A DNA stretch of 64,000 bases. It comes from Tsukamurella asaccharolytica. GTDB lineage: Bacteria; Actinomycetota; Actinomycetes; Mycobacteriales; Mycobacteriaceae. Below are positions 1 to 64,000 of the stretch, one piece after another (the first letter of the stretch is position 1; every line of letters begins with the position of its first letter). A model generated the notes under the pieces. The model was not told the origin of the DNA. It ran no database searches and worked only from the letters and a program-made list of their open reading frames with translations. The position numbers and the translations under genes are program-made. The stretch is from assembly GCF_007858435.1 (NCBI RefSeq), contig NZ_VIGW01000009.1, positions 44,344 to 108,343 on the forward strand, read 5' to 3'.

Positions 1-1
1 C

Positions 2-745
2 GAGGCGGGCCGGCAGATCCGGCAGGCCTTCGTCGCGGGCGAGGGCTACGAGACGCTGATGACGGCGGACTACAGCCAGATCGAGATGCGGATCATGGCC
101 CACCTCTCCGGCGACGAGGGGCTCATCGAGGCATTCAACACCGGCGAGGACCTGCATAACTTCGTCGGTTCCAAGGCCTTCGGCGTCCCGATCGACGAGG
201 TCACGCCCGATATGCGGCGCCGAGTGAAGGCCATGTCCTACGGCCTCGCTTACGGACTTTCGGCCTTCGGCCTCGCAGCGCAGCTGAAGATTTCGCGCGA
301 CGATGCGAAGGACCAGATGGAGGCGTACTTCTCTCGTTTCGGCGGGGTGCGGGACTACCTGCAGGACGTGGTCACCGAGGCCACCCGCAATGAGTACACG
401 GAAACGATCTACGGCCGTCGCCGGTACCTGCCGGACCTCACGTCCACGAACCGGATGCGCCGCGAGGCCGCCGAGCGGATGGCGCTCAACGCGCCCATCC
501 AGGGCAGCGCCGCCGACATCATCAAGGTCGCGATGATCCGGCTGCAGGAGCAGATCGCCGCCGCCGGCCTGCGCTCGCGGATGCTCCTCCAGGTGCACGA
601 CGAGCTCGTCCTTGAGGTAGCCGCGGGGGAGCGGGAGCAGCTCGAAGCGCTGGTCCGCGACACGATGGGCGGCGCCGCGGAACTGTCCGTCCCGCTGGAG
701 GTCTCCGTCGGCTACGGCCGCAGCTGGGACGACGCGGCGCACTAG
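2..745 (+). CDS. polA: DNA polymerase I, C-terminal part (5' end cut by window)
   Basis: C-terminal 247 residues of family A DNA polymerase, which fills gaps in excision repair and lagging-strand synthesis. Translation in this frame runs from the first bases of the window, so the gene begins outside. Motif A (DYSQIEMRIMAH) carries the first metal-binding Asp. Motif B / the O-helix is RRVKAMSYGLAYGLSAFGL. Motif C (QVHDELVLEV) carries the second catalytic Asp. The gene ends with TAG at 743-745. In relatives polA is followed closely by rpsA; here about 3.9 kb of accessory genes separate the two. Confidence 0.97.
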   Translation, partial: EAGRQIRQAFVAGEGYETLMTADYSQIEMRIMAHLSGDEGLIEAFNTGEDLHNFVGSKAFGVPIDEVTPDMRRRVKAMSYGLAYGLSAFGLAAQLKISRDDAKDQMEAYFSRFGGVRDYLQDVVTEATRNEYTETIYGRRRYLPDLTSTNRMRREAAERMALNAPIQGSAADIIKVAMIRLQEQIAAAGLRSRMLLQVHDELVLEVAAGEREQLEALVRDTMGGAAELSVPLEVSVGYGRSWDDAAH

Positions 746-780
746 TCCGCGGTGAGGTGTGGCAGTCTGAATTCATGCGA

Positions 781-930
781 CGTCGCTCGGGTGAGGTAGG
801 ATCTGTGAGATCCGTCCCAGCGGTAACCGCTGGGGGCACCGCACAGTCACACCCTGCGTCCCACGCCGGCGCGTGCGCTGCGCGCACCACACGGCGCTCC
901 GGGACTCTGTTCCAGGTCACCCGAGCGGCG
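781..930 (+). ncRNA. candidate retron msr-msd non-coding RNA
   Basis: A structured 150-nt segment lies just upstream of the reverse transcriptase gene. Its ends are complementary: 781-794 pairs with 917-930 over 14 bp with one G-U pair, as the a1/a2 repeats of retrons do. Directly inside are two perfect hairpins with 3-nt loops: GGATCT/AGATCC at 799-813 and CCCAGCGG/CCGCTGGG at 816-834. These resemble msr stem-loops. A longer imperfect hairpin at 858-905 (GTCCC/GGGAC, then CGCCG/CGGCG, then GTGCGC/GCGCAC around loop TGC) resembles the msd stem. G795 or G796, directly 3' of a1, is the natural candidate for the branching guanosine. The architecture a1-msr-msd-a2-ret is established for retrons; that this segment is transcribed and reverse transcribed is inference. 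Confidence 0.6.
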
Positions 931-944
931 CTCGCATCCCACGC

Positions 945-2222
945 ATGACGTCCGTCGAGATCGTCCGGCGTCTACCGCGGGCACAGCGGTACGCGATCGC
1001 CGATCGGGTCCACCTCCTTGCCGAGGACCTGTGGACCGCGGAGATGATCACGTCGCTGATCCGAGGCACGGTGCCCGAACACCTGCTGGAGCCCGTCGTC
1101 CTGGCGCTTCTGGACGGGCACCCGGAGCCGCCGGTGCGTTTCGTTGACGGCCGACTTCTGCAGTCGGGTCCGGAGCCGATCGCGGCCGCGCTCGACACCG
1201 TCCGCCTCCGCGACACCGTGGCCGCCGGAGACCGCGGCGACGTGCCCGGCCTCGCCCTGCCCGATGTTGCGGCCGTCGCCAGAATGCTCGACCTCACGAT
1301 GCCTGAGCTCGAGTGGTTCGCCGATCACGGTCAGTGGCTTCGACATTCGGCTCCGCCTCTGCGGCACTACCGCGTCCGGCGGATACCGAAGCCGACCGGG
1401 GGAGTGCGTGTCATCGAGGCGCCGAAGCCGCGACTAGCCGAGGCGCAGCGGCGGATCCTGCGGCGCGTCCTCGACCCCGCTGGGGCACATCCTGCGGCCC
1501 GGGGATTCCGCCCGGGCGGATCGGTGCTCGCCTACGCCTCGCCCCATGTCGGCAGTCGTTCGGTGGTCCGGCTCGACCTCCGTGACTGCTTCTCGACGGT
1601 CGCGGTGCCCCGCGTCCGGAACCTCTTCCGGCGGTTGGGGTATTAGGCCCCGGTAGCGACGGTCCTGGCGGATCTGTGCACCGTCGCGACGCCTGCCGAC
1701 GAGCTCCGCGGCCTCGATGCGTGGCGGGCCGCCACGCTGCGGGCGCGGCACCTGCCGCAGGGCGCGCCGTCGTCGCCCGCGCTGGTGAATCTGGCGCTGC
1801 ACCGACTGGATGCGCGGCTCACCGGGCTCGCCCGCGCGCAGGACGCACGTTACACCCGCTACGGCGACGACCTCGCCATCTCGGGGGCGCGCGATCCGGC
1901 GCTGATCGCGGGGGTGGTGCCCACGATCGTGGCGGCGGAGGGGCTATCGGTGAACCCGCGCAAGACGCGGATCATGCGGGCCGGCGCACGGCAGGAACTC
2001 GCGGGCATCGTGGTCAACGCCCGTGCTCAGGTCCCCCGGGCCGAGTACGACGACCTGCGCGCCCTGCTGCACAACGCGGCCCGTTTCGGCGCCGAGAGCC
2101 AGAACCGCGATGGGCACGACGACTTCCGCGCCTTCGTCTACGGCCGGATCGCCTGGGTCGCCCAGGGCAACGAGCAGCGACGAGCGCGCCTGCTCACCAT
2201 GGTCGCACGCGTGCGGTGGTGA
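945..2222 (+). pseudogene. retron-type reverse transcriptase, interrupted by one in-frame TAG
   Basis: RNA-directed DNA polymerase of about 425 codons, counted from the ATG at 945; a GTG at 873 would lie inside the putative msd. An N-terminal extension of about 140 residues precedes the RT fingers and palm. Visible motifs are IPKPTGGVRVIEAPKPRL (about 147-163), motif A RLDLRDCFSTV (209-219), motif B QGAPSSP (272-278), motif C YGDD (306-309) and a late KTRIMRAG block. YASPH at 197-201 matches the retron region X pattern NAxxH. LAG near the C-terminus sits where retrons have VTG (region Y). TAG at 1644-1646 replaces codon 234, between LGY and PVA. The same frame then stays open, with motifs B and C intact, to TGA at 2220-2222. 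No group II intron maturase or endonuclease domain is present. It could be a recent nonsense allele, a readthrough case or a sequencing error. Confidence 0.85.
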
Positions 2223-2237
2223 GCAGGCGCAGCGGGA

Positions 2238-2633
2238 CTACTTGGCCTTCGCGGTCGCGCAGGTGCTGTAGGCGTCCGCCACGGCGCGCTGCACGTTCGC
2301 CTGCTCGCCGGCCAGGCTCATGACGCTGCCGGTACCACGGAAGGCGAGGGCGGCCACGCGGACCTGGCGGACCAGCCCGTCGGAGGCCGCGATGTCCGCG
2401 AACTCCTGCGGTCCGCCGGCAGCCTCCTCGAGACGCTTGGACAGGCCCGGCGACGAGCGGTCGATCGCGGCCCGCAGCTGACCGACGGTGCACGACGTTC
2501 CGGGGACGGCACGCGCGGACTGGGCGTCGGGCTTGGGCGGCGCGGGGGTCGGAGCGGCGGCGGCGAGGGGCGCGCCGGCGAGGGCGATCGCGCCCAGGAC
2601 AGCGGCGGTGGCGGCGGTGCGGCGGAAGGTCAT
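2238..2633 (-). CDS. secreted hemophore-like protein (paralog 1 of 3)
   Basis: A 131-residue exported protein with a Sec signal peptide ending near residue 28 (LAAAA). The mature part contains VPGTSCTVGQLRAAI and a second Cys near the C-terminus (STCATAK), so one disulfide is likely. The PGTxCxVGQ core is shared with the next two genes on the same strand and resembles the small heme-binding hemophore family of mycolic-acid bacteria (Rv0203-like). Start ATG at 2633 is preceded by GAAAGG. Heme binding is inferred from family resemblance only; no axial ligand can be assigned by eye. Confidence 0.6.
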   Translation of the reverse strand: MTFRRTAATAAVLGAIALAGAPLAAAAPTPAPPKPDAQSARAVPGTSCTVGQLRAAIDRSSPGLSKRLEEAAGGPQEFADIAASDGLVRQVRVAALAFRGTGSVMSLAGEQANVQRAVADAYSTCATAKAK

Positions 2634-2659
2634 GCGGGAGTGCCTTTCGGTGAGGATGG

Positions 2660-3013
2660 TCAGTACTTGTCGCAGGTCGCGATGACCTTCGCGATCTTCG
2701 CGTCGATGTCGGCGCGGTTGGCCTTGTAGTAGTCGGCCGCCGCCGGATTGTCCTTGGTCAGCCGATCGATGATCGACTGGCGATCCTCGGGCTTCGCGGT
2801 GAGGAGTTCGGTCGCCTGGTCTCGGCCGCCGGGGGTGGCGTCCATGACCGCGATCGCCTCGGGGGCGACGACCTGGGTGGCACGCTCAACCTGCCCGACG
2901 GTGCACTTGGTGCCGGGCACCTTGTCGGTCGGCGCGGCGGACGCGACGGCGGGGGCGAAGGCGAGGGCGCCCGCGAGGGCTGCGACCGCGGCGGCGATGC
3001 GGATCCGGCTCAT
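2660..3013 (-). CDS. secreted hemophore-like protein (paralog 2 of 3)
   Basis: 117 residues with a signal peptide cleaved near ASA-APTDK. The mature protein has VPGTKCTVGQVERATQVVAPE followed by helical, charged sequence and a C-terminal ATCDKY, giving the same two-cysteine layout as its neighbours. ATG at 3013 is chosen because AGGAG lies 6-10 nt upstream; longer in-frame starts lack a ribosome site. It sits 26 nt upstream of paralog 1 on the same strand, so the genes are probably co-transcribed. Heme capture or transfer is a family inference. Confidence 0.62.
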   Translation of the reverse strand: MSRIRIAAAVAALAGALAFAPAVASAAPTDKVPGTKCTVGQVERATQVVAPEAIAVMDATPGGRDQATELLTAKPEDRQSIIDRLTKDNPAAADYYKANRADIDAKIAKVIATCDKY

Positions 3014-3130
3014 GACTGTCTCCTGTTCGGGCGGTGACCACTGCCTCGCGAGAGTACCGGGTCGGCACGCGCGACGAAAGGACGGCACCGGGAAAGAACA
3101 ACCCGCTGCCGTCCGATCGAAACCCGAGTA

Positions 3131-3571
3131 CTAGCTGGTGGTGCAGCTCGCCTTGACCGCCGCGATCTTCTGCTCCACCTGGGGCTTCGTGGGCTTCGTC
3201 TTGCCGTCGTGCGGCTTCGGACGCGCGGCTTTCGTCTGCCCGGGGTGCGCCTTCTGCCATTCTGCCCGGCGGGCATCGCGGGCCTTCTTCGCGGCGTCCC
3301 GGGCCGCCGCCCGCTGCTCGGGGGTCTTGACGAGCATCTGCTCGAACCGGTCCTTCGCCTTCGCGTTGGTGCTGATGTGCTGCCAGAACTCCGGCGCGAC
3401 TTTCGCGGTGGCGCGCTCGACCTGGCCGACGTTGCACTGGGTGCCGGGGACCGGCGCCGTCGGAGAGACGGGCGCAGCGTTCGCGGCCGCGGGGACGAGG
3501 AGTGCGGCGCCGGACAGCGTTGCCGCGGCTGCGGTCGCCGCCGCCAGCCGAGTGCGGGTGAATCGGTTCAT
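3131..3571 (-). CDS. secreted hemophore-like protein with Lys/Pro-rich tail (paralog 3 of 3)
   Basis: 146 residues. The signal peptide ends near ANA-APVSP. The mature protein has VPGTQCNVGQVERATAKVAPEFWQHI, then a strongly basic Lys/Ala/Pro-rich stretch (about residues 92-132) not found in the other two paralogs, and a final SCTTS. ATG at 3571 has AAGGAG just upstream. It is probably first in the three-gene run. The basic tail could contact cell-wall polyanions or membrane, but that is speculation. The long open frame upstream of this start is GC-driven and antisense to nothing real. Confidence 0.6.
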   Translation of the reverse strand: MNRFTRTRLAAATAAAATLSGAALLVPAAANAAPVSPTAPVPGTQCNVGQVERATAKVAPEFWQHISTNAKAKDRFEQMLVKTPEQRAAARDAAKKARDARRAEWQKAHPGQTKAARPKPHDGKTKPTKPQVEQKIAAVKASCTTS

Positions 3572-3705
3572 CGAATGGGTCTCCTTGTGCAGCTGTGCGG
3601 TCACCGAACGGACCGCTCGCCCACGAGTGGACCCGCTCTCCTTGAACGCGAGACCACGATCAGCTGTGAATCCGCTGGAGTCCGGACACCGCGGTACGGA
3701 CCCGG

Positions 3706-4515
3706 CTAAACCGGCTTTTCGCAGACGAAGATGGCCGTCCCCGGAAGGATCGCGCCGCGCAGCGGGCTCCACTGTCCCCACTCCTGGGTGAAGCCCTCGG
3801 GCCACTCCGGCTCGATCACGTCGACCAACCGCAGGCCGGCGCCGACGATCTCGCGGACGCGGTCGCCCATCGTCCGATGGTGCTCGACGTACGTCGGGAC
3901 TCCGTCGTCGTCGGTCTCCACGTACGGCGAGCGATCGAAGTACGACAGCGTCGCGACCAGGCCGTCCGGCCCCGGATCGTCGAGGAAGATCCAGCGCATC
4001 GGATGGGTGACCGCGAAGACGAATCGGCCGCCCGGACGCAGGACGCGGTGCGCCTCCGTCATCACCCGCGCGGAATCGGCGACGAACGGGATCGCGCCGA
4101 AGGCGGAACAGACGATGTCGGCGCACCCGTCCGCGATGGGCAGGTTCTCGCCCCCGGCCTGGGCGAGGAGCGGATTGCCTTCGCGGACGTGGGAGAGGCC
4201 GCGGCGCAGCATGCCGGCGGAGATGTCGATCCCGACCACGGTGGCGCCGCGCGCCGCGAGCCAGCGTGCGCACGGGGCGCTGCCGCACCCGATCTCGACC
4301 GCGACGGTTCCCGGCCCGACGGGGCCGAGCAACTCGGCATCGGCCTCGTCCAGGCCCTCCGGGCACCACACGAACCCGCCGTCGGCGGCGTCGACGCCCA
4401 GGAACTCGGCGTGCTCGGCGTGGTAGGCCTCGACGTCGGAGTCCCACCAGGACCGGTTCGCGGCCTCGGAGCCGGCGCTGTCGCTGCGCATGTCCGGTGT
4501 GGGGCGGTGGGACAC
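3706..4515 (-). CDS. class I SAM-dependent methyltransferase
   Basis: About 269 residues with a Rossmann-type methyltransferase fold. Motif I is VAVEIGCGSAPCARWLA, followed by VVGIDISAGML for the acidic end of strand 2, NLPIADGCADIVCSAFGAIPF for motif IV, and HRVLRPGGRFVFAVTHP. The substrate is unknown. The N-terminal block AANRSWWDSDVEAYHAEHAEFLG is typical of the actinobacterial family next to rpsA. GTG at 4515 is preferred because GAGAGG lies 9 nt upstream; a GTG at 4569 would add 18 residues but has no ribosome site. It is divergent from rpsA, so the two may share a promoter region. Confidence 0.85.
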   Translation of the reverse strand: MSHRPTPDMRSDSAGSEAANRSWWDSDVEAYHAEHAEFLGVDAADGGFVWCPEGLDEADAELLGPVGPGTVAVEIGCGSAPCARWLAARGATVVGIDISAGMLRRGLSHVREGNPLLAQAGGENLPIADGCADIVCSAFGAIPFVADSARVMTEAHRVLRPGGRFVFAVTHPMRWIFLDDPGPDGLVATLSYFDRSPYVETDDDGVPTYVEHHRTMGDRVREIVGAGLRLVDVIEPEWPEGFTQEWGQWSPLRGAILPGTAIFVCEKPV

Positions 4516-4554
4516 GGGAGTGAACCTCTCGGTTGCGGGTGCGGAGAGGGCGGT

Positions 4555-4584
4555 TTGCCCAGGTTGCACACGGTGGAGTAGCCT
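4555..4584 (+). promoter_or_regulatory. possible rpsA promoter
   Basis: TTGCCC (4555-4560) and TAGCCT (4579-4584) are separated by 18 nt and would start an rpsA leader of roughly 65 nt. This is a pattern match only; the -35 is a moderate fit. Confidence 0.3.
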
Positions 4585-4656
4585 GAGCCACGCGTGTGCC
4601 CATGCGTGCGCGATCTAGACCTCACTACTAGCACCCTGTCCGGAGCAACTTACCCA

Positions 4657-6144
4657 ATGCCCACCACCACCGTCACGTCCCCGCAGGTCGCCGTCAACGA
4701 CATCGGCTCCGCGGAGGACTTCCTCGCCGCGATCGACGCTACGATCAAGTACTTCAACGATGGCGACATCGTCGAGGGAACCATCGTCAAGGTCGACCGT
4801 GACGAGGTCCTGCTCGACATCGGTTACAAGACCGAGGGCGTCATCCCCTCCCGTGAGCTGAGCATCAAGCACGACGTCGACCCGTCCGAGGTCGTCAACG
4901 TCGGCGATGCCGTCGAGGCCCTCGTCCTCACCAAGGAGGACAAGGAAGGCCGTCTGATCCTGTCCAAGAAGCGCGCGCAGTACGAGCGCGCCTGGGGCAC
5001 GATCGAAGAGCTCAAGGAGAAGGACGAGGCCGTCAAGGGCACCGTCATCGAGGTGGTCAAGGGTGGTCTGATCCTGGACATCGGCCTCCGCGGCTTCCTC
5101 CCGGCCTCGCTGGTCGAGATGCGTCGTGTGCGCGACCTCCAGCCGTACATCGGCAAGGAGATCGAGGCGAAGATCATCGAGCTCGACAAGAACCGCAACA
5201 ACGTGGTCCTGTCGCGCCGCGCGTGGCTCGAGCAGACCCAGTCCGAGGTCCGCAGCGAGTTCCTGCACCAGCTGCAGAAGGGCCAGGTCCGCAAGGGCGT
5301 CGTGTCCTCGATCGTCAACTTCGGTGCCTTCGTGGACCTGGGCGGCGTCGACGGCCTCGTGCACGTCTCGGAGCTGTCCTGGAAGCACATCGATCACCCG
5401 TCCGAGGTGGTCACCGTGGGCGACGAGGTCACCGTCGAGGTCCTCGACGTCGACCTGGACCGCGAGCGCGTCTCGCTGTCGCTCAAGGCGACCCAGGAGG
5501 ATCCGTGGCGCCAGTTCGCCCGGACCCACGCCATCGGCCAGATCGTGCCCGGCAAGGTCACCAAGCTCGTCCCGTTCGGCGCCTTCGTCCGCGTCGAGGA
5601 GGGCATCGAGGGTCTCGTCCACATCTCGGAGCTGGCCGAGCGCCACGTCGAGGTCCCGGATCAGGTCGTCTCGGTCGGCGACGACGCCATGGTGCGCGTC
5701 ATCGACATCGACCTCGAGCGTCGTCGCATCTCGCTGAGCCTCAAGCAGGCGAACGAGGACTACACCGAGGAGTTCGACCCGTCGAAGTACGGCATGGCCG
5801 ACAGCTACGACGAGAACGGCGAGTACATCTTCCCCGAGGGCTTCGATCCCGAGACCAACGAGTGGCTCGAGGGCTTCGAGAAGCAGCGCGAGGAGTGGGA
5901 GGGTCGCTACGCCGAGGCGGAGCGTCGCCACAAGATGCACACCGCGCAGATGGAGAAGTTCGCGGCCGACGAGGCCGCCGAGGCCGCTGCCGGCGGTCCG
6001 GCTGCGGGTGGCGCGAACTACTCGAGCGAGTCGGCCACCGCCGACCGCAGTGGTGCCAGCGAGGCGCCGCAGAGCACCGGCGGTTCGCTGGCCAGCGACG
6101 CACAGCTCGCCGCGCTCCGCGAGAAGCTCTCGGGCAACGCCTGA
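4657..6144 (+). CDS. rpsA: 30S ribosomal protein S1
   Basis: 495 residues. S1 binds mRNA and docks it on the 30S subunit. Four S1 (OB-fold) repeats are visible: GDIVEGTIVKVDRDEVLLDIGYKTEGVIP, VKGTVIEVVKGGLILDIGLRGFLPAS, RKGVVSSIVNFGAFVDLGGVDGLVHVSEL and VPGKVTKLVPFGAFVRVEEGIEGLVHISEL. A Glu/Ala-rich tail follows. The start at ATG 4657 matches the conserved MPxxTVTSPQVAVNDIGSxEDFLAAID opening of mycobacterial S1; GGAG lies upstream at a loose spacing. A strong hairpin follows the stop. Confidence 0.98.
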   Translation: MPTTTVTSPQVAVNDIGSAEDFLAAIDATIKYFNDGDIVEGTIVKVDRDEVLLDIGYKTEGVIPSRELSIKHDVDPSEVVNVGDAVEALVLTKEDKEGRLILSKKRAQYERAWGTIEELKEKDEAVKGTVIEVVKGGLILDIGLRGFLPASLVEMRRVRDLQPYIGKEIEAKIIELDKNRNNVVLSRRAWLEQTQSEVRSEFLHQLQKGQVRKGVVSSIVNFGAFVDLGGVDGLVHVSELSWKHIDHPSEVVTVGDEVTVEVLDVDLDRERVSLSLKATQEDPWRQFARTHAIGQIVPGKVTKLVPFGAFVRVEEGIEGLVHISELAERHVEVPDQVVSVGDDAMVRVIDIDLERRRISLSLKQANEDYTEEFDPSKYGMADSYDENGEYIFPEGFDPETNEWLEGFEKQREEWEGRYAEAERRHKMHTAQMEKFAADEAAEAAAGGPAAGGANYSSESATADRSGASEAPQSTGGSLASDAQLAALREKLSGNA

Positions 6145-6165
6145 TCCGCTTCGCGCAACGACGCC

Positions 6166-6201
6166 GAACGCCCCGCATCCTGCACAGGATGCGGGGCGTT
6201 C
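6166..6201 (+). terminator. transcription terminator after rpsA
   Basis: Perfect 17-bp inverted repeat, arms 6166-6182 and 6185-6201, with only CA between them, 21 nt after the rpsA stop. No U tract follows, as is common for actinobacterial hairpin terminators. Confidence 0.75.
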
Positions 6202-6264
6202 CCGCATCAAGGCCGGCGTCCGCCCGGTGGCGCCGGCACCGATTCCGCACACGGGGGAGCCGCC

Positions 6265-7749
6265 ATGAGCGCACCGATCGACCTGAACCCGGCCGCGTTA
6301 CCCGCGATCACCGAGGCGTCCGTGCCGGCCTACGACCGCGCCGCAGTCCGGCCCGGCATCGTCCACTTCGGCGTCGGCGGCTTCCATCGGGCGCACCAGG
6401 CCGTCTACGTGGACCGGCTGCTCGCGGCCGGCGCGGACGCGGCAGGCTGGGGCATCTGCGGCGTCGGACTGCGGCCCGCCGATGAGGCGATGCGTGACGC
6501 CCTCCTGCCCCAGGGCGGGCTGTACACGCTGACTCTCAAGCATCCCGACGGGGCCGTCGAGACCTCCGTCGTCGGGTCGATCGTCGATTACCTGTACGCC
6601 CCCGACGACGCGAGGGCCGTCCTCGAGCGGCTCGCGGCACCCGAGACCCGCATCGTCTCCCTCACGATCACCGAGGGCGGCTACAACTTCTCCGCCGTCA
6701 CCGGCGAATTCGACGCCGAGACCGCGGACGTCCGTCATGATCTGGAGTCGGGCGCTTCGCCCCGCACCGTCTTCGGGTACGTCACCGAGGCCCTACGCCG
6801 GCGGCGTGACCGCGGCGTGCCCGCGTTCACGGTCATGTCCTGCGACAACATCGAGGGCAACGGGCACGTCGCGCGGCGCACTCTCACCGCCTTCGCCCGC
6901 CTGGCCGATCCCGCCCTCGCGGACTGGATCACCGAGCACGTCCGCTTCCCCAACTCGATGGTCGACCGGATCACGCCGGCGACGCCGCCGGGGTTGCGGG
7001 AAGAAGTCGCGACACGGACGGGGGTCGAGGACCGCTGGCCCGTGGTCGCCGAGCCCTACACCCAGTGGATGCTCGAGGACGCCTTCGGTGCGGGCCGCCC
7101 GCGGTTCGAGGACGTCGGCGTGCAGGTGGTCGACGACGTCGAGCCCTACGAGCTCATGAAGCTGCGCCTGCTCAACGCCGGGCACCAGGGGCTGGGGCAC
7201 TTCGCCCGCCTGCTGGGCTACGAGTACGTCCACGACGCCGCGGCCGACCTGGATGTGCGGGAACTGCTCCGCCGGTACATGCAGGAGGAGGCGCGGCCCA
7301 CGCTGCGCCCCGTCCCCGGCATCGATCTCGACGACTACATCCAGACCCTGCTCGACCGCTTCTCCAACCCCGCCATCGCGGACACCGTCGCGCGGCTGTG
7401 CCAGGACGCCTCCGACCGCATCCCGAAATGGCTGGTGCCCGTGATCGTCGCGCGCCTGGACGAGGGCGCCGCCGCGCCCCTCGCCGCCGCTGTCGTCGCG
7501 GCGTGGACGCACGGCTGTGAGGGCCTCGACGACGCCGGCGCGGCGATCGTCCTGAACGACCGCGCGGCGGACGACCTGACGCGGCGCGCTCTCCGCTCGC
7601 GCACCGATCCACTGGCCTTCGTCGCGGTGCCGGATCTCTTCGGCGACCTCGCCGACCGCCCCGGGTTCACCGAGCCCTACCTGGCGACGCTGGCCGCGTT
7701 GCGCGAGACGGGCGCGCGCGCCGTGCTGCGGGACCTGCTCGCGCGGTAG
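6265..7749 (+). CDS. mannitol 2-dehydrogenase family polyol dehydrogenase
   Basis: 494 residues of the long-chain polyol-specific dehydrogenase family, which oxidises mannitol or D-arabitol to the ketose with NAD. The N-terminal nucleotide-binding region contains HFGVGGFHRAHQAVYVD. The catalytic motif K-x4-N-x2-H appears as Lys299, Asn304 and His307 (MKLRLLNAGH). Length is typical of the mannitol/arabitol enzymes. GGGGGAG lies just upstream of ATG 6265. It is convergent with a xylulokinase gene 12 bp away, which favours a D-arabitol-to-xylulose or similar route, though mannitol to fructose cannot be excluded. Confidence 0.88.
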   Translation: MSAPIDLNPAALPAITEASVPAYDRAAVRPGIVHFGVGGFHRAHQAVYVDRLLAAGADAAGWGICGVGLRPADEAMRDALLPQGGLYTLTLKHPDGAVETSVVGSIVDYLYAPDDARAVLERLAAPETRIVSLTITEGGYNFSAVTGEFDAETADVRHDLESGASPRTVFGYVTEALRRRRDRGVPAFTVMSCDNIEGNGHVARRTLTAFARLADPALADWITEHVRFPNSMVDRITPATPPGLREEVATRTGVEDRWPVVAEPYTQWMLEDAFGAGRPRFEDVGVQVVDDVEPYELMKLRLLNAGHQGLGHFARLLGYEYVHDAAADLDVRELLRRYMQEEARPTLRPVPGIDLDDYIQTLLDRFSNPAIADTVARLCQDASDRIPKWLVPVIVARLDEGAAAPLAAAVVAAWTHGCEGLDDAGAAIVLNDRAADDLTRRALRSRTDPLAFVAVPDLFGDLADRPGFTEPYLATLAALRETGARAVLRDLLAR

Positions 7750-7761
7750 GCCGGTCGTGGC

Positions 7762-9177
7762 TCAGGGGCGGTCGAGCACCAGCTCGGCCGCCTCGCGGTA
7801 GCGCGCGTAAACCTCCGGCGTGGCGGTGGCCGTTCGGGTTTCGGCGACGGCACGCGGCCACTCGGGTGCCGCGGAGGTGCCCGCGACGGCCCACGCGGCC
7901 TGCCGCGCGGCCCCGCGGGCGACGTACTCGCCGTCCGCAGGGAAGTCGACGGCACGACCGAAGACCGCGGGCGCGATGTCTCGGACCGCGCCGGACCGTC
8001 CGCCCCCGCCCACCACCAGGATCCGCTCGACCGCCGTGCCCTGTTCGGCGATCGCGTCGAGGCAGAACTGCAGGGAGCAGAGCAGGCCCTCGACGGCGGC
8101 CCGGGCGATGTTCTCCCGGGTCAGATTCGTGCCGGTCACGCCCTGCAGGGAGCCGGTGGCGTTCGGGCGGTTGGGTGAGCGCTCGCCGGCGAAGAAGGGC
8201 ACGAGGACCAGCCCGTCCGCGCCTGCCGGTGCGGCCAGCGCGAGCCGGGCGAACTCCTCGAGGTCGACGCCCAGCATCCGCGCGGTCGCCGCCAGGATCG
8301 GGGCGCCGTTCAGGGTGCAGACCAGGGGCAGGTGGTGCCCCGTCGCATCGGCGAACCCCGCGACGATGCCCGACGGATCCCGCGGCGCCGTCGCCGTGAC
8401 CGCGCTCACCACGCCCGACGTCCCGAGGGAGACGATGCAATCCCCGGGCCGGGCGTCGAGCCCGAGGGCGGCACCGGCGTTGTCGCCCGCACCGGCGCCG
8501 ACGAGGGCGCCGGGGCGCAGCGGACCGTCGGCCGTGGTGACCGGGACGGACTCGGCCGGGCCGAGGACGCGGGGGAGCGCGGGCCGACGGCCGCGCAGGG
8601 CGAGTTCGAGGAGGTCCGTGCGGTACTCGCCGGTCGCGGCGCTGAAGTAGCCGGTGCCGGACGCGTCCGAGCGGTCCGTCACGAGGGCCTCGAGCCCGCC
8701 CCCGCCGAGCCGCCACGTCAGCCAGTCGTGCGGGAGGCAGACGGCCGCCGTCGCGTCCGCGTGCTCGGGTTCGGCATCGGCGAGCCAGCGCAGCTTCGCG
8801 GCGGTCACCGCTGCGACCGGGACGACGCCCACCGCGTCGGCCCACCGGTCCGGACCGCCGAGGTCAGCGACGAGCTGCTCCGCCGCCGCGGCGGATCGGG
8901 TGTCGTTCCACAGCAGGGCGTCCCGGACGACGGCGCCGTCCCGGTCCAGGCACACCATGCCGTGCTGCTGCGCCCCCACGGAGGCGGCCGTGACGTCCTC
9001 GAGGCCGCCCGCCGCCCGTGCCGCCACACCGAACGACTCCAGCCACGCGGCAGGGGCGACCGCGGTCCCCGGCGGGTGCGGAGCGGAGCCGGAGCGCACG
9101 ACCTCGCCCGAATCAGCGTCGCACACCACGACCTTGCACGACTGGGTGGACGAGTCGATACCGGCGACGAGAGGCAT
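7762..9177 (-). CDS. xylB: xylulokinase
   Basis: 471 residues of the FGGY kinase family. It starts PLVAGIDSSTQSCKVVVCD (phosphate-binding loop), has the sugar-contact motif SVGAQQHGMV and LLWNDTRS, and a C-terminal half with LGTSGVVSAVT and ILVVGGGGRSG. These features match D-xylulose kinases, which make xylulose 5-phosphate for the pentose phosphate pathway. ATG 9177 is chosen because homologs start at the beta-strand GIDSSTQ; an upstream in-frame start would add 21 unlikely residues. Tail to tail with the polyol dehydrogenase. Confidence 0.9.
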   Translation of the reverse strand: MPLVAGIDSSTQSCKVVVCDADSGEVVRSGSAPHPPGTAVAPAAWLESFGVAARAAGGLEDVTAASVGAQQHGMVCLDRDGAVVRDALLWNDTRSAAAAEQLVADLGGPDRWADAVGVVPVAAVTAAKLRWLADAEPEHADATAAVCLPHDWLTWRLGGGGLEALVTDRSDASGTGYFSAATGEYRTDLLELALRGRRPALPRVLGPAESVPVTTADGPLRPGALVGAGAGDNAGAALGLDARPGDCIVSLGTSGVVSAVTATAPRDPSGIVAGFADATGHHLPLVCTLNGAPILAATARMLGVDLEEFARLALAAPAGADGLVLVPFFAGERSPNRPNATGSLQGVTGTNLTRENIARAAVEGLLCSLQFCLDAIAEQGTAVERILVVGGGGRSGAVRDIAPAVFGRAVDFPADGEYVARGAARQAAWAVAGTSAAPEWPRAVAETRTATATPEVYARYREAAELVLDRP

Positions 9178-9233
9178 GCCCGCGATCCTCGCAGACCGAT
9201 CGGCCGCGCATGCACGTATCGCCATGGTGAGCT

Positions 9234-9253
9234 TTGACAATGATTTTCATCAA
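9234..9253 (+). promoter_or_regulatory. Zur-like box upstream of aztD
   Basis: AT-rich site in GC-rich surroundings with core AATGATTTTCATCA (9239-9252), containing ATGA-TTT-TCAT. It resembles Zur operators of actinobacteria. It lies 18 nt upstream of the aztD start codon, and no ribosome site is visible, so transcription may start at or very near the ATG. Confidence 0.6.
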
Positions 9254-9270
9254 CGATTACACCTATCGTC

Positions 9271-10521
9271 ATGTCCAAGCACTTGCACCTCGCCGCGCCC
9301 CTGCTCACCGCCGCCCTGCTGGCCGCCGGATGCGGCTCCGCCCAGCCGGATCCGGCACCGTCGTCCACCGCCGCTTCCGAGTCCGCCCCCGGCGCGACTG
9401 AACAGCGCCGCGCGGTGCCGCGCCTCGCCGTGACTTACGAGGGCGGCGTGCTGATCCTCGACGCCAGCACGCTCGAGCGGGTCGCGGACCTCCCGGGCGA
9501 GGGCTACCTCAGGGTGAACCCCGCGGGCGATGGCCGGCACGCCTTCCTGTCCGAGGGCGACGGCTTCCGGCTCCTGGACCTCGGCTCCTGGTCCGCGCCG
9601 CACGGCGACCACCAGCACTTCTACACCGCGGCGCCGCGGCGCACCGACGTCACGATCCAGGCGCCCGAGCCCGGCCACGTGGTCCGCCACGACGGCCGCA
9701 CGGTGCTCTTCTCCGACGGCACCGGCGCCGTCACGTCGATCGCCTCGGACAAGGTCGGCGATCCGAACGCGCCCCGCGCGACCTACACCGCACCGAAGCC
9801 GCACCACGGCGTCGCCGTCGAGCGGGCGGACGGGTCGATGCTCATCACCCTCGGCGACGAGAAGACCCGCACTGGCGTCGCGATCCTCGACAAGGACCGG
9901 AAGGAGATCGCCCGCAACGAGCAGTGCCCGGGCGTGCACGGCGAGGGTGCCGCCGAGGTCGGCGCGGTGCTCTTCGGCTGCGAGGACGGTGTGCTCATCG
10001 TGCGCGGCAACGACATCGTCAAGACCGCGGCCCCCACTCCCGGCTACGCGCGCACCGGCAACGTCGCCGCCACCGAGGCGCACGCCGTCGTCCTCGGCGA
10101 CTACAAGGTGGACAAGGCCGCGAAGCCCGAGCGGCCCACCCGGGTCAGCCTCATCGACACCCGCACCGGCGCGGTCAAGCTCGTCGACCTGCCCGCCTCC
10201 TACAGCTTCCGCTCGCTGGCGCGGGGGCAGTTCGGTGAGGCGCTGGTGCTCGGCACCGACGGCGTGCTCCGCGTCCTCGACCCGAACACCGGCACCACGA
10301 TCCGCGAGGTGAAGGTCACGGCGCCGTGGACCGAGGACGCGAACTGGCAGGAGCCGCGCCCCGCGGTGTTCACGATGGGATCCACCGCCTACGTCACCGA
10401 TCCCACGGCCAAGTCCATCGTCGCGATCGATGTCCCCACGGGCGAGGAACTGCGGCGCGGGGCGCTCGAGCACACCCCCGACGAGGTGTCGGGGGTTCCC
10501 GGTGTGACCGCCTCTGCGTAG
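9271..10521 (+). CDS. aztD: zinc metallochaperone AztD-like lipoprotein
   Basis: 416 residues. The signal peptide ends in a lipobox (LLAAGCGS, Cys near residue 21), followed by a low-complexity linker and then a beta-propeller-like domain. A histidine-rich segment HGDHQHFY (about residues 111-118), a conserved CPGVHGEGA and a second Cys (FGCEDG) resemble AztD, the secreted zinc chaperone that delivers Zn to the AztABC importer. The Zur-like box directly upstream supports a zinc-starvation role. No aztABC genes are in this window, so its partner importer must be elsewhere or lost. Confidence 0.75.
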   Translation: MSKHLHLAAPLLTAALLAAGCGSAQPDPAPSSTAASESAPGATEQRRAVPRLAVTYEGGVLILDASTLERVADLPGEGYLRVNPAGDGRHAFLSEGDGFRLLDLGSWSAPHGDHQHFYTAAPRRTDVTIQAPEPGHVVRHDGRTVLFSDGTGAVTSIASDKVGDPNAPRATYTAPKPHHGVAVERADGSMLITLGDEKTRTGVAILDKDRKEIARNEQCPGVHGEGAAEVGAVLFGCEDGVLIVRGNDIVKTAAPTPGYARTGNVAATEAHAVVLGDYKVDKAAKPERPTRVSLIDTRTGAVKLVDLPASYSFRSLARGQFGEALVLGTDGVLRVLDPNTGTTIREVKVTAPWTEDANWQEPRPAVFTMGSTAYVTDPTAKSIVAIDVPTGEELRRGALEHTPDEVSGVPGVTASA

Positions 10522-10594
10522 CGCGTCGCGGTCCGATACTCGTCGGGCGGTGAGAACCCCTGCCCTGCGGCGTTCCGCTCGGTAAGTTCGGGGC

Positions 10595-12070
10595 GTGGAC
10601 TACTTGCTCGGCATCGATATCGGCACGGGAAGCACGAAGGGGGTGCTCGTCACTCCCGACGGTACGGTCGTGGACTCGCGAGCGGTGCCGCACCAGATGT
10701 CGTTGCCGCAGCCCGGGTGGGCGGAGGTGGACGCCGAAGCCACCTGGTGGGCCGAGATCTGCTCCATCAGCCGTGCGCTGGTCGCCGTCGCCGCGCAGCG
10801 GGAGGGCAGGATCGCAGGAGTCTGTGTCAGCGGGGTCGGGCCCTGCTTGGTGCTCTGCGACTCCGAGCTCAACCCCCTGCGCCCTGCCATCCTGTACGGA
10901 ATCGATTCGCGGGCGGCGAGGGAGATCGATGACCTCACAGCCGAGTTCGGCGAGGAAGCGATCGTGGATCGGGCCGGCGCCCGGCTCAGCAGTCAGGCGG
11001 TGGGGCCGAAGATCGAGTGGGTACGTCGCAACGAACCGGACGTCTTCGGTCGGGCGCGTCGGTGGTACGGCTCGAACTCGTACGTCGCGGCCAAGCTGAC
11101 GGGCGAGTACGTGCTGGATCATCACACCGCCAGCCAATGCGATCCGTTGTATTCGACCCGGGAGTTCGGCTGGAACGACGACTGGGCCGGGCGGATCTGT
11201 GGTCACCTCGAGTTGCCGCGGCTGGTGTGGCCCTCGGAGATCGTGGGACGGGTCCACGCCGCCGCGGCCGCGGCGACGGGGATCCCCGTGGGTACCCCGG
11301 TGGTCGCCGGCACGGTCGACGCGTACGCGGAGGCGTTCTCGGTCGGCGTGCGCCACCCCGGCGACCTGATGATCATGTACGGGTCGACGATGTTCCTGGT
11401 GCAGGTGATGTCCGAATTCCACAGCGACCCGGCCCTCTGGACCACGGCGGGGGTGGAGGAGGGGACGTTGGCCCTCGCCGCGGGAACCTCGACCGCGGGC
11501 AGCCTCACGCAGTGGCTGCAGTCGGTGACGGGGGGCGCCTCCTTCGAGGAGCTCATGGCGGAGGCGTCGACGGTGCCGCCCGGAAGCGACGGGCTCGTGG
11601 TGCTGCCCTACCTCGCCGGCGAACGAACCCCCGTATTCGACGCGGATGCGCGGGGCGTGGTCGTGGGCCTGACCCTGCGTCATACTCGCGGTCACCTGTT
11701 CCGAGCGGCGTACGAGGGCATCGCCTTTGGTATACGGCAGATCTTGGAACGATTCGACCACGTCGCTCCGGCTCGCCGGGTGGTCGCGGTCGGCGGAGGG
11801 CTTCGCAGCCCGATCTGGGCGCAGACGGTGTCGGACGTGACTGGCCGGCAGCAGGCGATCCCCACGCAGGCGATCGGCGCCAGCTACGGAGGCGCGCTAC
11901 TCGCGGGGATCGGGGTCGGTCTGCTCCCGCCCGAGACGGATTGGGCCACGATAGACCGCGTGCTCGAACCGAGTCCGGCCAATCGAGAACTCTACGACGA
12001 GATCTACCCCGTGTGGTCGTCGTTGTACCCGGCCACGCGCGAGCAGGTCCATCGACTCGGCGGGATCTGA
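10595..12070 (+). CDS. FGGY-family carbohydrate kinase
   Basis: 491 residues with both FGGY halves: YLLGIDIGTGSTKGVLVTPDG at the start, IAGVCVSGVGPCLVL and AILYGIDSRA in the middle, and GSTMFLV, LAAGTSTAG, VVLPYLAGERTP and VVAVGGGLRSPIWAQ in the C-terminal half. It phosphorylates a sugar or polyol; the substrate cannot be read from sequence. Location beside a four-carbon polyol island suggests erythritol, a tetrulose or a pentulose. The GTG at 10595 directly begins the phosphate-binding strand. Tail to tail with the SDR gene, 11 bp apart. Confidence 0.85.
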   Translation: MDYLLGIDIGTGSTKGVLVTPDGTVVDSRAVPHQMSLPQPGWAEVDAEATWWAEICSISRALVAVAAQREGRIAGVCVSGVGPCLVLCDSELNPLRPAILYGIDSRAAREIDDLTAEFGEEAIVDRAGARLSSQAVGPKIEWVRRNEPDVFGRARRWYGSNSYVAAKLTGEYVLDHHTASQCDPLYSTREFGWNDDWAGRICGHLELPRLVWPSEIVGRVHAAAAAATGIPVGTPVVAGTVDAYAEAFSVGVRHPGDLMIMYGSTMFLVQVMSEFHSDPALWTTAGVEEGTLALAAGTSTAGSLTQWLQSVTGGASFEELMAEASTVPPGSDGLVVLPYLAGERTPVFDADARGVVVGLTLRHTRGHLFRAAYEGIAFGIRQILERFDHVAPARRVVAVGGGLRSPIWAQTVSDVTGRQQAIPTQAIGASYGGALLAGIGVGLLPPETDWATIDRVLEPSPANRELYDEIYPVWSSLYPATREQVHRLGGI

Positions 12071-12081
12071 CCGGTGCAGCC

Positions 12082-12846
12082 TCACCCCATGGTGTAGCCG
12101 CCGTCGACGGGGAGATCGATGCCGGTGATCATGCTGGAGGCGTCGGACGCGAGCCAGACGACCGCCTCGGATACCTCCCGCGGTTCCGCGAAGCGGCCCA
12201 ACGGGATCCGGGCGAGCATCGGTGCGCTCTTGGCCTCCTCGCCCCACACGCGCTGCCCCATCTCAGTCAGGACGACGGTGGGGCACACGGAGTTCGCGCG
12301 GATGCCGTGTGGCCCCAGCTCCTGGGCGAGGACCTTCGTCGCCATGACCATGCCGGCCTTGGTCGCGCAGTACGCGTAGTGCTCGGGCAGCGGCGCGAGC
12401 GCCGCGGCGGACGCGATCGTGATGAGCGAGCCGCCGGTGCCCTGTGCCACCATCGCCCGGCCGATCTCGGCCGCCAGGAGTGCCGGCGCCTGGAGGTTGA
12501 TCGTGATCGTGGCGCCCAGCAGCTCCGGGGTGATCGAGACCACCGCCTCGGGATGGGAGATGCCCGCATTGTTCACCAGGACGTCGAGCCCGTCGAAAGC
12601 GGAGAGCGCTGCGGCGGCCAGTTCGGACGGTGCGTCGGGCAACGCGAGATCGCACGGTACGACGGCAACGCGGACCCCGAATCGGCCGGCGAGTTCGTGC
12701 CGTGCGGTCTCAAGGTCCTCGACGCCACGGGCGCTGAGCACGAGATCGGCGCCGGCGGCGGCGAAGGCGATGGCGATGTCCGCACCGATTCCTTTGGTAG
12801 CACCGGTGATCAGGGCGCGGCGGCCCTTGAGTACCTGCTCGGTCAT
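12082..12846 (-). CDS. short-chain dehydrogenase, probable polyol dehydrogenase (D-threitol dehydrogenase-like)
   Basis: 254-residue classical SDR. The NAD-binding motif is TGATKGIG (about residues 14-21), followed by NNAGIS, catalytic Ser in ITIASAAALA, and YCATK with catalytic Tyr and Lys. The C-terminus is IDLPVDGGYTMG. It overlaps the SorC regulator gene by the ATGA arrangement (start 12846, regulator stop 12843-12845), so the two form one transcript. In Mycobacterium smegmatis an SDR oxidises D-threitol to D-erythrulose within a comparable gene set; that assignment here is by context, not by a diagnostic residue. Confidence 0.8.
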   Translation of the reverse strand: MTEQVLKGRRALITGATKGIGADIAIAFAAAGADLVLSARGVEDLETARHELAGRFGVRVAVVPCDLALPDAPSELAAAALSAFDGLDVLVNNAGISHPEAVVSITPELLGATITINLQAPALLAAEIGRAMVAQGTGGSLITIASAAALAPLPEHYAYCATKAGMVMATKVLAQELGPHGIRANSVCPTVVLTEMGQRVWGEEAKSAPMLARIPLGRFAEPREVSEAVVWLASDASSMITGIDLPVDGGYTMG

Positions 12847-13865
12847 GGTGTGCCCTCCTCCGCCCGCGGGGCGACGCGGGAGAGGATCTCCGCAGCCGTG
12901 CCCGGGTCGGTCACGAGGCGGTTGAAGTACCCGCCTCGCGCGCCGGCGATCACCGACTCCACCTTGTCCGCGCCGACGGCGACCGCGATCGACACGGGGA
13001 TGCGGCGCAGTGCCTCGAGTGACACTGCCATCAGCCGGTCGTCTCCCTCGAAATGGACGGGCTCGCCCTCCCGGTCGAAGAAGCGCGAGCACACGTCTCC
13101 GACGGCGCGGCGCAGGTCGGTCGATTCCATCGGGACGAATCGGGGGATGTCGGAGCGGGTGAGGGGCGGGGCTCCGACGCCCATGAGGGCGCATCGAGCG
13201 TGTGGCCACAGGTGGATGACCCGTTGGATCGAGGGATCCTCGACCAGGGAGGCGTGGAGATCGGGTCCGGGGAGTGCTGGAGCGAACAGGTAGTTCGCCC
13301 GGCCCTCGACGCGTTCGGCGACGAGCCTGGTGATCTCGTTCGTCTGGTACCACCCCTCAGGCTGATCGCTACCGCCGACCGTGGGAGTGACCAGAACACC
13401 CGGGAGCGGAGTGAGGGTGTTGCGGGCGACCTCGTACACCGTTCGCCCTGAGCTGACGAGCAGGACGTCGCCACTGAGCAGACCGGCGGCCGCGAGTGCG
13501 CGCGAGACGGTGGGCGCGAGGATCGGCCCCATGGCAGTGAGAACGTCGATTCGCGGATCACCGTGGGGGATCGGGGAACTGAGATACACCGTGTTGAGTC
13601 CTAGTGCCCGGGCGAGGTGCGTGGCGAGGCCCTCGGTGGACTGTCCTGACGGAGAAACGACCTCGATCCGGACGATCCCGCGACGCTTCGCCTCGGCCAG
13701 GAGCCGGCTCACCGTCGGCCGGCTCACCCCGAGGAGCGCGGCGACCTCGGCTTGGGTCGCATCGTTCTCGTAGTACTCCCGCGCGGCTCGCACCAGGATC
13801 GCGTCGCTGAATCGCGCACCGTCGTCGACGCCGGGCGCTCCGGTAGTCGGTCCCGTTCTCACCAT
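12843..13865 (-). CDS. SorC-family sugar-responsive transcriptional regulator
   Basis: 340 residues. The N-terminal helix-turn-helix is YENDATQAEVAALLGVSRPTVSRLLAEAKRRGIVRIEVV. The C-terminal effector domain of the SorC type includes VLLVSSGRTVYEVARN, VTPTVGGSDQPEGWYQTNEITRLVAE, LMGVGAPP and VGADKVESVIAGARGGYFNRLVTD. Such proteins bind a phosphorylated sugar and act as repressors or activators. ATG 13865 is preferred; an upstream in-frame GC-rich extension of 56 residues would read through the operator region. Divergent from the polyol operon, with candidate operators between them. Confidence 0.88.
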   Translation of the reverse strand: MVRTGPTTGAPGVDDGARFSDAILVRAAREYYENDATQAEVAALLGVSRPTVSRLLAEAKRRGIVRIEVVSPSGQSTEGLATHLARALGLNTVYLSSPIPHGDPRIDVLTAMGPILAPTVSRALAAAGLLSGDVLLVSSGRTVYEVARNTLTPLPGVLVTPTVGGSDQPEGWYQTNEITRLVAERVEGRANYLFAPALPGPDLHASLVEDPSIQRVIHLWPHARCALMGVGAPPLTRSDIPRFVPMESTDLRRAVGDVCSRFFDREGEPVHFEGDDRLMAVSLEALRRIPVSIAVAVGADKVESVIAGARGGYFNRLVTDPGTAAEILSRVAPRAEEGTP

Positions 13866-13895
13866 TGCTCGAGTATGCACCGTGAATCCGCGGCT

Positions 13896-13966
13896 GAACA
13901 GTTGTTCCGGGCGAACGCGACGGCTGAACAAAATCTCTGGACAAATGTGCGCACCGTCGATAATGT
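13896..13966 (+). promoter_or_regulatory. candidate SorC operators and promoter of the polyol operon
   Basis: GAACA-GT-TGTTC at 13896-13907 is a perfect dyad. A second site of the same shape, GGACA-AA-TGTGC, lies at 13939-13950. The decamer CGGCTGAACA occurs twice, at 13891 and 13921. The second dyad overlaps a possible -35 TGGACA (13938-13943), spaced 17 nt from TAATGT (13961-13966). This fits regulator binding over the operon promoter. Confidence 0.5.
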
Positions 13967-14007
13967 GACGCCCGACACGTAGCTCAAAGCGCGAAGGAGA
14001 ACTCGCG

Positions 14008-15096
14008 ATGGTGGACCGGATACCCGAGACCATGCCGGCCGTGGTGTGCCACGGCCCCGAGGACTATCGACTGGAGCAGGTGCCGGTGCCGGTTCCGGGC
14101 CGAGGTGAGGCGCTCGTCCGGGTCGAGGCTGTGGGCATCTGCGCGAGCGACCTGAAGTGCTACCACGGCGCAGCCAAGTTCTGGGGCGACGAGAACCGCC
14201 CGGCCTGGGCGGAGACGGAAGTGATCCCCGGACACGAATTCGTCGGCCGAGTGGTGAGTCTGGACGACGAAGCCGCGGCCCGGTGGAACATCGCGGTCGG
14301 AGATCGCGTGGTGTCCGAGCAGATCGTCCCGTGCTGGGAATGCCGGTACTGCAGGCGAGGGCAGTACCACATGTGTCAGCCCCACGACCTCTACGGATTC
14401 AAGCGACGGACCCCCGGCGCGATGGCGAGCTACATGGTGTACCCGGCCGAGGCCCTGGTGCACAAGGTCTCCAGCGAGATCCCCGCACACCACGCGGCGT
14501 ATGCGGAGCCGCTCTCCTGCGCGCTGCACGCGGTCGAGCGGGGCCAGATCCTGTTCGAGGACGTGGTCGTGGTCGCCGGGTGCGGGCCCATCGGACTGGG
14601 AATGATCGCCGGAGCGAGGGCCAAGGGGCCGGCGCACGTGATCGCACTCGACATGTCCGACTGGAAGCTCGAGCTCGCCGCGAAGTGTGGCGCCGACATC
14701 ACGATCAACATCGCGCAACAGGATCCCGTCGCGGTGGTCAAGGAGCTCACCGGCGGCTACGGCGCGGACGTCTACCTCGAGGGCACCGGTCATCCGTCCG
14801 CGGTTCCGCAGGGACTCGGCCTGCTTCGCAAGTGCGGACGGTTCGTCGAGTACAGCGTCTTCGGAAGTGATGTGACCGTGGACTGGTCGATCATCAGTGA
14901 TGATAAGGAGCTCGACGTGCTCGGAGCGCATCTGGGCCCGCACTGCTGGCCGGCCGCCATCGCGATGATCGAGTCCGGCGTCCTTCCCATGGACGAGATC
15001 TGTTCGCACCAGTACTCGTTGGCTCAGTTCCAGGAGGGCCTGGACATGGTCTCCCGCGGTGACGAGTCGATCAAGGTCTCGCTCCTTCCGGAGTGA
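14008..15096 (+). CDS. eltD: zinc-dependent polyol dehydrogenase (erythritol/L-threitol dehydrogenase-like)
   Basis: 362 residues, medium-chain dehydrogenase fold. Catalytic-zinc ligands are visible as Cys in VGICASDLKCYHG and His-Glu in IPGHEFVGRV. The structural-zinc loop is CWECRYCRRGQYHMC. The nucleotide-binding motif is VVAGCGPIGLGMIAGA, followed by VIALDMSDWKLELA. Sequence and position match the erythritol/L-threitol dehydrogenase described in Mycobacterium smegmatis, which yields erythrulose. GAAGGAG lies 8 nt before ATG 14008. It is the first gene of an eight-gene operon and is probably under SorC control. Confidence 0.8.
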   Translation: MVDRIPETMPAVVCHGPEDYRLEQVPVPVPGRGEALVRVEAVGICASDLKCYHGAAKFWGDENRPAWAETEVIPGHEFVGRVVSLDDEAAARWNIAVGDRVVSEQIVPCWECRYCRRGQYHMCQPHDLYGFKRRTPGAMASYMVYPAEALVHKVSSEIPAHHAAYAEPLSCALHAVERGQILFEDVVVVAGCGPIGLGMIAGARAKGPAHVIALDMSDWKLELAAKCGADITINIAQQDPVAVVKELTGGYGADVYLEGTGHPSAVPQGLGLLRKCGRFVEYSVFGSDVTVDWSIISDDKELDVLGAHLGPHCWPAAIAMIESGVLPMDEICSHQYSLAQFQEGLDMVSRGDESIKVSLLPE

Positions 15097-15115
15097 GCGG
15101 GCCAGGAGGATCAGT

Positions 15116-16537
15116 ATGACCGCAGACTTTCCGTCATCAAGGATGTCGCGACGAGAGATGTTGAGGCTGTTCGGCATCGGCGCCGCCGGCCTGGCCGGTG
15201 CATCGGCGCTGTCCGCGTGCGGCATCGGTGGTGGTGCGCCGGCCCCGAACGGAGCGTCGGAGGTGTCGGGTGGTTTCGATTGGCGGAAGGCCGCCGGAAC
15301 CACGATCCGCGTCCTGCAGACCCCGCACCCCTATCAGCTCGCGTATCAGCCGCTGCTCAAGGAGTTCACAGAACTTTCGGGCGTCGAGGTGATCGTCGAC
15401 CTCGTGCCCGAGGCCGACTACTTCACCAAGCTCAACACGGAGCTGGCCGGAGGAACCGCGCGGCACGACGCGTTCATGATCGGGGCCTATTTCATCTGGC
15501 AGTACGGTCCCCCCAACTGGCTCGAGGACCTGAATCCGTGGCTGAACAACACAGCTGCGACCTCCGCGGAGTACGACTTCGAGGACATCTTCGAGGGACT
15601 TCGGACCTCCACGCGGTGGGATTTCCAGACGGGGAGCCCGCTCGGAACCGGAGGGCAGTGGGCATTGCCCTGGGGGTTCGAGAACAACGTGGTCTGCTAC
15701 AACAAGACCTACTTCGACCAGCGCGGAATCACCCGGCTCCCCGAGACCTTCGACGACTTCATTCAGCTGGCAGTAGACCTCACGGACCGTTCCGAGAACA
15801 GGTACGGCATCGCGACCCGAGGCTCGAAGTCCTGGGCGACCATCCACCCCGGCTTCATGACGCAGTTCACCCGCGAGGGGGCCGTGGACTACCGGGTCGA
15901 GGGCGGAGAGCTCGTGGCCGCCATGGACTCGGACGCGGCGATCGACTTCACGACCAAGTGGATCGACATGCAGCATCGCGCCGGCCCCACCTCGTGGACC
16001 TCATACGAATATCCGCAGGCGACGGGCGACCTCGGCGACGGCACCGCGATGATGGTCTTCGACGCCGACTGCGCGACGTACACGAAGAACAAGCCGGGCG
16101 CCAGCAAGACCGCGGGCCAACTGGCGTGGTACCCGGGTCCCGCCGGGCCTCAGGGCAACTACGACACCAACCTGTGGACTTGGTGCTGGGCGATGAGCTC
16201 GCGGTCGAAGAACAAGCACGCCACGTGGCTGTTCCTGCAGTGGGTGACCGGCAAGACCGCGATGAACAAGGCGGTCGCGGGCGGTACCTACGCCGATCCT
16301 GTTCGCTCATCAGTGTTCAACTCCACGTTCAAGCAGGTGGCCGCCGATCAGGTGGGCTATCTCGAGACCTTCGAGAAGGTGATCCCCACCTCGAAGATCC
16401 AGTTCACCCCGCAGAAGGCGTTCTTCGACACCACCATGAACTGGGCTGTCGCGCTGCAAGACATCTACGGCGGTGCGGATACCGGGTCCCGGCTGCGGAG
16501 TGTGGCGAAGACGAACACGTCCAAGGTCAATCTCTAG
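15116..16537 (+). CDS. ABC importer substrate-binding lipoprotein (polyol)
   Basis: 473 residues of the family 1 extracellular solute-binding type. The N-terminus combines a twin-arginine motif (SRREMLRLFG) with a lipobox (ALSACG), so it is probably a Tat-exported lipoprotein. The mature part contains YQPLLKEFTELSGVEVIVDLVPEADYFTKLNTELAGG and a Trp/Tyr-rich region typical of carbohydrate pockets. AGGAGG precedes ATG 15116 by 7 nt. The operon context points to a small polyol such as erythritol or threitol. Confidence 0.88.
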   Translation: MTADFPSSRMSRREMLRLFGIGAAGLAGASALSACGIGGGAPAPNGASEVSGGFDWRKAAGTTIRVLQTPHPYQLAYQPLLKEFTELSGVEVIVDLVPEADYFTKLNTELAGGTARHDAFMIGAYFIWQYGPPNWLEDLNPWLNNTAATSAEYDFEDIFEGLRTSTRWDFQTGSPLGTGGQWALPWGFENNVVCYNKTYFDQRGITRLPETFDDFIQLAVDLTDRSENRYGIATRGSKSWATIHPGFMTQFTREGAVDYRVEGGELVAAMDSDAAIDFTTKWIDMQHRAGPTSWTSYEYPQATGDLGDGTAMMVFDADCATYTKNKPGASKTAGQLAWYPGPAGPQGNYDTNLWTWCWAMSSRSKNKHATWLFLQWVTGKTAMNKAVAGGTYADPVRSSVFNSTFKQVAADQVGYLETFEKVIPTSKIQFTPQKAFFDTTMNWAVALQDIYGGADTGSRLRSVAKTNTSKVNL

Positions 16538-16550
16538 GAGCGTGGAAGCT

Positions 16551-17465
16551 GTGACCCGAACTCCGACTGCGGCCGAGGTGCCCACGGTTTCCCCGTGGCG
16601 CCGCAGGCTCCGTCCCTACCTCCTCTCCGTCCCCGCTGTGGTCGTGGTGGTGGGGATCCTCTACCCGTTCGTGGTGGGCGCCTATTACTCCCTTCTGAAC
16701 TACGCGGCGGTGAATCCGAATCCGCACTTCGTCGGCCTGCAGAACTTCGCCTCCGTCCTAGGGGACGAGGTGTTCTGGTCCTCGGTCGGCACGACGGGCG
16801 TGTTCGCGGTCGTGGCCACCGTGGTCGAGACCGTCCTCGGAGTGGGGCTGGCGCTGCTCCTCAACCGTGCGTCGACCGTGGGACGACTGTTCGAGAAGGT
16901 GCTGATCCTTCCGCTCATGATCGCTCCGGTCATCGCCGGCGTGATCTGGAAGCTCATGTTCAACCCTCAGTTCGGCGTGCTCAATCATATACTCGGGCTG
17001 GGAAACACGTTCGACTGGCTGTCGCAGTCCAACGCGCTGTGGTCGGTGATCCTGGTGGACACCTGGATCTACACCCCCTTCGTCGCGATCCTCGTGCTCG
17101 CAGGGATCCGGTCGCTCCCGCGCGAGCCGTTCGAGGCCTCGGAAGTGGACGGAGCCTCGTGGTTCTTCATGTTCCGCAAGCTGATGCTCCCGATGATCTG
17201 GCCGTACATCCTGGTGGCGGTGATCTTCCGGTTCATGGACAACCTCAAGGTCTTCGATCACATCTATGTGCTCACAGCCGGCGGGCCCGGTGTCGCGACG
17301 CGGTCGCTGCAGATCGGCGCCTTCGAAGATTCGATCATCAACCTGAACTACTCCCGTGGCAGCACCTACATGCTGCTGCTGTGGATCGTCGTGTTCATCA
17401 CCGCGCGCATCCTCGTGGGAGTGCTCGGCAAAGCGCAGCGTCGAGCTGCAGGAGCGGAGTCCTGA
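16551..17465 (+). CDS. ABC importer permease, MalF type
   Basis: 304 residues with six predicted membrane segments, the first near residues 20-42 (LLSVPAVVVVVGILYPFVVGAYYSL region). The coupling-helix (EAA) motif is EPFEASEVDGASWFFMFRKLMLPMIWP. GTG 16551 is chosen because AGGAG lies 10 nt upstream and within 14 nt of the preceding stop; a GTG at 16542 is an alternative. It pairs with the next permease to form the membrane channel. Confidence 0.9.
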   Translation: MTRTPTAAEVPTVSPWRRRLRPYLLSVPAVVVVVGILYPFVVGAYYSLLNYAAVNPNPHFVGLQNFASVLGDEVFWSSVGTTGVFAVVATVVETVLGVGLALLLNRASTVGRLFEKVLILPLMIAPVIAGVIWKLMFNPQFGVLNHILGLGNTFDWLSQSNALWSVILVDTWIYTPFVAILVLAGIRSLPREPFEASEVDGASWFFMFRKLMLPMIWPYILVAVIFRFMDNLKVFDHIYVLTAGGPGVATRSLQIGAFEDSIINLNYSRGSTYMLLLWIVVFITARILVGVLGKAQRRAAGAES

Positions 17466-17466
17466 C

Positions 17467-18357
17467 ATGCCCGGAATCAAGAACCCCCTCGCGCGGTCGG
17501 AACTGATGCCGGGACGAAAGCGCCTGACCCTCGGGTCCGTTGCGGGGGACGTGACGCTGATCGCGTGGTTCGTCTTCTCCTTGTTCCCGATCGTGTGGAT
17601 GGTGTTGCTGGCGCTGAAGAACAGTTCCCAGCAGACCACCACCTACTTCGCCTTCTCGCCCACGTGGTCCAACTTCGCGACGGTGCTCTCATCGAAAGGC
17701 ACCGCGATGACCAGCGTCGACTTCAAGGCGTCGCTGTTCACGAGCCTGATCAATTGCGCCGGCGCGGTGATCGTCTCGTTGGTGGTGGGGATACCGGCGG
17801 CGTACGCCGCGGGACGCTGGAAGTTCCGGGGGAGCGAGGACCTGATGTTCAACATGCTCTCGTTCCGCTTCGCTCCGGAGCTGATGGTGATCGTGCCGCT
17901 GTTCGTGATCTACAACCAGATCGGCCTGTTCGACACCACCGTGGGCATGATCTGGGTGCTGCAGCTCGTGACGATGCCACTGGTCGTATGGATTCTCCGG
18001 TCGTACTTCCAAGACCTCCCCGAGGATCTGGAGCAGGCGGCCTTGCTCGACGGGTACTCGCGCACCCGGGCCTTCGTGATGGTGGCCCTGCCGATCGTCC
18101 GCCCCGGTATCGCCGCCGCAGCACTCCTTGCGTTCATCTTCGCCTGGAACAGCTACATCTTCCCGTTGATCCTCGCCGACTCCAAGGCGAGCACGGTGAC
18201 CGTCGCGATCACCAAGTTCCTCGGGGGCGGCGGGCAGGCGTACTACAACCTGACCGCCGCGGCGGCGGTGATCGCCGCGCTCCCACCGTTGATCCTTGCG
18301 CTGACGATCCAGCGGTACCTGGTGCGCGGCCTGTCGTTCGGGGCGGTGAAGGCCTAA
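17467..18357 (+). CDS. ABC importer permease, MalG type
   Basis: 296 residues with six predicted membrane spans. The coupling-helix motif is LPEDLEQAALLDGYSRTRAFVMVALPIVRPG, and AWNSYIFPLIL is characteristic of the MalG branch. The start is 1 nt after the previous stop, and its own stop overlaps the next start (TAATG). An extra loop between the first and second spans (about residues 65-85) is typical of this branch. Confidence 0.9.
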   Translation: MPGIKNPLARSELMPGRKRLTLGSVAGDVTLIAWFVFSLFPIVWMVLLALKNSSQQTTTYFAFSPTWSNFATVLSSKGTAMTSVDFKASLFTSLINCAGAVIVSLVVGIPAAYAAGRWKFRGSEDLMFNMLSFRFAPELMVIVPLFVIYNQIGLFDTTVGMIWVLQLVTMPLVVWILRSYFQDLPEDLEQAALLDGYSRTRAFVMVALPIVRPGIAAAALLAFIFAWNSYIFPLILADSKASTVTVAITKFLGGGGQAYYNLTAAAAVIAALPPLILALTIQRYLVRGLSFGAVKA

Positions 18358-19469
18358 TGGCTACGTTGGTCCTGAATGAGGTGAGCAAGCGCTTCGGCGC
18401 GACCACAGCGGTCGAGGACGTATCGGTCCAGATCGGGAACGGTGAGTTCTTCGTGATCCTCGGTCCGAGCGGCGCGGGGAAGACCACGACGCTCAAGTCC
18501 ATCGCCGGACTGGTCGACATCGATGGGGGTAGCGTGCACATCGGCGGCGTGGACATGACGCTCGTCGAGCCGTACCACCGGAACGTGGCGATGGCCTTCG
18601 AGAGCTACGCCCTGTACCCGCAGAAGACGGTGAGTGAGAACCTTGCATCCCCTCTGAAATCCGGTCGCACGCGGAAGTATTCGCCATCCGAGCAGAAGGA
18701 GCGGATCGACCAGGTGACCCGCACCCTGGGGATCAACCATCTCCTGCAGCGCTTTCCGCGGGAGCTGTCCAACGGGCAACGGCAGCGCGTCGCACTGGGC
18801 CGGGTCCTGGTGCGGCCAGCGGACGTCTACCTGCTCGACGAGCCCCTCAGCCATCTCGATGCCAAGCTGCGAGCGGAGATGCGAGCGGAGCTGCGGCAGT
18901 TGGGTTCCGTCTCGGACACGACCGCCGTGTACGTGACGCACGACTACCAGGAGGCCCTCTCCCTCGGCGACCGGATCGCGGTGATGCGGGACGGGCGATT
19001 CGTCCAGGTGGGCACCCCGCGGGAGGTATGGCATCGCCCCGCGGATACGTTCGTCGCCCGCGCGCTGGGGCAACCCGAGATGAACGTGGTGGACGCCGTG
19101 GTGCGCGGGGATCGGATCGTTTTCGGCGAGTCCGCCAGCGTCCCCGCGCCTCCAGGGCTGGATGCGGACGACGGGCAGGCGGTGCGGGTGGGCCTCCGCC
19201 CCTGTGACCTGCGCGTCGAGACAGGGCCGACGCGCGACCACATGACCGGGAGAATCACCGGCATCGAGCGCCTCGGCCGGGACGCGGAACTGGCTGTGGA
19301 CATGAACGGTGCGGAGCTGATCGTGCTGGCCTCCGCGCGACGAGGCCTGGCGGAGGGCGATGTGGTGGGCGTGTCGGTGCCGGCATCCGATGTCCATGTC
19401 TTCGCCGCCGGTGAGGGTGACACCGGTCGGCTGCACCAGGCCGACCCGATCGCGGAGGTGCAGCTGTGA
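18357..19469 (+). CDS. ABC importer ATPase, first of two (MalK/UgpC type)
   Basis: 370 residues. Walker A is GPSGAGKTTT (about 38-47), Walker B YLLDEPLSHLD, switch His in YVTHDYQEALSL. The signature reads LSNGQ rather than LSGGQ. The Q-loop position is Glu (MAFESYALYP) where MalK-type proteins have Gln. A C-terminal regulatory OB domain follows (VRVGLRPCDLRVE). It is co-translated with a second, diverged ATPase gene, which implies a heterodimeric motor. Confidence 0.9.
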   Translation: MATLVLNEVSKRFGATTAVEDVSVQIGNGEFFVILGPSGAGKTTTLKSIAGLVDIDGGSVHIGGVDMTLVEPYHRNVAMAFESYALYPQKTVSENLASPLKSGRTRKYSPSEQKERIDQVTRTLGINHLLQRFPRELSNGQRQRVALGRVLVRPADVYLLDEPLSHLDAKLRAEMRAELRQLGSVSDTTAVYVTHDYQEALSLGDRIAVMRDGRFVQVGTPREVWHRPADTFVARALGQPEMNVVDAVVRGDRIVFGESASVPAPPGLDADDGQAVRVGLRPCDLRVETGPTRDHMTGRITGIERLGRDAELAVDMNGAELIVLASARRGLAEGDVVGVSVPASDVHVFAAGEGDTGRLHQADPIAEVQL

Positions 19470-20563
19470 CGACATCGACGGCGCAGGGATTGACCCTGAC
19501 CGATCTCGTGAAGACCTACTCGGCCCGTGGTCGCGAGTCGTTTCAGGCGGTCAGGGGGATCAACCTGGCCATCGCGCCCGGCGAGCTCGTGGCCCTCCTC
19601 GGGCCGTCCGGCTGCGGCAAGACCACCACGCTGCGCATGATCGCCGGGCTCGAGAGCGTGACGAGCGGATCGATCCGCATCGGCGACAACGAGATCTCGC
19701 AGCTTCCGGCGGCGAAACGAGGCATCGGAGTCGGTTTCGAGAGCTATGCGCTGTATCCGCCGCTGAACGTGCGCGAGAACCTGCTGTACGGCCTGAAGGC
19801 CCGCAAGGTGCCCGGTGCGGAGGAGATGGTCGACGCGATCGCCGCGAGGCTGGAGATGAAGGACCTGTTGCCGCTCCGGCCCGCTGCGCTCTCGAGTGGG
19901 CAGAAGCAGCGAGTCGCGTTGGCTCGGGCGCTGGTTCGGAAACCCCCGGTCCTGCTCCTGGATGAACCTCTGAGCCATCTGGACGCCTCGGCGCGCAACC
20001 GGGTGCGGCGCGAGCTGAAGGCGCTGCAACGCGAGTTCGGGTACACCACGATCGTCGTCACCCACGACCAGGTGGAGGCACTCTCCCTGGCCGACCGGCT
20101 CGCAGTGATGGACGGCGGCGTGGTGCAGCAGTTCGGCACGCCCGACGACGTCTTCGACGACCCGGAGAACCTCTTCGTGGCCGAGTTCGTCGGTGAGCCG
20201 AAGATCAACGTCGTGCCGGCGACCGTGCGCGCCGGGACTGTCCAGGTGGGAACCGGTGGCGTGCTCGCCGCGGCCGCCGGAGCGTCGTTGCCGGCCGGGA
20301 CCGCGGTCACCGTCGGGCTGCGGCCACAGGACTGTGCGCTCGTGGCCGGCGCTGCCGAACCGGGCGTGCGGTGCCGGGTCAGCCACTTCGAGCACCTTCT
20401 CGAGTACGGACTCGCGACCGTCGTCGTGCCCGGGATCGACGAGTCGATGGTCGTGGTCACGCCGGCGGAGGAGCGATTCGAGGCCGGGGACGAGGCGACC
20501 ATCACGGCGCCGGCCGAGCGGGTGTACCTGTTCGAGCCCGACACAGGAGGACGAGTGCGATGA
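19466..20563 (+). CDS. ABC importer ATPase, second of two
   Basis: 365 residues. Walker A is GPSGCGKTTT, signature LSSGQ, Walker B LLLDEPLSHLD, switch His in VVTHDQVEALSLAD. The Q-loop again carries Glu (VGFESYALYP). The C-terminal OB-type domain includes VTVGLRPQDCAL. The GTG start overlaps the stop of the first ATPase by 4 nt and its stop overlaps the kinase start (ATGA). The same unusual Q-loop residue in both subunits suggests a subfamily trait rather than decay. Confidence 0.9.
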   Translation: MTTSTAQGLTLTDLVKTYSARGRESFQAVRGINLAIAPGELVALLGPSGCGKTTTLRMIAGLESVTSGSIRIGDNEISQLPAAKRGIGVGFESYALYPPLNVRENLLYGLKARKVPGAEEMVDAIAARLEMKDLLPLRPAALSSGQKQRVALARALVRKPPVLLLDEPLSHLDASARNRVRRELKALQREFGYTTIVVTHDQVEALSLADRLAVMDGGVVQQFGTPDDVFDDPENLFVAEFVGEPKINVVPATVRAGTVQVGTGGVLAAAAGASLPAGTAVTVGLRPQDCALVAGAAEPGVRCRVSHFEHLLEYGLATVVVPGIDESMVVVTPAEERFEAGDEATITAPAERVYLFEPDTGGRVR

Positions 20564-22290
20564 CCACGCTGTACAACGACCCGGCGAACTTCATCGACGA
20601 CGCCCTGGCCGGCTTTCTCGATCTCCATGCCGACCGAGTGACCGGGGTGCCGGGTGGTGTGGTGCGCTCCACGGAGACCCGAGCGGGCAAGGTGGCGGTG
20701 GTCGTGGGCGGCGGATCGGGCCACTACCCCGCGTTCTACGGCGTGGTGGGTGCGGGATTCGCGGACGGCGCCGTCGTGGGCAACCTGTTCACCTCACCGT
20801 CGGCCCACGAAGCGGAATCGGTGGCCCGCTCCGCTCACGGTGACGCTGGTGTGCTGCTCACCACGGGCAACTACGCGGGTGACGTCATGAACTTCACGCT
20901 CGCCGTGGAGCGCCTCCGCGCGGCGGGGATCGACGCGCAGTACTTCCCGGTCACCGACGATGTGGCGTCCGCGCCCCGCGGCGAGGAGGCGAAGCGGCGC
21001 GGCATCGCGGGCGATTTCACCGTCTTCAAATGTGCTTCCGCCGCGGCGGAGGCGGGCCTGCCGTTGGCCGAAGTGGTGCGCGTGGCGTCCGCTGCGAACG
21101 ACGCGACCCGCACGCTCGGCGTGGCCTTCGACGGCTGCACGATGCCGGGCGCCCAGACTCCGTTGTTCACCGTGCCCGACGGCGCCATGGGGCTGGGGCT
21201 GGGCATCCACGGCGAGCCGGGAATCGCCGACGAGCCCCTGCCGACCGCCGCCGATCTGGCGCGGATCCTGGTGGACGGTGTGCTCGCGGATCGGCCCGAT
21301 GTGCCGCCGGGACGGGTGGCGGTCATCCTCAACGGCCTGGGCAGGACCAAGTACGAGGAACTCTTCGTGGTGTGGCGCGACCTCGTCCGGCTGCTCCGCG
21401 AACGCGGCTACGAGGTGGTCGAGCCCGAGGTCGGCGAACTGGTGACCAGCCTCGACATGGCCGGATGCTCCCTCACGGTGATGTGGCTGGACGAGGAACT
21501 GGAGCGCTACTGGCGGGCGCCGGCTGATACCCCGGCGTACCGCAAGGGCGCCGCCGCTGCGGCCGGTGAGCGACGAGCGGTGATCGCCGACGGCGACGCA
21601 GCCGTCGAGGCGGATCCCGCCTCCGCATCGGACGCGCCCGGGCGTGCCGCCGGCGCGGAAGTCGCCGCGGTCATCGGTGACCTGGCCGCGATGCTCGCGG
21701 AGAACGAGGCGGAGCTCGGTCGCATCGATGCCGTCGCGGGCGACGGTGATCACGGCCGCGGGATGGTGAAGGGCTCCAGTGCGGCCGCCGCGGCGGCCGC
21801 GGCCACCGCCGCCGCCGGCGCCGGCCCGGCGACCGTGCTCGGCGCCGCGGGGCGTGAATGGGCCGCTCGCGCAGGAGGGACCTCGGGTGTGCTCTGGGGT
21901 GCCCTCCTCGAGGCCTCGGGCGATCAGCTCGGTGACTCTGGCACCCCCGATGAGGCTGCGGTGCTCCGGGCCGTCGTCGCCGCCCGGGACGCGGTGGTGC
22001 GGCTCGGGGGCGCCCAGCTGGGCGATAAGACGATGGTGGACTCGCTGACGCCCTTCGTCACTGAGATGGAACGCCGCGTCGCCGCCGGCGACAGGCTCCC
22101 GCAGGCGTGGGCGGCCGCAGCGACCGTCGCGCGTGAGGCCGCGGACGCGACCGCGAGCCTCACGCCGCGGGTCGGACGAGCCCGCCCGCTCGCGGAACGG
22201 AGCCTGGGAACGCCCGACGCGGGAGCGATATCGATGGCGCTGTGCCTGGAGACCGTGGGCCGCCACTTAGCAGGAGAGGACGCGACATGA
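20560..22290 (+). CDS. derK: dihydroxyacetone-kinase-family D-erythrulose kinase (fused DhaK-DhaL)
   Basis: 576 residues fusing a DhaK substrate domain (about 1-330) to a DhaL nucleotide domain (about 365-576). His217 in [11 protein letters not shown] is the residue that binds the ketone substrate covalently in this family. [13 protein letters not shown] (390-402) carries the Asp residues that hold Mg-ATP. ATP-dependent kinases of this layout include dihydroxyacetone kinase and D-erythrulose kinase. The neighbouring tetritol dehydrogenases and the RpiB-like isomerase favour D-erythrulose. AGGAGG sits just upstream of ATG 20560. Confidence 0.82.
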
Positions 22291-22736
22291 CTTTGCGGAT
22301 CGTAGTCGGGGCGGATGACGCCGGATTCGAGTACAAGGAGGCGCTGCGGCGCGACCTGGAGTCGGATTCGCGGGTATCCGAGGTGACCGACGTCGGCGTG
22401 GGAGGTGATGAGCACACCGCGTACCCGCACGTCGCCGTCGCCGCGGCCCGTATGGTCGCCGAGGGAAGCGCCGATCGTGCGCTGCTCGTGTGCGGCACCG
22501 GGCTGGGGGTGGCCATCGCAGCGAACAAGGTTCGGGGAATCCGCGCAGTGACCGCGCACGACAGCTTGTCGGTGGAGCGGTCCGTGCTCTCCAACAACGC
22601 GCAGGTGCTGTGTTTCGGCCAGCGCGTGGTCGGACTGGAACTGGCGCGCCGCCTGGCCCGCGAGTGGCTGGACTACGAATTCGATCCCGACAGCGCCTCC
22701 GCCGAGAAGGTGTGCGCGATCGGGGAGTACGAATGA
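22287..22736 (+). CDS. derI: RpiB-like D-erythrulose 4-phosphate isomerase
   Basis: 149 residues of the RpiB/LacA sugar-phosphate isomerase family. [16 protein letters not shown] carries the conserved Asp near the start, and [19 protein letters not shown] carries the catalytic base Cys69. [24 protein letters not shown] fits the phosphate-binding region. Overlapping the kinase stop by 4 nt, it is the last gene of the operon. The inferred step is D-erythrulose 4-phosphate to D-erythrose 4-phosphate, which feeds the pentose phosphate pathway; a plain ribose 5-phosphate isomerase role is the alternative. Confidence 0.8.
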
Positions 22737-22753
22737 GCCGTTAGGCTCGGGAC

Positions 22754-23623
22754 ATGGTGCGGATCGGACTCACAGGCGGTATCGGCGCGGGCAAGTCGAC
22801 GGTGGCGAAGGAACTCGCCGCCCTCGGTGCCGTGATCGTGGACGGCGACAAGATCGCCCGCGAGGTCGTCGAGCCGGGGACCCCTGGCCTCGCCGCCCTC
22901 GTCGAGGCCTTCGGCGACGGGATCCTCGCCGACGACGGCAGCCTCGACCGGCCCGCCCTCGCGGCGATCGCCTTCTCCGACGACGAGTCCCGCGCGAAGC
23001 TCAACGCCATCACGCACCCGCTCGTGGGCGCGCGGTCGGCCGAGCTGATCGAGGCGGCGGGGCCGGACGCCGTGATCGTGCAGGACATCCCGCTCCTCGT
23101 GGAGAACGGGTTGGCTCCGATGTTCCACCTCGTGATCATCGTCTGGGTCGACGCCGAGGAGCGGGTCCGCCGGTTGGTCGGTTCGCGCGGTATGGCCGAG
23201 GACGACGCGCGCGCCCGCATCGCGGCACAGGCGACGGACGAGCAGCGCCGCGCCGTCGCCGACGTGTGGCTCGAGAACACCGGCACGGAGGATGCGACCC
23301 GCGCCGCCGTCCGCGCGCTGTGGGCGGACCGCATCGCCCCGTTCGCCGCGAACGTCGCTGCGCACCGCCCGGCCGACGGTGCCCCGCGGGTGGACGACGC
23401 CGCCTACGACGAGCGCCTCGTCGGGCGACTCCGGTTCACCCTCGGCGCCGACGCCTCCTCCGTCACGGCCGCCGGTGCCGAGGCCACCGTCGTGCTCGCC
23501 GCCGGCGTCACCGTCCATGCGGTCGCCGACCGCCTCGCGGATGCCGGTTTCGCCCCCGTCGGGGAGGGGCTGTTCCGTGGCTCGGATCCGGGTCGCGCGG
23601 TGACGGTGCACGTCGGAGCGTAG
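22754..23623 (+). CDS. coaE: dephospho-CoA kinase with extra C-terminal segment
   Basis: 289 residues. The kinase domain (about 1-200) phosphorylates dephospho-CoA in the last step of CoA synthesis. Walker A is GLTGGIGAGKST, followed by VIVDGDKIAREVVEPG, HPLVGARS and VQDIPLLVENG. The C-terminal about 85 residues go beyond a minimal CoaE and sit where mycobacterial proteins carry a longer second domain, here much shorter. TAGGCT at 22742-22747 is a plausible -10 only 6 nt from the ATG, so the mRNA may be leaderless. Confidence 0.93.
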   Translation: MVRIGLTGGIGAGKSTVAKELAALGAVIVDGDKIAREVVEPGTPGLAALVEAFGDGILADDGSLDRPALAAIAFSDDESRAKLNAITHPLVGARSAELIEAAGPDAVIVQDIPLLVENGLAPMFHLVIIVWVDAEERVRRLVGSRGMAEDDARARIAAQATDEQRRAVADVWLENTGTEDATRAAVRALWADRIAPFAANVAAHRPADGAPRVDDAAYDERLVGRLRFTLGADASSVTAAGAEATVVLAAGVTVHAVADRLADAGFAPVGEGLFRGSDPGRAVTVHVGA

Positions 23624-23793
23624 TCCGCCCGACGCGGCCAGGAACGCGCGAAATGCCCGACTCCGCCGCATCTTCGGGACGCGTGCCCGCGTGTCGGGTG
23701 CGAACGCGGCGCCGCTGCCGTCGATCGGGTACACACTGAGGAATGCGCCGCACTTCCATGCGGAGCGCACGTATTCCATGAATTGAGGTGTGC

Positions 23794-25497
23794 ATGTCCG
23801 AGACACGATCCAGCGCCGCACCTCCGCCTTCGCCGACGCAGGCGGGGCTCGCCCGCGAGGACGAGGGCTACAACAAGGGCATCAAGCCCCGCCAACTGCA
23901 GATGATCGCGATCGGCGGCGCCATCGGCACCGGTCTGTTCCTCGGCGCCGGAGGCCGGTTGCGCGACGCCGGGCCGGGCCTGTTCCTCGTGTACGCGGTG
24001 TGCGGTGTCTTCGTCTTCCTCATCCTCCGCGCCATGGGCGAGTTGGTGTTGCACCGTCCGTCGTCGGGGTCGTTCGTGTCCTACGCCCGCGAGTTCTACG
24101 GGGAGAAGGCCGCGTTCGTCGCCGGATGGATGTACTTCCTGAACTGGGCGATGACGGCGATCGTCGATACCACGGCGATCGCCACCTACTTCCACTACTG
24201 GAACGCCTTCGACGCGATCCCCCAGTGGTTGCTGGCGCTGATCGCCCTGGTCATCGTCCTCTCGGTGAACCTGGTGTCCGTGAAGCTGTTCGGCGAGATG
24301 GAGTTCTGGGCGGCACTCATCAAGGTCGTCGCGCTGGTCGCATTCCTGGTGGTCGGTACGGTCTTCCTGGCCGGGCGTTACGAGATTCAGGGCGCGAGTA
24401 CGGGGCTCGGCATGGTCTCGCAGCACGGGGGCTGGTTCCCGACAGGGATCCTCCCGCTCGTCGTCGTGACCTCGGGCGTCGTCTTCGCCTACGCCGCCGT
24501 CGAACTCGTGGGCACCGCGGCCGGCGAGACCGAGAACCCCGAGAAGGTCATGCCGCGCGCGATCAACTCGGTCATCGCGCGCATCGCGATCTTCTACGTC
24601 GGGTCGATCGTGCTCCTGGCGCTGCTGCTGCCCTACACGGAGTACTCGAGCAAGGAGAGCCCGTTCGTCACGTTCTTCTCGAAGCTCGGCTTCGACGGAG
24701 CAGGCGATCTCATGAACGTGGTGGTCCTGACGGCCGCGTTCTCGAGCCTCAACGCCGGCCTGTACTCGACCGGCCGCATCCTGAGGTCGATGGCGATGAA
24801 CGGCAGCGGCCCGAAGTTCACCGGGGTGATGTCCAAGCACGGCGTGCCCTACGGCGGCATCCTGCTGACCGCGGTGATCTGCCTGTTCGGCGTGGTGCTC
24901 AACGCCTTCAACCCCGGACAGGCGTTCGAGATCGTCCTCAACGTCTCGGCTCTGGGCATCCTCTCCTCCTGGGCGACCATCGTGCTGTGCCAGATGAAGC
25001 TCAAGAGCGAGGCCGATGCCGGGCGCATGACCAGGCCGGCCTTCCGAATGCCTCTCGCGCCGTGGTCCGCGTACGTCACCCTCGCATTCCTGTTCGCCGT
25101 CCTGGTGCTGATGGGATTCGACCGGCCGATCGGTACCTGGACCGTCGCCAGCCTGGTCATCATCATCCCGATGCTCGTCGGCGGCTGGTACCTCGTGCGC
25201 GACCGGGTGAACGAGGAGGCCCGCGCGCGTGAGGGCTACACCGGGGAGTTCCCGGTCGTCGCCAATGTGCCGGTCGACGGGGGCAACGGGAAGCCGTCGT
25301 GGCTGCGCCGCTTCTACGACCGGTACCGCGACGCCTCACGACCGCCGCTGTACGGCATGGCGCTCGTCTTCGGCGGCATGGCAGTGGTCGCGGTGACCGC
25401 GCACTTCCACCTCGGGTGGTGGTCGATCATCGGCTACGCGGTCGCCGCCGTGATGGCGATCGTCGGATTCGCTCTGGCCTTCCGGGACCTCTCGTAG
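23794..25497 (+). CDS. ansP: amino acid permease, L-asparagine permease type (APC family)
   Basis: About 567 residues with twelve predicted membrane spans. The opening [32 protein letters not shown] and [19 protein letters not shown] are nearly those of mycobacterial AnsP proteins, which import asparagine or related amino acids. A long cytoplasmic C-terminal part (about residues 480-520) precedes two more membrane segments. ATG 23794 follows a GAGG by about 8 nt; an upstream GTG at 23788 adds two residues. Exact substrate is a family inference. Confidence 0.87.
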
Positions 25498-25531
25498 GGC
25501 GACGGGCGCGTGGGTTCGACGACGCCGGCGC

Positions 25532-26341
25532 TTAGCGCCAGGTGATCGGTGCGCCCTCCGCGGCGAGCCAGGCATCCACGCTGTGTCCGTGCGCAGCAGT
25601 GCCCGCGACGGCCCGGACGGCCGTCTGGAGCGCGCGCTCGGCGTCTCCCGCACTCAGGAGTTCCGCCGCCGCGGCGGCGAGGAGTTCGTCGACGTCGATG
25701 AGCTCGATCGGCCGGCCCGGGTGCTCCACCAGATCGAGGTACCAGTCCTCGGAATGCCAGAGATTCCCGTCGCGCCACACCCGTGCGACGTCGAGGTACA
25801 CGCGCTGATCGCGCTCGTGGCCGGGCGTGAAGCGGAAGATCGTCGCGCGTAGGTCGAAAGCGGGCAGCAGCCAGGACTCGATCGCATCGAACTTCGGGTG
25901 GTCCGCACGGCGGAAGACGTACAGCCCGAACTGCGTCTCCCGGAACTCCTCGACCTCGCGGACGAACCCCTTGGGATCGGTGTTCGTCATGGCCGGCGGA
26001 TCGAAGACCTCGCGCTTCGGCGGGTGCACGGCCCCGTCGTCGATCGCGGCACCGGCGGCGAGCCGCAGCACCAGCGTGACCTCCGTGTGGCCTCGCGGCC
26101 GGCCGGCGACGGCACCGGAGGGACGGAAACCGTGGCGTCGCAGCAGCGCGCCGAGCCCATCGTCGTGGGTGCGGACCAGGATCCCGTCGAGGCGGGACGC
26201 TCGCTCGCGGGCCGCGTCGAGGAGAGCAGGCACCGCGTCCTCCGCCGCGTCCAGCACCGTCAGGTCCAGCCAGCCGCCGGCCACCGCGCCGATGGCCGCG
26301 GCACCGTCGACGGACAGCTCGAACGTTTCTTCCGCCTGCAT
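25532..26341 (-). CDS. DUF402 domain protein with N-terminal acetyltransferase-like extension
   Basis: 269 residues. The C-terminal about 160 (from HPPKREVFD) is a DUF402 domain: NTDPKGFVREVEEFRETQFGLYVFRRADHP, ESWLLPAFDLRATIFRFTPGHERDQRVYLDV, WHSEDWYLDLVEH and ELIDVDELL. This matches the mycobacterial gene between coaE and uvrB (Rv1632c). The first about 105 residues are absent there and end in LGALLRRHGFRPSG, a pattern like the tail of a GNAT acetyltransferase. A GTG at 26026 would give a stand-alone DUF402 protein. Start ATG 26341 lies only 14 bp from the divergent gene. Confidence 0.75.
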   Translation of the reverse strand: MQAEETFELSVDGAAAIGAVAGGWLDLTVLDAAEDAVPALLDAARERASRLDGILVRTHDDGLGALLRRHGFRPSGAVAGRPRGHTEVTLVLRLAAGAAIDDGAVHPPKREVFDPPAMTNTDPKGFVREVEEFRETQFGLYVFRRADHPKFDAIESWLLPAFDLRATIFRFTPGHERDQRVYLDVARVWRDGNLWHSEDWYLDLVEHPGRPIELIDVDELLAAAAAELLSAGDAERALQTAVRAVAGTAAHGHSVDAWLAAEGAPITWR

Positions 26342-26355
26342 GCCCCCACGATACG

Positions 26356-27396
26356 ATGCCCGCCGTGCCCCAGTACCTGCTCCTGCCTGCCCCCGCCGCC
26401 AACCGCGTCTACGCGGAGGCCGCGGCGTCGATGGTGCGCGCCGAGCTGACGGTCCTCGGCCGCTGCGCGCTCGCCGGGCGGGTCGGCCCCGTCGAGACCG
26501 CGACCGTCGCGGGCATCGAGTACCTCTCCTTCGAGGCCGACGCGCTGACCGAACGCGACCTCGGCTTCCTGGGGCTGGCGTCCGCGTTCTACGCGCTCTT
26601 CGAGGTCGACGGCGAGCTCCTGAGGCCCGTCGCCGTGCCGTCGCCGGAGAAGTACCCGTCCGACCTGCTGACCATCCTGAAGTACCAGGGCAAGACGAAC
26701 GAGCAGTTCACGCGGCTCGTGCTCAACGTGACCGCGGCGTCGACCGTGCGGCCCGACGGGGTGCTCGACGGGACGCTGCGCGTGCTCGACCCGGTGTGCG
26801 GGCGCGGCACGACCCTGAGCCAGGCCGTCATGTACGGCCTCGACGCCGTCGGGATCGACATCGACACCAAGGACATCGAGCTCTACACCTCCTTCTTCAC
26901 CACGTGGCTCAAGGATCACCGCTTCAAACACGCCGCCGCTACCACGCCGGTCCGGCGCGAGAAGTCGGTGATCGCGAGGAAGTACGAGGCAGCCTTCGCC
27001 GCGGACAAGTCCGACTACCTCGCGGGGGAGAAGCAGACGCTCACCTGCTACGCCGCGGACACCCTGCTGACCTCCCAACTGGTGAAACCCGGCACGGTCG
27101 ACGTGGTGGTCGGCGACCTGCCCTACGGCGTGCAGCACGGCAGCCGTGGCCCCCGCGGCCTGGTGCGCGACCCCCTCGACCTGCTCGAAGCCGCCCTGCC
27201 CGGCTGGGCCACCCGGCTCCGCAGCGGCGGCGCGATGGGCCTTGCGTGGAACACCCGGGTCGCGCCCCGGGCGCGGGTCGGGGAGGTCCTGGAGTCCGCC
27301 GGACTGACGGTGCTCGACGGCCCCGGGTACGACGACCTGCGGCACCGCGTGGACCGCGCAATCACACGGGACGTGATCGTCGGGCGCAAGGACTGA
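26356..27396 (+). CDS. TRM11-like SAM-dependent RNA methyltransferase
   Basis: 346 residues. Motif I is RVLDPVCGRGTTLSQAVMYGLDAVGIDID, and the catalytic motif IV reads DLPYG in place of the usual DPPY of amino-methyltransferases. The N-terminal half (VYAEAAASMVRAEL to LTILKYQGKTNEQFTRLVLN) resembles the RNA-recognition part of TRM11-type tRNA guanosine methyltransferases. The RNA target is not known. Divergent from the DUF402 gene with 14 bp between start codons, so both transcripts are probably leaderless or start inside the neighbouring gene. Confidence 0.75.
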   Translation: MPAVPQYLLLPAPAANRVYAEAAASMVRAELTVLGRCALAGRVGPVETATVAGIEYLSFEADALTERDLGFLGLASAFYALFEVDGELLRPVAVPSPEKYPSDLLTILKYQGKTNEQFTRLVLNVTAASTVRPDGVLDGTLRVLDPVCGRGTTLSQAVMYGLDAVGIDIDTKDIELYTSFFTTWLKDHRFKHAAATTPVRREKSVIARKYEAAFAADKSDYLAGEKQTLTCYAADTLLTSQLVKPGTVDVVVGDLPYGVQHGSRGPRGLVRDPLDLLEAALPGWATRLRSGGAMGLAWNTRVAPRARVGEVLESAGLTVLDGPGYDDLRHRVDRAITRDVIVGRKD

Positions 27397-27421
27397 GCGG
27401 ACGCCGCCGCTCGTCGAAAAC

Positions 27422-27444
27422 TTGTCGGTGGGTCGGCCTACGCT
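27422..27444 (+). promoter_or_regulatory. RecA-NDp (PafBC-type) DNA-damage promoter of uvrB
   Basis: TTGTCGGTG (27422-27430), 8 nt, then TACGCT (27439-27444). This is an exact fit to the RecA-NDp consensus TTGTCRGTG-N8-TANNNT. Transcription would start at about 27451, the A of the uvrB ATG, which implies a leaderless mRNA. Confidence 0.85.
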
Positions 27445-27450
27445 GGACTC

Positions 27451-29613
27451 ATGGCATTCGCGGCAGAGCAACCGGTGGTGGCGCACTCCGAGCACCGCCC
27501 CATCGGAGAGATCGAGCGGGCTCCGGCGGAGTTCACGGTGGTCAGCGAGTACGAACCGGCGGGCGACCAACCCGCCGCCATCGCCGATCTCCAACGCAGG
27601 CTGGAGGCGGGCGAGCGGGACGTGGTGCTGCTCGGCGCCACCGGTACCGGTAAGTCGGCCACGACGGCCTGGCTGATCGAGAAGGTGCAGCGCCCCACAC
27701 TCATCATGGCGCCGAACAAGACGCTCGCCGCGCAGCTCGCCAACGAACTGCGGGCGATGCTGCCGCACAACGCCGTCGAGTACTTCGTCTCGTACTACGA
27801 CTACTACCAGCCGGAGGCGTACATCGCGCAGTCCGATACCTACATCGAGAAGGACTCGTCCATCAACGACGACGTGGAGCGGCTGCGGCACTCCGCCACC
27901 TCCTCGCTGCTGTCGCGGCGTGACGTCGTCGTGGTCGCGTCCGTCTCGTGCATCTACGGTCTCGGCACGCCGCAGAGCTACCTCGACCGCTCGGTGCAGC
28001 TCGAGGTGGGCATGGAGGTGGACCGGGACGCGCTGCTGCGGCTGCTGGTCGACGTGCAGTACAACCGCAACGACACGGCGTTCACGCGCGGCTCGTTCCG
28101 GGTCCGGGGCGACACGGTGGAGATCATCCCGTCGTACGAGGAACTCGCCATCCGGATCGAGTTCTTCGGCGACGAGATCGAGGCCCTGTACTACCTCCAC
28201 CCCCTCACAGGTGACATCGTGCGGCAGGTCGACGACCTGCGCATCTTCCCGGCCACCCATTACGTCGCCGGGCCGGAGCGAATGGCCCGGGCGATCGAGG
28301 GGATCGAGGCCGAGCTCGAGGAGCGGCTGGCGGAGTTCGAGCGGCAGGGGAAGCTGCTCGAGGCCCAGCGGCTGCGGATGCGCACGCAGTACGACGTGGA
28401 GATGATGCGCCAGGTCGGCTTCTGCTCCGGTATCGAGAACTACAGCCGCCACATCGACGGCCGCGCCGCGGGATCCGCGCCGGCCACCCTCATCGACTAC
28501 TTCCCGGAGGACTTCCTCCTGGTGATCGACGAGTCGCACGTGACTGTCCCGCAGATCGGGGCGATGTTCGAGGGGGACGCCTCCCGCAAGCGGAATCTGG
28601 TCGACTTCGGCTTCCGGCTCCCGTCCGCGGTCGACAACCGGCCACTGACGTGGGAGGAGTTCACCGAGCGCATCGGGCAGACCGTCTACCTCTCGGCCAC
28701 GCCCGGCCAGTACGAGCTGGGGCAGACCGGCGGTGAGTTCGTGGAGCAGGTGATCCGCCCGACGGGCCTGGTCGACCCCGAGGTGGTGATCAAGCCGACG
28801 AAGGGCCAGATCGACGATCTGATCCACGAGATTCGGGAGCGCACCGAGCGTGACGAGCGCGTCCTCGTCACCACGCTCACCAAGAAGATGGCGGAGGACC
28901 TCACCGACTACCTGCTGGACGCGGGGATCCGAGTCCGCTACCTGCACAGCGACATCGACACACTGCGCCGGGTGGAGTTGCTGCGGCAGCTGCGCCTCGG
29001 CGAGTACGACGTGCTCGTGGGCATCAACCTGCTCCGCGAGGGACTCGATCTGCCGGAGGTCTCTCTGGTGGCGATCCTCGACGCCGACAAGGAGGGCTTC
29101 CTCCGCTCCACCACCTCGCTCATCCAGACCATCGGCCGTGCGGCTCGCAACGTCTCGGGCGAGGTCCACATGTACGCCGACAAGGTCACCGAGTCGATGC
29201 GCGTGGCGATCGAGGAGACCGAGCGTCGCCGCGAGAAGCAGATCGCCTACAACACGGAGATGGGCGTCGACCCGAAGCCCCTGCGCAAGAAGATCGCCGA
29301 CATCCTGGACCAGGTGTACACGGAGGCCGATGACACCGAGCAGGCCATCGGCGGCTCGGGCCGCAACGCCACCCGCGGCCGCCGTGCCCAGGGGCAGCTG
29401 CGGTCCGTCTCCGCGGTGAGCGCGGGCGTGTACGAGGGCGAGGACGTGAAGTCGATGCCGCGGGCCGAGCTCGCCGATCTGATCTCGGAACTGACGGACC
29501 AGATGATGAACGCCGCGCGGGAACTCCAATTCGAGCTCGCCGGCCGGATCCGCGACGAGATCGCCGACCTGAAGAAGGAGCTCCGCGGTATGGACGCCGC
29601 CGGTGTGCAATGA
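27451..29613 (+). CDS. uvrB: UvrABC system protein B
   Basis: 720 residues. The excision-repair helicase is loaded by UvrA and hands damage to UvrC. Walker A is GATGTGKS (62-69). The beta-hairpin region is [21 protein letters not shown], motif II is LLVIDESHV, and TIGRAARN is helicase motif VI. The C-terminal UVR motif is [27 protein letters not shown]. Full length. The damage-inducible promoter sits directly on the start codon and no ribosome site is present. Confidence 0.98.
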
Positions 29614-29766
29614 CCGGAGGAGCGCAGGGCATCGCCCGATCCGGTGTGTCACCCGCCGCAAACTGCCTGCTCCGGGGAAGGATGGAGCTATTGTGTCGTA
29701 GGAGAAATGCTAGGGCGTTGCCGTGGCGGACCTTCGCTGGAGAAACGTAGAGAAAGAGGAGACTCG

Positions 29767-30210
29767 ATGAGTGGCTACAGCACGATCGTCGTCGGCACCG
29801 ACGGCTCGGAGTCGTCGCTGCGCGCCGTGGAGCGCGCCGCTGCACTGTCCGGCGACGCGAAGCTCGTGATCGCATGCGCCTTCCTGCCGAGCGAGAGCCC
29901 GGATCCGGCGGCCGCCGACATCCTGGGCGCCGACGCCTACCAGCTGCAGGGTTCCAACCCCGTCAACGACATGCTGCGCACCGCCGAGGGCCGCGCCGTC
30001 GCGGCCGGCGCCACCAACGTCGAGAAGCGGGCCATCAAGGGGCAGCCCGTGGATGCGCTGCTCGACCTGGTCAAGTCGCTCCCCGAGCCGGCCCTGCTGG
30101 TCGTGGGCAACAAGGGGATGAACTCCCTCACGGGCCGACTCCTGGGATCGGTGCCCTCGGACGCCGCCCGCAAGACCTCCGTGGACATCCTCATCGTCCA
30201 CACCACGTAG
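29767..30210 (+). CDS. universal stress protein (UspA family)
   Basis: 147 residues. TIVVGTDGSESSLRAVERAAAL opens the fold with the nucleotide-contacting Asp. The C-terminal ATP-binding pattern G-x2-G-x9-GS is VVGNKGMNSLTGRLLGSVPSDAARKTSVDILIVHT. Small stand-alone Usp proteins of this type bind ATP or cAMP (Rv1636 is the syntenic gene in M. tuberculosis). GAGGAG lies 6-11 nt before ATG 29767. Confidence 0.92.
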   Translation: MSGYSTIVVGTDGSESSLRAVERAAALSGDAKLVIACAFLPSESPDPAAADILGADAYQLQGSNPVNDMLRTAEGRAVAAGATNVEKRAIKGQPVDALLDLVKSLPEPALLVVGNKGMNSLTGRLLGSVPSDAARKTSVDILIVHTT

Positions 30211-30215
30211 GAGCG

Positions 30216-32534
30216 TCACACCTCCAGTGCGCGCAGGGCGCGCGGCAGCGACCCGGACGTGACCACGGTCAACGTCTGGGTCGCTCGCGTCAGTGCCACG
30301 TACAGGTCCCGAAGCCCCCGGTCGAACTCCACCTCGGCGGGCTCACCCACGATCAATCCCGGCTCGACGACGACCACGTGGTCGAATTCGAGTCCCTTGG
30401 AATCGCGGACGCTCATCACCCGGACGGCCGGGGAGGTCAGGCGCCGTAGCGGCGCTACGAGTGAAGCCGGTGCCAGCACCGCCGTGAGCCGCTCACCGTC
30501 GCGCGGTAGAACGTCGCGCACGGACTCGGCCAGCGGACGCGTACCGTCGACCCGGACCAGGCGCGGCGGCTCCGCGCCGGCCCGCACCGACGCCGGCGGC
30601 GACAGCGCGGGATCGATCTCGGCGAGGACGTCCGCCGCGAGGTCCATGATCTCCTTGGGCGTGCGGTAATTCACTGTCAGCTCGGACACCGTGAACCGGC
30701 CGGGCACGTACGGGTCGAGTGCCTCGCCCCAACTGGTCATCCCGGCGGCATCGCCCGTCTGCGCGGTGTCGCCGACCAATGTCATCCAGCGGTTCGGGCT
30801 GCGGCGCATCAGCATTCGCCAGGCCATCGCCGAAAGTTCCTGCGCCTCATCGACGATGACGTGGCCGAAGGTCCACGTCCGGTCATCCCGCGCGCGGTCG
30901 GCGGTGGAGTTGAACTCGCGCACCGTCTGCCGCTGCGCGAGCTGCTCCGCGTCGATCAGGTCGTAGGCCATGAGGATCTCGGCGTCGAACTCGTCGTCCA
31001 GATCCTGTGGCGCCGAACCGGTCAAGATGTCGAGTGCCTCCTGCGCCTCCTCGAGCCGCTGTCGCCACTGGCGTTCCGCCTCGTCGGCGTCCACGTCGTC
31101 GTCGCCCAGGAATTCTGCGATCTCGTCGAGCAGCGGGGCATCGGCGGGGGAGAACGTGGGCTTGCCGTCGGCACCCGTCGTGGCGGCGCGGCGGAGCTCG
31201 GCGCGCTCGGCGTCCGTGAGGTCGGGTGCCGCCTCGGCGAGCCGGTCCTCGTCGCGTAGCAGTTCCGTCAGCACGCGCTGCGGGGTGAGCGCCGGCCAGA
31301 GCTGATCGAGTGCGCCGAGAACCTCCGGGTCCTGCGCCAGCTCGTCGCGGATGTCGGAGATGTCCGTGCGGGAGAGCAGCATCGTGTTGTCCACCACCGA
31401 CGAGCCGATCGTCGCGGCGTGCTGGGCGGCCAGCGCGTCGAGTGCGGACTGTCGGAAGATCGCGCGAGCGGTGTTGTGCGGGCGCCGCGACGAACGGGCG
31501 CGGCCGCGGGCGCGGGTGGCGAGCTTCTTGTCGAGGGTGAGCGGGTAACCGTCGAACTTCAGCACGATCGCCTCGTCCGGCACCGTCTGCCAGCCCCGGA
31601 CTGCCTGCTTCATCACCTCGACCATCGCGGTCGAGCCCTTCAGCCGGGCCGCCGCCGCGGTGTCCTCCAGCGTCGCGACGACGCCCGGGAACAGATCGCC
31701 GATGGTGCTGAGCAGCACACCGGTCTCGCCCAGGCTCGGCAGCACCTGGCTGATGTAGTTGAGGAAGGTCTCGTTGGGGCCGACGATGAGCACGCCGGTG
31801 CGGGAGAGGTTCTGCCGGTACGTATAGAGCAGGTACGCGGCGCGGTGCAGGGCGACCGCCGTCTTGCCGGTGCCCGGCCCGCCCTGCACCACGAGGACCC
31901 CCCGGTGCTCGGACCGGATGATCGCGTCCTGCTCGCGCTGGATGGTCTCCACGATGTCGGTCATGTGCCCGGTGCGCGCGCGATTGAGGGCGTCCACCAG
32001 CGCCGATTCTCCGGCGACGTTGGAGCCCAGGCCCTGACCGGCGTCGGCACCGTCGAACCCCTCGCCGGTGAGGGTGAGGCGCTCGGCGACCACCCCGGTG
32101 AGGTCCCGGCCCCGCGTGCGCACGTGGCGGCGCACCGCGACGCCCTCCGGCTGTGCGGGTGTGGCCAGGTAGAACGGGCGGGCGAGCGGCGCGCGCCAGT
32201 CGAGCAGGAGGGTGCTCAGGTCCTCGTCGTCGTCGAGGACGCCGATCCTCCCGATCCGGCGGACGGCGTCCGGGGTGCCCTCGGCGTCGCCGTTCATGTC
32301 GAGCCGGCCGAAGTAGAGGTTCTGCTCGGCGGCGTCGTACTTGGCGATGTCGTCCGAGTACAGCTGGTGGTAGGAGTCGCGCTCGGAGATCTCCTGCGGG
32401 TTCTCGCCCACTTCCTGCAGGTTGTCGGCCCGGCGCCGGTTGGCGGTGAGGCGCATGGCGTCGATCCGGGCGTACACGCGATCGAGGTGGGCCTGTTCCT
32501 CGGCGAGCAGGGGATCGACGGCGTCGGTGGTCAC
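30216..32534 (-). CDS. helD: HelD/HelR-type RNA polymerase recycling ATPase
   Basis: 772 residues of UvrD-like superfamily 1 architecture without a DNA-repair partner. An N-terminal coiled-coil arm (about 8-70: EEQAHLDRVYARIDAMRLTANRRR onward) precedes Walker A GGPGTGKT (218-225). DEAQELS is motif II, VGDTAQTGD motif III, RDSKGLEFDHVVVVEP motif V and LYVALTRATQTL motif VI. The long acidic insertion (about 445-560) fits the primary-channel or clamp-opening region of HelD proteins, which dissociate stalled RNA polymerase and can confer rifamycin tolerance. GTG 32534 has GAGGAG upstream; a GTG at 32582 is an alternative. Confidence 0.88.
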   Translation of the reverse strand: MTTDAVDPLLAEEQAHLDRVYARIDAMRLTANRRRADNLQEVGENPQEISERDSYHQLYSDDIAKYDAAEQNLYFGRLDMNGDAEGTPDAVRRIGRIGVLDDDEDLSTLLLDWRAPLARPFYLATPAQPEGVAVRRHVRTRGRDLTGVVAERLTLTGEGFDGADAGQGLGSNVAGESALVDALNRARTGHMTDIVETIQREQDAIIRSEHRGVLVVQGGPGTGKTAVALHRAAYLLYTYRQNLSRTGVLIVGPNETFLNYISQVLPSLGETGVLLSTIGDLFPGVVATLEDTAAAARLKGSTAMVEVMKQAVRGWQTVPDEAIVLKFDGYPLTLDKKLATRARGRARSSRRPHNTARAIFRQSALDALAAQHAATIGSSVVDNTMLLSRTDISDIRDELAQDPEVLGALDQLWPALTPQRVLTELLRDEDRLAEAAPDLTDAERAELRRAATTGADGKPTFSPADAPLLDEIAEFLGDDDVDADEAERQWRQRLEEAQEALDILTGSAPQDLDDEFDAEILMAYDLIDAEQLAQRQTVREFNSTADRARDDRTWTFGHVIVDEAQELSAMAWRMLMRRSPNRWMTLVGDTAQTGDAAGMTSWGEALDPYVPGRFTVSELTVNYRTPKEIMDLAADVLAEIDPALSPPASVRAGAEPPRLVRVDGTRPLAESVRDVLPRDGERLTAVLAPASLVAPLRRLTSPAVRVMSVRDSKGLEFDHVVVVEPGLIVGEPAEVEFDRGLRDLYVALTRATQTLTVVTSGSLPRALRALEV

Positions 32535-32643
32535 AGGACTCCTCGTGGGCGGCAGCGATGAATCAGGCCGTCCATTGTCCACGATCCGCGGGCCCCGCGC
32601 CTCGAACGCGTCCTGCGCGAGGGCGCACCCCGGGCCGTGGGAG

Positions 32644-33249
32644 CTACCAGCCGCGCTCGCGCCACTCCGCGAGGTGCGGGCGTTCGGCGCCGAGCGTCGT
32701 GCCCTTGCCGTGGCCGGGGTGCACGACGGTGTCGTCGTCGAACCGGTCGAAGAGCTTGGTGGTCACGTCCGCGTAGAGGCGGTCGAAGTCGCCGGGCTGC
32801 CACGTCTTGCCCACGCCGCCGGGGAACAGGCAGTCGCCGGTGAACAGGTGGACGGGCGCACCGTCGAACTCGGGGCGCAGCGCGAGCGCGATGGACCCGG
32901 GCGTGTGGCCGACCAGCTCGATGAGATCGAAGGTGAGGTCGCCCACCGTGAGCACTTCCCCGTCGGAGAGGGTGCGATCGGTGGGAGCGTCGATGCCCTC
33001 GGCGTCATTGACTCCCGCGGCCGCGGGCACGTCGAGACCCGCCCGGACCTGGGCGAGCGCCTGCCAGTGGTCGGGGTGACGGTGCGTGGTGACGATCAGT
33101 TCGACGCCGCCGGCCTCGCGGGCGGCGGCCAGGACCTCCTCCGCGTCGTTGGCCGCGTCGATGAGGAGCGTGCGCCCTGCGGAATCACTGACCAGGTAGA
33201 CGTTGTTGTCCATGGGGCCGACGGAGAGCTGGCTGATCGTTGTGGTCAC
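32644..33249 (-). CDS. metallo-beta-lactamase-fold hydrolase (glyoxalase II-like)
   Basis: 201 residues. The metal-binding motif appears as TTHRHPDHW (H-x-H-x-D-H form). Further ligands are GHTPGSIAL and [15 protein letters not shown], and [13 protein letters not shown] closes the site. This is the Rv1637c-type gene always next to uvrA. It probably hydrolyses a small thioester or similar metabolite; no substrate can be assigned. The GTG at 33249 fits the conserved opening, and its 5' flank shares the intergenic region with the uvrA damage promoter. Confidence 0.85.
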
Positions 33250-33277
33250 ACCCCCGACGCTACCGCGCCGCGAAAAC

Positions 33278-33300
33278 TTGTCGGTGGGGTTGCCTAGCAT
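33278..33300 (+). promoter_or_regulatory. RecA-NDp (PafBC-type) DNA-damage promoter of uvrA
   Basis: TTGTCGGTG (33278-33286), 8 nt, then TAGCAT (33295-33300), again an exact fit to TTGTCRGTG-N8-TANNNT. The upstream bases GAAAAC are also identical to those before uvrB. Transcription would start near 33307, giving a leader of about 44 nt. Confidence 0.85.
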
Positions 33301-33350
33301 TGACGAGGGCCCGCGCTGTGGGCTGGAACGAGGCGGATGAGGGGATCACG

Positions 33351-36209
33351 GTGGTCGATCGTTTGATCGTGCGCGGCGCGCGCGAGCACAACCTGCGGGG
33401 TATCGATGTGGATCTCCCGCGCGACAGCCTGATCGTGTTCACGGGGCTCTCGGGCTCCGGCAAGTCCAGCCTCGCGTTCGACACGATCTTCGCGGAGGGG
33501 CAGCGGCGGTACGTCGAGTCGCTGTCGGCGTACGCGCGCCAGTTCCTCGGGCAGATGGACAAGCCCGACGTCGACTTCATCGAGGGCCTCTCGCCCGCGG
33601 TGTCGATCGACCAGAAGTCGACCAACCGCAACCCGCGGTCGACCGTCGGCACCATCACCGAGGTGTACGACTACCTGCGCCTGCTCTACGCGCGGGCCGG
33701 CACCCCGCACTGTCCCGAGTGCGGGTCGGTGATCGCGAGGCAGACGCCGCAGCAGATCGTCGACCAGGTGCTCGACATGGAGCAGGGAACCCGCTTCCAG
33801 GTGCTCGCCCCCGTCGTCCGCACGCGCAAGGGTGAGTTCGTCGACCTGTTCAACCAACTGCAGACGCAGGGTTACTCGCGCGCCCGGATCGATGGGGTCG
33901 TGTACCAGCTCGCCGAGCTGCCGAAGCTGAAGAAGCAGGAGAAGCACGACATCGAGGTGGTGATCGACCGCTTGGCCGTGAAGGCGACGGCCAAGCAGCG
34001 GCTCACCGACTCCATCGAGACCGCCCTGCGCCTGGCAGACGGCATCGTCGTGCTCGATTTCGTTGACCGGGAGGAGGACGACCCCGAGCGTGAGCGGCGC
34101 TTCTCCGAGAAGATGGCCTGCCCGAACGGCCACCCCATCGCCGTCGACGATCTCGAACCCCGCTCGTTCTCCTTCAACTCGCCGTACGGCGCGTGCCCGG
34201 AGTGCGACGGTCTCGGCGTCCGCAAGGAGGTCGACCCGGAGCTCGTCGTGCCCGATCCGCTGCTCTCGCTCGCCGACGGTGCCATCGCCCCCTGGTCCTC
34301 AGGTCAGAGCGCGGAGTACTTCCTGCGCCTGCTCTCCGGACTGGCCGACGCGATGGGCTTCGACCTGGACACCCCGTGGAAGGACCTGCCGGCGAAGGCT
34401 CGTAGGGCCGTCATCGAGGGTTCCGAGCATCAGGTGCACGTGAAGTACCGCAACCGGTACGGCCGAACCCGCTCGTACTACGCCGAGTTCGAAGGCGTGA
34501 TGCCCTTCCTGCACCGCCGCCTCGAATCCACCGAGTCGGAGCAGATGAAGGAGCGGTACGAGGGCTACATGCGCGACGTGCCCTGCCCGGCCTGCTCCGG
34601 GGCGCGGCTGCGGCCCGAGATCCTCGCCGTCACGCTCGACCACCCGCGGTTCGGCGAGAGGTCGATCGCGGACGTCGCGGCGATGTCGGTGGGGGAGTGC
34701 TCCGACTACCTCTCCGACCTCAAGCTGGGCGCGCGCGAGGCGGCGATCGCCGGTCGCGTGCTCAAGGAGGTGCAGGCCCGCATCGCCTTCCTGCTGGACG
34801 TCGGCCTCGAGTATCTGTCGCTCTCACGCGCCGCCGGCTCGCTGTCGGGCGGTGAAGCGCAGCGCATCCGCCTCGCCACCCAGATCGGCTCGGGCCTCGC
34901 GGGCGTGCTGTACGTGCTGGACGAGCCGTCGATCGGCCTGCACCAGCGCGATAACCGCCGCCTCATCGATACTCTCGTCCGACTCCGCGACCTGGGCAAC
35001 ACGCTCATCGTCGTCGAGCACGACGAGGACACGATCCGTACCGCCGACTGGGTCGTCGACATCGGCCCGTACGCGGGTGAGCACGGCGGCAAGGTCGTGC
35101 ACAGCGGTACGTACAAGGCGCTGCTGAAGAACAAGGACTCGCTGACCGGCGCCTACCTGTCGGGGCGGCGAGCGCTGCCCGTGCCCGCCGTGCGGCGGCC
35201 GATCGACAAGAAGCGCCAGCTCAAGGTCGTCGGCGCCCGCGAGCACAACCTCCAGAACATCGACGTCGCGTTCCCGCTCGGCGTGCTGACGGCGGTCACG
35301 GGCGTCTCGGGATCGGGTAAGTCGACCTTGGTCAACGACATCCTGGCGACGGTGCTGGCGAACAAGCTCAACGGGGCGCGTCAGGTGCCGGGGCGGCACA
35401 GCCGGGTCACCGGGCTCGACGACCTCGACAAGCTCGTGCAGGTCGACCAGTCGCCGATCGGCCGCACACCGCGCTCCAATCCGGCTACCTACACCGGCGT
35501 GTTCGACAAGATCCGCACGCTGTTCGCCGCGACCACCGAGGCGAAGGTCCGCGGCTATCAGCCCGGACGCTTCTCGTTCAACGTCAAGGGCGGCCGGTGC
35601 GAGGCGTGCTCGGGCGACGGCACGATCAAGATCGAGATGAACTTCCTGCCCGACGTCTACGTGCCGTGCGAGGTGTGCCACGGCGCGCGGTACAACCGCG
35701 AGACACTGGAAGTGCACTACAAGGGCAAGAACATTGCCGAGGTGCTCGACATGCCGATCGAGGAGGCGGCGGAGTTCTTCGAGGCGGTTACGTCGATCCA
35801 CCGCTACCTCAAGACCCTGGTCGAGGTCGGTCTCGGCTACGTCCGGCTGGGACAGCCGGCGACCACGCTGTCGGGCGGCGAAGCGCAGCGCGTCAAGCTG
35901 GCGGCCGAGTTGCAGAAGCGGTCCAACGGCCGCACCGTCTACATCCTCGACGAGCCCACCACCGGCCTGCACTTCGAGGACATCGCCAAGCTGCTGCAGG
36001 TGATCGACGGACTCGTCGACAAGGGCAACTCGGTGCTCGTCATCGAGCACAATCTGGACGTGATCAAGACCGCCGACTGGATCGTCGACATGGGCCCCGA
36101 GGGCGGCAGCGGGGGCGGCACCGTCGTCGCGCAGGGCACGCCCGAGGACGTGGCCTCGGTGCCCGATTCCTACACAGGCACCTTCCTCAAGGAGGTTCTG
36201 TCCACGTAG
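33351..36209 (+). CDS. uvrA: UvrABC system protein A
   Basis: 952 residues, the damage-recognition ATPase of nucleotide excision repair. Two ABC modules are visible: Walker A GLSGSGKS (32-39) with signature [16 protein letters not shown], and Walker A GVSGSGKS (651-658) with signature [15 protein letters not shown]. Cys-pairs for zinc are [17 protein letters not shown] and the DNA-contacting finger [30 protein letters not shown] 33351 is chosen for the conserved [14 protein letters not shown] opening and a GAGGGG upstream; in-frame codons further up would start inside the promoter. Confidence 0.97.
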
Positions 36210-36280
36210 GAGGGGCGTGCGCCTGGGGATGCGGCTGTGGACGGACGGTGGACCGTCTGGGGGCACCTGTGGAGCGCAAT

Positions 36281-36328
36281 CCACAGCATCTTGTGTAAAT
36301 TGCACGCGTGTGACACTAGATGTAGTAT
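36281..36328 (+). promoter_or_regulatory. pair of NrdR boxes upstream of nrdH
   Basis: Two 16-nt sites at 36281-36296 (CCACAGCATCTTGTGT) and 36313-36328 (ACACTAGATGTAGTAT) each match the NrdR consensus ACACWATATMTWGTGT at 13 of 16 positions by my count. Their starts are 32 bp apart, about three helical turns, as usual for this repressor of ribonucleotide reductase genes. Confidence 0.75.
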
Positions 36329-36335
36329 TGAGGGC

Positions 36336-36593
36336 ATGAGCAGCAGCGTGATCGTCTACACCAAGCCCGCGTGCGTGCAGTGCACGGCGACGTACCGTGC
36401 GCTGGACAAGGCGGGCGTCGAGTACACCTCGGTCGACATCAGCCTCGACGAGGAGGCGCGTGAGTACGTCCTGGCCCTCGGTTACCTACAGGCGCCGGTG
36501 GTCGTGGTCGACGGTGCCGAGCACTGGTCGGGCTTCCGCCCGGACCGGATCAAGGCGCTGGCGTCGGCACCCGCGATGGTCGCCGGGGCGTAG
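36336..36593 (+). CDS. nrdH: NrdH glutaredoxin-like redoxin
   Basis: 85-residue thioredoxin-fold protein that supplies electrons to class Ib ribonucleotide reductase. The redox motif is CVQC (VYTKPACVQCTATYRALDKAG). The conserved tail WSGFRPDRIKAL is the hallmark of NrdH. ATG 36336 begins the fold exactly. No nrdI, nrdE or nrdF follows; a terminator stands directly behind, so nrdH is a single-gene unit here. The tandem NrdR boxes still tie it to ribonucleotide reductase control. Confidence 0.92.
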   Translation: MSSSVIVYTKPACVQCTATYRALDKAGVEYTSVDISLDEEAREYVLALGYLQAPVVVVDGAEHWSGFRPDRIKALASAPAMVAGA

Positions 36594-36612
36594 GCGCTCC
36601 GCAGAACACAGC

Positions 36613-36656
36613 CGAACGGGCCCTCAGTCGCGGGGATGCGACTGAGGGCCCGTTCG
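36613..36656 (+). terminator. terminator after nrdH, possibly bidirectional
   Basis: Perfect 19-bp stem (36613-36631 with 36638-36656) and a 6-nt loop GGGGAT, between convergent nrdH and the Trp-rich protein gene. No long U tract. Confidence 0.75.
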
Positions 36657-36686
36657 TTCGGCCGTCGAGGGTAGTCGGTGGCCGAT

Positions 36687-37031
36687 TCAGCGGTGGGGGT
36701 AGCAGCGGCCGGGTTCCCACCGCCCGGGAACCCAGCGGCCCTGCTCGTACCAGCCGGGATTCCATCGGGGCTGGACCCAGTAGCCGGGATGCCAGCCCCA
36801 CCGGTCCACCCAGCCGGGCCGCCAGTAGCCGCCCTGCCAGTAGCCCGGGTGCCAGCGGCCCTGGGTCCAGTAGCCGCCTACCCAGCGGCCCGGTTCGCAC
36901 CATCCCTGCCCGGGGTGCGAGACCGCGGGGGTCGGGGCGGCGGCGGCCGTGGTGGCCGCCACCGTCCCCAGGGGTGCCATTACTCCAGCAGCGACCAGTA
37001 CGCCGGCCGCGAGCGTTCTCATCCGTGTCAT
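36687..37031 (-). CDS. secreted Trp/Gly/Tyr-rich repeat mini-protein, function unknown
   Basis: 114 residues. Signal peptide to about residue 32 (TAAAA-APTPAV). The mature part is almost wholly built from short units such as GRWVGGYW, GRWHPGYW, GGYWRPGW, WGWHPGYW and PRWNPGWY. It holds 14 Trp within about 70 residues, plus two Cys bracketing the repeats (GWCEPG and GRCYPH), which could close the domain with a disulfide. I do not recognise a characterised family; similar YxWGxW-like repeats occur in uncharacterised exported proteins. ATG at 37031, with Met4 as alternative. Convergent with nrdH. Confidence 0.75.
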   Translation of the reverse strand: MTRMRTLAAGVLVAAGVMAPLGTVAATTAAAAPTPAVSHPGQGWCEPGRWVGGYWTQGRWHPGYWQGGYWRPGWVDRWGWHPGYWVQPRWNPGWYEQGRWVPGRWEPGRCYPHR

Positions 37032-37114
37032 GCCGTGACGGTACGCCTGGTGTGACCTGGAACACTAGACCTATTTACACAGGTCAGGGTGTCTTTGGGG
37101 AATAACCCTGAGGG

Positions 37115-37501
37115 TTAGCTGTACACCGGTCCCGTGTATTTCTCGCCCGGGCCCTGGCCCGGTTCGTCCGGGTGGCTACTGGATTCACGAAAGGCGAGCT
37201 GCAGTGACTTCAGGCCGTCGCGGTACGGGCCCGCGTGCGGGCCGAGATACTCGACCGATGCCGTGGTCAGGCCCGCCAGTGCGGTAATGAGGCGCCGGGC
37301 CTCGTCGAGGTCGAAGTGCGGGCTCTCGCGCGGGTCGAAAACGGCCGTCTCGTCGCCCTCCGCGGCCGTGAGGCCGAGCTTCTCCGCCGCGGCGCTCATC
37401 AGCAGCATCCAGGCGCTCGAGATCACCTCGATCGACGGCGAGTCCGCGACCAGGCGTTCCAGGGTGTCGGGCTCGGGGGACGAATTCGGATTCTCACTCA
37501 C
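37115..37501 (-). CDS. DUF1844 family protein
   Basis: 128 residues. The conserved core is [23 protein letters not shown], then [21 protein letters not shown] and a C-terminal [16 protein letters not shown]. Both match the small DUF1844 proteins that commonly sit beside infC in actinobacteria. Function is unknown; the two helices suggest a helical bundle. The GTG start at 37501 is divergent from, and almost touches, the infC promoter region. Confidence 0.8.
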
Positions 37502-37507
37502 GACTGC

Positions 37508-37831
37508 TACACTGTCATGTGCGACCGCTCCGGTTCTGTCCGGGGCAGCAAGTGGAGTCCACTCCCACCACGTCGACCTCAGGTCGGCTGGTCCGGTCGC
37601 CGCCGCGGATTCCGTGAGGAATTTCCGCTGCGGTCTCCTCGTTGGGGGAGGGGTCGATCGTCGGCGTACGCCGTCGGAGGCCCGAATCGGTCGGTGTGGG
37701 CCCCGTCAGGCGAAGAGCCTGGTCGGGGCCTTTTCGCTGTGTGGGACTTGGGTGGGCCTCGTCGGCTGCGCGGCGGTCAACGAGTGAAGACCGCTCGCAC
37801 CACGACACGAGCACCTATTCAAGGAGGCCCC
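37508..37831 (+). promoter_or_regulatory. long infC leader with probable promoter
   Basis: A -10 like TACACT at 37508-37513 would start a leader of about 310 nt with no recognised gene. A terminator-like hairpin sits in it at 37699-37734 (separate entry). The infC reading frame is open through the whole leader because of high GC, so an N-terminally extended protein is formally possible but not supported by family length. Confidence 0.35.
37699..37734 (+). terminator. terminator-like hairpin (putative attenuator) in the infC leader
   Basis: GGCCCCG (37699-37705) pairs with CGGGGCC (37724-37730). Inside them CAGGC pairs with GCCTG around loop GAAGA, and TTTT follows at 37731-37734. A factor-independent terminator about 100 nt before the infC start fits transcriptional attenuation of the infC-rpmI-rplT operon. 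Confidence 0.55.
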
Positions 37832-38422
<591 letters not shown>

Positions 38423-38469
38423 CGACACACGTCGCGCCCGGCAGTAGAACGAGACAGAGAGACGAACAC

Positions 38470-38664
38470 ATGCCGAAGAACAAGTCCCACAGCGGTACCT
38501 CGAAGCGCTTCAAGATCTCGGGGAGCGGCAAGGTCCTGCGCCAGAAGGCCGGCCGTCGCCACCTCCTCGAGCACAAGAGCTCGCGCGTGACCCGTCGCCT
38601 CGACGGCGTGGCCGAGGTCGCGCCCGCCGACGTGCGTCGCATCAAGAAGCTGCTCGGCAAGTAA
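38470..38664 (+). CDS. rpmI: 50S ribosomal protein L35
   Basis: 64 residues with the family pattern [38 protein letters not shown] and C-terminal [13 protein letters not shown] small, highly basic protein of the large subunit, located between infC and rplT as in nearly all bacteria. Confidence 0.97.
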
Positions 38665-38714
38665 GCCGCCCCCGGTACCCGCTAGAACTTTTCATCACGT
38701 AAGGACGAAGACCT

Positions 38715-39095
38715 ATGGCACGCGTCAAGCGCGCAGTGAACGCTCAGAAGAAGCGTCGTTCCATCCTCGAGGCCTCGAAGGGCTACCGCGGTCAGCGGTC
38801 GCGCCTGTACCGCAAGGCCAAGGAGCAGCAGCTCCACTCGCTCACCTACGCGTACCGCGACCGTCGTGCGCGCAAGGGCGACTTCCGCAAGCTGTGGATC
38901 ACCCGTATCAACGCCGCCGCGCGGGCCAACGACCTGACGTACAACCGCCTGATCCAGGGCCTCAACCTGGCCGGCGTCGAGGTCGACCGCAAGAACCTCG
39001 CCGAGATCGCCGTCTCGGACCCGGCCGCCTTCACCGCGCTCGTCGAGATCGCCCGCAAGGCGCTTCCCGCCGACGTGAACGCGCCCGTCGCGTAA
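38715..39095 (+). CDS. rplT: 50S ribosomal protein L20
   Basis: 126 residues starting [37 protein letters not shown], then the globular domain [29 protein letters not shown]20 binds 23S rRNA early in assembly and in many bacteria controls its own operon. AAGGA lies just upstream of ATG 38715. The next gene starts 1 nt after its stop. Confidence 0.98.
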
Positions 39096-39096
39096 C

Positions 39097-39894
39097 TTGA
39101 CGCAGCACTCGCAACGACCCGCGGACCAGCTCTTCACGGAGCGGACCCCGCGGGTCGTTGCCGCTTCCAAGCTCCTCCGCGCCGCCGGCCGCCGCAAGGC
39201 GGGGCGGTTCCTCGCGGAGGGCTCCAACGCCGTCACCTCTGCGCTCGCCGCGGGCCTCGTCGACGAGCTCTTCGTCACCGAGGAGGGCGCCGAGCGGTAC
39301 CCCGACCTGCTCATGGGCGGCGCGGCGTACGTGACCGAACGAGCCATGCGGGGCCTGTCCGACACGGTCACCCCGCCCGGCATCGTGGCAGTCTGCCGGG
39401 CCCTACCCGAGGCGCACGTGCCCGACGGTGCGCGGCTGGTCGCCGTCCCCGTCGACGTCGCGGAGCCCGGCAATGCGGGCACCGTCATCCGCGTGGCCGA
39501 CGCCGTCGGCGCCGACGCCGTGGTCCTGGCCGGCGACGCCGTCGACCCGATGAACGGCAAGGTCGTCCGCGCCTCCGCCGGTTCCGTCTTCCACCTGCCC
39601 GTCGTGCAGGAGCGCGACGCCGCCGCGGCGCTCGCCCAGCTCAAGGCCTCGGGCCTGACGGTGCTCGCAACCGCCGCCGACGGCGAGGTCTCGCTCGACG
39701 ATGCCGACGAGCTGCTCGCCGGCCCCACGGCCTGGCTGTTCGGCAACGAGGCACACGGCCTGCCGCGCGCCCTGCAGGCCCTCGCCGACTACCGCGTCGC
39801 CATCCCGATCCGCGGCCGTGCCGAGTCTCTCAACCTCGCGACCGCCGCGTCGATCTGCCTGTACGCGAGCTCGCGCGTGCAGAATCGGGGATAG
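39097..39894 (+). CDS. tsnR: SPOUT (TrmH/SpoU) family 23S rRNA methyltransferase
   Basis: 265 residues. The N-terminal L30e-like substrate domain (ASKLLRAAGRRKAGRFLAEGSNAV) is followed by the SPOUT knot: VPVDVAEPGNAGTVIRVADAVGADAVVLAGDAVDPMNGKVVRASAGSVFHLPV, LFGNEAHGL and IPIRGRAESLNLATAASICLYA, the SAM-binding motifs. It probably 2'-O-methylates rRNA. The TTG start at 39097 is the only in-frame option upstream of the conserved part. A 14-bp inverted repeat overlaps codons 5-22. Confidence 0.88.
   Translation: MTQHSQRPADQLFTERTPRVVAASKLLRAAGRRKAGRFLAEGSNAVTSALAAGLVDELFVTEEGAERYPDLLMGGAAYVTERAMRGLSDTVTPPGIVAVCRALPEAHVPDGARLVAVPVDVAEPGNAGTVIRVADAVGADAVVLAGDAVDPMNGKVVRASAGSVFHLPVVQERDAAAALAQLKASGLTVLATAADGEVSLDDADELLAGPTAWLFGNEAHGLPRALQALADYRVAIPIRGRAESLNLATAASICLYASSRVQNRG
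39111..39161 (+). repeat. 14-bp inverted repeat at the start of tsnR
   Basis: Arms GCAACGACCCGCGG (39111-39124) and CCGCGGGTCGTTGC (39148-39161) are perfectly complementary with a 23-nt loop. They lie 15 nt after rplT and inside the first codons of tsnR. This could reduce read-through into tsnR or sequester its start region. Confidence 0.6.
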
Positions 39895-39950
39895 GTCCTC
39901 ACCGGTTCCGGGTAGGACTACTCATCCGCGACGGCGCTCGCGCCGGAAGC

Positions 39951-41303
39951 ATGGTGACCATGAGATTCCTGCCCGCCCGCGCCGCGGTCCTCGACGGCAC
40001 CCCGGATACCCGCGACCGCGCCATCGACGTCGCCCGCCTCGCCAGCCTGCTGGTCGTCATGTTCGGCCACTGCGCGCTGTTGCTCGCCACCATCGCCCCG
40101 TCGGGCGTGTGGGTGGGCAACACGCTCGGCGCGCAGCCGTCGCTACAGCCCTTCACCTGGGTGCTGCAGGTGATGCCGCTCTTCTTCCTCGCCGGGGCTG
40201 CGAGCAGCGCCTACGGGCTGCGGCCCGGCACGGCGTGGGGTGGGTGGCTCGTCGGACGGGCGCAACGCCTGGCCCGGCCCGTGTTCTGGTACCTCGCGTT
40301 CTGGTCGGTCGCGCTGCTCGGGGCGCGGATGGCGCTGGGGGAGTCGAGCGCCGCGCGCCTCGGTGGGGAGTCCGTGGCGCTGCTGTGGTTCATCGGCGTG
40401 TACTTGCTGGTCCTGGCGTTCGTGCCAGCGCTGATGCGGTGCGGCCGCGCCGCGCTCGGCGGGATCGTCGTGGCGCTGCTGGCCGCGTCCGCTCTGTTCG
40501 ACGGTGCGCGCCTGGCCTCGGGCGCGCTCGAATGGGGCTTCCCGAACTTCCTGGTGGTGTGGCTGATCCCCGTCGTCATCGGCGTGGCCTACGCGCGGCG
40601 GATGATTCCGACCCGGTTCGCGCTGGCGGCCGCAGCGGTCGCGTTCGTCGCGGCTGTCGCCGCGGTCGTCGTGGGGCCGTACGACGTCCCGCTCGTCGTG
40701 ACCGGGGCCGAGACCTTCTCGAACAGCACACCGCCCACGTTTCTCCTGGGACTGCACTGCGTGTGGGTGAGCCTGCTGTTCGTCGCGGCGGCGCCCGCGA
40801 TCGGTCGCTGGGCCCGGAGCCCGCGGGTCTGGTACCCGGTGGCCGTCGGCAACGGCGGCGCGATGACGCTCTACCTCTGGCACATCCCCGCGATCGCCGT
40901 CGCCGCCTTCGCGCTGCACGCGGTGGGCATCGACGCGGTCGACCCCGCCCAGCCGGGCTTCTGGGGCCTGATGGCGTTGCGCGCGGTCGTCTTCGCGGTC
41001 GTGATGTTCGCGCTGTTCGTGCTGCTCTCGCCACTCGAGCACCGTCGGATCCCGTGGTGGGACCGCGCCGTTGCCGCCTCCGGGGCCCGCGGAGGAGTGG
41101 TCGGCGGGTTGGTCTGCGTCGCCGGGGTCGCGGTACTGCTGATGGCGAAGGAGGGGCTCGGATCGTCGCCGGGCTGGTGGGCGCTCGTCGTGTTCGTGGT
41201 GACACTCGGCGCGGCGAGGACGGTCGCTGGGACGACTCAGGCGGAGTTGCGCGCGCTCCGCGCCTCCGTGACCGACGGGGTGCCGGCACCATCGGATTCC
41301 TGA
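39951..41303 (+). CDS. integral membrane acyltransferase 3 family protein
   Basis: 450 residues with about ten membrane segments. RDRAIDVARLASLLVVMFGHCAL is the conserved N-terminal motif with Arg/Asp and a membrane His, and MTLYLWHIPAIAVAAFAL is the late His-containing motif of acyltransferase 3 proteins, which transfer acyl groups to sugars or glycolipids. The acceptor is unknown. ATG at 39951 or 39960. The last 67 bases overlap the 3' end of the convergent permease gene. Confidence 0.8.
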   Translation: MVTMRFLPARAAVLDGTPDTRDRAIDVARLASLLVVMFGHCALLLATIAPSGVWVGNTLGAQPSLQPFTWVLQVMPLFFLAGAASSAYGLRPGTAWGGWLVGRAQRLARPVFWYLAFWSVALLGARMALGESSAARLGGESVALLWFIGVYLLVLAFVPALMRCGRAALGGIVVALLAASALFDGARLASGALEWGFPNFLVVWLIPVVIGVAYARRMIPTRFALAAAAVAFVAAVAAVVVGPYDVPLVVTGAETFSNSTPPTFLLGLHCVWVSLLFVAAAPAIGRWARSPRVWYPVAVGNGGAMTLYLWHIPAIAVAAFALHAVGIDAVDPAQPGFWGLMALRAVVFAVVMFALFVLLSPLEHRRIPWWDRAVAASGARGGVVGGLVCVAGVAVLLMAKEGLGSSPGWWALVVFVVTLGAARTVAGTTQAELRALRASVTDGVPAPSDS

Positions 41304-42718
41304 ACGGCGTGTTCGCCGCCGGGAGCCCCGACGGTGGGCCCGGCCGCCACGATCGATGGCTGCTCGGGCGCGCCGGGGAGGAGGACGTTGAACAGCAGAT
41401 TGAGGACTACCGCCACGATCGCCGCCGCGCTGATGCCCGAATGGAAGATCACCACGAACCAGGAGGGGAAGGCGTGCCAGAAGTCGGTGGCGACCACCGG
41501 AATGAGCCCGAAGGCGATCGCGGCCGCGACGATGAGCAGGTTGTTGTTGCCTTGAAAGTCGACCTTGGCGAGTGTGCGGATCCCGCTTGCGGCGACGGTG
41601 CCGAACAAGACGATCCCGGCACCCCCGAGGACCGGCCCGGGGATCACGCTGAACGCGGCCGCTGCCATCGGGGACAGGCCGAGGAGCAAGAGGATCGCGC
41701 CGCCCGCAGCCACGGCGAACCGGCTCTTGACCCCAGTGAGCGCGACCAACCCGACGTTCTGCGCGAAGGCCGTGGCGGGAAACGAATTGAACATCGGCGC
41801 CAGCAGCGAGGTCGCCATGTCGGCCCGTAGCCCGTCGGCGACCCGCCGCGAGTCGACTTTCGTTCCCACGATCTCGCCGACTGCAAGGATGTCCGCGGTG
41901 GTCTCGACCATCGTCACCAGGATCACGACGGTGAGCGAGACGATCGCGCCGATCTCGAACATCGGTCCGCCGAAGGGGAAGGGGTGTGGCAGGGAGAACA
42001 CCGACGCCGTTCCCACCGCGCCGACGTCGGCGCGGCCGAGGATCAGGGCGACGACGGTGCCGACGACCAGCCCGAGCAGGACCGAAAGCCGGGACAACAC
42101 ACGCACCTTGCTGAGCAGGACGACGGCGAGAAAGGTGAACATCGCGAGGCCGATGCTCGGGAGCGCGGCGAAATCAGGATTGGTGACCTCCCGCCCGTCC
42201 ACCGTGATTGTCGGCGGCCCCGTGATCCACCTCGCCGCGACCGGCATCAGCGACAGGCCGATCACCGTGATGATCGAACCGGTCACGACGGGTGGGAAGA
42301 AGCGGATCACTCGCGCGAAGAACGGGGTGATGGCCAGGCCGATCGCCGCGGCCACCAGGAGCGACCCGAAAACGACGCGGAGCCCGTTGTCGGGGTCGCC
42401 GGCGAGGATAGTGAGAATCGTCGAGACGGTCGCGAAGCTGGTGCCCTGCACCAGCGGCAGTCGGCTGCCGAAGAACGGCACGGCGAGGGTCTGCAGCATC
42501 GTCCCCAGGCCGCTGACGAACAGCCCGCTCGCGACGAGGAGGGCTTTCTGTGCGGTGTCCAAGCCGGCCGCGCCGCCCACGATCAGCGGAACGGCGATGA
42601 CGCCGCCGAACATAGCGAGAATGTGCTGGACCCCGTAGCCGAGAGTCTTTCCGACGCCCAGGTACTCGTCCTCGGGTCGCGTGCGCGGCGTGCCGCCGTC
42701 CGTCGTCGTGATCGCCAT
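41237..42718 (-). CDS. NCS2 family nucleobase (xanthine/uric acid type) permease
   Basis: 493 residues with 12-14 predicted membrane segments. GYGVQHILAMFGGVIAVPLIVGGAAGL opens the fold, and VQGTSFATVSTI and VVTGSIITVIGLSLMPVAARW are conserved. FAQNVGLVALTGVKSR carries the NCS2 signature QN-x-G-x4-TGV-x-SR, which favours xanthine or urate over uracil. The ATG at 42718 precedes the first membrane segment. The 3' end overlaps the convergent acyltransferase gene by 67 bp. Confidence 0.9.
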   Translation of the reverse strand: MAITTTDGGTPRTRPEDEYLGVGKTLGYGVQHILAMFGGVIAVPLIVGGAAGLDTAQKALLVASGLFVSGLGTMLQTLAVPFFGSRLPLVQGTSFATVSTILTILAGDPDNGLRVVFGSLLVAAAIGLAITPFFARVIRFFPPVVTGSIITVIGLSLMPVAARWITGPPTITVDGREVTNPDFAALPSIGLAMFTFLAVVLLSKVRVLSRLSVLLGLVVGTVVALILGRADVGAVGTASVFSLPHPFPFGGPMFEIGAIVSLTVVILVTMVETTADILAVGEIVGTKVDSRRVADGLRADMATSLLAPMFNSFPATAFAQNVGLVALTGVKSRFAVAAGGAILLLLGLSPMAAAAFSVIPGPVLGGAGIVLFGTVAASGIRTLAKVDFQGNNNLLIVAAAIAFGLIPVVATDFWHAFPSWFVVIFHSGISAAAIVAVVLNLLFNVLLPGAPEQPSIVAAGPTVGAPGGEHAVQESDGAGTPSVTEARSARNSA

Positions 42719-42860
42719 GTCCCGACGGTAGGCAGCCCGCCCCGCCGAACCATTGCCTCGATGTGACGAGTGTGTTGCATCATGCGAGCGCAATGGTGCG
42801 AAGTCCCGATCCGTCGCGCCGAACACCGCCGGGCGCCGGCCGACCCCGTACCAGCGGTAA

Positions 42861-43991
<1,131 letters not shown>

Positions 43992-44041
43992 CGCCGACGC
44001 ACCCGGCACCGCATAATTCCCCCAGGAGAAGGACTTCCACC

Positions 44042-46510
44042 GTGCGCGTTGCACAGTCATGGCTCACTGAGATCCTCCGCCGCGACACCCCGGACTGGGG
44101 CGTCACGGCCGAGGAGCTGGACGCGGGATTCGTGCGCGTCGGCTTCGAGGTCGAGGAGGTCGACTCGCTCGACACCGTGACCGGCCCGCTGAAGATCGGC
44201 CGCGTCGCGCACATCGAGGAGCTCACGAACTTCCGCAAGCCCATCCGGTTCTGCCAGGTGGACGTCGGCGAGGCCGAGCCCCGCGGCATCGTGTGCGGCG
44301 CGCGGAACTTCGCCGAGGGCGACCTCATCGTGGCCGCCCTCCCCGGCGCGGTGCTGCCCGGCGGCTTCGAGATCGCCGCGCGGACGACGTACGACCACGT
44401 CTCCGACGGGATGATCTGCTCGGTCTCCGAGCTCGGCCTCGGCACCGATCACTCCGGCATCCTCGTGCTGCCGGCGGGCACCGCGGAACCCGGCGACGAC
44501 GCGAAGCCGGTCCTCGGCATGGACGACACCGTCATCGAGCTCAACGTGACACCCGATCGCGGCTACGCCTTCTCCGTCCGCGGCCTCGCACGCGAGCTCG
44601 CTTGCGGCTACGACCTCCCCTTCACCGACATCACCACCCCGTCGGACAAGGCCGGGAGCGGCAAGGGCGACGTCGACGTGACCGTCGAACCCGAGTCCGG
44701 CTGCACGCGGTTCACCGCGCTGCGCGTGGAGGGCATCGATCCGAAGGCCGTGAGCCCGTGGTGGCTGCAGCGCCGCCTGCTCACCTCCGGCGTACGCCCG
44801 ATCAGCCCGGCGGTCGACGTGACCAACTACCTCATGCTGCTCAGCGGCCAGCCGCTGCACGCCTTCGACGCCGACCGCGTGCGGGGCGGGCTGACGGTGC
44901 GCGCCGCGCGCGCCGGCGAGACCCTGGAGACCCTCGACCACGTCGAGCGCACGCTCGATCCCGAGGACACGGTCATCGTGGACGAGACCGGACCCGTCTC
45001 GCTCGCGGGCGTCATGGGCGGCGCGGGCACCGAGGTCGGCGACGACACGGTCAACGTCATCCTCGAGGGCGCGATCTGGAACCCCGTCAAGGTCTTCCGC
45101 ACCGGAAAGCGGCACAAGCTCAGCTCGGACGCCGCGAAGCGGTACGAGCGCACCGTCGATCCGGCGATCTCCGTGTGGACCGTCCGGGAGGCGGCGCGCC
45201 TGCTGACCGAGATCGCCGGCGGCACCGTCGTCGGGGAGATCACGGACCTGGGCTCCTACGACGAGCGCCCGCAGGTGACCATCGCGGCGGACCGTCCGGA
45301 CCGCGTCGCCGGGATCACCTACCCCCCGGGCACGACGGTGCGTCGTCTCACCCAGATCGGCTGCGCCGTCCAAGGCGAGAGCAGCCTGACGGTGACCCCG
45401 CCGACCTGGCGCCCCGACCTGACCATGGTCGCGGACCTGGTCGAGGAGGTGCTGCGGCTCGAGGGGCTGGAGCAGATTCCGCCGGTGCTGCCCGCCGCCC
45501 CCGGCGGACGGGGGCTCACTACCCGCCAGCGTCGCCGCCGCACCGTGAGCCGCTCGCTCGCGCACGCCGGCCACGTCGAGGTGCTCACCAGCCCGTTCCT
45601 GCCCGCCGGTGTCTTCGACACCTGGGGCCTGGAGGCCGACGACCCGCGCCGGAACACCACGACGGTGCTCAACCCGCTCGAGTCGGACCGGCCCTCGCTC
45701 GCGACCACCCTGCTGCCCGGCCTCCTGGAGATCCTGGCGCGCAACGTCTCCCGCGGTCAGCGGGACCTCGCGTTGTACACGATCGCCCAGGTCGTGCTGC
45801 CTTCGGAAACGACGGTGGCCGTCGATCCGATCCCCGTCGACCGTCGCCCGACCGCGGAGCAGATCGACGAGCTCAACGCTTCGCTGCCGAGCCAGCCCGA
45901 GCACGTCGCCCTCGTCTTCGCCGGTCGGCGCACCCCTGCCGGGCCGTGGGGCGAGGGCCGGGCCGCGGACGCGACGGACGCGTTCGAGGCGGTCCGCGAG
46001 ATCGGCCGCGCGAGCAACGTCGAGCTCACGCTCCGTGCGGCGCAGTACGCACCCTTCCATCCCGGACGCTGCGCGGAGGTTCTCGTCGGTGACGCCGTGA
46101 TCGGCCACGCGGGGGAGTTGCACCCCGCGGTGCTTGAGCGTGCCGGCCTCCCGGCGCGGACCTGCGCCGTGGAGCTCGACCTCGATGCGATCCCCCTGGT
46201 GGAGAACCTGCCCGCGCCGGTCGTCTCGCCCTTCCCGGCCGTGCTGCAGGACGTGGCGGTCGTCGTGGACGCCGACGTCCCGGCGGAGGCCGTTCGGGCC
46301 GCCCTGGCCGACGGCGCAGGGGAACTCCTCGAGTCGATCGTGCTCTTCGACGTCTTCGCCGGCGCGCAGGTCGGCGAGGGCCGCAAGTCCCTGGCTTTCT
46401 CGCTGCGGTTCCGTGCGGGCGATCGCACGCTGACCGAGGACGAGGCGTCCGCGGCCCGCGACGCCGCGGTGGCCACGGCGTCAGCGGCGGTCGGCGCCGT
46501 TCTCCGCTGA
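44042..46510 (+). CDS. pheT: phenylalanine-tRNA ligase beta subunit
   Basis: 822 residues. Domains in order: N-terminal tRNA-binding OB domain ([23 protein letters not shown]), B3/B4 editing region ([40 protein letters not shown]), B5, the inactive class II-like core, and a C-terminal FDX-ACB anticodon domain ([27 protein letters not shown]). GTG 44042 begins [12 protein letters not shown] as in homologs, with AGGAGAAGGA upstream. Length is normal. Confidence 0.97.
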
Positions 46511-46576
46511 CCCGCGCCGACGGCGGGTCGGTCGAGGGTGCTGCGCCGACGGGCTCCGACCTCTAACGTGGAGCCC

Positions 46577-47236
46577 GTGAGCGAGCCGCAGATCTTCCCC
46601 GAGGACTGGACCACGGCGCTCGTCCTGGTGGCGCACCCGGACGACCCCGAGTACGGCATGGCCGCGGCGGTGGCCCGGTGGACCGCGCAGGGCAAGACCG
46701 TCGCCTACGGACTCGCGACGTCGGGCGAGGCGGGCATCGAGGGGATGTCGCCGGGCACGGCGGGCCCCGTGCGCGAGGAGGAACAGCGACGGTCCGCCGC
46801 CGTCGTCGGCGTCGACGAGGTGCGGTTCTGGGGCTACCCCGACTCGCAGGTCACGAACACGCCGGAACTGCGGGAATCGGTGCGGAAGTCGCTCGCCCGC
46901 TACGAGCCCGACATCGTGATCACACTGTGGGGCGGCCCCGAATGGGCGCCCGGCGCGCCGAACCAGCGCGACCACATGGAGTTCACCCGTGCGGTCGCCG
47001 AGGCCGCCGCGGCCGCCGGCGTGAAGGCGTACCAGACCGCACCGGAGCCGACGTACATCGTCGACGTCACCGGGTTCACGGAGCGGGCCGTGGAATCGCT
47101 GGCCGAGCACCGGCAGTACCTCTCGGTGCTGGACCCGGTCACGCCCGTCATCGAGCAGGCCCGCCGGCAGGTCGACTCGGCGTGCCAGCCCCGCGGTGGG
47201 TTTCGGCACGCCGTGGGATTCCGCGACCTCGCGTAG
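46577..47236 (+). CDS. PIG-L/LmbE-type zinc deacetylase
   Basis: 219 residues. AHPDDPEY holds the catalytic AHPDD zinc motif. GLATSGEAGIEG and RDHMEFTRAVAEA supply the later His region, and VGVDEVRFWGYPDSQVTNTPELRESV is typical of LmbE/MshB relatives, which de-N-acetylate sugar conjugates such as mycothiol precursors. Which sugar it acts on is not visible. The GTG start at 46577 sits just before the first strand. Confidence 0.85.
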   Translation: MSEPQIFPEDWTTALVLVAHPDDPEYGMAAAVARWTAQGKTVAYGLATSGEAGIEGMSPGTAGPVREEEQRRSAAVVGVDEVRFWGYPDSQVTNTPELRESVRKSLARYEPDIVITLWGGPEWAPGAPNQRDHMEFTRAVAEAAAAAGVKAYQTAPEPTYIVDVTGFTERAVESLAEHRQYLSVLDPVTPVIEQARRQVDSACQPRGGFRHAVGFRDLA

Positions 47237-47284
47237 CCCAGCGGTTGCACCGCGCGCCGCCGGAGCGGGGACTCTGCGGGCGGC

Positions 47285-47509
47285 TCAGCTGAGGTGGAAG
47301 GCCTTGGTGATGTGGTTGCCGCGCCGGTGATCGCCCACCAGGCTGGGGCGGCCGCGCCCCATCTTCACCAGCATGGCGCGGTTCTCCACGCGCGGCGCGA
47401 AGCCGTCGAGGACGCGGTTGACGGTGCCCCGCAGGCCGCGCTCGGGGCGCGGCAGCGACAGCGGCTGCGTGAGGGCGTCGGTGTTCGTGGTCGGAAGGTC
47501 GTTGCGCAT
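47285..47509 (-). CDS. small basic hypothetical protein
   Basis: 74 residues (MRNDLPTTNTDALTQPL start, ending GNHITKAFHLS), rich in Arg, with no membrane segment or known domain. GAAGGA lies 6 nt before ATG 47509, an unusually good ribosome site here, and this is the main support for its being real. Divergent from the arginine operon. No function proposed. Confidence 0.45.
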   Translation of the reverse strand: MRNDLPTTNTDALTQPLSLPRPERGLRGTVNRVLDGFAPRVENRAMLVKMGRGRPSLVGDHRRGNHITKAFHLS

Positions 47510-47624
47510 ATCATGTCCTTCGGGTGCCGGGTTCGGATCGTTACTTCCTCCAGGGTGCCCAGGAGTCCTGATGGGCGGCTGGGCGGAACCTGTGGGTGTC
47601 GGGGCACGCGATTCCGAGCACGTG

Positions 47625-49885
<2,261 letters not shown>

Positions 49886-49889
<4 letters not shown>

Positions 49890-50791
49890 ACGGACCCGAT
49901 CTCACGCCGCTCGACAAGGCGGGCGTGCTCGCCGAGGCGCTGCCGTGGTTGCTCGACTTCCACGGCAAGACGGTGGTGGTGAAGTACGGCGGCAACGCCA
50001 TGGTCGACGACGAGCTCAAACGCAGCTTCGCCCAGGACATGGTCTTCCTGCGCACCTGCGGCCTGCACCCCGTCGTGGTGCACGGCGGCGGGCCGCAGAT
50101 CAACGCCATGCTCACGCGGCTCGGCATGCAGGGCGAGTTCCGCGGTGGCTTCCGAGTGACCACGCCCGAGGTCATGGACGTCGTGCGCATGGTGCTCTTC
50201 GGGCAGGTGGGACGCGAGCTGGTCGGCCTGATCAACTCGTACGGGCCGTTCGCGGTCGGCATGTCCGGCGAGGACGCGCACCTGTTCACCGCGACCCGGC
50301 GGCAGGTCGTGGTCGACGGTACGCCGACCGACGTCGGCCTCGTCGGCGACGTGACCGCGGTGAACCCGGAGGCGGTCAACGACCTCATGGCCGCCGGCCG
50401 GATCCCCGTGATCTCGACGATCGCGCCGGACGCGGACGGGGTGGTGCACAACATCAACGCCGATACCGCGGCCGCCGCGCTGGCTGAGGCGCTGGGTGCC
50501 GAGAAGCTGGTGGTACTCACCGACGTCGAGGGCCTGTACACGAACTGGCCCGACCGCTCGTCGCTGACCACGGAGATCGACACGGACGCGCTGACCGAGC
50601 TGCTGCCGAGCCTCGACTCCGGCATGGTCCCCAAGATGGAGGCGTGCCTGCGAGCGGTGCACGGGGGCGTCCCCACCGCGCACGTCATCGACGGGCGGGT
50701 GCCGCACTCCGTGCTTCTCGAGCTGTTCACGAGCGAGGGCATCGGCACGATGGTGGCCCCGCCGAAGACTCCCACAGAGACCTGGATCTGA
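49886..50791 (+). CDS. argB: acetylglutamate kinase
   Basis: 301 residues of the amino acid kinase family. [13 protein letters not shown] is the glycine-rich ATP loop. [14 protein letters not shown] and [29 protein letters not shown] bind acetylglutamate and form the core. [35 protein letters not shown] is the nucleotide end. The N-terminal helix ([22 protein letters not shown]) is typical of arginine-inhibited hexameric forms. Confidence 0.97.
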
Positions 50792-50796
50792 TTCTC

Positions 50797-52925
<2,129 letters not shown>

Positions 52926-52938
52926 CCGGGGGCGCGCG

Positions 52939-53424
52939 ATGAGCGAGCATCCGCTCGCCACCCGCGCCGGGCGCCAGGCGGCCATCGTCGAAATCCTGGC
53001 GAATCACCAGGTGCACAGTCAGGCCGAGTTGCAGGCCCTGCTCGTGCGCGGCGGCTACGAGGCCACCCAGGCCACCCTCTCGCGCGACCTCGACGAGTTG
53101 GGCGCCGTGAAGTTGCGCGGCGCCGACGGCGGCGCGGGTGTGTACGTGGTGCCGGAGGACGGCTCGCCCGTGCGCGGCGTGTCCGGCGGCACCGAGCGGC
53201 TCGCGCGCCTGCTGGGCGAGCTGCTCGTCTCCACCGATCACAGCGGGAACATCTGCGTACTGCGCACCCCGCCGGGGGCGGCGAACTTCCTCGCCAGCGC
53301 GCTCGACCGCGCGTCGCTGCCCGAGGTCGTCGGCACCGTCGCCGGCGACGACACCGTCCTCGTCGTCGCGCGCGAGCCCCTGACCGGCAAAGACCTCGCC
53401 GGGCGGCTGGTGGAACTGACGTAG
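52939..53424 (+). CDS. argR: arginine repressor
   Basis: 161 residues. An N-terminal winged helix ([49 protein letters not shown]) precedes a C-terminal hexamerisation and arginine-sensing domain ([40 protein letters not shown]). It represses the operon in which it lies when arginine is plentiful. Starts 13 nt after argF. Confidence 0.96.
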
Positions 53425-53541
53425 CCGTGGCAAACGGCCCGGTCGGCAAGAATCCGATCGGTTCAAACGGTGGGCCGGGCCCGTGTAGCGGGCCACTGTG
53501 GAACGCGTACCCAGTCCGTTACGCGAACCACGGGAGTGACC

Positions 53542-54354
53542 TTGCCTTACCTCGACGGCGCCGACGACCGGATCTTCTACCGGCACTGGTCCTTCACTGA
53601 CGATCCACGAGCCGCAGTGGTGTTCCTGCACGGTTTCGGGGAGCATTCCGGTTTGTACCACCGGCTCGCCGCCGAATTGGGAACGCACGGCGTCGACCTG
53701 TGGGCTCTCGATCACCGTGGGCACGGCCTGTCCGGCGGTGACCGCGGCGACGTAGGCGATTTCAACCGGATCGTCGATAACGCCGGTAGTCTTGCCGATC
53801 TTGCAGAACGGTCGTCGCCGGGGACGCCGCTGGTGATCGCCGGACACTCCTTGGGGAGCCTTGGGGCCATCTTCGCGGCGCTGGACGCCCCACGTCGTTA
53901 TCACGCGGTGATCCTCAGCGGGGCGCCGTTGTCGCCGCTGCCCGGGCTCACAGAACCGGGGAGTGTCGACGACGGTGGCGAGCCGTTCGCGCTTGATCCT
54001 GCTGTCCTGTCGTCCGACCCGACCTACCGCGACGAGCTCGAGAACGACCCGCTCGCCTTCACCGAGGCGGATGTCCATGCTCTGCTGAGCACGCTGCTGC
54101 CGCCGGCATGGGAGCGTCTCGCCGCCGACCTCCCGTCGCTGGACCTCCCGGTGCTCGCCGTCCACGGATCGGACGACCTGGTCGCACCTCTCGCAGGGGT
54201 GTACGCATGGCGGGACCGGCTGCCGCAGCTGCGAGTCGCGGTATTCGACGGCAACGCGCACGATGTGCTCAACGACACCGCACACCGCGAGGTGGCCGAT
54301 ACCATCGCCGAGTTCGCCACGGCGGGTGCGCGTTCCGCGGGGGTGGAGCGATGA
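53542..54354 (+). CDS. alpha/beta hydrolase (monoacylglycerol lipase-like)
   Basis: About 270 residues. VVFLHGFGEHSGLYHRLAAEL gives the oxyanion region and ALDHRGHGLSGGDRG is typical of monoglyceride lipases. The nucleophile elbow is GHSLG, the acid Asp lies in VLAVHGSDDLVAPL, and His in DGNAHDVLNDTAHREV. TTG 53542 has GGGAG 5 nt upstream; a GTG at 53536 would overlap that site. It forms a two-gene unit (ATGA overlap) with the next gene and separates argR from argG, which are usually adjacent. Confidence 0.8.
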   Translation: MPYLDGADDRIFYRHWSFTDDPRAAVVFLHGFGEHSGLYHRLAAELGTHGVDLWALDHRGHGLSGGDRGDVGDFNRIVDNAGSLADLAERSSPGTPLVIAGHSLGSLGAIFAALDAPRRYHAVILSGAPLSPLPGLTEPGSVDDGGEPFALDPAVLSSDPTYRDELENDPLAFTEADVHALLSTLLPPAWERLAADLPSLDLPVLAVHGSDDLVAPLAGVYAWRDRLPQLRVAVFDGNAHDVLNDTAHREVADTIAEFATAGARSAGVER

Positions 54355-55640
54355 CATTGCGTCTCACCGCGGGCGAGCGCAGCGCGATCGACGCACTGAG
54401 CCGATTCCCGCTCCTGACCGCGATCAACGGCCGCAGGTCGAGGCGATTCCCGGTGGGCGGCGAGATCCCTGCCGGCGAGCTCGCGTACCGGTCGCGGCGG
54501 GAGGTGCAGCCGCTCAGCGAAGTCGAGCGGGCGATCGTGCTGGCGACCGTCACCGGAGTCACGGGCTGGAACTTCGGCATCACCCATCATCCGGGTTACG
54601 CCCCGGCGCTCCCGAACTACCCCGGATCCGCCGCAGGGAGGACTTTTCCGTCGGCGGCGGGATTCCACACCACGGACTTCTTCTTCACCGACGACTCGGG
54701 AACCTACTTCCTGTCGTCCCGCGACGCAGCGCCGCGTCGGAAGGGCGCGGAGCAGGAGGTGCACGAGGATGTCGAGGCGTGGCTCGAGGAGACGGTGGCC
54801 CGATACCGTCGCTTGTCGGACCGTCGTCTCCACCTCCCTCGCGAGGAACCCTTCCTCGAGGGGCACAACACGTGGATCGCGAATCACCCGGGTTCGCTCC
54901 TCGTGATCCCGGTCGCGGACCTGGCGCAGCACCTCATCGCGAATCTGGCGTTCTTCCTACAGAACGGCTACGGGGTCTACGACGACGTTAACGGTCAGCT
55001 GATTCCGGGAGCGGACGACGACTCGCTCGCGCACGCGGGCGAACCGTTTCCGCTGTCCTTCGTGGAGCAGTACACCCTCGCCGAGGCGAGCGCGGAGCTG
55101 GCGACCGCGGCCTACAACGGTCATCTGCTTCTGGGGGCCCTCGGCCTCGGCGGCTGGATCTTCGACGGTATCGATCGGCTGTCGCTGCTCGGCGCGTCGG
55201 GTGTTCCAGAGGTCCCCGGACTCGGGTTCGATGTGCAGTCCGATGAGCGGTGGGCGATACCGAACCCCACGGGACTTCCCGGTGTCTTCGAGACCCTCTC
55301 CCGTCCGCACGTGGCCGGGCCCGAGGACGCGGTGCGGCGATACATCGACAGGAAGACCCGTCCCGGGGGGCCGCTGCACACGGAGACCGGAGGACCCTGG
55401 TCCGATAACCCCCGGGTGCGCGGATCCGCCGCCCGCTACGACGAGCGGTTCGTGGACCTGCTCACCGGTCAGGTCGCCTACATCGACGAGACGTTCGGCA
55501 AGGTCCCGGGCACCGTTCCGACCGTTCACATCCTCAATTACCTTCAAGCCCAGCACCTCGACACCGACTTCTACGACCACCACTTCGCAGCCGGGGCCTA
55601 TCTCGACACGCATCGCGATCACCAGCAGACGTGGCACTGA
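54351..55640 (+). CDS. uncharacterised protein, co-translated with the hydrolase
   Basis: 429 residues that I do not recognise. No signal peptide is visible. Notable segments are RSRREVQPLSEVERAIVLATVTGVTGWNFGITHHPGY, AGFHTTDFFFTDDSGTYFLSSRD, LVIPVADLAQHLIANLAFFLQNGYGVYDDVN, and a histidine-rich C-terminus YDHHFAAGAYLDTHRDHQQTWH. The first segments faintly recall nitroreductase-like proteins, but no flavin motif is certain. The clustered C-terminal His/Asp residues could bind metal. The start overlaps the hydrolase stop, so the two products probably act together. Confidence 0.75.
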   Translation: MTLRLTAGERSAIDALSRFPLLTAINGRRSRRFPVGGEIPAGELAYRSRREVQPLSEVERAIVLATVTGVTGWNFGITHHPGYAPALPNYPGSAAGRTFPSAAGFHTTDFFFTDDSGTYFLSSRDAAPRRKGAEQEVHEDVEAWLEETVARYRRLSDRRLHLPREEPFLEGHNTWIANHPGSLLVIPVADLAQHLIANLAFFLQNGYGVYDDVNGQLIPGADDDSLAHAGEPFPLSFVEQYTLAEASAELATAAYNGHLLLGALGLGGWIFDGIDRLSLLGASGVPEVPGLGFDVQSDERWAIPNPTGLPGVFETLSRPHVAGPEDAVRRYIDRKTRPGGPLHTETGGPWSDNPRVRGSAARYDERFVDLLTGQVAYIDETFGKVPGTVPTVHILNYLQAQHLDTDFYDHHFAAGAYLDTHRDHQQTWH

Positions 55641-58627
<2,987 letters not shown>

Positions 58628-58631
58628 CCCG

Positions 58632-58690
58632 ATTGAACGACGTTCTGGAGAATCTGACCTGCGGTTTTGCTCTCCAGAACGTCGTTCAAT
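58632..58690. terminator. bidirectional terminator between argH and the TetR gene
   Basis: Perfect 20-bp inverted repeat (58632-58651 with 58671-58690) and a 19-nt loop containing TTTT, just after argH and touching the stop of the convergent TetR gene. Its size would also fit a small repetitive element, but no duplication of target is visible. Confidence 0.65.
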
Positions 58691-59294
58691 TGCGGGGGAG
58701 GGGGCCGGTGATCACCTGCTGGAGCGGGGGAGCGGTGAGGGCGACGACCTCGTCGACGGTGAGCGAGGCGAGGGGCTCGAAGCCGACGACGTAGCGGGCG
58801 ACGAGCAGGCCGAACACTTGGGCCACCATGAGATTCGCGCGGAGGACCCCGTCGCCGGGGCCCTGCTCCATGCGGCCGATGAGCTCGGCCAGCGCGATCT
58901 CCAGCAGGAAGCCCCGCACGATCGCGGGGTCGCCGCCGTTGCCGAGGTTGGTGCGGATCGCCGCGACGCCCGCGTCGCGCAGGGGCCCGTCCCACATCGT
59001 GAGCAGGGCCTGAAGCAGCGCCCGGGCGGTGTCGTCGAGGGGCGCTGCGCGAAGCGGCGCCCGCACGAACTCGGGGTCGACGGGGATCGCCAGCGCCGCC
59101 AAGTACAACTCCTGCTTCGTGCCGAAGTAGTGGTGCACCAGCGCCGAGTCCACGCCCGCGGCCTCCGCGATCGAGCGCACCGTCGTGCCGGCCAGGCCGC
59201 CGCGGGCGAACGCGGCCCGCGCCGCGGCGAGGATCTCGGCCCGAGTGTCGGGGCTGCCGGTGCGCCGACCGGACCTGCGGCCCGGCCCGCTCAC
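58686..59294 (-). CDS. TetR-family transcriptional regulator
   Basis: 202 residues. The helix-turn-helix is TRAEILAAARAAFARGGLAGTTVRSIAEAAGVDSALVHHYFGTKQELYLAAL. The C-terminal part is a ligand-binding helical domain with no recognisable specificity. GTG 59294 overlaps the stop of the ABC permease (GTGA). It is the last gene of the exporter operon and probably represses it through the tandem sites before the ATPase gene. Confidence 0.92.
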   Translation of the reverse strand: MSGPGRRSGRRTGSPDTRAEILAAARAAFARGGLAGTTVRSIAEAAGVDSALVHHYFGTKQELYLAALAIPVDPEFVRAPLRAAPLDDTARALLQALLTMWDGPLRDAGVAAIRTNLGNGGDPAIVRGFLLEIALAELIGRMEQGPGDGVLRANLMVAQVFGLLVARYVVGFEPLASLTVDEVVALTAPPLQQVITGPLPRN

Positions 59295-60049
59295 GCGACC
59301 CTGCGCGGCAGCGTCGCGGCCGCCAGGGCGAGCGCGACGACGGCGAACCCGGCGACCACCGCGAGCGAGGTCCACATCGTGGTGGTCGCGGAGCCGTGGG
59401 CGCCCACCTCCTGCAGCGCCTTCACCGCATAGGTCATCGGCAGCACGTCGGCGATGCCCTGCAGCCAGCCCGGCATGGCGTCGTGGGGAACGAGGAGCCC
59501 GCACAGGAAGATCTGCGGGACCACGACGACGGGCATGAATTGCACCGCCTGGAACTCAGTGCGGGCGAACGCGCTGAACAACAGCCCCAGCGCGACACCC
59601 AGCCAGGCGTCGACGACGGCGATCAGGACCACCAGCCACACGCTGCCTTCCGTGTCCATGCCGAGCAGGTACGCGGCCACCGTGGTCGCGACCGCGGCCT
59701 GGACCGTCGCCGCGAGGGAGAAGGCGACCGCGTAGCCGAGCAGCAGATCGGCCTTGGCGAGCGGTGTGGTGAGCAGTCGCTCGAGCGTGCCCGACGCCCG
59801 CTCGCGCTGCATCGCGATCGACGTGACGATGAACATCAGCGCGAAGGGCAGTACCCCGAGCAGGACCAGCGCGACCCGGCTGAACAGCGCTGTGCCGCCG
59901 GGCGAGTCGCGGTAGAGGAAGTACATCAGCGTCAGCAGCGCGGTCGGCACCACGACGATCATCGCGACGGTGCGGGGATCGGCTCGCAATTGGCGCAGAA
60001 CGCGGACTGTGGTCGCGCGGGTGATGCTCGGATTCAGAACGGTGCTCAT
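59291..60049 (-). CDS. ABC-2 type exporter permease
   Basis: 252 residues with six membrane segments (first about 28-46, AMIVVVPTALLTLMYFLY). The cytoplasmic loop MQRERASGTLERLLTTPLAKADLLLGYAVAF is the hallmark of ABC-2 drug exporters of the DrrB type. ATG 60049 overlaps the ATPase stop. Exported substrate unknown. Confidence 0.9.
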   Translation of the reverse strand: MSTVLNPSITRATTVRVLRQLRADPRTVAMIVVVPTALLTLMYFLYRDSPGGTALFSRVALVLLGVLPFALMFIVTSIAMQRERASGTLERLLTTPLAKADLLLGYAVAFSLAATVQAAVATTVAAYLLGMDTEGSVWLVVLIAVVDAWLGVALGLLFSAFARTEFQAVQFMPVVVVPQIFLCGLLVPHDAMPGWLQGIADVLPMTYAVKALQEVGAHGSATTTMWTSLAVVAGFAVVALALAAATLPRRVA

Positions 60050-60777
60050 GCTGTTGCCTCCTGCTCGCGGACGAGCGCGAGGAAGGCCTCGTCCAGGCCG
60101 GCCGTTCCGGTGCGGGCCAGCAGTTCCGACGGTGTCGGGGAGGCGATGAGGCGCCCCTCCCGCAGGAGGAGGAGACGGGCGCAGTGCGCGGCCTCGTCCA
60201 TGACGTGGCTGGAGACCAGCAGCGTGGTCCCCGCGGCGGCCATCGCCGCGAATCGCTCCCACAGGTCGGCGCGCAGCAGCGGATCGAGGCCGACCGTCGG
60301 CTCGTCGAGGATCAGCAGGTCGGGGTGCGCGACGAGGGCGCACGCGATGCTGACCCGCGAACGCTGCCCGCCGGAGAGCGCGTCGGCGCGGCGGTCGGCG
60401 AAGGCGCCGAGCCCGACGGCGTCGATGGCCTCGGCGGCGTCGGCCTGGGCGGTGGCGCGCCGCGCCGGGTACAGCGCGCCGAAGTACTCGACGTTCTGCG
60501 CCACGGTGAGGTCGCCGTACACGGCGGGCGACTGCGTCGTGTAGCCCACGCGCGCCCGCAGGTCGGGGCTTCCTGCGGGGCGGCCCAGCACCGTGGCGGC
60601 GCCCTCGGTGATCCGCTGCGCACCGACGATCACCCGCATCAGCGTGGTCTTTCCGGAACCCGACGGGCCGAGCAGTCCGGTGATGGCGCCGGCGGGGATC
60701 TCGGCGTCCAATCGGTCGAGGACGGTGATGCCCGAACGGATCACCGTCAGGCCGGACAGGGTGATTGCGCTGCTCAC
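60046..60777 (-). CDS. ABC-2 exporter ATPase
   Basis: About 243 residues. Walker A is GPSGSGKTT, Q-loop VGYTTQSPAVYGDLTV, signature LSGGQRSRVSIA, Walker B LLILDEPTVGLDP, switch His in VSSHVMDEA. This is a DrrA/CcmA-like exporter ATPase. GTG 60777 is preferred because TAGGAGG lies 5 nt upstream; an ATG at 60813 would fall inside the operator region. Confidence 0.9.
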   Translation of the reverse strand: MSSAITLSGLTVIRSGITVLDRLDAEIPAGAITGLLGPSGSGKTTLMRVIVGAQRITEGAATVLGRPAGSPDLRARVGYTTQSPAVYGDLTVAQNVEYFGALYPARRATAQADAAEAIDAVGLGAFADRRADALSGGQRSRVSIACALVAHPDLLILDEPTVGLDPLLRADLWERFAAMAAAGTTLLVSSHVMDEAAHCARLLLLREGRLIASPTPSELLARTGTAGLDEAFLALVREQEATA

Positions 60778-60792
60778 GGCGCCTCCTAATAT

Positions 60793-60824
60793 TTCATCCG
60801 ACGATGAATTCATCGTTGAGTGAA
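60793..60824 (-). promoter_or_regulatory. tandem TetR operator candidates
   Basis: Two adjacent 16-bp dyads, TTCATC-CGAC-GATGAA (60793-60808, perfect) and TTCATC-GTTG-AGTGAA (60809-60824, imperfect), lie just upstream of the exporter ATPase start. This is the expected place for autoregulation by the operon's TetR protein. Confidence 0.65.
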
Positions 60825-60840
60825 TTATGTGGGGGGCGTC

Positions 60841-60981
60841 GTGAGGTTGTCAAGGGTCCGCGTCGCCGCCGGCCGCCTGCCCGTCGATCGGCTCGTCACC
60901 ACGTTCACCGACTTCGACGAGGCCTGGACCGCGGCCCGCGGGGGCACCGCCGTCAAACCGGTGTGGCTCCCCGCTGGGTAG
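60841..60981 (+). pseudogene. remnant of a zinc-type alcohol dehydrogenase C-terminus
   Basis: A 46-codon open frame from GTG 60841 (AAGRLPVDRLVTTFTDFDEAWTAARG, then AVKPVWLPAG). It reads like the last helix and strand of a medium-chain dehydrogenase, where the final strand carries V-K-P-V. No upstream dehydrogenase sequence is present. It could be a gene relic left when the exporter operon inserted, or a chance frame. Confidence 0.4.
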
Positions 60982-60990
60982 CATGGCGCC

Positions 60991-61197
60991 ATGGCCATCG
61001 ACGCGACGCTGCTGAAGATCCTCGCCTGCCCGCAGGACAAGGGGCCGCTGCTGTACGTGCCGGACGAGCTGTTCTACAACCCGCGCCTGCACCGCGCCTA
61101 TCCGATCGAAGACGGTCTGCCCGTGCTCCTCATCGGAGAGGCCCGCGACGTGGACGATGCCGAGCACGAGTCGATTCTGGCCCGCGCCGCGCAGTGA
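60991..61197 (+). CDS. Trm112-like small protein
   Basis: 68 residues. ILACPQDKGPLLYVPDELFYNPRLHRAYPIEDGLPVLLIGEAR matches the bacterial Trm112 family (UPF0434). In eukaryotes and archaea Trm112 activates methyltransferases. Only one Cys of the usual zinc ligands is present, so metal binding is doubtful. Starts 9 nt after the dehydrogenase remnant and precedes mpg by 10 nt. Confidence 0.88.
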   Translation: MAIDATLLKILACPQDKGPLLYVPDELFYNPRLHRAYPIEDGLPVLLIGEARDVDDAEHESILARAAQ

Positions 61198-61207
61198 CCC
61201 GCTTCCG

Positions 61208-61789
61208 GTGACCGCCGACCCGCGGGACCGGCTCGCCGTCCATCCGCTCAAGGCCGCCCGGCTGGTTCTCGGATCCGTGCTGGTCGTCGGCGGGGTGCGG
61301 GCGCGCATCGTCGAGGTCGAGGCGTACGGATCGCCGGAGAAGGGCCCGTGGCCCGATCCCGCGGCGCACACCTACCCGGGGCCGACGCCCCGCAACGACG
61401 TGATGTTCGGTCCGGCCGGCCACCTCTACGTGTACCTGTCCTACGGCATCCACCAGTGCGTCAACATCACCGCCGGCCCCGACGGCGTCGGCGCGGGCGT
61501 ACTGCTCCGGGCCGCCTCCATCGAATCCGGTCTCGACGTGGTCCGGGAGCGGCGCGCGGTGCGCGATCCCGATGCGCGACTCGCGGCGGGGCCCGGCCGG
61601 CTCGGCCAGGCGCTCGGGATCACTGTGGCCGACAAGGGGATCGACGTACTCGACCCGGCGTCCGCGGTGAGGCTGGAGATCGCCGCCCGACGGGGCCCGG
61701 TCGCGGCGGGGCCGCGGATCGGGATCAGCCGGGCCGTCGAGAAGCCCTGGCGGCTGTGGCTGGCGGGCCATCCGTCCGTGAGCCGCTGA
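61208..61789 (+). CDS. mpg: 3-methyladenine DNA glycosylase (AAG/MPG family)
   Basis: 193 residues. RIVEVEAYGSPEKGPWPDPAAHTYPGPTPRNDVMFGPAGHLYVYLSYGIHQCVNITAG holds the catalytic Glu and the DNA-intercalating Tyr region of alkyladenine glycosylases. GPGRLGQALGI and RIGISRAVEKPWRLWLAGHPSVSR are conserved C-terminal blocks. The GTG at 61208 starts right after the Trm112-like gene. It lies beside tyrS, as in M. tuberculosis (Rv1688-Rv1689). Confidence 0.94.
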   Translation: MTADPRDRLAVHPLKAARLVLGSVLVVGGVRARIVEVEAYGSPEKGPWPDPAAHTYPGPTPRNDVMFGPAGHLYVYLSYGIHQCVNITAGPDGVGAGVLLRAASIESGLDVVRERRAVRDPDARLAAGPGRLGQALGITVADKGIDVLDPASAVRLEIAARRGPVAAGPRIGISRAVEKPWRLWLAGHPSVSR

Positions 61790-61950
61790 TCCCTCCCCAG
61801 CGGAATCCAATCGTGCGTTGGGCCGTGTACGGCGCCGCGCTCATCGCCGAGCTCGCGGAGGAGTACGAGGGCCCGCGGACCGGCAGTTGCCGGTGACCGC
61901 ACTGCAGGGCGGCGACCTCCGCGCCGCGGCCGTTCGTTCACAATGGACCG

Positions 61951-63219
61951 GTGAGCACTGACATCCTCGAGGAACTGACCTGGCGCGGCCTGATCGCGCA
62001 GTCCACCGATCTGGACGCGCTGCGCGAGCGCTTGGCCGCGGGGCCGATCGCGCTCTACGCCGGATTCGACCCGACCGCCTCGTCGCTGCACGCCGGCCAC
62101 CTCGTCCAACTGCTCACCCTGCGCCGCTTCCAGGAGGCGGGGCACAGGCCGATCGTCCTCGGCGGCGGGGCGACGGGGCAGGTCGGCGATCCGCGCGACG
62201 TCGGGGAGCGCGTCATGAACTCCGTGGACACGGTCGCCGAGTGGGCCGCGAAGATCGACACCCAGTTGCAGCGTTTCGTCGCTTTCGAGGGAGACAACGC
62301 CGCGATCCTGGTCAACAACCTGGACTGGCACGGACAGATGAACGTGCCCACCTTCCTGCGCGACGTGGGCAAGCACTTCTCGATCAACGTGATGCTCGCG
62401 CGCGAGACAGTCAAGCGCCGGCTCGAATCGGACGGGATCAGCTACACGGAGTTCAGCTACATGCTGCTGCAGGCGTACGACTACGTGGAACTCGCGCGCC
62501 GCTACGACGCCGCGCTGCAGATCGGCGGCTCCGACCAGTGGGGCAACATCGTGGCGGGCGTGGACCTGAACCGGAAGATCGACGGACGGCACGTGCACGC
62601 CCTGACTACCCAGCTGGTGACCTCGTCGGACGGGAAGAAGTTCGGCAAGTCCACCGGTGGAGGCTCGCTGTGGCTGGATCCGGAGCAGACGAGCCCGTAC
62701 GCCTGGTACCAGTACTTCGTGAACACCGCCGACGCCGATGTGGTCCGCTACCTGCGCTGGTTCACCTTCCTCACGCAGGAGGAGATCGCGGAGCTGGAGC
62801 GCGAGACGGTCCAGGCTCCGCAGAAGCGCACTGCCCAGAAGCGCCTCGCCGCGGAGATGACCACTCTCGTGCACGGAGCGGAGCACACCCGCGCCGCGGA
62901 GTTGGCCGCGCAGGCGTTGTTCGGCCGGGCCGAGCTCGCGGACCTCCCCGAGGGCACCCTCGCGGCCGCGTTGGAAGAGGCGTCCGTGGTCGACGTGGCG
63001 GCGGGGGAGCCGCGGACGATCGTCGACCTCCTGGTCGCATCCGGGCTGTGTGAGTCGAAGGGCGCCGCTCGTCGTGCGGTGAAGGAGGGCGGCGCCTACG
63101 CGAACAACGTGAAGGTGGACTCCGAGGAGTGGGAGCCGGAGCCCGCCGACCTGCTCCACGGCCGGTGGCTCGTCCTGCGCCGAGGCAAGAAGACCTTCGC
63201 CGGCGCCCGTTTCATTTGA
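61951..63219 (+). CDS. tyrS: tyrosine-tRNA ligase
   Basis: 422 residues, class I. The HIGH-type motif is HAGH (47-50) and the KMSKS loop is KFGKS (230-234). [49 protein letters not shown] and a C-terminal S4 RNA-binding domain ([33 protein letters not shown]) complete the TyrRS pattern. GTG start at 61951. The rrn promoter region begins shortly downstream. Confidence 0.97.
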
Positions 63220-63326
63220 AACCGCTGGTCATGACCACTGAGGCCGCCCCGCCGCCGACCGCCGGCGCCTTTTGTGCTGCAGGTCACACAGCGGTCAACC
63301 GGCGGCCCGAGCTGGCGCGCACGGCG

Positions 63327-63452
63327 CTGACCTGGGCGGATGAACAATACGTTACGCGCTGACCTGGGGATTTGTGCTTCCGTTCCTCGGTGCGTAACTT
63401 ATTCGAAGTCAGCGCGACACCGACCAGTACGGGGCCGAAAAGCCCAGGTCAG
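63327..63452. repeat. three copies of CTGACCTGGG upstream of the rRNA promoters
   Basis: CTGACCTGGG occurs at 63327-63336 and 63359-63368 (32 bp apart). Its reverse complement lies at 63443-63452 within GCCCAGGTCAG. The copies could pair as a hairpin after tyrS or mark protein sites in front of rrn. Otherwise I see nothing in 63220-63497. Confidence 0.5.
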
Positions 63453-63497
63453 ACGGTGGAAGCGCAGACACCTTGCCACGAAGGAGTCGCACTCGGT

Positions 63498-63527
63498 TTG
63501 ACACCGAGATCGACTCTCACATAGTCT
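63498..63527 (+). promoter_or_regulatory. rrn promoter, distal
   Basis: TTGACA (63498-63503), 18 nt, then TAGTCT (63522-63527), about 350 nt before 16S rRNA. The consensus -35 and the location support an rRNA promoter. Confidence 0.55.
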
Positions 63528-63553
63528 GGCAGGGTTGCTTCGAGCGAGTCGTC

Positions 63554-63580
63554 TTGACAGGCGATAGCGAGAAGTATAAC
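63554..63580 (+). promoter_or_regulatory. rrn promoter, proximal
   Basis: TTGACA (63554-63559) and TATAAC (63575-63580) with a short 15-nt spacer. Tandem promoters before 16S rRNA are usual in actinobacteria; the short spacer makes this one less certain. Confidence 0.5.
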
Positions 63581-63663
63581 CTGGAACGGTTGCCTGCGAA
63601 GGCTCTACTCCATCGTGAAGATCCCGACGTGTGGGGTCGTGGTGAAGTAGTCCGCGTTTGGCG

Positions 63664-63721
63664 TGTTCTTTGAGAACTCAACAGTGTGTCGATGAAATTG
63701 TCAGTGCCAAATTTTTTGGCA
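63664..63721 (+). promoter_or_regulatory. boxA antitermination element and leader hairpin of rrn
   Basis: TGTTCTTTGA at 63664-63673 within a GAACTCAACAGTGTG context is the conserved boxA region of actinobacterial rRNA leaders, which recruits Nus factors. TGCCAA/TTGGCA at 63705-63721 forms a small hairpin downstream. From about 63700 to 63875 the sequence is strikingly AT-rich and holds no credible gene. Confidence 0.7.
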
Positions 63722-63875
63722 CGCATAGGCAATCAATATTTTTTGGTTGTTTGTGTTGTGGCTTTTCTCGTTTATTTCTTTGCGAGATGTATTTCTGGAA
63801 TCATTGATTTTGTCAGTGGTTTCGTTTTTTGTTCAGGATTTCCTGATTATGCTGAAACCTTGTGTTTCTAGTGTT

Positions 63876-64000
63876 TTTATGGAGAGTTTGATCCTGGCTC
63901 AGGACGAACGCTGGCGGCGTGCTTAACACATGCAAGTCGAACGGTAAGGCCCTTCGGGGTACACGAGTGGCGAACGGGTGAGTAACACGTGGGTGACCTG
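63876..64000 (+). rRNA. rrs: 16S ribosomal RNA, 5' end (runs off the window)
   Basis: The universal 5' block AGAGTTTGATCCTGGCTCAG begins at 63883, so the mature end is near 63876. GACGAACGCTGGCGGCGTGC and the start of helix 6 follow. The stretch AACGGTAAGGCCCTTCGGGG is, from memory, that of Tsukamurella. Confidence 0.97.

Follow-up and report, generated by a model that had tools for sequence, protein, structure and literature searches.

A retron-type reverse transcriptase and its conserved upstream RNA in Tsukamurella and other actinobacterial genera: a probable retron unit with no apparent effector gene beside it

Described relatives and the reverse transcriptase

Retrons are understood mainly as three-part defence systems, and their effectors are normally encoded adjacent to the reverse transcriptase (RT) or fused to it. 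Ec86 (Eco1) has its effector gene adjacent, unlike the unit considered here, which lies near the start of the window, the whole stretch of 64,000 nucleotides of Tsukamurella asaccharolytica DNA that was analysed. The best relatives of the RT of this unit among solved structures (PDB) are retron RTs; Ec86 comes first, yet is distant, and it shares with the unit the order msr-msd-RT (PMC6868368). In the retrons described in that paper a guanosine of the msr, given there in an AGC context, serves the RT as primer for copying the msd (PMC6868368). Actinobacterial retron RTs have been noted earlier (PMC6868368; PMC6498646), the former paper citing the latter for putative actinobacterial retrons; the passage of PMC6498646 that deals with the actinobacterial RT gives no RNA and does not contain the word msDNA, and the likeness to the present RT is one of description. 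Retrons that have no clear effector neighbours are also mentioned in the literature (PMC8867640).

Closest to the RT of the window, which was scanned with its in-frame stop read as X, were the PADLOC profiles RT_other (PDLC02949; E 1.7e-157) and RT_outgroup (PDLC03740; E 4.5e-150). These match nearly the whole protein and, among six relatives that were scanned, were also the best for four, in Gordonia and three other groups; the profiles name the RT only. Given that the N-terminal extension, of about 135 residues, lies within the profile match, the extension belongs to the RT family. RT_XIII came next (E 8.1e-91), so that the RT fits no numbered type best and differs from type XIII and Mx162-like retrons, for which RT_XIII should be the best profile. 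The latter also have an RT with an N-terminal extension, and Mx162-like RTs form the neighbouring branch in one midpoint-rooted tree in which Mx162 was represented by a fragment. The two Myxococcota RTs of this branch that were scanned (L154 and L160) match RT_XIII best, loci L152-L161 give no match below E 0.4 to R1, the covariance model of the RNA described below, and the actinobacterial RTs form their own clade, apart from the Mx162-like RTs. NCBIfam gave below-cutoff matches only, the best of them to retron RT families, and in Pfam the RTs of three relatives matched only RVT_1 above threshold, with one sub-threshold extra match in one of them. Taken together, the PADLOC profiles, the NCBIfam matches below cutoffs and the PDB matches point to an RT that belongs to the retron clade.

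The motifs of the RT give a less uniform picture. The catalytic YGDD stands at residues 306-309; among 57 RTs compared, 30 have YGDD and 27 YADD (YGDD in 29 of the 36 actinobacterial RTs), and altered catalytic cores are known in retron RTs (PMC6868368). Two further motifs count against the retron reading: first, region Y is LAG in 35 of 57 (30 of 36 actinobacterial) and the VTG expected of retrons in 4 of 57. Second, in the NAXXH of region X the H is kept in all 57, mostly with the A, and the N is replaced by F or Y in most and is missing from the 20 commonest variants listed. Variants of the region Y VTG occur among retron RTs (PMC4244168), and the N of region X is substituted in Mx65 and Ec48 (PMC6868368). 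On the other side, the dN/dS of 0.19-0.35 across 15 pairs of six Tsukamurella RTs indicates selection and was counted for the retron reading.

As regards the RNA, the only match of the window at the Rfam gathering threshold is the start of a 16S rRNA gene (63876-64000, truncated by the window end), and that of four relatives a SAM-IV riboswitch; below threshold, positions 700-1000 give two chance-level matches, and there is no Rfam family for the RNA. In the passages covered of the literature on retrons no description of the RNA was found, where an earlier one is possible, and a literature search for Tsukamurella together with retron found nothing. The original prediction, which was made from the window sequence and called the retron undescribed, may hold in this respect for the RNA; the RT is already fitted by RT_other and RT_outgroup.

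Fold, covariation and distribution of the RNA

The retron-type RT gene is closely preceded, on the same strand, by a conserved structured RNA of about 165 nt, and the two co-occur. The features of both in the window are collected in Table 1.

Table 1. Coordinates of the unit in the window, with the basis for each feature
Feature	Position	Strand	Basis or remark
Promoter-like extended -10 motif TGGCANNNT	760..768	+	Just 5' of the RNA; putative function
Whole ncRNA, match to covariance model R1	772..940	+	140.1 bits; the window is one of the 32 building sequences
a1 arm of the end stem	775..794	+	Partner 917-937; compensatory changes across 32 sequences
Candidate priming (branching) guanosine	795	+	G in 32 of 32 aligned sequences; immediately past the last a1 pair; putative priming role
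msr hairpin 1 (GGATC...GATCC)	799..813	+	Compensatory changes in 4 of 5 consensus pairs
msr hairpin 2, 8 bp, 3-nt UAA loop	816..834	+	Paired in 100% of cells, 32 sequences
msd hairpin, long and imperfect (predicted DNA template)	858..905	+	Helices 5 and 6
Invariant GGTC at the a2 border, predicted template start	915..918	+	32 of 32 sequences; putative role
a2 arm of the end stem	917..937	+	Same basis as the a1 arm
Retron-type RT gene	945..2222	+	N-terminal extension, then a YGDD-bearing RT domain; TAG in frame at codon 234 (1644-1646)

The pairing of 781-794 with 917-930 can be read from the sequence as it had been predicted, with 14 bp and one G-U, and the end stem is longer than was claimed: 775-780 with 932-937 extends it past a bulge at C931 to 20 bp in total, and the same extended stem is found in the single-sequence fold. 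The two short hairpins that follow had both been given 3-nt loops, which is correct for hairpin 2; for hairpin 1 the comparative fold has 5 pairs and a larger loop instead of 6 pairs and 3 nt. Hairpin 1 is present in this comparative fold and missing from the minimum-energy fold of the window alone. The longer imperfect hairpin expected after them is indeed there, its outer pairs (858-862 with 901-905) being present in the window fold, and the RT start codon is, as proposed, the ATG at 945, 14 nt past position 930. The fold is more stable than those of dinucleotide shuffles (-93.9 against -73.2 +/- 4.3 kcal/mol, z -4.86, with none of 200 shuffles as stable), and for a trimmed segment z is -5.14. 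Upstream of the RNA, TGGCA precedes the model start by 12-14 nt at 30 of the 48 named loci and by 5 nt at 2 more, and at the other 16 it is absent from the last 40 nt ahead of that start.

The comparative fold comes from an alignment of 32 sequences, window included, which were picked by eye for diversity; this alignment (A4) leaves out 21 of the 48 named RNA-bearing loci, among them L064, L073 and L081, in which the first hairpin is different. On the 32 sequences RNAalifold predicted 41 pairs, 26 of them with compensatory changes. In the end stem (helix 1) 12 of 15 counted pairs have such changes and 90.6% of cells are paired; the a1 and a2 arms are strongly diverged in sequence between genera with the pairing kept, and the conserved pairing of the two ends on which the original prediction had staked itself is thus found. 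Helices 5 and 6 of the msd hairpin have compensatory changes in 9 of 13 pairs, and hairpin 2 has them in one pair, six of its pairs being invariant. Compared with shuffles, which take no account of the relatedness of the sequences, the alignment has more cells paired (95.0% against 81.8%), more cells with double changes (170 against 51.7) and a higher covariation score (0.382 against 0.145), and on each measure 0 of 500 shuffles were as high. When the pairing partners were slid by 1-3 columns the covariation score was 0.104 or less, a comparison that tends to favour a structure taken from the alignment itself, above all on cells paired.

The layout of a1, candidate priming G, two short hairpins, longer hairpin, a2 and RT is found in eight actinobacterial genera, as labelled in the records: Tsukamurella, Williamsia, Gordonia, Rhodococcus, Rhodococcoides, Dietzia, Nocardia and Hoyosella. 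This order, the strong covariation and the retron RTs that are nearest among solved structures support the interpretation of the segment as a retron. The context of the candidate priming G is AGA in 23 of the 32 sequences, AGG in 6, CGA in 2 and AGT in 1, and the occurrence of AGA or AGG in 29 of 32, in place of the AGC expected of retrons, counts against the retron reading.

The link between RNA and RT was followed across genomes with R1, which detects the RNA next to all but one of the 49 named actinobacterial RTs; the sole miss (L092) is an RT fragment and counts against the retron reading. Among the 48 loci with the RNA are 27 rows of the model and two (L034 and L038) that are the same loci as rows; all 19 named loci that are neither rows nor second copies of rows are found. 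Loci L013-L033 partly duplicate the named loci L034-L081, and named loci were therefore counted where possible; over all actinobacterial sources, some of which are the same locus fetched twice, R1 matches 70 of 71. Weak matches on the opposite strand (E 0.04 or more), one of them in the window at 710-877, coincide with these stretches, as near-palindromes would lead one to expect. Within Tsukamurella the same 11 of 16 genomes have both RT and RNA. Among genomes of the family, the RT is found in 115 of 401 at E<=1e-25, and the RNA in 40 of 121, some of these being model-building sequences; in all 40 there is an RT match on the same strand, with the end of the RNA 3-428 nt before it. About 41 of the 121 are RT-positive, and the one that has no RNA (G026) has a short RT match only.

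The scan of named genomes covered the best 80 of 371 loci, that is the 48 actinobacterial loci L034-L081, L092 and 31 loci of other groups. Of these 31, 25 have an R1 match at E<=0.021 (the E-values of R1 are rough); one match (L110) overlaps the RT, and the other 24 lie entirely upstream of it, in Pseudomonadota, Myxococcota, Planctomycetota, one Acidobacteria MAG (L086) and one unclassified bacterium (L098). At the same threshold no match was obtained in L084, L089, L095, L097, L100 and L107, the last a Burkholderia, though relatives of it have one. The 7 of 31 loci in which no match lies wholly upstream of the RT count against the retron reading. Ten Burkholderiaceae relatives that were folded separately have the same end stem, a hairpin with a 3-nt loop and an msd hairpin, hairpin 1 being replaced by a longer, weaker pairing. 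AGC stands at the corresponding priming place in all ten as aligned, with the G predicted to be paired there, and double changes occur in only 6 of 48 pairs. The paired G and the altered hairpin 1 count against the retron reading, the shared end stem and hairpins for it.

Genomic neighbourhood of the unit

The window begins within polA (2-745, stop at 743-745), and the RNA comes next. In all 11 RT-bearing Tsukamurella genomes the unit is 0.2-2.6 kb downstream of polA, and in 10 of the 11 stretches rpsA is found further downstream, the remaining one (G009) showing neither rpsA nor the hemophore genes. Of the five Tsukamurella genomes that do not have the unit, four have stretches that reach rpsA, with other genes between, and the stretch of the fifth (G011) is short. 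The polA-rpsA junction at which the retron had been placed was thus found in Tsukamurella alone; in the other genera examined the unit stands beside other genes.

Downstream of the RT gene there are 15 nt to the next gene (2222-2238), and 2238-3571 on the minus strand holds three small secreted-looking genes in a row with no Pfam match at E<=1e-4. In T. tyrosinosolvens two genes at this place are annotated as hemophore-related. A HAD-like gene, an HTH-regulator gene or both lie between the RT and the hemophore-related genes in most relatives, and both are missing from the window. As effectors both were considered and rejected: among mechanically called ORFs, the HAD-like gene comes after the RT in 6 of the 10 other stretches that have one but is also found in 3 of the 5 genomes without the RT, and the HTH-regulator gene is found in 9 of the 10 but also in all 5.

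Beyond Tsukamurella, the widest-shared neighbour family occurs at 15 of 45 actinobacterial loci, apparently by synteny, and in 30 loci elsewhere (29 from other phyla, and L092) no family occurs at more than 7, those 7 being Paraburkholderia. Likewise, no type-specific adjacent or fused effector of the numbered retron types (I-XIII) was found at the 45 and 30 loci with mechanically called ORFs. Given that no neighbour is widely shared, no dedicated effector is apparent near the unit, within the limits of mechanical ORF calling, which takes neighbours from 70 amino acids up and could let small genes escape.

In three actinobacterial context groups the unit adjoins polA (by sequence), a DNA polymerase III alpha-type gene (L049, 6076-9477) or recA (L057, 8333-9673), the latter two contexts resting on one scanned representative each. 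Pfam scans of 30 neighbour proteins from other contexts, which are a part of all contexts, identified no enzyme of replication or repair; the set includes a DUF222/HNH endonuclease and a resolvase, and seven of its proteins have no match at E<=1e-8. The DNA-repair neighbourhood of the unit is accordingly treated as a lead only. A phage origin was also considered and rejected: 20 phage records match, none with more than 60% identity or with 80% coverage.

Interpretation, the interrupted copy and descent

Very probably, the RNA and RT form a retron unit, and its lineage is one in which no effector gene is apparent next to the unit. Transcription of such a unit would start from a putative promoter just upstream of a1, and the RNA would fold with a1 and a2 paired; the RT would bind the msr hairpins, prime from the 2'-OH of the invariant G795 at the end of the stem and copy the msd, starting near G916 and running back across the hairpin at 858-905. 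The predicted product is a branched msDNA, a short hairpin DNA with an estimated length of about 50-60 nt joined to RNA, and the resulting RT-RNA-DNA particle might act alone, with the N-terminal extension of the RT as its partner domain, or together with a protein encoded elsewhere. By analogy with other retrons, phage defence would be the most likely purpose of the unit.

Given that the unit is compact and that no neighbour is widely common, this may be a tripartite retron, the gene for its toxic effector lying at a distant site of the genome and not beside the RT. However, this is rather unlikely for two reasons: first, adjacency or fusion is, as noted at the outset, the normal arrangement of retron effectors. 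Second, the unit is found at different loci in many genera, and the partner would have to travel separately from it. More tentative, and to be regarded as doubtful, is the proposal that these are self-contained two-part retrons of several phyla, in which the RT-RNA-DNA particle is a device that has no dedicated effector and whose purpose may be replication or repair and not abortive infection; such a purpose is suggested by the position of the unit beside polA, the DNA polymerase III alpha-type gene or recA in the three actinobacterial settings. A widespread lineage of RNA and RT with no apparent neighbouring effector makes the role of effector-less retrons directly testable, and Gordonia, Williamsia, Dietzia and Rhodococcus are among the genera amenable to laboratory culture. 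The unit also supplies native actinobacterial retron parts for DNA production, and R1 could locate the RNA where annotation misses it.

The original prediction described the order of the retron as complete, which is true of the layout and not of the enzyme, since the RT of the window is interrupted by an in-frame TAG that precedes the YGDD and that had been missed. The RT is uninterrupted in the 10 other Tsukamurella genomes that carry it (11 of 16 including the present one), and the window copy is the exception. Given that the RT is cut short before the catalytic motif, this RT copy is probably inactive and the element in this genome is probably a recently inactivated copy. The dN/dS of the window RT against five relatives is 0.20-0.28, comparable to the values among these relatives (0.19-0.35), and on both sides of the stop it is similar to the values of the relatives there, which indicates that the TAG is either recent or an error of the draft assembly. 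Were the TAG an error of sequencing or assembly, or were it read through, the retron of the window would be intact. The assembly is a draft of 81 contigs, and the dN/dS on both sides of the stop would fit an intact copy, but a recent real mutation would give the same dN/dS picture, and the window does not have the two genes that come after the RT in most relatives, which represents a local change; an intact copy is for this strain unlikely. Be the TAG real or an error, activity in this strain is not to be assumed.

It has also to be considered that the RNA might be no template at all, but control the RT gene as a structured leader or attenuator. The a2 arm ends (at 937) only 7 nt from the RT start codon, and its fold could affect translation. 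Nevertheless, this is very unlikely, given that in several other genera the nearest RT start is further from the RNA, and that the parts present are those required by a retron and not by a leader: a long end stem around hairpins of msr type, an invariant G where this stem ends, a long hairpin that is conserved, and a retron RT. Another RT system with its own RNA (a group II intron, a diversity-generating element or an antiviral DRT) is extremely improbable: the profile of group II intron maturase reaches 53 bits, where its cutoff is 300, and Drt2 is likewise a weak match, both far exceeded by the retron profiles in PADLOC and NCBIfam, and the window has no intron RNA at the Rfam gathering threshold.

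The 41 actinobacterial RTs that were placed in one tree all form one clade (support 100/100, midpoint root), in which the Tsukamurella and the Dietzia rows each cluster and Gordonia and Williamsia are mixed; this grouping suggests mostly vertical descent of the RT lineage with some transfer. One RNA-RT unit lies on a Dietzia plasmid, pII (L146, NZ_CP046569.1; 46.8 kb), between merA and a transposase gene, with an R1 match at 2854-3021, and on this ground the unit may move between replicons. A further record, titled Kitasatospora arboriphila (L067), has an RT, an RNA and neighbours that resemble those of Williamsia muralis (L065 and L066), and is probably mislabelled or contaminated.
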